Shown piece by piece: positions 1-34,732 of a stretch of DNA of 34,732 bases. The stretch spans positions 1 through 34,732 of the forward strand of contig CANQJQ010000006.1 of the NCBI GenBank assembly GCA_947624265.1, written 5' to 3'. Source of the DNA: Candidatus Gastranaerophilales bacterium (GTDB taxonomy: Bacteria; Cyanobacteriota; Vampirovibrionia; Gastranaerophilales; Gastranaerophilaceae). Within the stretch, counting starts at the first letter, position 1. Every line of letters starts with the position of its first letter. The notes beneath the pieces were generated by a model that was not told the DNA's origin, did no database searches, and saw only the letters and a program-made list of their open reading frames with translations. A program made the translations under genes and the position numbers.

Positions 1-361
1 GTTTTATCCCTTCAAAATCAGTTCCGTTTTCACTTATAACTCTTACATCTTTAAAACCTAATTTCTCGATAATATCTTTGTCAATTTCGGACTGTACAAA
101 GAAAGGAAGATTTTTATTAATTGCTTTTGCTGCAAAATCATCCCAATGGTCAGGGTGGTAATGAGTTAATATAACAGCATCAACATCCACAATTTTTTCA
201 ATAGAAATCGGTAGTTCAACTCTGGGCTGCCTTACATCTGAGTTTAAACCGACATCAAACCCGGGCATGTAGTCTTTTGGCATAAGCCACGGGTCTATTA
301 AAAATCTTTTATCATTGTATGTAATTATTATTGTAGCGCTTCTGATTTGATGAATTTTCAT
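1..361 (-). CDS. Metallo-beta-lactamase-fold hydrolase, C-terminus cut by the window edge
   Basis: The minus strand reads from an ATG at 361 through 120 codons to the window edge without a stop. Residues 65-73 read LTHYHPDHW, the HxHxDH zinc-binding signature of the metallo-beta-lactamase fold (His67, His69, Asp71, His72), and the preceding residues form the usual first strands (FLIDPWLMP). An SD (GAGGAG) sits just upstream of the start. In this superfamily the metal pair activates water for hydrolysis; short proteins with this opening are often annotated UlaG-like or MBL-fold hydrolases of unknown substrate. The gene is divergent from the gene starting at 498. Substrate cannot be told from the N-terminal third alone. 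Confidence 0.85.
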   Translation of the reverse strand, partial: MKIHQIRSATIIITYNDKRFLIDPWLMPKDYMPGFDVGLNSDVRQPRVELPISIEKIVDVDAVILTHYHPDHWDDFAAKAINKNLPFFVQSEIDKDIIEKLGFKDVRVISENGTDFEGIK

Positions 362-423
362 AGTTTTTCTCCTCTTTTTAAAAAATTATCATATATTTAA
401 TCAGAATGCAACTTGAAAAAGTA

Positions 424-452
424 TTGACATAATCAAGATGTTTTGCGATAGT
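424..452 (+). promoter_or_regulatory. Sigma-70-type promoter for the RHH/NifX-like gene
   Basis: A perfect -35 TTGACA (424-429) is followed after 17 bp by GATAGT (447-452), four of six matches to the -10 consensus. The predicted start is near 459, which favours a translation start at 498 over the upstream ATG at 438. Confidence 0.5.
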
Positions 453-497
453 TTAAATATGAAATGTTGCAATTCAAAATGGGGCGGTAAACGTGAA

Positions 498-1073
498 ATG
501 GCAGGACGAAAAAAGACCTGCCTGAAAAAAGTGCCGTTTACAAGAAGAATTAATGAAGATATTTTAAATATACTTAAAGATTATGCTAAAAGTCATAATA
601 TCACTGAAACCGAAGCATTGGAAAGTGCTATTTTATTACAGACAAATATAGAAAAATTAAAAGGAGATAAAGTTATGAAAATTTGTATTCCAACTAGTGG
701 TGGTAAATTATGCGCCCATTTTGGGCATTGTGATTCATTTACGATAGCGCAAATAAATCCGAGTACAAAAGAAATAATAAATATTGAAGAAAAAGTGCCG
801 GATGAAGGTATTTCCTGCCAAAGCACGAACTGGATAGCTTCTCAGGGCGTAAGTAAAGTTTTAGCAGGCGGAATGGGTACAAGACCTATGATGTCATTTA
901 TGCAAAACGGTATTGAAGTTGTTGCAGGCTGCCCTGAACTTCCTATAAGAGAGATATTAGAAAAATATTTGTCAAATACTCTTGAATCAGGTGAAAACTC
1001 TTGCGGCTCAGAAGGAAGCGACCACCATCACTGCCATCACCACGGTGAAGGGCATCCATGCCATAGAAACTAA
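498..1073 (+). CDS. Ribbon-helix-helix domain fused to a NifX/NifB-type (dinitrogenase Fe-Mo cofactor) domain
   Basis: The 191-residue product starts with a basic stretch and a sequence that fits a ribbon-helix-helix DNA-binding fold (about residues 12-52, KVPFTRRINEDILNILKDYA). From Met60 it continues with a Nitro_FeMo-Co domain: MKICIPTSGG at its start, HFGHC, then GGMGTRPM. The C-terminus is a metal-binding tail rich in His and Cys (DHHHCHHHGEGHPCH). Family members bind iron-sulfur or iron-molybdenum clusters; many occur outside nitrogen fixation with no assigned role. The start at 498 is chosen because the promoter at 424-452 should start transcripts after 438; an in-frame ATG at 459 is possible. 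A strong internal SD before the ATG at 675 suggests a second, shorter product. No nif genes are visible. Confidence 0.7.
   Translation: MAGRKKTCLKKVPFTRRINEDILNILKDYAKSHNITETEALESAILLQTNIEKLKGDKVMKICIPTSGGKLCAHFGHCDSFTIAQINPSTKEIINIEEKVPDEGISCQSTNWIASQGVSKVLAGGMGTRPMMSFMQNGIEVVAGCPELPIREILEKYLSNTLESGENSCGSEGSDHHHCHHHGEGHPCHRN
661..677 (+). promoter_or_regulatory. Internal ribosome binding site and start codon within the RHH/NifX-like gene
   Basis: AAGGAG at 661-666 lies 8 nt before an in-frame ATG at 675-677, exactly where the NifX-type domain begins. Translation from here would give a 132-residue free-standing domain from the same mRNA. Many family members are just this size, so two products from one frame are plausible. 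Confidence 0.5.
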
Positions 1074-1090
1074 ATTTTAAAAATATAATT

Positions 1091-1259
1091 TAATCTAGTG
1101 TCGCAACCTTCCGCTTGCTCATCGCAACCGTAAAGTTGCTCACCTTTTATAAACGCCACTCCAAAATTTCGCTTAGTTACACATACAGGCTCAATCATCC
1201 TCACTCCGTTGCGGTGTTTCGCTTTGTAACGTTCCTTATCGCGAAATTTTCTCGGACAT
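1091..1259 (+). repeat. Dispersed intergenic repeat, copy 1
   Basis: This non-coding stretch matches, in reverse orientation, the sequence at 22096-22209. Shared blocks include TGTCGCA, GTGCTCACCTTTTA-like (TTGCTCACCTTTTA here), CAAAATTTCGC, GTTCCT-AT and GCGAAATTTTCTCGGACA. Perfect 10-bp arms AAAATTTCGC (1163-1172) and GCGAAATTTT (1241-1250) form a stem; inner arms GTTACA (1176-1181) and TGTAAC (1225-1230) may extend it. Copy 1 has roughly 50 bases inside the stem-loop that copy 2 lacks. The stretch is locally richer in GC than its surroundings. Confidence 0.8.
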
Positions 1260-1291
1260 ACTTAGGCTTAATTTATAAGTACGGATTAATT

Positions 1292-1309
1292 TTGTTAACA
1301 AGTTAACAA
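1292..1309 (+). promoter_or_regulatory. Upstream operator of the metal-efflux operon
   Basis: TTGTTAAC-AA-GTTAACAA is an inverted repeat with 8-bp perfect arms, 16 bp before the -35 box. The core matches the second palindrome at 1353-1380, so both are likely bound by the MarR-type protein encoded just downstream. Confidence 0.6.
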
Positions 1310-1324
1310 AAATTAATCTAAGTA

Positions 1325-1353
1325 TTGACAATGTTTAAAAAAAGATAAATAAT
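1325..1353 (+). promoter_or_regulatory. Promoter of the marR-HMA-P-type ATPase operon
   Basis: TTGACA (1325-1330), a 17-bp spacer and AATAAT (1348-1353) form a strong sigma-70-type promoter between two GTTAAC palindromes. This placement suits repression of the operon by its own first gene product. Confidence 0.6.
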
Positions 1354-1380
1354 ATTATTGTTAACGAGTTAACAATAATA
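1353..1380 (+). promoter_or_regulatory. Downstream operator overlapping the promoter and transcription start
   Basis: A perfect inverted repeat with 13-bp arms (TATTATTGTTAAC, GA, GTTAACAATAATA). It touches the -10 box and covers the predicted transcription start. Its GTTAAC core repeats that of 1292-1309. Confidence 0.65.
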
Positions 1381-1388
1381 GAGGTTCT

Positions 1389-1859
1389 ATGCAAGAAAAA
1401 ATACTTAATACTCTGTTTAATCTGTTTGATATTACAAATCGGCTTGATGTTTTATATAAAGAAGAATTTGGTGATATTCTTACCAATTATACATATACTG
1501 AAATGCATACCATAGATGCAATAGGAAAAATAGAAAACCCAAATGTTACCAAAATTGCTCTGGCTTTAAATTTAACAAAAGCCGGTATCAGCAAAATTAT
1601 AAAAAAATTAACAGAAAAAAATGCCGTATTTGTGTATAAAAGTCCTGATAATAAAAAAGAGACATATTACAAATTAACAAAAAAAGGAAAAGAAGTCTTT
1701 GATAAGCATTTGAAAATGCACAAAAACTGGTGTGAACAAGATAAAATATTATTCAAACAGTTTAATAAAAAAGAATTAGAAACAACTTATAAAGTTTTAG
1801 ATAAATATTCCAAATCTTTGCAAAAAAGATTAGAAAATATAAAGGATAGTTTAAAATGA
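1389..1859 (+). CDS. MarR-family transcriptional regulator
   Basis: The 156-residue product has the size and layout of MarR repressors: N-terminal helix for dimerisation, a winged helix-turn-helix around residues 50-100 (VTKIALALNLTKAGISKIIKKL, then the wing with SPDNKKETYYKLTKKGKEVF), and a C-terminal dimer helix. It is the first gene of a three-gene operon with an HMA protein and a P-type ATPase, and its last codons overlap the next start (ATGA). The promoter upstream is flanked by two matching palindromes, so autoregulation is likely. MarR proteins usually sense small ligands; here a metal, or a compound linked to metal stress, is inferred. Cys115 in NWCEQD is the only obvious cysteine, so the sensing residues are not clear. 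Confidence 0.85.
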   Translation: MQEKILNTLFNLFDITNRLDVLYKEEFGDILTNYTYTEMHTIDAIGKIENPNVTKIALALNLTKAGISKIIKKLTEKNAVFVYKSPDNKKETYYKLTKKGKEVFDKHLKMHKNWCEQDKILFKQFNKKELETTYKVLDKYSKSLQKRLENIKDSLK

Positions 1860-2074
1860 AAAAAACGTACAAAATAGAAGTTGATTGTGCAAATTGTGCA
1901 AACTTGATGGAAGAAGCTGCAAAAAAGACAAACGGTGTTAAATCGGCAGTTGTTAATTTTATGACTCAAAAAATGGAAGTAGAGTTTTTTGATGATGCTG
2001 ATGAAAAAAAAGTTATGAAAGATGTATTAAAAAACTGTAAAAAAGTTGAAGAAGATTGTGAGATTTATATTTAA
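1856..2074 (+). CDS. Heavy-metal-associated (HMA) domain protein, CopZ-like metallochaperone
   Basis: This 72-residue protein has the HMA (ferredoxin-like) fold: an opening strand KTYKIEVDCANCANLMEEAAKK carrying the metal-binding CxxC (CANC), then GVKSAVVNF, and a final strand. It overlaps the upstream regulator gene by 4 nt and an AAGGAT SD lies about 10 nt before it. The following ATPase lacks its own N-terminal HMA domain, so this protein probably acts as its detached metal-binding module, handing metal to the membrane channel. The C-terminal half has two further cysteines (NCKKVEEDCE). Confidence 0.88.
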   Translation: MKKTYKIEVDCANCANLMEEAAKKTNGVKSAVVNFMTQKMEVEFFDDADEKKVMKDVLKNCKKVEEDCEIYI

Positions 2075-2091
2075 GGTTTAATAAATTTCTT

Positions 2092-3975
2092 ATGAATAAA
2101 AAACAAAAGAAAATGTTAATAAGGATAATTGTTGCATTTGTGCTTCTTATCGGATTTCATTTTATAAAGATGCAGGGTGTAATAAGATTTTTGGCGTATA
2201 TGCTTCCTTATTTCATAATAGGTTATGATATTTTAAAGAAAGCCATCAAAGGAATTATTAATCTTAAACCTTTTGATGAATCACTTCTTATGGCGGTTGC
2301 AACGCTTGGAGCTATAATTCTTGCTCTTTATAATGAAGCTCACGGGCATAACGGCGATTACGTTGAAGCAATAGCTGTAATGCTTTTTTATCAGGTAGGG
2401 GAGTTTTTTCAAAGTCTTGCGGTCTCTAAAAGCCGAAAAAATATATCGGAATTGATGGATATAAGGCCTGATTACGCAAATATTGAAATAAACGGCAAAT
2501 ATGAAAAGGTTGACCCTAATGAGGTTAAAATAGGTGATATAATAATAGTAACTGCAGGAGAAAAAGTTCCTTTAGACGGTATTGTTATTGAAGGCAATTC
2601 TTCTTTAAATACGGTTGCGCTTACAGGAGAAAGTGTTCCTCGTACTATAGGGGTTGGTGATGAAATTATATCGGGTTCTGTCAATTTAAACGGACTTTTA
2701 AAAGTAAGGGTTACAAAATCTTTTGGAGACTCAACAGTATCAAAAATATTAGAGCTTGTGGAAAATGCAAGTTCAAGAAAATCAAAATCCGAAGATTTTA
2801 TAGCCAAATTTGCAAGAGTTTATACTCCGTTTGTTGTTGTGTCCGCAATATTGCTTGCTTTATTACCGCCTTTAATCCGAATTTTATTTTTAGATTTACC
2901 TGCACTTTGGAATTTATGGATATATAGAGCTTTAATCTTTTTGGTTATAAGCTGTCCTTGTGCTTTAGTAGTAAGTATTCCGTTATCGTTCTTCGCCGGA
3001 ATCGGTGGTGCGTCTAAAGCGGGGATTTTAATTAAGGGCTCAAATTATTTAGAAACGCTTTCAAACGTTAAAACTGTTGTTTTTGATAAAACGGGAACTT
3101 TAACCAAAGGGGTGTTTGAAGTTAATGCTATTCATCACAGTAAAATTGAAGAAGATAAGTTACTTGAGTACGCAGCTTTGGCTGAAAGTGCAAGTTCACA
3201 TCCCATCGCCATAAGCCTTAAAAAGGCATACGGTAAAGAAATTGATTTATCACGAGTAAAAGATATTCAGGAAATAAGCGGTAACGGGATAATAGCAAAA
3301 ATAGATGACTTTGAAATTGTAGCCGGAAATGAAAAAATAATGGCAAAGTTCGGGATTGAACCTATCAGATGTCATTCTACGGGAACAATTATTCACATAG
3401 CCATAAATAACAACTACATGGGACATATTGTTATATCTGATGTTATTAAACCCGAATCTTTTAAGGCTATTGAAAACTTAAAAAAACTGGGAATTAAAAA
3501 ATTAATTATTTTAACGGGTGATTTAAGAAAAACAGCTAAAGAAGTTGCCGATAAACTTAAAATCAATGAATTTTATTCGGAATTGCTTCCTAATGACAAG
3601 CTCAATAAAGTAGAAGAAATAATTGACGGAAAAAATACCGTTGCATTTGTCGGGGATGGTATAAATGATGCGCCTGTTTTAACAAGAGCAGATGTCGGTA
3701 TTGCAATGGGGGCAATGGGTTCAGATGCGGCTATTGAAGCGGCGGATGTTGTTCTAATGGATGATAACCCTTTAAAGATAGCCGACGCAATAAATATTTC
3801 AAAAAAATGCTTAAGAATAGTCGGACAAAACATCTGTTTTGCACTTGGGATTAAATTTATATGTCTAGTTTTAGGGGCTATTGGTATTGCAAATATGTGG
3901 CTTGCTGTTTTTGCGGATGTCGGAGTTATGATAATATGTATACTTAATGCTCTTAGGACACTTTTTATTAAATAA
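2092..3975 (+). CDS. P1B-type heavy-metal-transporting ATPase, Zn/Cd/Pb type
   Basis: The 627-residue protein has the full set of P1B features: actuator-domain LTGES, membrane metal site CPC (288-290, in SCPCALVVS), phosphorylated Asp332 in DKTGTLTKG, the SSHPIA nucleotide-binding motif, and GDGINDAP near 521-528. The last helices read MWLAVFADVGV, with the conserved Asp of ZntA/CadA-like Zn(II)/Cd(II) exporters rather than the Asn/Tyr/Met pattern of copper pumps. There is no N-terminal HMA domain; that function seems to be carried by the separate gene at 1856. It would export divalent soft metals from the cytoplasm using ATP. No good SD precedes 2092; coupling to the upstream gene or a start at 2113 is possible. 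Confidence 0.9.
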   Translation: MNKKQKKMLIRIIVAFVLLIGFHFIKMQGVIRFLAYMLPYFIIGYDILKKAIKGIINLKPFDESLLMAVATLGAIILALYNEAHGHNGDYVEAIAVMLFYQVGEFFQSLAVSKSRKNISELMDIRPDYANIEINGKYEKVDPNEVKIGDIIIVTAGEKVPLDGIVIEGNSSLNTVALTGESVPRTIGVGDEIISGSVNLNGLLKVRVTKSFGDSTVSKILELVENASSRKSKSEDFIAKFARVYTPFVVVSAILLALLPPLIRILFLDLPALWNLWIYRALIFLVISCPCALVVSIPLSFFAGIGGASKAGILIKGSNYLETLSNVKTVVFDKTGTLTKGVFEVNAIHHSKIEEDKLLEYAALAESASSHPIAISLKKAYGKEIDLSRVKDIQEISGNGIIAKIDDFEIVAGNEKIMAKFGIEPIRCHSTGTIIHIAINNNYMGHIVISDVIKPESFKAIENLKKLGIKKLIILTGDLRKTAKEVADKLKINEFYSELLPNDKLNKVEEIIDGKNTVAFVGDGINDAPVLTRADVGIAMGAMGSDAAIEAADVVLMDDNPLKIADAINISKKCLRIVGQNICFALGIKFICLVLGAIGIANMWLAVFADVGVMIICILNALRTLFIK

Positions 3976-4003
3976 AAAAATCTTTATAGATTTCTCTATA
4001 AAG
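3969..4003 (-). terminator. Intrinsic terminator, best read on the minus strand (ruvB side)
   Basis: A perfect 9-bp stem CTTTATAGA / TCTATAAAG (3982-3990 and 3995-4003) with a 4-nt loop. On the minus strand it is followed by a run of T with one A; on the plus strand no T run follows. It lies between convergent genes and could stop ruvB transcripts before they enter the ATPase gene. Confidence 0.5.
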
Positions 4004-4025
4004 GCATTAAATTGTTGGAAATTTA

Positions 4026-4044
4026 ACATTATTATAAATAATGT
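4026..4044. repeat. Short perfect inverted repeat between convergent genes
   Basis: ACATTATT-ATA-AATAATGT has 8-bp perfect arms and a 3-nt centre. A second short stem (TAGCC-ACAT-GGCTA, 4101-4114) followed by TATTTT lies nearby and could act as a weak terminator for the plus-strand efflux operon. The rest of 4004-4150 holds no gene I can see. Confidence 0.3.
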
Positions 4045-4150
4045 ATAGTTCAAGTATTTGGAATGAGTTTATGATAAATCAATATTATCCAAATGTCTAT
4101 TAGCCACATGGCTATATTTTAAACGTTTTGAGAACTTTAAGAGCACAAAA

Positions 4151-5209
4151 TTAAAATAATGATTGCTGTATATCTATATTAGACAAGTTAAAACACTTGC
4201 AGGCATAGGGACTTAGTTTTCTTCCTCTTGGCGTTCTTTGGATAAACCCTTTTTGAACAAGGAAGGGTTCATATACATCTTCAATGGTTTTAACATCTTC
4301 GCCAAGCGCAGTAGCCAAAGTTTCTATACCGACGGGACCACCGTTATATTTTTCTGCAATAATTTTAATTAAAGCCCTATCCGTATTATCAAGCCCGAAT
4401 TTATCAATCTGTAAAATATCAAGAGCTTTATCCGCTGTTTTTTCATCAATAATTCCGTTGGATTTAACAATCGCGTAATCTCTGACTCTTTTAACAAGTC
4501 GGTTCGCAATTCTTGGTGTACCTCTTGAACGTTTGGCAATGGCGCTGGCTCCCTTTTCATCAATTTTAATATCTAAAATCCCCGCCGTGCGTTGTATAAC
4601 TTTAGTAAGTTCTTCATCTGTATAAAATTCAAGTCGGTGAATGATACCAAACCTGTCTCTTAATGGACCTGACAAGGCTCCTGCTTTTGTTGTTGCACCT
4701 ATTAACGTAAACTTAGGAATAGGGATTCTTATTGATTTAAGAGTCTGCGCTTTTCCTGTCGTCATATCAAGATAAAAATCTTCCATCGCCGGATATAATA
4801 TTTCTTCAGATATTTTATTCAGCCTGTGTATTTCATCTATAAATAATATATCGCCTGCTTTTAAAGACATAAGGATACCTATAATATCTCTCGGACGCTC
4901 TAAAGAAGGTGCCGAAGTAATTTTAATGTTGGAATTCATTTCTGTTGCTATAACCGTTGCAAGAGTCGTTTTTCCCAGTCCGGGTGGTCCGTAAAATAAT
5001 ATGTGATCTAATGGAAGTTCCCTTTTCTTTGAAGCTTCAATAGATATTTTTAAAGTTGATTTTAAAGCACTTTGCCCTACATATTCATCAAAATGTTTTG
5101 GACGTATATTAGATTCAAAAGACATATCATAGGAGGTTTCTTCCCCCGTTGTGTCTTCATTTTTATTTTTTTCAAATTTGATATTTTCGTCGTCGGATAT
5201 AATTGCCAA
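4151..5209 (-). CDS. ruvB: Holliday junction branch-migration helicase RuvB
   Basis: The 352-residue protein is a clear RuvB. It has Walker A GPPGLGKT (74-81), Walker B with IDEIH (124-128), the sensor/arginine-finger region with [18 protein letters not shown], sensor 2 in [17 protein letters not shown], and the C-terminal winged helix ending in [15 protein letters not shown]. RuvB hexamers drive DNA through RuvA-bound Holliday junctions in recombinational repair. The start codon is TTG at 5209, supported by AGGGG 8 nt upstream. An N-terminal tail of about 30 acidic and charged residues precedes the conserved core. ruvA and ruvC are not in the window. A small HTH gene lies 54 bp upstream on the same strand. 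Confidence 0.97.
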
Positions 5210-5263
5210 GTTTTTTACCCCTAGGTTATTTTATATCATATCATAATATTATATGAATTTTCT

Positions 5264-5482
5264 TTATTTATCATTATTGTTTTTCGGAATAAATTTAATT
5301 TCATAACCTAATATATCTGCAATTATAAGCATTTCTCTATGAGTTATCGTTTCTTTTCTTAATTTGTTAGACAGATTTTGCATTGAGTATGGTTTATTTA
5401 ATCTTTTTGCAAGTGCATTCGCCAGTTCTGTTAAGCTAATATTTACATCAAGTAATAATTTTTTTAAATCATTAATTATCAT
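5264..5482 (-). CDS. Small helix-turn-helix protein
   Basis: A 72-residue protein that is almost entirely one helical DNA-binding unit: SLTELANALAKRLNKPYSMQNLSNKLRK followed by HREMLIIADILGYEIKFI. The pattern (sensing helix, recognition helix with QNLSNKL, then an IADILGY helix) resembles short XRE-like HTH proteins. GGAG lies 7 nt before the ATG. The gene sits between ruvB and the divergent peptide-biosynthesis cluster and faces away from that cluster, so it could regulate the shared intergenic region; this is inferred from position only. Confidence 0.7.
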   Translation of the reverse strand: MIINDLKKLLLDVNISLTELANALAKRLNKPYSMQNLSNKLRKETITHREMLIIADILGYEIKFIPKNNNDK

Positions 5483-5552
5483 AATAACTCCATTTATTCA
5501 TTTAAAATGATATTAATTAATTGATAATTAAATAAATATATATAATTAGCTA

Positions 5553-5584
5553 TTGACATTTAAATCATATAGTGTAAATATAAA
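5553..5584 (+). promoter_or_regulatory. Promoter region of the peptide-biosynthesis cluster
   Basis: TTGACA (5553-5558) is a perfect -35 box. The -10 is less clear: TAAATA follows after 16 bp, and TATAAA after 20 bp. No clear SD precedes the ATG at 5622. The stretch 5483-5552 is almost pure A/T with TTAATTAATTGATAATTAA repeats and no gene. Confidence 0.4.
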
Positions 5585-5621
5585 TAATATAATTTAGCGA
5601 TGTAAATATAAGTTAATATTT

Positions 5622-6992
5622 ATGACTAATAAACTTGAAGTAGAACCGTATATATCAAACAGCAGTTATTTTTTTGAACAAAAAAATTCACGCTGTTATA
5701 TAGTGAATGAGAAAAAGCATTGTGAATTAATTTTAGATGGTGTGTTTGCTGATTTATGGTATATAATTTTGAAGACTCAAAATTATAATGAGGTAAAAGA
5801 GTATGCTAAATCAAGAAATATAGCTGATAATCTTGATGAATTTATAGAAGAATTAAAATTTACCGGAATTATTAAAAATGAATATGATATTCACGATATA
5901 AAAGAAAAAAAAGTCTACATTCCTAGTGAACTTGATGATAATATTTACAAAAAAGAACATTCAGAAAAATTCGAGTGGTTCTATAAACATCATCTTATAA
6001 ATTTTTTTACTTTTGAATTATCTTATAAATGTAATCTTAATTGTAAGCATTGTTATAACGATAAAGACATGATGGAAAAAAGTATTGATTTTGAAACTGC
6101 AAAATCAATTATCGATGATGCAATTAAAATTGGTGCTAAAATATTTTCTTTTACTAATGGGGAGTGTACAATACATCCTGACTTATTAAAAATATTGAAA
6201 TATCTTCGTGAGAAAAGAAAATCATTTCAGTTAATTACAAATGGGCAGAAATTAAGTGAAGATAAAGATTTTTTTGAAGAAATTGTTAGATTATATCCAA
6301 ATTTGATAAGAATTAGCTTATATAGTATGGACACTAAAATTCACGATAATATAACAGGAGTTAAAGGTTCACAAGAAAAAACAATTGATGCAATTAAAAA
6401 ATTACTGTCACGAAATGTTCCTGTTTGTATTAACTATTTTCAATTAAGTTTAAATAAAGATTGTATTAATGATGTACGAAAATTTAGTGAAGAAGTCGGG
6501 GCTGTATTTAGTCCGGGGGCACATTTTATTTATAATAAGAAAAATAATAATATTGATACGGCTGTTACGGATGAGCAAATATATAGTTCTTATATTGACA
6601 AAAATTCGTCATTATATTGTTTATTAGAACAGAAAAACCATTGTTTTACTGATAAAGAAGCACCTCTTTGCGGTGCGGTCATTAATCTTGCCGTTAATCC
6701 GTTTTTAGATGTAGTTCCTTGCGCGGCTTTACGTTATAAATTAGGAAATTTAAAAGAAAAAACTTTGGAAAATATATTTAATAACGAATATAAAAAATTT
6801 GTGGAAATATTTAAAACAAAAAATTTAAAAGATTGTATAAATTGTGAATTTTTTGAACATTGTTTTTATCTTCCCTGCATGGGGATGTATGAAAACGGAT
6901 TTTTAAAAAAATCTGATATATGCTGCAAGTTTACCAAAATTAGAATGGAAGTATTAAAGGAGCAAGGTAAACTTTTAAACTGTCAAAAATAG
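5622..6992 (+). CDS. Radical SAM/SPASM peptide maturase with N-terminal PqqD-like recognition domain
   Basis: The 456-residue enzyme has three parts. Residues about 20-88 look like a PqqD-like RiPP recognition element (GVFADLWYIILKTQNYNEVKEY, then DEFIEELKFTGII). The radical SAM core carries Cys137, Cys141 and Cys144 (CNLNCKHC) and a GGE-like TNGE segment. The C-terminal SPASM region has Cys350, Cys367, Cys405, Cys408, Cys414, Cys419, Cys434 and Cys435, enough for two auxiliary iron-sulfur clusters. Such enzymes make thioether, C-C or other crosslinks or epimerise residues in precursor peptides. The gene lies 41 bp before a short Cys-rich peptide gene with a strong SD, the likely substrate. 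Which residues it modifies cannot be told from sequence. Confidence 0.88.
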   Translation: MTNKLEVEPYISNSSYFFEQKNSRCYIVNEKKHCELILDGVFADLWYIILKTQNYNEVKEYAKSRNIADNLDEFIEELKFTGIIKNEYDIHDIKEKKVYIPSELDDNIYKKEHSEKFEWFYKHHLINFFTFELSYKCNLNCKHCYNDKDMMEKSIDFETAKSIIDDAIKIGAKIFSFTNGECTIHPDLLKILKYLREKRKSFQLITNGQKLSEDKDFFEEIVRLYPNLIRISLYSMDTKIHDNITGVKGSQEKTIDAIKKLLSRNVPVCINYFQLSLNKDCINDVRKFSEEVGAVFSPGAHFIYNKKNNNIDTAVTDEQIYSSYIDKNSSLYCLLEQKNHCFTDKEAPLCGAVINLAVNPFLDVVPCAALRYKLGNLKEKTLENIFNNEYKKFVEIFKTKNLKDCINCEFFEHCFYLPCMGMYENGFLKKSDICCKFTKIRMEVLKEQGKLLNCQK

Positions 6993-7033
6993 ATTAGAAA
7001 AGTATCAATAAAAGAAACTGAAAGGAAGTAGTA

Positions 7034-7168
7034 ATGAAAGAAAAAACAAAAAATTTAAAAGTGAACAAACTAAAATTTATAAAAGAATCTCGTATTAAAC
7101 ATGAAATAATAGCAGGAGGTTGTACCAGCTGTTCAGGTTGTTGGAAGGGAACTCAGCATAACTGTTAA
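7034..7168 (+). CDS. RiPP precursor peptide with Gly-Gly step and Cys-rich core
   Basis: This short gene encodes 44 residues: a Lys-rich leader (MKEKTKNLKVNKLKF...HEIIA), a Gly28-Gly29 pair, and a 15-residue tail CTSCSGCWKGTQHNC with Cys30, Cys33, Cys36 and Cys44. The SD AGGAAG lies 5 nt before the ATG. It lies between a radical SAM/SPASM enzyme with a recognition domain and a YcaO protein, 41 bp and 38 bp from each. Gly-Gly followed by a Cys/Ser/Thr-rich core is the usual layout of precursors cut by C39-type proteases and of azole-forming (YcaO) substrates. The CxxCxxC spacing with Ser, Thr and Gly between is typical of substrates for either enzyme type. I do not recognise the family. Confidence 0.85.
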   Translation: MKEKTKNLKVNKLKFIKESRIKHEIIAGGCTSCSGCWKGTQHNC

Positions 7169-7206
7169 TTTGCCCTTTTTCTTTATATTTTCTATGTTGA
7201 GGAAGT

Positions 7207-8937
7207 ATGTTATACAGTATATTGAAAGATGAAAAACCAAAGAATACGGTTGCAAAAATTAAAAAAATTATTTCGGAGTTAAAAATAGAATTAAAAGAGG
7301 AATATTTTATTGATAATTCTTCGTCGGCTCCTGTATCCGTTCGTTTAACATTCAAAAATAATTCTAATATAGGAACAAATGGAAAAGGCACGTGTATAGA
7401 AAATGCTCTTGCCTCTGCTTATGCTGAATTTATGGAAAGATTGCAAAATTTAGTCTTAATTCCCGACAACGCTGATTATATACAAGAAGTTATGTCAGAC
7501 ATATTCCAAACAAACGAAGATATAACTTGGGAAGATGTTAAGTTAAATGAATATTTTGCAGATAAACTTCAAACACGAAAAATTTTCAGTAAAAAAAATT
7601 TATTATTAGCCCCTTTTTATAGTGTAAAAAATGGGGTTAATGTAGATTTACCCATTCAGTTAATTGGTAAAATTGTCGGAACTAATGGGATGGCGGCCGG
7701 TAATACTTTAGAAGAAGCAATTGTACAGGGTCTATCTGAAATTTGTGAAAGATATGCAATTAAAGAAATTTTTAAAAATAAAATTTCTATACCTGATATC
7801 CCTCAAGAACTATATATGCAGTATGATAATATAAAAAAAATCATTAATTATTATAAGGATAACGGATTTAAAATTTATATAAAAGATGCCTCTTTAAACG
7901 GTAAAGTTCCTGTTATTTGTACTGTATTTGAAGATATTATAAATAACGTTTATATTCTTTCTATAGGTTCTCATCCAAGTTTCCCAATCTCAATAGAAAG
8001 AACTTTAACTGAATTTACTCAAGGAATAATATTATCTGAACGCAGAAAATCTAAGGTTGTTCCTTATCCGTATTTTTCTAATGAAAGATTAAAACATACT
8101 TCATTAGGAGAATTATGTAATTCTTTATTTTTAAGTAAAAATGCATATGCAAAATCAGCTATAATTAAAAGTATTTTTTTAAATGATAAACCGAAATATA
8201 ATGTTTCTCAAAAAGATTGGATTTCAGCAAATAAAACTTATACAAATAAAGAATTATTAAAATATTTAACTGATAAAGTTTTAAAAATTGCTGATGACAT
8301 TTATATAAGAAATGTTTCCTTTTTGTCTTTCCCTTCTGTATATATATTTGTACCAAAATTGTCAGATGTTGTTTATTATACAGAAAAGAATCTGTCAAAA
8401 GAGTCATTGGATATTCTGTGGGAAAACTACAACAAAAATCAAAATAAACAAGATTATAATATTGAAAGTTTATTAAAACTTTCGGAGATATATACTTATA
8501 CAGAATGGTCTGAATCCAGAAAAATTTTTAATGTGCCGTTTGAATATGTTGCTTTACTATGCTCCATTGTTTTAAAAGATGCAAAAAGGGTGAAGAAATA
8601 TATTAAACTTATTTTTGCGCAAAACGAAGTATTTCAATATTATACAGACAATCAAATAGAAGTTTTAAATATTATTAAAGAGTATTTTTCCTGTCTTGAG
8701 AAAAAAGATAAGTTAACATCTAAATCGGAAAATTTAAAGAAAAAATACAAAAAATGTAATATTGATTATGCATTTGAGGTTATTAATAAGTTAACTTTTG
8801 AATTGATATTGGAAATTGTTATAAAAAAAACAAAAGTTAAAACCTTCAATAACAAAAAACTTATATCCCTGTTAAAAAAAGAATATAAGAAACATCCTCT
8901 AAAGCAAACGGATTTAAAAAATCTATTTTGTTTTTGA
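7207..8937 (+). CDS. YcaO-domain protein, probable peptide backbone-modifying enzyme
   Basis: The first ~400 of 576 residues form a YcaO domain. Diagnostic parts are GTNGKG (56-61) with the helix SAYAEFMERL (70-79; the SxxxExxER nucleotide-binding signature), GTNGMAAGNTLEEAIVQGLSEICERYA around 160-190, and IERTLTEFTQG. YcaO enzymes use ATP to activate peptide amides, giving azolines, thioamides or macroamidines. The product lacks the C-terminal proline-rich PxPxP end seen in many azoline-forming YcaO proteins, ending NLFCF instead, and no E1-like or dehydrogenase partner is nearby. The C-terminal ~170 residues are Lys-rich, helical and unassigned. GAGGAAG lies just before the ATG. The adjacent Cys-rich peptide is the obvious substrate. 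Confidence 0.88.
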   Translation: MLYSILKDEKPKNTVAKIKKIISELKIELKEEYFIDNSSSAPVSVRLTFKNNSNIGTNGKGTCIENALASAYAEFMERLQNLVLIPDNADYIQEVMSDIFQTNEDITWEDVKLNEYFADKLQTRKIFSKKNLLLAPFYSVKNGVNVDLPIQLIGKIVGTNGMAAGNTLEEAIVQGLSEICERYAIKEIFKNKISIPDIPQELYMQYDNIKKIINYYKDNGFKIYIKDASLNGKVPVICTVFEDIINNVYILSIGSHPSFPISIERTLTEFTQGIILSERRKSKVVPYPYFSNERLKHTSLGELCNSLFLSKNAYAKSAIIKSIFLNDKPKYNVSQKDWISANKTYTNKELLKYLTDKVLKIADDIYIRNVSFLSFPSVYIFVPKLSDVVYYTEKNLSKESLDILWENYNKNQNKQDYNIESLLKLSEIYTYTEWSESRKIFNVPFEYVALLCSIVLKDAKRVKKYIKLIFAQNEVFQYYTDNQIEVLNIIKEYFSCLEKKDKLTSKSENLKKKYKKCNIDYAFEVINKLTFELILEIVIKKTKVKTFNNKKLISLLKKEYKKHPLKQTDLKNLFCF

Positions 8938-8968
8938 ATAACCTTTTTAATAATTTGAGCGCAATACA

Positions 8969-9904
8969 ATGATAATACCCAGTGATTATAATAGTTTAAA
9001 ATATAATATAAAATATCTTTTTCTTAAATATCTTCCGGTTTATTTTTATCCTTTTGTATTGAGTTATTATTATGAACAGAAATTTAAAAGAAAACTAAAT
9101 TTAAAAAATCCGCAAAGATTATCGGAAAAAATACTTTGGTCTGTTTTATATGATAATAATCCTATGAAAACCGTTTTGGCAGATAAATTGAAGGCAAAAG
9201 AATATGTTTCTGCGATATTACCGGATTTAAAAGCTGCAAAAGTTTTTCAAATTGCTTTTTCTTTCAATGATATAAACATTAATAAAGCTCCTGATACATT
9301 TGTTATTAAAACAAATCATGCTTGGAGAACTCATATATTGGTTAAAGATAAAAATAAAATTACAAAAGAAGATTATAATTTTTATAAAAAATTTTACAAA
9401 AAAGTTTTAAATATTAACTATGCTTATTGGGGTACTCCGGAACTTCAGTATGAAAACATAGAGCCTAAAGTATATTTAGAAGAATATTTATATGCGCAGC
9501 CAAATAGAGAAGGGGACTCTTTTATAAAGGAATATGAGGTTTTTTGTTTTAACGGAAAACCTGAGTTTATAAATTATTCAAAATCATTAAACGATACGGA
9601 AGAACCGCTAGACAGACCTTGTAAAGAAGGACGGTGTTTTGATACTCATTGGGCAGTAGCTGATTATAATATAATGAATAATGACGACATTAAAGAACCG
9701 GATACAATTAATAAAGATTTAATTATATATTATGCGGAAATACTTTCAACAGGGTTTGATTTCGTAAGGATTGATTTTTTTGAGATAGATAATGAATTAT
9801 ACTTTGGAGAATTTACATTTTCTCCTTATGCAGGTTTTATCCAATTTCTTCCGGATGAATATGATTTATTTTTCGGGCAAAAATTAAAAATCAGAAAAGA
9901 TTAA
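8969..9904 (+). CDS. TupA-like ATP-grasp ligase
   Basis: The 311-residue protein matches the TupA-like ATP-grasp family from end to end: RLSEKILWSVLYDNNPMKTVLADKLKAKEYV near the start, FVIKTNHAW (nucleotide-binding Lys), YENIEPKVYLEEYL, the catalytic-half FCFNGKPEFINYS, and the metal-binding RIDFFE...YFGEFTFSPYAGF end. Family members are ATP-dependent carboxylate-amine ligases, best known from teichuronopeptide synthesis, and many occur in cell-surface polysaccharide loci. Here it follows the YcaO gene by 31 bp in the same orientation, so it may add an amino acid or other amine to the modified peptide. No polysaccharide genes adjoin it. A role unrelated to the peptide cannot be ruled out. Confidence 0.8.
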   Translation: MIIPSDYNSLKYNIKYLFLKYLPVYFYPFVLSYYYEQKFKRKLNLKNPQRLSEKILWSVLYDNNPMKTVLADKLKAKEYVSAILPDLKAAKVFQIAFSFNDININKAPDTFVIKTNHAWRTHILVKDKNKITKEDYNFYKKFYKKVLNINYAYWGTPELQYENIEPKVYLEEYLYAQPNREGDSFIKEYEVFCFNGKPEFINYSKSLNDTEEPLDRPCKEGRCFDTHWAVADYNIMNNDDIKEPDTINKDLIIYYAEILSTGFDFVRIDFFEIDNELYFGEFTFSPYAGFIQFLPDEYDLFFGQKLKIRKD

Positions 9905-9960
9905 CAAATATCTTTAGTTTAATTTATAATATAATCAAAAGAGCATGAGAGGAAAATAAA

Positions 9961-11439
9961 TTGGATATAAAAGAGTTAATCACAAAGTCTTCCAAAGAAC
10001 AGAGGCAGGCTTTATTAAATAAAGAAGTCAGTGCTCGGGAGTTAACTGAGGCTGTTTATGATTGTATTGAAGCTTCTGATGAAAAAATCGGGGCTTATAA
10101 TTCTTTAACAAAAGATTTTGCACTTGAAACGGCAAAAAAAGTAGATGAAAAAATTAAAAATAATGAAGAACTTCCTCCCTTGGCAGGGATTTCTTTGGCA
10201 TTAAAGGATAATATTAATTTAAAATCATACCCTACAACGGCTTCCAGTAAGATTTTAGAAAATTTTATATCACCTTATGATGCTACGGTTACAAAAAAAA
10301 TGAAGTCGAATTTAATTCCGATAGTCGGTAAAGTAAACTTGGATGAGTTTGCGATGGGTTCAAGTACGGAAAATTCGGCATTCAAGATAACAAGAAACCC
10401 TTGGAATTTAAAAAAAGTACCGGGCGGAAGTTCAGGAGGCAGCGCAGCTGCCGTTGCTGCAGGTGAAGCAACACTCGCTTTAGGGTCTGATACAGGAGGA
10501 AGTATAAGACTTCCTGCAAGCTATTGCGGACTTGTCGGACTAAAACCGACTTACGGCAGAGTATCAAGGTATGGTTTAATAGCTTTTGCTTCTTCGCTTG
10601 ACCAAATAGGACCCATTACAAGAACGGTAGAAGATGCGGCATTACTTTTAAATGTTATTGCAGGACATGATGAAAAAGATTCCACTTCTTTAAACCTTGA
10701 AGTTCCTGATTTTACAAAAGAACTCCGTAATGATTTAAAAGGAGTGAAAATCGGTTATATTAAAGAATTATGTTCTGAAGGTTTAGCAGAAGATGTTGCT
10801 TCGGCGGTAAAAAATACTTTGGAAACATATAAGTCGCTTGGTGCTGAAATTGTTGAGATATCACTTCCTCTTATGAAATATTCAATTGCAGTATATTATA
10901 TAGTTGCTACAGCCGAAGCAAGTTCAAATTTAGCACGTTTTGACGGGGTTAAATACGGATATAGGGCTAAAGATGCGGATAATCTTTATGATATGTATGT
11001 TAAGACCAGAGCTCAAGGCTTTGGCGATGAAGTTAAAAGAAGAATAATGCTCGGAACTTACGCTTTAAGCTCAGGTTATTACGATGCATATTACAAAAAA
11101 GCTCAACAGGTAAGAAGGTTGGTTAAAAATGATTTTGATAAAGCTTTTGAAAAAGTTGATGTATTATTATCACCAACCTGCCCGCATACTGCTTTTGATA
11201 TAGGGTCCAGGATAGAAGATCCTCTCAGTATGTATTTGACTGATATTGCTACAATTACGGCCAATTTGGCAGGAATCCCCGCAATGAATGTTCCCGTAGG
11301 ACTGGATAAAGACTCTATGCCTATTGGTATCCAATTACAGGCTAACTCATTAAATGAAGCAAAATTATTAAATGTTGCCTTTAAACTGGAAGAAGCGGTA
11401 CAATTTAATTATAGTACTCCTATAAAGATGTTGGTGTGA
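9961..11439 (+). CDS. gatA: Aspartyl/glutamyl-tRNA(Asn/Gln) amidotransferase subunit A
   Basis: The 492-residue protein is GatA, the amidase subunit that releases ammonia from glutamine for conversion of Glu-tRNA(Gln) or Asp-tRNA(Asn). The amidase Ser-cisSer-Lys triad is visible: Lys82 (SLALKDNI), Ser157 (PGGSSGGSAAAVAAG) and Ser181 (SDTGGSIRLPASYCGL), three residues later than in Staphylococcus GatA. The start is TTG at 9961, with GAGAGG 8 nt upstream. A TATAAT at 9925-9930 may be its -10 box. gatB and gatC are not in the window. The stop overlaps the start of the TPR/NHL gene by one base. Confidence 0.97.
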   Translation: MDIKELITKSSKEQRQALLNKEVSARELTEAVYDCIEASDEKIGAYNSLTKDFALETAKKVDEKIKNNEELPPLAGISLALKDNINLKSYPTTASSKILENFISPYDATVTKKMKSNLIPIVGKVNLDEFAMGSSTENSAFKITRNPWNLKKVPGGSSGGSAAAVAAGEATLALGSDTGGSIRLPASYCGLVGLKPTYGRVSRYGLIAFASSLDQIGPITRTVEDAALLLNVIAGHDEKDSTSLNLEVPDFTKELRNDLKGVKIGYIKELCSEGLAEDVASAVKNTLETYKSLGAEIVEISLPLMKYSIAVYYIVATAEASSNLARFDGVKYGYRAKDADNLYDMYVKTRAQGFGDEVKRRIMLGTYALSSGYYDAYYKKAQQVRRLVKNDFDKAFEKVDVLLSPTCPHTAFDIGSRIEDPLSMYLTDIATITANLAGIPAMNVPVGLDKDSMPIGIQLQANSLNEAKLLNVAFKLEEAVQFNYSTPIKMLV

Positions 11440-12317
11440 TGATAAAAAAAATATTATTTAGTTTATTAATATTAATTTTACAGGCAGGTTTTACAGTCTG
11501 TAATTTTGCTTACGCTCAAGATGTCGAAGTTAGTGAAGAAAATATCGAAAAGGCTGAATATTCATATAATAAAGGTATTGAGATGGTAAGGGTAAAAGCG
11601 TATGATAATGCAATTAGTGCTTTTCAAACTGCGCTTCAATACAATCCTAATTTAACCGATGCTCTTTATAATATCGCTTCTATATATTGTTCTCAGCAAA
11701 AATACGATGATGCATACAAGATTTACCTTAAAATTATTGAAAAAAATCCTTATGATTATGACTCAATTCTGCAGGCAGCCAAGATTGCATATAATAAACA
11801 AAATTATGCGCTTGCAATGAGATATGTAAAATATATTCCTGATGATTACGATAATTATTATATTGCACGGCAATTATATCAAGATGCAAAGGAGCAGTTT
11901 GATGCTCAAAAAAATAGGGTTGAACGTTCAAAGCTCACTACCGCTAAGAAAAATCAGCGTGTTCTAATTGATAAATTTAATTCCCCCGCAGGTATGGTAG
12001 TGGATTCTAACGGAAATATGTATGTTGCAGCTTATTCGGATAATGCAATTATTAAAGTTGACAGAAATAAAAATAAAACAAATTTTGTAAAGGATTATCT
12101 TTTAAACGGGCCTGTAGGCTTGGCTATTGATATGTATGATAATATATATGTTGCTAATTATGACGCAAATAATATATTGAAAATTACAAAAGGCGGCAAT
12201 GTAAGTGTATTTATGAGTAATGTTTCAAAACCATATTTCCTTTATATAAAAGATGATATTTTATATATTTCGGAACAGGGTAATGACGTTGTGTTAACTT
12301 ATAATCTTGCCAAATAA
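11439..12317 (+). CDS. Secreted TPR protein with NHL-type beta-propeller repeats
   Basis: The product is about 292 residues. A signal peptide (MIKKILFSLLILILQAG...) ends near AYA-QD. It is followed by tetratricopeptide repeats (YSYNKGIEMVRVKAYDNAISAFQTALQYNP and two more, to about residue 150) and then at least two NHL/SMP-30-like blades (PAGMVVDSNGNMYVAAYSDNAIIKVD and PVGLAIDMYDNIYVANYDANNILKI). It is probably exported and used for protein-protein contacts; no catalytic site is seen. Two blades plus fragments are too few for a closed propeller, so the protein may pair with a partner or be a short form. The ATG at 11439 overlaps the gatA stop; a GTG at 11436 is an alternative start. It converges with the next gene with a 3-bp gap. 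Confidence 0.75.
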   Translation: MIKKILFSLLILILQAGFTVCNFAYAQDVEVSEENIEKAEYSYNKGIEMVRVKAYDNAISAFQTALQYNPNLTDALYNIASIYCSQQKYDDAYKIYLKIIEKNPYDYDSILQAAKIAYNKQNYALAMRYVKYIPDDYDNYYIARQLYQDAKEQFDAQKNRVERSKLTTAKKNQRVLIDKFNSPAGMVVDSNGNMYVAAYSDNAIIKVDRNKNKTNFVKDYLLNGPVGLAIDMYDNIYVANYDANNILKITKGGNVSVFMSNVSKPYFLYIKDDILYISEQGNDVVLTYNLAK

Positions 12318-12320
12318 CAT

Positions 12321-13754
12321 TTATTTTAATAAGTCGGCAAAACTTCCGCCCACTTCATATAAATTGGTTTTTTCTCTTAACAAGTTATTAAATATTTTGA
12401 TTTCGTCAGCAGTTAACCCTTTGTCCTTATTATATTTCGGAGAAACAGATTCAAATGCGACAAGCATATTGTTTGAGTCTGCAATAAGTTTGTTAAAAAA
12501 TTCCAAAACCTGATTTATCTTGTTTTGTCCTGTAAAATAATGTGTAAAATAATACGGGTCGCAAAGAGCAAGTACGGGTAAATCCGGTTCTTTGCTTAAA
12601 CATTCAATCATATCTTCATATAAGTTTCCGTCAGAAGAAACAACCTTCCCTTTAACAGGATCAAAGTGGGTTGAATATTCATCAAATACTTTTTTAATAC
12701 TTTTATTTACTTCATCATCATTAATAATTTGAGAGCCTAAAGCGGAATATCCTTTTTCTGATGACCCCAAATATACTTTATCTAATTCGCTTAAAATTTC
12801 TTCTGCTTCTTCGAGAACTTCTTTTGGTACCATAGATATACCTTTTATCTCGGTATCACCTTTTGTCTCGGCGTATTCTCTGGCTCTTTGATATAAGTTT
12901 GATACTGCAAAGTCCTTTTTGTATTTAATACGGTTTTGCTTTGAAAATTCTAAAACACTATATGCAAATTCGGGGTATAGTTTATTTACTTTTTTTATGA
13001 AATCAATGATCATTGATTTTCTTTTTCTGATTGTTTCTTCAACAAAATCAATAATATTTTCAGAGAAAGGATTAATCCCATACACAAGCATATCACTGCT
13101 TTCATATCCTAAATTAGAAGCAGGAGCTTTGTGCGAGAAGGACATTTTTATTCCGGGAATAAATTTAACATTTTTAAACTTTTCGGGATTAGAAGCAATA
13201 ATTCTTATTGCATGCTGCAACCCTTCAATGGAATCTCTGTCAGTTAGGGCAAAAATAAATTTTTTACCGGTTCTACTGTTATATTCATCAGCAAATACCG
13301 CAACTTTATTTAATATATCAAAGACATTTTCATCTCCGTCGGAGAAACTGGTTTGATAATCCAAATCGGCACAATATATTCCGCTTGCAAGGTTTTTTTC
13401 ATTACTTATGAAATTTTCAGGCTTTAATGAAGGAAGTATTGATAAAATATCTTTAGGTGCCATAAGACAACTTAAATTTTGAGCGGGAAAATCGCAGCCT
13501 GTAAATTTATTTAACCCTATTGTTACTTCCGCAGTATATTGACCGGGTATTCCGTAATTTATAAATTCAGGAGGTTTTACCGGTTTTTGCTTAAATAATT
13601 TTGATAAAATACCGCCTGAAAAAGATATTTGATTTTTATTCTTTGTTGAACTTACAAATATGTCATTATCACTTCTTTTGTTATAAAAAGGAGCAGGGTC
13701 TTTTTTTATTGTTGAGGCAGTTGTATTTATTTTATTAGGGAAATTTATTTCCAT
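12321..13754 (-). CDS. PHP-fold protein with degenerate metal site
   Basis: This 477-residue protein aligns by eye with PHP-type phosphoesterases, but the metal ligands are changed. ADLDYQTSFSDG (129-140) stands for DLHxHTxxSDG, with both His lost (Asp132, Gln134). ALTDRDSIEGL (169-179) stands for TDHDxxxG, with Arg173 for His. IPGIKMS has Lys203 for Glu. LALCDPYYF (395-403) has Asp for the usual His-Pro His, and VGGSFAD near the end lacks the final Asp-His. A catalytic role is thus unlikely; binding or scaffolding is more probable. A poorly conserved N-terminus (1-60) contains NQISFSGG (41-48), echoed in the GH13-like gene at 14248. The SD is GGAG. It follows the small gene at 13776 in tandem. 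Confidence 0.6.
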   Translation of the reverse strand: MEINFPNKINTTASTIKKDPAPFYNKRSDNDIFVSSTKNKNQISFSGGILSKLFKQKPVKPPEFINYGIPGQYTAEVTIGLNKFTGCDFPAQNLSCLMAPKDILSILPSLKPENFISNEKNLASGIYCADLDYQTSFSDGDENVFDILNKVAVFADEYNSRTGKKFIFALTDRDSIEGLQHAIRIIASNPEKFKNVKFIPGIKMSFSHKAPASNLGYESSDMLVYGINPFSENIIDFVEETIRKRKSMIIDFIKKVNKLYPEFAYSVLEFSKQNRIKYKKDFAVSNLYQRAREYAETKGDTEIKGISMVPKEVLEEAEEILSELDKVYLGSSEKGYSALGSQIINDDEVNKSIKKVFDEYSTHFDPVKGKVVSSDGNLYEDMIECLSKEPDLPVLALCDPYYFTHYFTGQNKINQVLEFFNKLIADSNNMLVAFESVSPKYNKDKGLTADEIKIFNNLLREKTNLYEVGGSFADLLK

Positions 13755-13775
13755 TTTTACTCCGTAGTATTTTAA

Positions 13776-14051
13776 TTATTTTCGGGTTATAAAAAGAATA
13801 AAAGCAGTTGCTAATGTAAATTTAAATAAGGGTAACTTATTCTTTTGCGCTTGTTCTTTTTGTTGTTGTAAATGAAAATCAGAAAGTACACTTTTTTTGA
13901 ATTCATCATTTTTTTTAAGTTCTTCATACAGAGAATATTTAGGAAGCGATTTTGCAGCTTGAACAGCATTAGAACTTGAATTTTTTTTCAGTTTTTTTGC
14001 GGCAATAACGTTAGCTGTAGTTGGATTTTGGGTATTTATATTAGTAGACAT
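13776..14051 (-). CDS. Small protein with C-terminal membrane anchor, unknown function
   Basis: The 91-residue product starts at the ATG at 14051, which has GGAG at the right distance; an upstream in-frame start at 14084 lacks one. The N-terminal part is polar and Ala/Lys/Asn-rich (NVIAAKKLKKNSSSNAVQAAKS), the middle is a charged helix likely to coil, and the C-terminus is one hydrophobic segment, LFKFTLATAFILF, ending ITRK. This layout suggests a tail-anchored inner-membrane protein with a cytoplasmic body. It lies 21 bp upstream of the PHP-fold gene on the same strand, so the two are probably co-transcribed. I do not recognise a family. Confidence 0.6.
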   Translation of the reverse strand: MSTNINTQNPTTANVIAAKKLKKNSSSNAVQAAKSLPKYSLYEELKKNDEFKKSVLSDFHLQQQKEQAQKNKLPLFKFTLATAFILFITRK

Positions 14052-14175
14052 GAATACTCCGTATGTTTGCCGATATAAAAGCATAAGGAAAATATATTTT
14101 GTTAAATTAAAAAAAACAAATAAGAAAAAGTTACAATTATTAATAAAATGATGTAAACTTTTGTTAAAAGGAATG

Positions 14176-14181
14176 TATAAT
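14176..14181 (+). promoter_or_regulatory. Probable -10 box upstream of the GH13-like gene
   Basis: TATAAT (14176-14181) is directly preceded by TG. A weak -35 (TGTAAA, 14152-14157) lies 18 bp away. The same AT-rich stretch (14052-14247) must also hold the divergent promoter for the gene at 14051. Confidence 0.35.
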
Positions 14182-14247
14182 TAAGGCAAGAAAAACTGTT
14201 CAGGTGAATTAATATAATATAAATTTCTGCATGAAAAGGAGCATATT

Positions 14248-17200
14248 GTGAATATACCAAAAAGTAGTTTAAAGTTAAACAGTATAGCATTCTCAGGACA
14301 TAAAAAAACAACGGATAAAATGGGTTATGAAAAACATAACTTTTATTATTTGTTTGATCCTTCAAAATATAGCTGTGAGGTTGAATTATTCAACATATCA
14401 AAAGATAAAAACGGCAATTATCACATAGCGGAAAATGGTGTTCCTGCCCGAACATTACCTATGCCTGACGGCGGAATAAGCCAAGATATGTCTGATATAT
14501 ATGAGATTGATACTGCTAATGGTTTCGCATACAGATTTAAATTAACCGATAAAAATACAAAAGAAGTTTCTTATGCATATGATAACGGTTCCGTAATAGG
14601 TATATTCGATGATAAAAATACTAACAATAAATTTAATGTAGTATTAAGTAATCGCGCTACAATTAATAAGAATGGACCTATGCAGTTAATTATGCCCGAT
14701 GAATATTATCCGGGTGTTGATAAAGGTGGTGTAGATAAGGCTGTAAGGACTAAAGCTCTTTCCAGTGTCAGAACTCACGCCAATAAATTGGGCGGTAATT
14801 TCTATGGTATTATTGAACGTTTGCCTGAACTTGAAAAAGAAGGAATTTCAAGGATAGTAGGTACTCCTTATACAAAGGATACAATATCTTCACATAAATA
14901 TTGGACGGAAAATGCTTATCAGGTTTCACCTGATTTGGGCAGCGAGGAAGATTTTAAATTACTTCAGCAAGAATTATTTAAACACGGAATTAATTGGATA
15001 TCGGATGCAGCTTTAGTTAATGAAGGCTTTGGAGGTATCCATCTGTCTGAACTTTTACGAAAAGGACATGATTCGGTTTCGAAAAATATGTTTAGGTCGG
15101 ATGAAAAAATTTCTCTTGGTATCTTACCCGATAAGTCTTTAAATACAAGAATGAAAATTATTAATGCTCCTTTTTCTGTTACAAAAGATGGAGTTCTTGA
15201 GAAAAACGATAAATATGAACCTACAAAACCTACATATATACAATTTTATGATGACAGATTAGTTAGTGAAGAACAAAAGAATTCTGATTCTCCAATCAGA
15301 GGAACAACTTATGACAAAAAAAATACGGATAACATATATGATATAACAAAACATGATGATGCCGTATATCCATTCCCTATTGAAGTAAGTCCTGATGAAC
15401 TTGAAAGAAATGTTAAAAGAGTTCTTTCTTTAAAAAATAAATTAGATTTATCGGATATAGATACAATAAAAAAAGTCGCTGATTTTTCAAATTTTAATGT
15501 TGTAAATAAAAGTAATGCAGGCGGTTTGGAAGTTTGGGACGGTAATGTTGATATAGCAAAATTAAATTTTTACCGCAGTGCAAAAGATGATTCAAGATTT
15601 ATTAATTTACCATATGCTCAAAGACAAGAAGCGATAGCAGATTTTGACAGGGGTGCACTTGCCGTAAGAGATTATGCAATAAATTCAGGTAAATATTGGA
15701 CACAACTATCTGCAGATGCTCAATTCGAGTACGTGTCTACCGCACTTGCATCTTCTTCAAGTACTGCAGGCGAATATATGGCGGCAATAAAGAAAATGGT
15801 TCAAAACGGTTTAATGCCTGCTTCTGCGTTAGAAAATATAGATTTAGAAGTTATAAATAATGTTTTAAATGGTGATTATAACTTAAAAAGACTTGATGCG
15901 GATGATATGCGTTCGGATATTAATCCTGAAGGCTTTGGAAATGATTATAAACTTGATGATTACATTCTGAGAAAAGTAATGGATGTTCCGCTTGAGACTC
16001 TTCCCGTAAGCACGAACCTTTTGGGAATTATGACTTCGCCATATATAGCAAAAAAGGCTAATACGGATGAAGAACTTGGAGTTTCAAGATATGATCTTAT
16101 GAAAGCGGGAAATCCCAATCTGCCCGATAAATATTCAAAAGTTTATTCACAAATGGAAGAAATATACTTAAAAGGTATTGTTCCTATAATAAAAAAGGTT
16201 ATAGAAGATATCCCCGGTATTGAGGAAAACTCAATGGTATCCGAATACGGAAAATATGTTATTTCAGAAGTTGCTGAAGAACTGACAAAATATGTATTGG
16301 TTAAGGCTCTTAACCCAAATGCCAAAATAAATATAAATTCAAATTATCATATAGATTTTTCAAAAGTTGATTCCGAAAGTATAACAATGCAATCTTTGGG
16401 AATTCCTTATAAAGGAAAGACTTCGGAAGAAGAAGCTCAAATTGTTGTTGATTCAATAAAGAATGCTATAGCTTCAATGAAAGATACGGATTTTGGAACA
16501 ATTAAAGAAAAAATGCAGGCAAGATTTTCTCAAAGGAAATTGAATGATTTCAAAATTGCGGAAATGATAATAGACAGAACAGAATCAGGTTTGGGTTGGA
16601 GAATTGATGCCGCAAAAGATATAGCTGCTATTGATGCAGTAAGATCTGATGCGGACAGTATGGAAAAAGCTTGGTCAAATGTAATTGATTTTTGGAAAGC
16701 CTATAATCAGGCGGTGCTTGCAATAAATCCGCATGCATATACAACCGCGGAAATAACAGACTTATATGATTTATTTAAAAATGAACATGGCAAGTTATTT
16801 GAAAATGACGGTGATGCCGAAAGAAAGTTTATTCAAGAAACTGGTATTACAGCTGTTGCAAATTATAACTATTTCTTCTCATTATTACCTGATTTATTTG
16901 CAAATGCTTCATTTGAAAACGGTACTCCAAGCTGGATGTCATCGCAGGAAATAAATAAAGAACTGAGAAATAAACTTGATGAAGGCTGGTCTCATGAGCA
17001 AAAAGTCAATCCGGGATTTTTATTTCAAAGTCCCGAAGATGGAGTTGTAAATTCATATACCTTTGTCGGGAACCATGATAAACCGCGTGCACTTCATTGT
17101 TTGGCTTTGGATATGAATTTGTTCAATTCAAATTTTTCAAGCGATGACCACAAACTAAGAGCCGCAAAATGCTTACAGGTTGATAAATCTAAAATAGATT

Positions 17201-18198
17201 TTGATAAAATAAGTCCTATGGCAATTGCTATGGGCGAAAGATTAAATACTGCATTTAACGGTGAAGTAAATGATTCGGCTTTACAAACAGAAATCTCAAA
17301 AGCCATAAGTCAGTTAGCTTCAGGCAATTTTAAAGGTAAGAAATTTGATGCTCAGGCATTCGGTACACGTCCTTTTGAAGTTGCAATAAAAAGCGTTTTG
17401 GATCAGGCAGAATATAACGGAGTTTCAATACCGAACAGAGAAACGCTTGAAGCAAAAGTATTAGAATCAATACTAACACCTGCTTTTGACAGATTTTATT
17501 CAATATATAAACTTTTAATTACTCTGCCGGGAAGTCCTACCGACTTCGCAGGTGATAGAGTAGCTGCTACTGGTTATGAAACAAAAGCAAAAAACTATCA
17601 TCAGCAAAACAGAAATATCATTCATTGGGAATGGTTAAATGATTCTCCGGATAATAAGTATAAGTTTGTAAAAGAGTTCTATGATAAAATGAACGAGATA
17701 GCAAACTTAAGAAATCAAAAACAATTAAGTGCATTAAATGACGGAGCAACTGTTACTTTACCTATTGCAAGGCTGTCAAAAGATGCGGAAGGTAAAACAC
17801 AAGTTCTTTCAAATGATAATATCCAAGCTATGCTCAGGTACAATGATAAAGGTTCTGTTGTTTTAACTCTGCACGATTTATCCGGGGCTAAGTCAGACTA
17901 TACTTCCAAAATGGAAAGAAAAGAAACAAAACTTGATGATACACAAGGAAGTTTATATAACAGAATTGTATTATCAGCTGAACATGTTAATGCAAAACAA
18001 GGTTTAAAACACGGTATGGCTGTCGGAACAAAATTTAAAAATGCAAGAAGCGGTGATAATTCTGTTTATAAAATAGCCAAAATGGCAAAGGGCGGTAAAG
18101 AATATTATTACCTGAAAAGAGAAACGCTTGATGGTAGAGAAATTCCGATAACCATTAAACCTGAAGATTTGAATACATTAATTCTATATAGAGAATAG
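14248..18198 (+). CDS. Large alpha-amylase-family (GH13-like) protein
   Basis: The 1316-residue protein contains a GH13-type barrel spread over about residues 170-960. The opening reads ISRIVGTPYTKDTISSHKYW and YQVSPDLGSEEDFKLLQQELFKHGINWISDAALVNE. The nucleophile is Asp787 (GWRIDAAKD), the general acid Glu835 (YTTAEITDL) and the third acid Asp944 (FVGNHDKPR). Region I ends NE rather than the usual NH. A large helical insertion (about 400-760) separates the early strands from the catalytic end, and the C-terminus has a beta domain. There is no signal peptide, so it acts in the cytoplasm or leaves by another route. The start is GTG with AAGGAG 7 nt upstream. Residues 12-19 read SIAFSGHK, like the PHP-fold protein. 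Probably an alpha-glucan enzyme; substrate unknown. Confidence 0.75.
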   Translation: MNIPKSSLKLNSIAFSGHKKTTDKMGYEKHNFYYLFDPSKYSCEVELFNISKDKNGNYHIAENGVPARTLPMPDGGISQDMSDIYEIDTANGFAYRFKLTDKNTKEVSYAYDNGSVIGIFDDKNTNNKFNVVLSNRATINKNGPMQLIMPDEYYPGVDKGGVDKAVRTKALSSVRTHANKLGGNFYGIIERLPELEKEGISRIVGTPYTKDTISSHKYWTENAYQVSPDLGSEEDFKLLQQELFKHGINWISDAALVNEGFGGIHLSELLRKGHDSVSKNMFRSDEKISLGILPDKSLNTRMKIINAPFSVTKDGVLEKNDKYEPTKPTYIQFYDDRLVSEEQKNSDSPIRGTTYDKKNTDNIYDITKHDDAVYPFPIEVSPDELERNVKRVLSLKNKLDLSDIDTIKKVADFSNFNVVNKSNAGGLEVWDGNVDIAKLNFYRSAKDDSRFINLPYAQRQEAIADFDRGALAVRDYAINSGKYWTQLSADAQFEYVSTALASSSSTAGEYMAAIKKMVQNGLMPASALENIDLEVINNVLNGDYNLKRLDADDMRSDINPEGFGNDYKLDDYILRKVMDVPLETLPVSTNLLGIMTSPYIAKKANTDEELGVSRYDLMKAGNPNLPDKYSKVYSQMEEIYLKGIVPIIKKVIEDIPGIEENSMVSEYGKYVISEVAEELTKYVLVKALNPNAKININSNYHIDFSKVDSESITMQSLGIPYKGKTSEEEAQIVVDSIKNAIASMKDTDFGTIKEKMQARFSQRKLNDFKIAEMIIDRTESGLGWRIDAAKDIAAIDAVRSDADSMEKAWSNVIDFWKAYNQAVLAINPHAYTTAEITDLYDLFKNEHGKLFENDGDAERKFIQETGITAVANYNYFFSLLPDLFANASFENGTPSWMSSQEINKELRNKLDEGWSHEQKVNPGFLFQSPEDGVVNSYTFVGNHDKPRALHCLALDMNLFNSNFSSDDHKLRAAKCLQVDKSKIDFDKISPMAIAMGERLNTAFNGEVNDSALQTEISKAISQLASGNFKGKKFDAQAFGTRPFEVAIKSVLDQAEYNGVSIPNRETLEAKVLESILTPAFDRFYSIYKLLITLPGSPTDFAGDRVAATGYETKAKNYHQQNRNIIHWEWLNDSPDNKYKFVKEFYDKMNEIANLRNQKQLSALNDGATVTLPIARLSKDAEGKTQVLSNDNIQAMLRYNDKGSVVLTLHDLSGAKSDYTSKMERKETKLDDTQGSLYNRIVLSAEHVNAKQGLKHGMAVGTKFKNARSGDNSVYKIAKMAKGGKEYYYLKRETLDGREIPITIKPEDLNTLILYRE

Positions 18199-18206
18199 GC
18201 TAAACT

Positions 18207-18251
18207 AAAAAATTCCTTTTTTGTAGTAAGATAAAGAAAAAGGAATTTTTT
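18207..18251 (+). terminator. A/T-rich hairpin: terminator of the GH13-like gene that also holds the cysS SD
   Basis: AAAAAATTCCTTTTT (18207-18221) pairs perfectly with AAAAAGGAATTTTTT (18237-18251), a 15-bp stem with a 15-nt loop. It ends in a T run, as a weak intrinsic terminator would. The SD of cysS (AAGGAA, 18240-18245) is inside the 3' arm, 9 nt from the ATG, so folding would hide it from ribosomes. Confidence 0.6.
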
Positions 18252-18254
18252 ATT

Positions 18255-19694
18255 ATGAAATTATTTAATACTTTTTCAAATACTTTGGAAGAATTTCATC
18301 CCATAAGCGGGAATAAAGTAAGCATGTATGTTTGCGGTCCTACAGTTTATGACTATCCGCATTTGGGACATGCAAGATGCTATATTACTTGGGATATGTT
18401 ATACAGATACTTAAAATTTAAAGGTTATGATGTAACTTATTGTCGTAATATAACAGATGTTGACGATAAAATTTTAAAAAAAGCTAAAGAAGAAAATACT
18501 ACAGCAGAAGTTATATCAAAAAGATATTATGAAATTTTTGCGGAAGCCATGAAAAAGCTTAATGTATTAAAGCCTGATATTGAACCTTTTGCTACAAAAA
18601 CTCTTGGGGAAATGATTTCCATAATAAAAGATTTAATAAAAAATGACTACGCTTATGAAGCGGAAGGAGATGTTTATTTCAGAGTAAAGAAATTCAAAAA
18701 CTACGGCAAATTAAGTAAACAGCCTATAGAAGATTTAATTGCGGGAGCAAGGGTTGAAGCTTCAAATATAAAAGAAGATGTACTTGATTTTGCTCTATGG
18801 AAAAGGGATGAAGAATTCGGTTACCCCTCTCCTTGGGGTAAAGGGCGCCCCGGATGGCATATTGAATGCAGTGCAATGTCAAGAAAGCACTTGGGTAAAA
18901 CTATAGACATACACGCAGGCGGTGCGGATTTAATATTTCCTCATCACGAAAATGAAATTGCTCAAAGTGAATGTGCAAACGGATGTAAATTTGTTAATTA
19001 TTGGCTGCATAACGGATTTGTTACAATAAATAAAGAAAAAATGTCTAAATCCTTAAAAAATTTTGTAACTATTGATGATATGCTTGCGAACTATGATGCA
19101 AATACAATCAGACTGTTTATTTTAACAAACCATTACAGAATGCCGGTTGAATTTTCCTCGGAAGCTTTGGACGGCGCAAAAGCCGGCTGGAAGAGAATTC
19201 AGACCTCGGTAAATGAAGCACTTAAAATTATACAAAAAAATAATTTGCCTGATGTTAAAGAAACCGAAGAAATAAAAAACTTTACCGACTCTATGGATGA
19301 GGATTTAAATACTTCAAAAGCTCTTGCGGTTATTTTTGATACTGTTACAAGATTAAATAAATCCCTAAATGATAAAGATGTTAATTCAATTAATAAATAC
19401 GTATCAATTCTTTTAACTTTGACTAATGTTATGGGATTTAATATAGAAAAAGAAAAGTTATCGGAAGAAGAACTTCAAAACAAATTAAATTCCGTTATAA
19501 ATCAATTTGATTTCTTGACTGAAGAAGATAAAAACCTTAAAGGATATGCCTTAATGGAAAAAATTATTGAGTACAGAAATAGGGCAAGGCAAGAAAAGAA
19601 TTGGACTATTGCGGATAAAGTAAGAAATTTATTAGACAGTATCAATATTGTTTTAAAAGACACAAAAGAAGCTACAACTTGGGAAGAAAAATAA
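18255..19694 (+). CDS. cysS: Cysteinyl-tRNA synthetase
   Basis: The 479-residue protein is a standard CysRS that charges tRNA(Cys) with cysteine. It has YVCGPTVYDYPHLGHARCYITWD with the zinc ligand Cys27 and the HIGH-type motif HLGH (36-39), RPGWHIECSAMS (second zinc Cys), DLIFPHHENEIAQSE (zinc His) and KMSKS (262-266, KMSKSLKNF). The C-terminal DALR-type anticodon domain and RARQEKNWTIADKVRNLL end are present, so it is full length. It starts 3 nt after a 15-bp hairpin that includes its SD, which may limit translation. No close neighbour is functionally linked. Confidence 0.97.
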   Translation: MKLFNTFSNTLEEFHPISGNKVSMYVCGPTVYDYPHLGHARCYITWDMLYRYLKFKGYDVTYCRNITDVDDKILKKAKEENTTAEVISKRYYEIFAEAMKKLNVLKPDIEPFATKTLGEMISIIKDLIKNDYAYEAEGDVYFRVKKFKNYGKLSKQPIEDLIAGARVEASNIKEDVLDFALWKRDEEFGYPSPWGKGRPGWHIECSAMSRKHLGKTIDIHAGGADLIFPHHENEIAQSECANGCKFVNYWLHNGFVTINKEKMSKSLKNFVTIDDMLANYDANTIRLFILTNHYRMPVEFSSEALDGAKAGWKRIQTSVNEALKIIQKNNLPDVKETEEIKNFTDSMDEDLNTSKALAVIFDTVTRLNKSLNDKDVNSINKYVSILLTLTNVMGFNIEKEKLSEEELQNKLNSVINQFDFLTEEDKNLKGYALMEKIIEYRNRARQEKNWTIADKVRNLLDSINIVLKDTKEATTWEEK

Positions 19695-19756
19695 GGAACT
19701 TTTTTATTATCCGATTGTCATAGTAAATAAGAGAAGGTAATAAGGAAGTATGAACT

Positions 19757-19794
19757 TTAAAAAAGGACACAGGCTCCTCATGCCATGTGTCCTT
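19757..19794 (-). terminator. Intrinsic terminator of the 31-residue membrane protein gene
   Basis: AAGGACACA (19763-19771) pairs with TGTGTCCTT (19786-19794). On the minus strand the stem is followed by six T (19764-19759), a good intrinsic terminator 25 nt beyond the small gene's stop. On the plus strand it is followed by GCTTTATTC, a weaker terminator for cysS. Confidence 0.75.
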
Positions 19795-19818
19795 GCTTTA
19801 TTCTATTAACCAAAATAA

Positions 19819-19914
19819 TTAGTGTGCTTCGCCTCTTTTTTCAAACATAGAAGGTAAGGCAATAAGTAAGAAGTACATTAACGCTCCGAATAATAATAAG
19901 TAAAGACCATCCAT
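19819..19914 (-). CDS. 31-residue single-pass membrane protein, unknown function
   Basis: The minus strand encodes a 31-residue peptide beginning MDGLYLLLFGALMYFLLIALP and ending SMFEKRGEAH, i.e. one membrane helix of about 18 residues and a short charged tail. Three things support expression: an SD (AGAGGAA) 7 nt before the ATG, a complete frame, and a strong terminator 25 nt after the stop. By the positive-inside rule the C-terminal tail (EKRGEAH) is probably cytoplasmic. Its size and shape recall small accessory subunits of membrane complexes (for example KdpF or CydX types), but I see no specific match. It fills most of what would otherwise be a 309-bp gap between cysS and the gene at 20004. 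Confidence 0.65.
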   Translation of the reverse strand: MDGLYLLLFGALMYFLLIALPSMFEKRGEAH

Positions 19915-20003
19915 AACACAATTCCTCTATTAAATAACCACACATGTAATATATTCCCAAAATTACTTTTTCTTAAACATTCAGTTATAATGTTGAGGTA
20001 ACT

Positions 20004-20336
20004 ATGGATAAATCAGTAATAAAAAAATTATTTTCAGGTTTGTGTTGTAATGTATGCAAGCATGATTTTGACGAAGATGCAATCTTTATAAAACGGGAAG
20101 AAAAAAATCTGCTGGTATTGCAAATTGTATGCCCGGAGTGCGGGAAAAGCTTCGGGATGGCATTTTTGGGGCTGGGAGGATTGGCTTTAAAGGCTGATGT
20201 AAAAGATGATGCATTAGAAATTCAACCTACTCCCATGCCGATTTCTTATGATGATGTTTTGGATGCACATCAGTTTATTGATAAATTGGAAAAAGACTGG
20301 ACTAAATATATTCCTGATGAACTTAAAAATATTTAA
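20004..20336 (+). CDS. Small zinc-ribbon protein, unknown function
   Basis: The 110-residue product has paired CxxC motifs: CCNVCKHDF near residue 14-22 and CPECGKSFG near 48-56, as in a treble-clef or zinc ribbon. A Gly/Leu-rich strand-turn (MAFLGLGGLALK) and an acidic C-terminal half follow (ISYDDVLDAHQFIDKLEKDWTKYIP). It could bind nucleic acid or protein; no function is known to me. A TATAAT at 19986-19991 is so close to the ATG (12 nt) that the mRNA leader would be only about 6 nt, although GAGG is present before the start. It converges with the radical SAM gene at 20342, 5 bp apart. Confidence 0.6.
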   Translation: MDKSVIKKLFSGLCCNVCKHDFDEDAIFIKREEKNLLVLQIVCPECGKSFGMAFLGLGGLALKADVKDDALEIQPTPMPISYDDVLDAHQFIDKLEKDWTKYIPDELKNI

Positions 20337-20341
20337 TACTG

Positions 20342-22006
20342 CTATATATTTTTATTTATATCAATTTTATACTTAATATTTTTTATCGTTTCAAGAAAAT
20401 CAAGCCACCTTTTTTGTTTTGTTTCAACGGATAAATTGGTATCTTCAAATTCTGCCGAATAAGAAAAATCATTTTCTTTTGTTATTTTAATTCCGTATTT
20501 TTCACAATTTCTATAAACATAACTGTTTTTCATTAAAGAAAATGGTCCTGGGCTTATAGTAACATATTGCATTACTGATTTTAGAAATTCAATTGTTTCA
20601 TTAATTTCTTCAGCGGTTTCAGTTGGAAAATTAACTATTATACCTGCAAGATTTGATATTCCGATTTCATGGCAATTTTTTAAGATATTAGGAACATATT
20701 CTATATTTATGCCTTTATTCATTTTATCCAGAACGGACTGGCTGCCTGATTCCAAACCCCAATATATAGCTCTTAAACCGGATTTATATAATTTAGTGAT
20801 TAATTCTTTTGTAAATTCTTTTTCAAATCTTGCGAAAATTGTGTAATATATATTTAAATTTTCTTTCATTATTTCATCAGCTAATTTATCAAGATATGCA
20901 GGTGATAATGCATCATCTTGAAATTGTATCCAACCATGTTGAGGATATTCATTTATGATTTCTTTTATGTCTTTAACAACTTTTGCAGGAGTTTTTATTT
21001 TATAGTTATTATATTTCTCACCAAGACTGCAAAAAGTGCATTTACCCCAATAGCATCCTTTGGAATTTATTATATATATGTCGGGTCTTTTAAATAAATA
21101 TTCATTAAAATTAATTCCGTCGAAAGACATTTTAGCCACATTATTTATATTATTAATTATTTTTGGTTCGGTACTGATTATTTCATTTCTTTTATTTTTG
21201 TACATAATTCCGTCAACATTTTTGCACGGAGTTCTACTTGCTATAGATTTCAACATTTGTATGATAGATTCTTCTCCGTCGCCAAACATTATAGAATCGC
21301 AAAATTTGTTTAAAATTTCAGGATTATTTAAAATATCTTTTTGTTTGATAAAATTACCGCCTATTGTTATATGACTTTTTGTATTATTTTTTAAAAGTCT
21401 TGATAGGGTTAAAGCCGGTATTAATGTGCCTATAAATGGTATTGTTATTGCTATTAAATCATATTTCTCTTTTGTGATTTCTTTTTTAATTATTTCTTCA
21501 AAAAATTCTATAAATATATTTTTTTCTTTTTCTTGAGTAATTGCTTCTATATATTGATAATCAGAAGTATAATCCAAAAAACTGTTTTCAAAATTATTTA
21601 ACCGGTCAATTTTAAAATTTGGGTATTGTAAAGATATAAAATTTAAGGCAGAATTAATTAATTCTTCAGCTTTATTAAATTCTTCATTTCCGTACAATGC
21701 TTCTCTAAATATACAAATTGAGTTTTCTATATTATTTATAAGATTTTCAGCTTCTTCTTTGTTGTAATTTATATTTTTTTTATCATACTGATTTCTCGTT
21801 TTTTCAATATATTCTTTAGATAATATTTTATTAAAAAATTTAATATTTAAATCTAAATTTTTTGCTTTAAATCCTTCTCCTGCATATGTTTTAATCTGCC
21901 CTAAAAGAATAGGCATTGAAATATATATAGTTTTTGGATCTAGCAAAGGAGGTGTAATTAATAAACAATTAATTTTTTTAGCCTTTTTTAATATATTAAA
22001 AAACAT
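20342..22006 (-). CDS. B12-binding-type radical SAM enzyme (CX4CX2C)
   Basis: The 554-residue protein has an N-terminal region of ~300 residues that includes a Rossmann-like cobalamin-binding-type segment (YDLIAITIPFIGTLIPALTLSRLLK, then HITIGGNFI and SIMFGDGEESI). The radical SAM core follows with Cys318, Cys323 and Cys326 (KGCYWGKCTFCSLG), a CX4CX2C spacing rather than CX3CX2C. Further core motifs are YWGLESGSQSVLDKMNKGI and ISNLAGIIVNFPTET. Such enzymes often methylate or rearrange unactivated carbons; some mature peptides, others lipids or cofactors. It has a strong SD (AAGGAGG). An 18-nt-scale AT-rich promoter region and then a dispersed repeat separate it from the radical SAM gene upstream on the same strand. 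Confidence 0.85.
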   Translation of the reverse strand: MFFNILKKAKKINCLLITPPLLDPKTIYISMPILLGQIKTYAGEGFKAKNLDLNIKFFNKILSKEYIEKTRNQYDKKNINYNKEEAENLINNIENSICIFREALYGNEEFNKAEELINSALNFISLQYPNFKIDRLNNFENSFLDYTSDYQYIEAITQEKEKNIFIEFFEEIIKKEITKEKYDLIAITIPFIGTLIPALTLSRLLKNNTKSHITIGGNFIKQKDILNNPEILNKFCDSIMFGDGEESIIQMLKSIASRTPCKNVDGIMYKNKRNEIISTEPKIINNINNVAKMSFDGINFNEYLFKRPDIYIINSKGCYWGKCTFCSLGEKYNNYKIKTPAKVVKDIKEIINEYPQHGWIQFQDDALSPAYLDKLADEIMKENLNIYYTIFARFEKEFTKELITKLYKSGLRAIYWGLESGSQSVLDKMNKGINIEYVPNILKNCHEIGISNLAGIIVNFPTETAEEINETIEFLKSVMQYVTISPGPFSLMKNSYVYRNCEKYGIKITKENDFSYSAEFEDTNLSVETKQKRWLDFLETIKNIKYKIDINKNI

Positions 22007-22071
22007 AAATAAAAAACCTCCTTAAGTTTAAACTATAGTATAAATATATCATAATTAAAATTTATGAGGAT

Positions 22072-22090
22072 GTTCGGAAAAAGACCGAAC
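22072..22090. repeat. Small hairpin next to repeat copy 2
   Basis: GTTCGG-AAAAAGA-CCGAAC is a 6-bp stem with a 7-nt loop. No T run follows on either strand, so it is not a clear terminator; it may belong to the repeat element beside it. Confidence 0.4.
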
Positions 22091-22095
22091 TAAAT

Positions 22096-22209
22096 TGTCC
22101 GAGAAAATTTCGCTATGAGGAACGTGTGCGAAATTTTTGAATGGCAACTTTAAAAGGTGAGCACTTATACAGCGACGATGAGTCGGCGGCAAAGTGCGAC
22201 ACCAGATTA
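22096..22209 (-). repeat. Dispersed intergenic repeat, copy 2 (inverted relative to copy 1)
   Basis: Read on the minus strand this matches 1091-1259 in order: TCTGGTGTCGCA, ACTCATCG, GTGCTCACCTTTTA, TTGCCA, AAAATTTCGC, GTTCCTCAT and GCGAAATTTTCTCGGACA. The 10-bp arms AAAATTTCGC (22104-22113) and GCGAAATTTT (22128-22137) are perfect, with a 14-nt loop in place of the long one in copy 1. It lies between two radical SAM genes. Confidence 0.8.
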
Positions 22210-22236
22210 GATATATCCCTAATGAACTTAAGATAT

Positions 22237-23319
22237 TTAATATTTAGGATATAAATCACAGCATAGATTACATGGGGTAAATACTTTGTATGATTTTAAT
22301 TTTTTTCTAAAATCTTTAAATTTATCATTATTTATAATTTCACTTAATTTTTGTTCTTTTAAATTCCCCATACGTATTGGAAGACAAGGGTATACATCCC
22401 CTTGGGGATTTATAAATATGTCTGAAAATGGAAATTTACAAGGTTTATATAATTCAAACGGTTTTTTTTGTGCATTTTCAAAAACATATTTAATAGAGTC
22501 TATTGAAGCATGCGGTTTGAATTTAGGAGCCCAGCGAATAAGGGTATAACCGTTTTTTGAAAGACTTTCAAGTTCCTTATATACTTCTTCAAATTTTTCA
22601 AAATCAAAATATTTATTTATAGGGTATTCTTTAGTTAAATAATTATTGTCAAAATTGTCTGAAAGTTTTGGGTTCTGCCTTATATTGGTTGTCCTTAAAA
22701 AAGAAAATGTTATGAAATTAATTTGATTATCATTACATAATTTATACAATTTGGGTAAATCTTCAAGATTTTCATTTAATATAACGGTTTTAATTTCTGT
22801 TAAAGGTAATTTTTTTTGTTTTTTATGGCTGTTTATATATAGAATACTGCTTAATGTCTTATCGTATAAACCTTCTAAACCTCTGAATTTATCGTGATTT
22901 TCTTTAATTCCGTCTATAGAAACACTAAATAATAACATCTTAATTTTTAAAAGTTCATCCAAATATTCGTTGGTAAGCATAGTTCCGTTTGTATAAAGAT
23001 TTATTTTCCCCATAACTCGGTTTGATGCATATTTTAATAAATTTAAAATATCGTCTCTTATAAATATTTCCCCTCCTAAAAAAGAAATAAAAGCATATTT
23101 GGGGATTTGATCTATAATTTTGTACCAATCCGTTTGATTAAGTTCCTCCAATTTTCTGTTATGCCCCAAATAACAAAAAGGACATGATAGGTTACATCTG
23201 TATGTTATTTCCAAAATATATCTTAACGGTGGAAGAATATGTCCGTTTCTATTTTTATATGAAAAATCAGAGTACATATTTCTTGCCAAATCGAATAAAA
23301 AGGAATTATCAATTTTCAT
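22237..23319 (-). CDS. Radical SAM protein with SPASM/twitch-type C-terminus
   Basis: The 360-residue protein has the radical SAM cluster motif at Cys42, Cys46 and Cys49 (EITYRCNLSCPFCYLG), followed by FISFLGGEIFIRDD (SAM-binding GGE) and FSVSIDGIKENHDKFRG. The C-terminal region has cysteines in KPCKFPFSDIFINPQGDVYPCLPIRMGNL and TPCNLCCDLYP, typical of a SPASM or shortened twitch domain that holds one or more extra clusters. Relatives modify peptides, proteins or small molecules. It is 5 bp downstream of the B12-type radical SAM gene on the same strand, so the two are translated from one mRNA and probably act in one pathway. No precursor peptide gene was found beside it. Confidence 0.85.
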   Translation of the reverse strand: MKIDNSFLFDLARNMYSDFSYKNRNGHILPPLRYILEITYRCNLSCPFCYLGHNRKLEELNQTDWYKIIDQIPKYAFISFLGGEIFIRDDILNLLKYASNRVMGKINLYTNGTMLTNEYLDELLKIKMLLFSVSIDGIKENHDKFRGLEGLYDKTLSSILYINSHKKQKKLPLTEIKTVILNENLEDLPKLYKLCNDNQINFITFSFLRTTNIRQNPKLSDNFDNNYLTKEYPINKYFDFEKFEEVYKELESLSKNGYTLIRWAPKFKPHASIDSIKYVFENAQKKPFELYKPCKFPFSDIFINPQGDVYPCLPIRMGNLKEQKLSEIINNDKFKDFRKKLKSYKVFTPCNLCCDLYPKY

Positions 23320-23324
23320 CTGTC

Positions 23325-24770
23325 TTATCCCAGCAATGTATTTTTTATTAATCTTATGCCATATTTAATATAATTTAAAAGTATTTTGGGTGTTTTAATG
23401 ATTTGTATTAATTTGGGAATAATATAATTTGGTCTTATGTAGTATTGAAATACAATTTTTCTTCTGTATTTTTCAACATAAGAAGGGGTTAAATCGGTAT
23501 CAAAAGTATTTATACAATTAAAATGATTTTTTCCGTATATTTCATTATGAATTTTATTTTCTTTGTTAAGCATATTATATAATTCCGTTCCGACAAACGG
23601 GGTGGCAATATGAACCTCAATAAAATCGGTATTATTTTTGAAAATAGCTTTTTTCGTTTTTTCTATATCTTCTTTTGTTTCCCAAGGGAATCCGATAATA
23701 TAGAAACCAACGGTTTGAAGTCCTGCTTTTTTTGCCATACGTATGGTATTATAATTTTTTTCAACCGTTGTATTTTTTTTGATATTTTTTAATGTTTTAT
23801 CGGTACCGGATTCTAATCCGAAAGCAACAAGAAAACAACCTGCTTTTTTCATACAGTTTAGCATTTCTTCGTCAACTGTATCAACTCTTGAATTTGCGAC
23901 CCAGCGTATTTTTCCGTTCAGATGGGATTCTGATATTTTTTTGCATAATTCAACAGTCCATTGTTTATTAATTGTAAATGTATCAGCTTTAAAGAAAAAG
24001 TTTCTGATGTTATGTTTAAAATAACATTCTTCCATTTCTTCAATAATATTTTGTGCTGATCTGAATCTGACTTTTTTACCTGAAATCACCGGCGATAAGC
24101 AGTATATACAAGAAGAAGGGCATCCTCTTGATGTGGAAATTGTTGCCAAAGGTTCGCCCGTATCAGGTATAGTATACAATTTATTATTCATCGCATACCT
24201 ATCAGGGAACGGAAGAGAATCTAAATTATCTTCAAAGTTTGTATTTGGAGTAATTATAAATTTATTATTATCTTTATATACAATACCTTGTATATTAGGA
24301 ATTTCCTTTTTATTGTTGAAGTGGGCATCTAATAAATCCCCGATTATAAATTCTTCTTCGCCTCCAATCATATAATCTATATTATTTAAATCAGCAATAT
24401 TAAAAATGTCTTGAGGGCAATTATAAAAAACAGCTCCTTTTAAGATAAATACAATATCAGGATAAATTTTTTTTATGTTATTTATAATTTTTATATCATC
24501 AAACATTGTTGCATTTGTTGTACTTAAAAATATTACATCAGGTAAAAAATTTTTAATATCCGTATATAAATTATTAATGTTTAATTTTTCACTCTGATAA
24601 TCTTTTAAAAAGGTAGAATATCCCCTATTTTTTAATATAGAAGAAGCATAACCCAAATCGTTACATGCTCTGGCTGAGTTAACTGCTGATTTATTAATAT
24701 TTAATTGACATCTATCTTCCCCTCGTTGATATATATCTCCCGGAGGATATATTAACATTATTTTTTTCAT
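23325..24770 (-). CDS. B12-binding radical SAM enzyme
   Basis: The 481-residue protein has an N-terminal cobalamin-binding-type Rossmann domain (MKKIMLIYPPGDIYQRG, PDVIFLSTTNATMFDDIKIINNIK, IDYMIGGEEEFIIGDLL) without the DxHxxG base-off His motif. The radical SAM core has Cys217, Cys221 and Cys224 (TSRGCPSSCIYCLSP), with VAFGLESGTDKTLKNIKKNTT and GFYIIGFPWETKEDI later. The layout is that of the large B12 radical SAM group (HpnJ-, BchE-like) whose members methylate or cyclise lipids, pigments and antibiotics. It opens the operon that includes the SPASM protein. No SD is visible; an extended -10 box lies exactly 6 nt before the ATG, which points to a leaderless mRNA. Confidence 0.87.
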   Translation of the reverse strand: MKKIMLIYPPGDIYQRGEDRCQLNINKSAVNSARACNDLGYASSILKNRGYSTFLKDYQSEKLNINNLYTDIKNFLPDVIFLSTTNATMFDDIKIINNIKKIYPDIVFILKGAVFYNCPQDIFNIADLNNIDYMIGGEEEFIIGDLLDAHFNNKKEIPNIQGIVYKDNNKFIITPNTNFEDNLDSLPFPDRYAMNNKLYTIPDTGEPLATISTSRGCPSSCIYCLSPVISGKKVRFRSAQNIIEEMEECYFKHNIRNFFFKADTFTINKQWTVELCKKISESHLNGKIRWVANSRVDTVDEEMLNCMKKAGCFLVAFGLESGTDKTLKNIKKNTTVEKNYNTIRMAKKAGLQTVGFYIIGFPWETKEDIEKTKKAIFKNNTDFIEVHIATPFVGTELYNMLNKENKIHNEIYGKNHFNCINTFDTDLTPSYVEKYRRKIVFQYYIRPNYIIPKLIQIIKTPKILLNYIKYGIRLIKNTLLG

Positions 24771-24776
24771 TTTTAG

Positions 24777-24785
24777 ATTATAACA
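24777..24785 (-). promoter_or_regulatory. Extended -10 promoter, predicted leaderless start of the radical SAM operon
   Basis: On the minus strand the sequence is TGTTATAAT (24785-24777), a perfect TGnTATAAT, then six bases (CTAAAA), then the ATG at 24770. With standard spacing the first transcribed base is the A of the ATG. There is no SD. Confidence 0.65.
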
Positions 24786-24790
24786 TATTA

Positions 24791-24799
24791 TGATATAAT
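24791..24799 (+). promoter_or_regulatory. Extended -10 promoter, predicted leaderless start of the glycosyltransferase gene
   Basis: TGATATAAT (24791-24799) is a perfect TGnTATAAT followed by six bases (ATTACC) and the ATG at 24806. The predicted first base is the A of the start codon, and no SD is present. It mirrors the promoter on the other strand of the same 35-bp gap. Confidence 0.65.
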
Positions 24800-24805
24800 A
24801 TTACC

Positions 24806-25513
24806 ATGAGCAATATAGATTTAAGTATTATAATTCCTTGTTTAAATGAGGAAGAAACAATAGAACGTTGTATTAAAAAATGTTTTGAGATTTTTTCAAA
24901 ATTAAATATAAACGGCGAAGTAATAATTGTAGATAATGATTCTACTGATCATTCAAAAGAGATTTCATTAGCGGCTGGAGCTAAGGTGGTAGATAACCAT
25001 ATAAAAGGTTATGGAGCTTCTGTTCGAGAAGGTTTTCGTCATGCCTGTGGTGAATATATAATGTTTGCCGATGGTGATGATTCGTATGATTTTTTGGAGA
25101 CCGACAGGTTTTGGGCAAAGAGATGTGAAGGTAAAATGGTCTTGGGTTCTCGTTTTAAAGGGGAAATTCATGCCGGAGCAATGCCTCCTCTACACAGATA
25201 TTTTGGTACTCCGTTTTTAACCTTTATACTAAATATGTTATTTCATGCAAACATAACAGATTCTCAATCAGGAATGCGATTATTTAAAAAAACTGATTTG
25301 GAAAAAGTAAAATTGGAAAGTAATGGTATGGAATTTGCTTCCGAATTAATAATTAAATTTTCATTAAAAAATATAAAAATTATTGAAGTTCCAATTACCT
25401 TATATAAAGATGGAAGAACAAATCATAAACCATATTTAAGACCGTTTCGTGATGGTTTTAGACATCTTTTTTATATGTTAAAATGTAAATTTAATCAAAA
25501 AAAACTTATTTAA
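24806..25513 (+). CDS. Family 2 glycosyltransferase, polyprenyl-phosphate mannosyltransferase-like
   Basis: The 235-residue protein has a GT-A fold of the DPM1/GT2 type: LSIIIPCLNEEETIERCI (nucleotide-binding strand), EVIIVDNDSTDHSKEIS, GYGASVREGFRHA, the metal-binding FADGDDSYDFLE, then GSRFKG, DSQSGMRLFKK and EFASELIIK. It would transfer a sugar from a nucleotide sugar, typically to polyprenyl phosphate. Relatives with this ending (TNHKPYLRPFRDGFRHLFYML) often have C-terminal membrane helices; none is present here. The gene is divergent from the B12 radical SAM operon by 35 bp. Its last 4 bases overlap the stop of the convergent SpoIID-type gene. Confidence 0.88.
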   Translation: MSNIDLSIIIPCLNEEETIERCIKKCFEIFSKLNINGEVIIVDNDSTDHSKEISLAAGAKVVDNHIKGYGASVREGFRHACGEYIMFADGDDSYDFLETDRFWAKRCEGKMVLGSRFKGEIHAGAMPPLHRYFGTPFLTFILNMLFHANITDSQSGMRLFKKTDLEKVKLESNGMEFASELIIKFSLKNIKIIEVPITLYKDGRTNHKPYLRPFRDGFRHLFYMLKCKFNQKKLI

Positions 25514-26382
25514 ATATCCCATTTATCGCTAAGCTTAGCGAATTTAAAATCCTTATAAAAATAATTTAAAATTTGAAAAGCATTATAACCTTGAGCTGCC
25601 AAGTTATTAGCTCCTGTTTGGCTCATTCCTACGCCGTGCCCGTTCTTTTTTGTGCCGGCATCAAAGGAGTATACGGATTGCAAAAAGGAACTGCCCGAAT
25701 TCCAAACTTTAGTCTGTCCTCCCGAACTGGCATGATAATAAGTAGGTAAAACTTTTTTATCCTGTACAAGAACAATTCCTCTTGTATCTTCTACGGCTTT
25801 AGTTGTTGTAGCTTTTTCGGCACTTGCTCCGCCATAGGCTTGGTCTGCTGTTGTATCAACCAAATCAAAGCCTTTGGATGCATGTTTTCCTGCTGTTCTT
25901 GTTGCAACGGCATAGCTTCTGGCCGCAATTGCCTGTGCTCTTAGAGCTTCGGTATTCCATTTTGATGGCATTTCGGATGGTACTACACCTTTTAGGTAAT
26001 CTTCTAAAGGAAGTTTGTTTATTAATGTTGCGCCTGCATTTCCCCAGTTCGTTATTATAAAATCTCCTCTATACCAAGCTCTTTTGGCACATAAAAAGCC
26101 TTTTGTCTTGGTTCTTATCAATACTTGATTAGTGCCTAAACCTATTTCTTTTCTGTTCACAACAACGGAAAGTTCGTTGCCTTTAGATTTAAATTCATAT
26201 ACTTTCATAGGACGAATTTCATATAATAACTTGTCCTGTAAGGTATCATATATTTCGGCTGAAACCGATGATGCAATTTTTATCACCTTTTGGTTAGTTT
26301 GCAAACCTATTTTTATGGCTTCCGCTCTGGAACAAAAAAACATTAATATAAAAACAGATAAAATTATTTTTTTAAAAATCAT
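25510..26382 (-). CDS. SpoIID/LytB-domain protein, probable peptidoglycan lytic transglycosylase
   Basis: The 290-residue protein begins with a signal peptide (MIFKKIILSVFILMFFCSRAEA) and continues as a SpoIID domain: LPLEDYLKGVVPSEMPSKWNTEALRAQAIAARSYAV, with Glu137 at the catalytic position, then YHASSGGQT and HGVGMSQTGANNLAAQG. SpoIID enzymes cleave glycan strands denuded of stem peptides. Outside sporulating bacteria, homologues are thought to act in wall remodelling or division. It lies upstream of, and divergent from, the flagellar genes. A TATAAT-type box on the minus strand (26403-26398) and GGGG before the ATG suggest a short leader. Confidence 0.9.
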   Translation of the reverse strand: MIFKKIILSVFILMFFCSRAEAIKIGLQTNQKVIKIASSVSAEIYDTLQDKLLYEIRPMKVYEFKSKGNELSVVVNRKEIGLGTNQVLIRTKTKGFLCAKRAWYRGDFIITNWGNAGATLINKLPLEDYLKGVVPSEMPSKWNTEALRAQAIAARSYAVATRTAGKHASKGFDLVDTTADQAYGGASAEKATTTKAVEDTRGIVLVQDKKVLPTYYHASSGGQTKVWNSGSSFLQSVYSFDAGTKKNGHGVGMSQTGANNLAAQGYNAFQILNYFYKDFKFAKLSDKWDI

Positions 26383-26557
26383 ATCCCCATAACCAAAATT
26401 ATATTATTCATATAATATCATATATAATTTTTGAATTCCAAAAATTCATATAAACGGAGTATAAAGCAGAGAATAAACTTATTTAATTCCACCATAAATA
26501 CGGGTACTTTTGACTTTCAATATATTATCATTAAGTATAAAGAAAAAGGGAAAAAAT

Positions 26558-27250
26558 ATGCTTAATGGCGGTGTACATTTTACAGAACGAGGAATAGTCC
26601 AAAACATTCGTGCTATGAGAATGCAAAATATTCTTATGAGCATAACAAATGATAACGTAACAGGTTTTGATAAGATAGGTTATCAAAGAAAAATTCCCGT
26701 TGTATCATCTTTTGCGGAATTCATTGGTGAAGATGCAATATCCACCACTACTGACGATACGGTAGGAAGATTGGGTTTTACGGATAATCCTTTGGATTTT
26801 GCACTTGCGGAAAAGGGATATTTCCAAATTCTTACAAATGAAGGGATTCAGCTTACCCGAGACGGCAGATTTAAAATGGATAAAAATGGTGAAATATTGG
26901 CTCTGAATGGGAGTAAAGTACTTGATAATATGGGTAATCCATTGATATTACCATTTGTTCCGGAAGATTTAAATGAAATTGCTGTTGATTTGAACGGTGT
27001 AGTAAAGGTTTTGAATAAAAAGACAAGAAAATTTGAAACGGCAGGCACTTTAGGCATTGTAACGCAAGATGGAGCTGCGGTATTATCCCCTAACGTACGT
27101 CAGCGATACAGTGAATATTCCAATGTAAATCTTCAAACAGAATTTATGGAGGCTATGCTTTACCCTAAGAATTTTGAAGCAAACAGACAGTTATTTATGA
27201 TGCAAAATACGAATCTTCAACGTGTAATATCTTCTTTGGGTAACAGTTAG
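26558..27250 (+). CDS. flgF: Flagellar hook-basal body protein, FlgF-like rod protein
   Basis: The 230-residue product carries the rod/hook family features. The N-terminal helix MRMQNILMSITNDNVTGFDKIGYQRK corresponds to the ANNLAN..NT.GFK signature. The central D1 part reads NPLDFALAEKGYFQI and QLTRDGRFKMDKNGEIL, and the C-terminal amphipathic helix is VNLQTEFMEAMLYPKNFEANRQLFMMQN. Such proteins stack to form the rod that crosses the periplasm. The start at 26558 is chosen for its AAAGGG SD; an in-frame ATG at 26510 lacks one. It heads the flagellar operon, with flgG 10 bp downstream. The FlgF label rests on position and on divergence from the next gene; FlgG is the alternative. Confidence 0.75.
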   Translation: MLNGGVHFTERGIVQNIRAMRMQNILMSITNDNVTGFDKIGYQRKIPVVSSFAEFIGEDAISTTTDDTVGRLGFTDNPLDFALAEKGYFQILTNEGIQLTRDGRFKMDKNGEILALNGSKVLDNMGNPLILPFVPEDLNEIAVDLNGVVKVLNKKTRKFETAGTLGIVTQDGAAVLSPNVRQRYSEYSNVNLQTEFMEAMLYPKNFEANRQLFMMQNTNLQRVISSLGNS

Positions 27251-27260
27251 AAAGGTATAG

Positions 27261-27974
27261 ATGACTACAATACAAGGTATAGTTAATAAAGGCATAACTA
27301 ACGCAGAACTTCAATTTGAAAGGATGGGTTATATATCTTCTAATGTCGCAAATTATAACACTAACGGTTATAAAGCGGTTAGATTTGAACAAATGCTTAA
27401 TGAAAACGGTTTTTTATCCGGAGTGGAAAGAACAGACTTTTCACAAGGTGCTATACAGGTGTCGGATAGAGAATTTGATGTTGCTATAGCAGGCTCGGGT
27501 TTTATTCCGGTAACTGCACCAAACGGTGATGTATCATATACAAGAGAAGGCTCTTTTAAACTGGATAAGGACGGATATCTTATTACCAATGACGGATGTC
27601 TTGTAGGTGATGGGATTCAATTACCTGTTAATTACGGAAACCTTTTGATAAAAGAAAACGGTGATGTTGAAATATTTGCTTCCGACGGTACGGAAAGAGA
27701 ATATATGGGGAATATTCCGTTAGTAAATTTCCCGAATCCGGAAGGACTTAAGAAATCAGATAATAATAAATATTATCTTACAGCTGAATCAGGAGAGCCG
27801 ATTTTATTAAAAAACCATAACAGATTTAAACAAGGCAATATTGAAGCAACAAATATAGATATGATGAACGAAATATATTCAATATTAAGATTAAACGCTT
27901 CCATGTCAGCAAGCTTCAGAGTATTGCAAACAATAAATGATATGTATTCAAAAACACTTCAATTAAATCAATAA
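27261..27974 (+). CDS. flgG: Flagellar distal rod protein FlgG-like
   Basis: The 237-residue product is another rod protein: MGYISSNVANYNTNGYKAVRFEQML (N-terminal signature), EFDVAIAGSGFIPVTAPNGDVSYTREGSFKLDKDGYLITNDG (the DLAI.G.GFF and G.F..D.DGYLV motifs), and the C-terminal QGNIEATNIDMMNEIYSILRLNASMSASFRVLQTINDMY, matching the QGxLE.SNVD...E helix of FlgG. The rod proteins are exported by the flagellar type III system without a cleaved signal. SD AAAGG is present. Two rod genes precede flgB and flgC, so the proximal and distal rod are encoded together. Confidence 0.82.
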   Translation: MTTIQGIVNKGITNAELQFERMGYISSNVANYNTNGYKAVRFEQMLNENGFLSGVERTDFSQGAIQVSDREFDVAIAGSGFIPVTAPNGDVSYTREGSFKLDKDGYLITNDGCLVGDGIQLPVNYGNLLIKENGDVEIFASDGTEREYMGNIPLVNFPNPEGLKKSDNNKYYLTAESGEPILLKNHNRFKQGNIEATNIDMMNEIYSILRLNASMSASFRVLQTINDMYSKTLQLNQ

Positions 27975-27983
27975 GGAGAGTAA

Positions 27984-28334
27984 ATGATAGTTCCGAATAA
28001 CCCGATAGGAAGAACATTAAATGCATTAGATTTGATAGCGGAAAGACAAAAGGCGCTGTCATCAAATCTTGCCAATATGGATACCCCGAATTACAAAAGA
28101 AAAGATATATCATTTTCTCAGTATTTAGGCGGTACTGCCAATCCGTTAGAAACAAAATTAGCGGCAAAGATGGGTCCTTCTCCTGTTACAATAGAAACCA
28201 CCGATGAAAAGGTTGATCCTGCAACGGAGTTATCGGAAATGCAGAAGAACTCCTTGTTGTTTACGGTAGCAGCAAGAAGAATGACTTCAATAATTACCGA
28301 AATGAGAACAGTAATAAATATGGGTAACGGCTAA
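27984..28334 (+). CDS. flgB: Flagellar proximal rod protein FlgB
   Basis: The 116-residue product has the FlgB signature: NALDLIAERQKALSSNLANMDTPNYKRKDISFSQYL at the N-terminus and the C-terminal helix ELSEMQKNSLLFTVAARRMTSIITEMRTVI. It forms part of the rod next to FliE and FlgC. An AAGGAG SD lies 6 nt before the ATG. Its stop overlaps the flgC start by one base. Confidence 0.92.
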   Translation: MIVPNNPIGRTLNALDLIAERQKALSSNLANMDTPNYKRKDISFSQYLGGTANPLETKLAAKMGPSPVTIETTDEKVDPATELSEMQKNSLLFTVAARRMTSIITEMRTVINMGNG

Positions 28335-28777
28335 TGGGTATACTTAGTGCAATGAATATAGGCTGTGACGGCCTTAGAGTACATGGAATGAGATTGGATA
28401 TTAATTCAAAAAATATCGCTAATATTGATACTCCGAATTATGTAAGAAAAATACCTTTAGTAGTATCAACAGACAGAAGTTCATTCTTGAGTGTTATAAA
28501 TCAAATGAAAGAATCTACGTTTGGTGCGGGCACTTTGCCTTATTCAACAGGAAGTGTTGCGATGGCAGGGGTTGTAGAAGATCCGACCTTGGGTGATAAA
28601 CTCTATAAACCGGGGCATCCCGACGCTGATGAAAACGGTTATATAAGGGCATCCAATGTTGATCCTTTAGTGGAAGTAACTGATGCAATAATGGCACAAA
28701 GAGCATATGAGGCCAGTCTTGCTATTGTTACGATGACAAAAGCAATGGCAGACAGAGCCGCATCAATCGGAACATAA
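28334..28777 (+). CDS. flgC: Flagellar proximal rod protein FlgC
   Basis: The 147-residue product matches FlgC: an N-terminal INSKNIANIDTPNYVRKIPLVV helix, a central GVVEDPT..DKLYKPGHPDADENGYIRASNVD (the YdPgHPdAd..GYV..PNV signature) and a C-terminal AIMAQRAYEASLAIVTMTKAM helix. It is translationally coupled to flgB through a TAATG overlap and works with FlgB in the proximal rod. Confidence 0.95.
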   Translation: MGILSAMNIGCDGLRVHGMRLDINSKNIANIDTPNYVRKIPLVVSTDRSSFLSVINQMKESTFGAGTLPYSTGSVAMAGVVEDPTLGDKLYKPGHPDADENGYIRASNVDPLVEVTDAIMAQRAYEASLAIVTMTKAMADRAASIGT

Positions 28778-28800
28778 TTTTTTGTAAAGGGTAGTGTGTA

Positions 28801-29484
28801 ATGTTTACGGGTTTAATACAAAATTTACTTAATTCATCAGGGCAAGCCAATGCTATAAGACGTGCTCAACAAATTGATACTTATGTCCAATCTCAAATGA
28901 AACCTCAAATTGAAGAAGGGGTTGAGTTTAAAACCTTTGAAGATGTTATGAAATCTTCTTTAAACGTCCATACGAGATTTAATACAAATAAATCACCTAA
29001 CTCGGTAAGATTTGGAAATTTAACAGGGAAAAAAATCGACTCTGTAATAATACCTGATAATGATGAAATTTCAGCAATTTCGTATTCTGCAACTTCAAAA
29101 AATGCCGAAAAATCTCATATAAAAGACTTGGTTTCCAAAATATCCAAAAAACACGGAGTGGATGAAAGACTGGTAAATGCCGTAATAAAACAAGAATCAG
29201 GCTTTAATCCGAATGCAAAGTCATCAGCGGGAGCCTTGGGATTAATGCAGCTGATGCCTTCTACCGCAAAAGCTTTAGGGGTTACTGACCCTTATAATCC
29301 GATTCAAAATGTAGACGGAGGCGTAAGATATCTAAAAAGTATGATTGACAGATATAATGGCAATGTAGTATTGGGACTTGCCGCATATAATGCGGGCCCG
29401 GGTAATGTGGATAAATATGACGGAGTTCCTCCTTTTAGCGAAACTCAAAATTATGTAAAAAATATATTGGCAAATTATTTATAA
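28801..29484 (+). CDS. Soluble lytic transglycosylase in the flgJ position
   Basis: The 227-residue protein has a variable N-terminus (1-105) and a C-terminal SLT domain: VDERLVNAVIKQESGFNPNAKSSAGALGLMQLMPSTAKALG with catalytic Glu132 (QESGF) and GALGLMQLMP, followed by GGVRYLKSMIDRY, LAAYNAGPGNVDKY and QNYVKNILANY. It would cut glycan strands so that the rod can pass the wall. There is no signal peptide, so it is probably exported by the flagellar type III system, as FlgJ is. Its place between flgC and fliE supports this. The domain is SLT-type rather than the glucosaminidase of enterobacterial FlgJ. Confidence 0.88.
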   Translation: MFTGLIQNLLNSSGQANAIRRAQQIDTYVQSQMKPQIEEGVEFKTFEDVMKSSLNVHTRFNTNKSPNSVRFGNLTGKKIDSVIIPDNDEISAISYSATSKNAEKSHIKDLVSKISKKHGVDERLVNAVIKQESGFNPNAKSSAGALGLMQLMPSTAKALGVTDPYNPIQNVDGGVRYLKSMIDRYNGNVVLGLAAYNAGPGNVDKYDGVPPFSETQNYVKNILANYL

Positions 29485-29498
29485 AGAAAGGTATATAA

Positions 29499-29840
29499 AT
29501 GATAGAGAGCAGATTGGTCCCGAATGTAAACATATTTTCAGACATTAATTCTTCAATGCCCATTGATGAATTTTCTCAAAAAGGTTTTGGGGTAAGTAAT
29601 TTAAAAGAATCCGGCGGGGCAAGTTTTAAAGATGTTTTATCAGGACTTGTAACAAATTTAAATAATGAAATTGAAAAGCCCGACCAATTATTAAATGAAC
29701 AGATGATGGGAAACTCGGAGGTTGATATACATGATGTGGTAACGGCCATGGCAAAAGCTGAACTTGGCATAAGTCTTGCCTCTCAAATGACGTCAAAAGT
29801 TGTTACCGCATATAATACAGTTATGCAGATTTCTATCTAA
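29499..29840 (+). CDS. fliE: Flagellar MS-ring/rod adaptor FliE
   Basis: The 113-residue product has the FliE layout: SFKDVLSGLVTNLNNEIEKPDQLLNEQMMGNSEVDIHDVVTAMAKAELGISLASQMTSKVVTAYNTVMQISI, with the conserved D(I/L)H.V..A..KA......VR.K...AY..I.... pattern. It links the FliF ring to the rod. The SD is AAAGG. A 103-bp gap with a TATAAT box (29904-29909) separates it from fliF. Confidence 0.92.
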   Translation: MIESRLVPNVNIFSDINSSMPIDEFSQKGFGVSNLKESGGASFKDVLSGLVTNLNNEIEKPDQLLNEQMMGNSEVDIHDVVTAMAKAELGISLASQMTSKVVTAYNTVMQISI

Positions 29841-29869
29841 AATTTTTTCTTATTACAGTTGATAAATAA

Positions 29870-29932
29870 GTGTAAAGTTGTTACCCTTTCATAAAAAAAA
29901 TAGTATAATAACAAGTAAGTAATAGTGTAAAG
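29870..29932 (+). promoter_or_regulatory. Probable internal promoter before fliF with a direct repeat
   Basis: TATAAT at 29904-29909 has a weak TTACCC (29881-29886) 17 bp upstream. GTGTAAAG occurs twice, at 29870-29877 and 29925-29932, one on each side of the -10 box, 55 bp apart. It may allow fliF and later genes to be expressed separately from the rod genes. Confidence 0.4.
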
Positions 29933-29943
29933 ATTAGGGATTT

Positions 29944-31593
29944 ATGAATTTTAAGGAACTCTTACAAAATAAAAAGATATTATACTCTGTAATTGGCGGT
30001 GCCGCGGCATTAATTTTTATAATAATTTTGTCCGTTGCACTTGCTGTTGGTGGCAAATCTAACGGTACTGAAGTTTTGGATAAAATAGAAAAAGAACCGT
30101 TTGATATTGTTACAACCGATAATCAAGGTAAAGCAATAGAAATACAGAGTATACTTGCACGTCATAAAATTGTTGCAAAAAGAAGAGTGGATGGCACAAA
30201 AACAACGGTTTTCCTTGAAGGGGGTAAATATACCAATACTCAAAGAGACGGTGCTTTATTAATTCTTGTTAAAAGCGGTTTGATAGATCAAAATGTAGGA
30301 CTTGAAATTTTTGACAAAAATGATTTTACTTCCACTCGTGAAGATAAAAGAATCAAACTGGCAAGAGCCGTTAACGGGGAACTCTCAAGATTAATAAGAA
30401 AAATGCCTAATATTGATAATGCAACGGTTTTGGTTTCTATTCCTGAAAATACGATGTTTAAGGCAGATAAAAAACCTATAAGCGCTACTGTAATGCTTAC
30501 GGTTGCAAGTGATGTTAAACTTGATTCATCTGTTATTAAGGCAATAAAAAGTTTACTTATGGGCTCTGTAGTTGATTTACAGGCTGAAAACATTTCTATT
30601 ACCGATTCAAACGGTAATGTGTATAACAGTTTGGTTAAATCTATTGATGATCAGATTGCAAAAGTTCAAGAAAATGATTCTTATATGCAAAATAAAGTAG
30701 CAGCTCAATTGGATATGCTTTTGGGGCATGGTAATTATGTTGTAACGGTTAGTACATTTTTAAATCAGGTCCCCAGAGAAACTACAAATATTCAATACGA
30801 TCCTAATGCCAAAACGACTCTTACAGAGCAGACTTTTAAAGAAGGGCTCGGAGATAATTCTCAAGATTCAAATAAAGGTTCTGATGCGGTAAGTGTATAT
30901 TTACCAAACGGCTTACAAAATTCTTCTTCAACATCTACTCAAAATAAAAATTATTCAAGAGTTGCAAGTGAAGTACAATACGGAGTAAGTAAAACTCATA
31001 CAAGTGAATATTATAAAACCGGTATAATAGAAAAAATATCAATTGCGGTTACAATGAATGCGGATGCTATGCCTCCAAATATGTCGGAAGATGAATTAAA
31101 AGCACAAATTGCCCATGCTGCGTCTCCAAAAGTTTCTCCCGAGGATGTTTCTATTGCTTATGCAGAAACAATTGACCCTTATTTAGCTTCAGATAGACCG
31201 GTAAATCTTCCTAAACCCGAAGCCTCCGGTAATCCTTGGTGGCTTGCTGTAATACTATTACTTATAGGACTTTTTGTCGGATTTATTTTTATTCATAAAA
31301 AATTAAAAGATTCATCATCTGATCAGATTGAAGAACTTAAAAAGTTAAAAGAAAAAACCGCACTTCAAGAAAAACAAATTGTTGATGTTAACTTAAAAGC
31401 TGCGGAATTAATAGAAAAACAGAGTATATTAACTCAAGAACTGATTGAACAGCAGAAACAATTACAATTAGAAAAAAAACAAGAACCTGATGCAAGTTTA
31501 GAAGAAGTTATAGAAGATGTATCATCTGATTTGAATTATGCTGATAGTCAAAAAACGGTTCAAGAGTTAAAAAGCTGGATAGAAAAAACATAA
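29944..31593 (+). CDS. fliF: Flagellar MS-ring protein FliF
   Basis: The 549-residue product matches FliF. A membrane helix lies at about 12-36 and a second near 428-450 (NPWWLAVILLLIGLFVGFIFIHKK). Between them are the ring-building domains: ILARHKIVAKRRVDGTKTTVFLEGGKY, then ELSRLIRKMPNIDNATVLVSIPENTMF, and a variable loop with YDPNAKTTLTEQTFKEG. The C-terminal cytoplasmic part (about 455-549) is a predicted coiled coil (IEELKKLKEKTALQEKQ) ending in TVQELKSWIEKT, the probable contact to the switch protein FliG. The SD is AGGG. It is the first of a tight run fliF-(fliG slot)-fliH-flhA. Confidence 0.93.
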   Translation: MNFKELLQNKKILYSVIGGAAALIFIIILSVALAVGGKSNGTEVLDKIEKEPFDIVTTDNQGKAIEIQSILARHKIVAKRRVDGTKTTVFLEGGKYTNTQRDGALLILVKSGLIDQNVGLEIFDKNDFTSTREDKRIKLARAVNGELSRLIRKMPNIDNATVLVSIPENTMFKADKKPISATVMLTVASDVKLDSSVIKAIKSLLMGSVVDLQAENISITDSNGNVYNSLVKSIDDQIAKVQENDSYMQNKVAAQLDMLLGHGNYVVTVSTFLNQVPRETTNIQYDPNAKTTLTEQTFKEGLGDNSQDSNKGSDAVSVYLPNGLQNSSSTSTQNKNYSRVASEVQYGVSKTHTSEYYKTGIIEKISIAVTMNADAMPPNMSEDELKAQIAHAASPKVSPEDVSIAYAETIDPYLASDRPVNLPKPEASGNPWWLAVILLLIGLFVGFIFIHKKLKDSSSDQIEELKKLKEKTALQEKQIVDVNLKAAELIEKQSILTQELIEQQKQLQLEKKQEPDASLEEVIEDVSSDLNYADSQKTVQELKSWIEKT

Positions 31594-31605
31594 CGGAGTT
31601 ATAAA

Positions 31606-32601
31606 ATGCCGATAGAGGGATTTGATTATAAAGCATTTGCGATAGATTTGGCGAAACAAGCTTTGGATGTTCTTATGCAGCCGAATTCAAATGCTGCTCC
31701 CGATACTCTTACCAATCAAGATAAGAAAACAATAGTTGAAACCGTCAGAAAATATTGTTTTATGGCCGGTGAGGCATTAAGTAATGACCAGCAACTAAAA
31801 TTTAATGCGGAACAAGCCAGTTTGGTTACTCAATTTATTGGTGAGTGGACTTTTCATAAGTCTATTGATTTAATAAACGGAAAAATTCCCGTAGAATACA
31901 GGGATTCTATTCTACAGGTTATAGCTGCAAACATATTTAATACGGCAAAATTGGCACTAATTAAAAATATGCCTCAAGATAACATAATTAATCTTGTCGA
32001 GGAAAAAGTTAAACATGTATATAATGATGAACTGCAAAAACTTGTAAAAAAAGGAGTATTGAATCAAGCTCAATTTGATGTTGCGGTAAATACTTCTAAC
32101 TTAAACGACATGGTTCAAAAAACAGAAGATGAATCAAAATTAGCGCAGGTTCAACAGGAAGATTCGCCAATTTCTCAAGCTTCGGATACAAAAGTTCTGA
32201 AATTTGCCGCACTTGCTATTTTACTTAAAAAACTTCCGGAACAAAGAAGAGATAAAATTTTGGATTCTTTGGAAAAAAATGATAAAGTTCACGTTGTAAA
32301 CTATATGAAAATGTCTAACCTTGAAGATAAAATTGATCATGGAATTATAATTAAATCTTTACAGGAAATAAGAAAAATATTGCCGTTAGATGATGTTGTT
32401 AATGTTCCCAAATTGTTAAAAAATCACCGTAAACTCTTAAGTTTAACTTCAATTGATAAATTGGATAATATAGCTTGTAAAGAGCGAGAAACGGTAAGAG
32501 ATTTTATTCTTGATAAAGATTTTCCTGCCGAGGATTTTTATTCCCCTCTTGTAATACAATCACTCGTAAAAAGTATAGAAGATAAAATAAATGATAATTA
32601 A
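31606..32601 (+). CDS. Protein in the fliG position; highly divergent FliG-like protein
   Basis: The 331-residue product is of FliG length and lies exactly between fliF and fliH, where fliG normally sits, with an ACGGAG SD. However, the canonical FliG signatures are not visible: no clear EHPQ in the middle and no charged torque-helix segment (LDDRSIQKVLREVD-like). It is mostly helical, with LKFAALAILLKKLPEQRRDKILDSLEKND (residues ~205-235) loosely echoing the FliG armadillo repeats (AILLLSLGEE...). The first 190 residues do not resemble FliG by eye. It could be a much-changed switch protein or a lineage-specific replacement. It overlaps fliH by 11 bp. Confidence 0.45.
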   Translation: MPIEGFDYKAFAIDLAKQALDVLMQPNSNAAPDTLTNQDKKTIVETVRKYCFMAGEALSNDQQLKFNAEQASLVTQFIGEWTFHKSIDLINGKIPVEYRDSILQVIAANIFNTAKLALIKNMPQDNIINLVEEKVKHVYNDELQKLVKKGVLNQAQFDVAVNTSNLNDMVQKTEDESKLAQVQQEDSPISQASDTKVLKFAALAILLKKLPEQRRDKILDSLEKNDKVHVVNYMKMSNLEDKIDHGIIIKSLQEIRKILPLDDVVNVPKLLKNHRKLLSLTSIDKLDNIACKERETVRDFILDKDFPAEDFYSPLVIQSLVKSIEDKINDN

Positions 32602-33382
32602 AAAAAAATATACAATAATAAACAAGCAAGAAGAGCCTGCTAAGTCAGAACCGGAAGTTTCAGATGAGCAAAAAATAGTTTCGGAAGAAAATAATGCAGT
32701 TAAAAATGTTGAAATAACTTCAGAAGAAACTGAAAAACAATACTCTGAAGATAATGTAAATAATGAAGATGATTTTAATTTGAACTTGGAAACGATAAAG
32801 TTTGAGCCGAGACAGGAGAGAAGAGAAGGCTCAAGAAGAAGAGGATATAGGCGTTCTCATGACAGAAATATAGTTACAAGAGCTCAACAAGATGCTGTTT
32901 CAATAAAGGAAACAGCTAAAAAAGACGGTTATAATGAGGGAATAGAGCAAGCTAAACAAGATATACAAGCTATAAGAGAAAATTTTGCTCAGTTCTTTAA
33001 TTACAAACAAGAAGTTTTTGAAAAAGTTTCCGCATGTATTATGGATGTTGCGGTTGAAATAGCTTCAAAAATACTTATAAAAGAGGTAGAAGCAGATAAA
33101 GATTATATTTTACCAATAATAAAAAATGTACTTGAAGAAATAAATAAAACAGAGAATAAAATTGTTTTAAAGGTAATGCCAAAGGATGTTGAAATAGTTC
33201 GCGACAGAGTAAATGATATATTTTCAGGTAATTATTTTGAAGCAAAAATATCGGTAGTGCCTGATAATGAAATAAAAAATGGGGGAGTAAGAGTAGAAAC
33301 ATCTAACGGCATAGTAGATGCAACAATTGAAACACAGCTTGCAATAATAGAAAAGGCGTTAAAAACGCAGGAGGAAGGATAG
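32591..33382 (+). CDS. fliH: Flagellar export regulator FliH
   Basis: The 263-residue product begins with an acidic, low-complexity region (1-75) and a basic patch (RREGSRRRGYRRSHDR), then the FliH domain: AQQDAVSIKETAKKDGYNEGIEQAK (the GxxxG-like helix), VSACIMDVAVEIASKILIKEVEADKDYILPIIKNVLEEI, and VVPDNEIKNGGVRVETSNGIVDATIETQLAIIEKAL, matching the conserved GGC.vet..G.vDa..e.ql..i. end. It normally binds the ATPase FliI and places it at the export gate. It overlaps the preceding gene by 11 bp. fliI is not found between it and flhA. Confidence 0.88.
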   Translation: MIIKKKYTIINKQEEPAKSEPEVSDEQKIVSEENNAVKNVEITSEETEKQYSEDNVNNEDDFNLNLETIKFEPRQERREGSRRRGYRRSHDRNIVTRAQQDAVSIKETAKKDGYNEGIEQAKQDIQAIRENFAQFFNYKQEVFEKVSACIMDVAVEIASKILIKEVEADKDYILPIIKNVLEEINKTENKIVLKVMPKDVEIVRDRVNDIFSGNYFEAKISVVPDNEIKNGGVRVETSNGIVDATIETQLAIIEKALKTQEEG

Positions 33383-33385
33383 TAA

Positions 33386-34732
33386 ATGGCACAGCCACAA
33401 GGCGCAAATACTTCAATGATTAGTGAAATAGGATTGGCAATATTTGTAATATTGTTGATTATATTGTTGATTATTGAATTACCTCCTATTATTGTAAACT
33501 TTGCCATAAGTTTTAACATTACTTTAGGCATTTTGCTTTTGATGATTTCTTTATATATTCAAAGACCGTTAGAGTTAGCCTCGTTTCCTTCCATAATATT
33601 AATCGGAACCATGTTCAGATTGGTTTTGTCAATTGCATCAACAAGGTTGATTTTAGCAAAAGGCGATGCGGGTGAAGTTATTGATGCTTTCGGTAATTTC
33701 GTAACCGGAGGTAATTTGGTTGTAGGTTTTGTAATATTTATCATTATTACAATAGTACAGTTTATGGTAATCACAAAGGGGTCTGAACGTATAGCGGAAG
33801 TTGCTGCAAGGTTTGCTTTGGATGCTATGCCCGGTAAACAAATGACTATTGATGCCGATTTTAATGCAGGGTTGATATCTCCTGAAGAAGCCATAAAGAG
33901 AAGAGAAGATTTACAAAGGGAATCAAACTTATACGGGTCAATGGATGGTGCAATGAAGTTTGTAAAAGGTGATACAATGGCAGGTATCATCATTGTTGTA
34001 ATAAATATTGTAGGCGGATTAGCCGTTGGTATGTTAATGCAAGGTATGCCTGCGGGTGAAGCGGTTCAAAAATATACGGTATTAACAGTTGGTGATGGTT
34101 TGGCAGCTCAATTGCCTTCTTTATTGATGGCTGTTTCCGCAGGTATCGTAATGACCCGTTCAACAGCCGCCGGAGGTTCTTTAGGCGGAGATTTGGCGGG
34201 ACAGATTTTAAGCAAGCCTTCAAGCCTTATTTTTACCGTTGTATTCCTTATGATAATTGCACTTTCAAGTTTTGTTACAGGCTTGCCTTGGTACACTTTT
34301 ACTTTATATGCTGGTGTAATTTTAGTCGCTTATTTGATTGTTTCGGTTAATAAAGATGTTCAATCTCAATTAGGACAGTTAGATGCTGTTAAAAAGAGCA
34401 TGAGTGATTTAACAAATCCTAACAGAATGTATGAAAGATTGGGTGTTGATGTATTAAACCTTCAGGTTGGTACGGGCTTATTAGTAATAGCAGACCCGGA
34501 ACAGGATGGTTTATTGCTGCCTAAAATTGCTGCTTTAAGACAAAGAGTTACTGATGAACTCGGCTATATTATTCCAAATATTCGTATAATGGATTCTTCT
34601 GCCATAGGTGCTAATGAATATATGATTTCTGTTCGCGGGAATACGGTTGCGACAGGTACCGTGTATCCTAAAAAGAGTATGGTGATTGCGGATCAATGGG
34701 ATGCTTTGGGCAAAGAAGTTCCAAAAGATGCA
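33386..34732 (+). CDS. flhA: Flagellar export gate protein FlhA, C-terminus cut by the window edge
   Basis: The 449 codons up to the window edge encode the transmembrane half of FlhA and the start of its cytoplasmic domain. Several membrane helices are evident in the first 330 residues (for example IGLAIFVILLIILLIIELPP). Family signatures are ASFPSILLIGTMFRLVLSIASTRLILAKGDAG and KGSERIAEVAARFALDAMPGKQMTIDADFNAG. After the last helix comes MYERLGVDVLNLQVG. It forms the ring of the flagellar type III export gate. GAGGAAGG precedes the ATG. Adjacent flagellar genes argue against the injectisome relative SctV. Confidence 0.96.
   Translation, partial: MAQPQGANTSMISEIGLAIFVILLIILLIIELPPIIVNFAISFNITLGILLLMISLYIQRPLELASFPSIILIGTMFRLVLSIASTRLILAKGDAGEVIDAFGNFVTGGNLVVGFVIFIIITIVQFMVITKGSERIAEVAARFALDAMPGKQMTIDADFNAGLISPEEAIKRREDLQRESNLYGSMDGAMKFVKGDTMAGIIIVVINIVGGLAVGMLMQGMPAGEAVQKYTVLTVGDGLAAQLPSLLMAVSAGIVMTRSTAAGGSLGGDLAGQILSKPSSLIFTVVFLMIIALSSFVTGLPWYTFTLYAGVILVAYLIVSVNKDVQSQLGQLDAVKKSMSDLTNPNRMYERLGVDVLNLQVGTGLLVIADPEQDGLLLPKIAALRQRVTDELGYIIPNIRIMDSSAIGANEYMISVRGNTVATGTVYPKKSMVIADQWDALGKEVPKDA

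Follow-up and report, generated by a model that had tools for sequence, protein, structure and literature searches.

The four tandem genes at positions 5622–9904 of the window, the 34,732-nucleotide stretch of Candidatus Gastranaerophilales DNA analysed here, very probably form a RiPP biosynthetic locus, and the three enzymes that they encode likely all act on the fourth product, a 44-residue peptide. The reading that best explains the locus, to which we assign a probability of about 0.55, is an operon for a peptide that would be crosslinked by a radical SAM enzyme (rSAM), thioamidated by a YcaO protein and ligated at its C terminus by a TupA-type ATP-grasp enzyme. The gene set and its recurrence, the protein folds, the conservation of active site residues and a pairing of charge between leader and RRE were all established by computation. 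The core of the family comprises the rSAM, a short precursor and TupA; YcaO probably joined it through a single recruitment, in one sub-branch.

The four-gene locus and its relatives

The features of the locus are as follows.

5622..6992, + strand: RRE-radical SAM/SPASM maturase, 456 aa (PF04055/PF13186, A3 alignment, AlphaFold2, Foldseek)
5622..5891, + strand: predicted RRE-like leader-binding domain, rSAM residues 1–90, net charge −6 (bbb-aaa model)
7034..7168, + strand: candidate precursor peptide MKEKTKNLKVNKLKFIKESRIKHEIIAGGCTSCSGCWKGTQHNC, 44 aa (ORF, position, similarity to peptides of other loci)
7207..8937, + strand: YcaO of E. coli YcaO-like architecture with C-terminal extension, 576 aa, pI 9.1 (PF02624)
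8969..9904, + strand: TupA-type ATP-grasp ligase, 311 aa (PF14305, model, Foldseek, clade)

All of the open reading frames claimed in the sequence-only reading are present, in tandem and on the + strand, with intergenic gaps of 41, 38 and 31 bp in gene order (31–41 bp had been claimed), and the enzyme families that it had assigned, i.e. radical SAM, SPASM, YcaO and ATPgrasp_TupA, all score above their Pfam cut-offs. The set is flanked by housekeeping genes, a RuvB-like gene upstream and a gene for a GatA-like amidase downstream; no transporter/exporter or protease gene is linked to the locus, and a promoter scan of it gave scores no better than those of shuffled sequence. The source genome (1.65 Mb, 120 contigs) is 85% complete, with 2.3% contamination. 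Elsewhere in the window (20342–24770, − strand) lies a tandem of three radical SAM genes, two of B12 type and one SPASM; the first is similar, at a score below the TIGR03975 cut-off, to C-methyltransferases of RiPP pathways, and no precursor is evident there.

Two genomes between them have three loci at which all four families occur together, in differing order and strand. The second locus, in the same genome, is on contig C91 (TupA, 2740–3648; rSAM, 3901–5067; a 51-residue peptide, 5060–5215; YcaO, from 5219 to the contig end). In the third (L034), in the congeneric genome G001, YcaO occupies the strand opposite to that of a degenerate rSAM without CX3CX2C, a 56-residue peptide, an rSAM and TupA. 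Three co-occurrences with rearranged order exclude chance as their cause, and they lend substance to the earlier proposals of a RiPP pathway and of likely joint action by the four genes. The YcaOs of the three loci form their own clade (support 0.994), suggesting a single recruitment; in the rSAM tree the window enzyme is positioned at low support (0.651), and the tree does not settle whether the three rSAMs form a group. At the second locus (L003, 3684–3901) the rSAM gene has no in-frame start, an ATG being present in another frame upstream of a six-C run, for which sequencing error, decay and phase variation cannot be told apart as causes. At L034 (5429–6643, − strand) the RRE-bearing radical SAM paralogue that has lost both CX3CX2C and SPASM is directly upstream of the precursor, and is possibly a scaffold or a decaying copy.

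Searching with the rSAM gave 55 matching stretches in 23 of 147 relatives (E up to 1e-15), and 52 homologous RRE-rSAM genes were scored, TupA being counted if encoded no more than 2.2 kb away on the same strand. By this measure TupA accompanies 36 of the 45 rSAM genes that are not of type B (types are described below), and 27 of the 30 such genes with at least 1.5 kb of flank on both sides; all five RRE-rSAM loci of the source genome have TupA close by. YcaO, by contrast, accompanies the rSAM at only three loci among the 52 genes. The four-gene set as a conserved unit is therefore rejected: what had been proposed as a class defined by exactly these four genes holds in the genome neighbourhoods for rSAM, precursor and TupA, but not for YcaO. 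Beyond rSAM and TupA, no further gene family recurs across the rSAM loci in a manner pointing to an exporter or protease. The close relatives found in an alignment scan of named records with the rSAM are Candidatus Gastranaerophilales from the animal gut, and the viral contigs searched gave one weak match, to the rSAM only.

Precursor types and probable leader recognition

A short peptide adjoins the rSAM in most loci, with a conserved leader and a hypervariable core. Type A precursors have an acidic leader ('LSIDEINELFSDIIEFPDD'), a hypervariable core and the gene order TupA–precursor–rSAM. Type B precursors have the leader 'MLKISRIARHT..', 2–3 Cys and no TupA, and are also present beside homologous rSAMs in one Clostridiales genome and one proteobacterial genome (L170, L171). 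Type C precursors have a basic leader ('KLYIKKRVK') and a Cys-rich core, mostly in the order precursor–rSAM–TupA. Type B loci common to Gastranaerophilales and a Clostridiales MAG (L125, 3160–4264; L249, 6139–7260; L170, 4989–5986) combine a 33-residue peptide, a 299–310-residue protein and the RRE-rSAM, the protein having the motif LVKGGGWNY (L125, L249) or VKGGGWNYGG (L170, where it has no Pfam match).

The window precursor gene is preceded by a Shine-Dalgarno-like GGAAG and sits between two enzyme genes. Its product has a basic leader (about residues 1–27, the boundary being predicted) followed by the Cys-rich core AGGCTSCSGCWKGTQHNC, in which Cys (four residues), Ser and Thr are abundant beside Gly, W-K is present, and Asp and Glu are absent. 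Peptides similar in position and sequence are present at L034, L138, L150, L152, L156 and L158, and the window peptide is assigned to type C from its location, its charge and its pairwise similarity. Its mean alignment score against type C peptides of other genomes beats 2000 of 2000 shuffles and its best score is topped by only 7 of 2000; a profile-HMM test against the same peptides is not significant (526 of 5000 shuffles as high), and the indication of homology from sequence alone is weak. No NCBIfam model exists for any of ten precursors tested. It could be argued, from the profile-HMM result and from the Cys content of small ORFs near the rSAM, which is not significantly above background (p 0.12), that the 44-residue ORF is not a real gene. 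The Shine-Dalgarno-like site, the location between enzyme genes, the similar peptides in the equivalent place in other genomes with their significant mean score, and the near-identical type B peptides in two genera make this most improbable.

The leader is basic at the window locus and acidic at most other loci. In type A, the leader charge ranges from −3 to −13 and that of the RRE (computed over rSAM residues 1–92) from −3 to +5 (mean +0.2), whereas in types B and C the leader ranges from +2 to +7 and the RRE from −4 to −8 (mean −6.5); the two groups do not overlap (Mann-Whitney p 2e-6). Over 32 rSAM genes the net charges of leader and RRE are anticorrelated (Spearman −0.74), a statistic that is confounded by phylogeny in that it reflects two clades, not 32 independent events. 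Outside the RRE, too, the rSAMs of type A differ in charge from those of types B/C (p 5e-4). As judged from these sequence-derived charges, the pairing supports the adjacent peptide as the probable rSAM substrate, and at the window locus the basic leader would dock on the acidic RRE.

The enzymes and their predicted chemistry

The rSAM scores 75.3 bits for radical SAM (PF04055) and 28.2 bits for SPASM (PF13186). In a 22-sequence alignment (A3) its SAM-cluster cysteines are C137, C141 and C144, and those of the auxiliary clusters include C350, C367, C405, C408, C414, C419 and C435. The AlphaFold2 model (pLDDT 85.5) has an N-terminal domain of three strands then three helices (residues 11–80, pLDDT mostly 84–92), and the nearest solved structures (Foldseek) are RiPP maturases of the SuiB, SkfB and CteB type; model and folds alike bear out the earlier claim that the enzyme has its own recognition domain. 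The maturases for streptide (SuiB), ranthipeptide (CteB) and sactipeptides (SkfB, AlbA) likewise combine RRE, radical SAM and SPASM with a short precursor gene alongside. Unlike them, the window rSAM has a TupA ligase and YcaO as partners, and identity with SuiB/CteB/SkfB-type maturases is only 16–18% in structural alignments. The cut-offs of the curated maturase families are missed, with 71.9 of 850 bits for AlbA and 60.7 of 625 bits for StsB.

The TupA protein scores 100.2 bits for PF14305 (ATPgrasp_TupA; cut-off 25), and its model has a pLDDT of 87.5. Its fold matches are weak (Foldseek, TM about 0.35–0.46) and are to ArgX/LysX, RimK and Ddl, all of which couple amino acids to carboxylates. 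It forms a clade with the type C TupAs (support 1.0).

The YcaO protein scores 156 bits for PF02624, above the Pfam cut-off, and aligns with E. coli YcaO along 520 residues, the C-terminal region included, at 23% identity. By alignment, the YcaOs of all three loci keep all of the ATP-site residues checked: K9, E75, E78, R79, N187, E191, Q195, E199, E202, R203, R286 and E290 (E. coli numbering). The sequence ends KNLFCF. The source genome has two YcaO genes and, at 85% completeness, no TfuA gene was found in it; named genomes gave no match when scanned with this YcaO as the single query. E. coli YcaO thioamidates uL16 without TfuA, and non-acidic relatives of it occur in RiPP contexts (PMC13063428). 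It is similar to the window YcaO in length, domain order, ATP-site residues and lack of TfuA; the window enzyme differs in its basic pI, its linked peptide gene, its sub-cut-off score for NF040716 (189.7 bits against 700) and its low identity, given which its reaction may also differ. Thioamitide-type TfuA-YcaO clusters also bring together YcaO and radical SAM enzymes, in some cases with stand-alone PqqD, but the window locus has no TfuA, an RRE fused to the rSAM, and a TupA ligase (PMC8120280).

The following pathway may be envisaged. Once the leader is docked, the rSAM would crosslink the Cys-rich core, most likely via Cys thioethers; YcaO, driven by ATP, would activate at least one backbone amide, replacement of O by S (a thioamide) being most likely, without TfuA; and TupA would ligate to a carboxylate, most likely that of the peptide C terminus, either an amino acid or, in closing a ring, an amine of the peptide itself. 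The order of steps is presumed, as are the substrates of YcaO and TupA, removal of the leader by an unlinked protease, and export. The combination of radical crosslink, YcaO-made backbone change and ligase cap, as first proposed, is plausible.

Two alternatives would detach an enzyme from the peptide. One is that the YcaO is a housekeeping enzyme of uL16 thioamidation with the RiPP genes as mere neighbours, as might be thought from the E. coli activity and from the many congeneric YcaO relatives that are free-standing between nrdG and gltX. However, pI discriminates uL16-type YcaOs, the E. coli enzyme being acidic (pI 4.4; PMC13063428), and the pI of 9.1 disfavours this role; together with the NF040716 score far under the cut-off, and the linkage of YcaO, as its own clade, to the rSAM and peptide genes of three distinct loci, it leaves only a slight chance of such a role. 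The other is that TupA acts on a cell-surface glycan and is only a neighbour of the peptide genes. Its namesake, of the same Pfam family, works in teichuronopeptide synthesis; the genus is rich in TupA paralogues (as many as 15 scored matches in one genome), many of them away from rSAM genes; and a GT8 glycosyltransferase is present at some YcaO-TupA loci. Yet TupA is found in 27 of 30 rSAM contexts, in type A the precursor gene begins only a few bases from the TupA stop, either after it or overlapping it, the type C TupAs form a clade, and the partners of the window TupA are an RRE-rSAM and a peptide, whereas those of the teichuronopeptide TupA are glycan genes, so that a glycan role is quite unlikely. 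A segment with TupA, GT8 glycosyltransferase and radical SAM genes occurs twice at L041 (1–2311 and 10028–13031), with identical gene lengths and starts and a truncated YcaO copy, reflecting a recent duplication or an assembly artefact.

With all three enzymes considered likely to act on the peptide, there are alternatives as to what they make. A Cys thioether, suggested by the four Cys of the window core, has about an even chance of being the rSAM product; every type B and C core has 2–4 Cys, and the KGDGW-type crosslink motif is absent from the window core. A C–C or C–O link, or epimerization, is a serious if tentative possibility, because the closest rSAM fold, SuiB, is a Lys-Trp C–C crosslinker, the window core has its W-K, and Cys is absent from some type A cores; since some type A cores have 0 or 1 Cys, thioether formation cannot be a family-wide rule. 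For YcaO, a backbone thioamide is on balance the probable product, by analogy with the E. coli enzyme. Azolines or an amidine made from core Cys, Ser or Thr appear unlikely: such residues next to Gly are the usual azoline substrates, and the ATP site does not reveal the YcaO reaction type, but the locus has no E1-like/Ocin-ThiF partner gene, the YcaO has no PxPxP C terminus, and its architecture is that of a thioamide-forming enzyme (PMC13063428).

C-terminal ligation by TupA has, on fold analogy, a little under an even chance. The window core offers no Asp or Glu, so the C terminus would be the natural acyl donor and a C-terminal cap is favoured over a side-chain graspetide ring. Graspetides and other ATP-grasp RiPPs, like the window locus, combine an ATP-grasp enzyme with a precursor, sometimes with SPASM enzymes, but the window core lacks their Asp/Glu donors; in the graspetide survey, ATP-grasp branch 6 associates with YcaO-TfuA and TupA is nowhere mentioned (PMC8939145). 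Graspetide chemistry is hence disfavoured in the window core; most type A cores have at least one Asp or Glu, and it is thus not disfavoured in all of them.

Relation to known RiPPs and further YcaO loci

The individual kinds of enzyme are known; as far as could be tested, their combination and the family are new. In the open-licence papers that were searched, TupA, ATP-grasp and radical SAM never occur in one paper, and the searches gave no paper on RiPPs of Melainabacteria/Gastranaerophilales. A tentative proposal, which we consider rather less than probable, is that a RiPP class exists in which an RRE-rSAM is paired with a ligase of TupA type, the ligase lengthening or capping the peptide, and in which the hypervariable cores have diversified inside a single gut lineage. 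In a sub-branch, an E. coli-type YcaO would add thioamides independently of TfuA, so that the products would have crosslink, thioamide and ligase-made terminus. If true, this would tie TupA ligases as a family to the maturation of RiPPs and provide a peptide substrate for an E. coli-type YcaO, so bearing on how YcaOs that lack TfuA receive their sulfur. It would also bring to light a diversified family of peptides in the Gastranaerophilales, relatives of cyanobacteria that live uncultured in the animal gut and whose metabolites are little known.

Several other YcaO loci were observed. Stand-alone YcaO genes beside nrdG and/or gltX (L036–L040, L043, L044, L047) occur in many genomes of the genus, and their products mostly have a basic pI, so that by the published criterion a role on uL16 is improbable. 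L247 (6775–15043, − strand) has four stand-alone YcaO genes, a direct tandem of three plus a fourth one gene away, with an ABC transporter on one side of them and recA/dnaK-like genes on the other. At L046 (6084–9203) and L049 (6390–9827), YcaO is accompanied by an M50 protease gene and acidic candidate peptides of 60–69 residues, with tandem B12-type radical SAM genes as well at L046.
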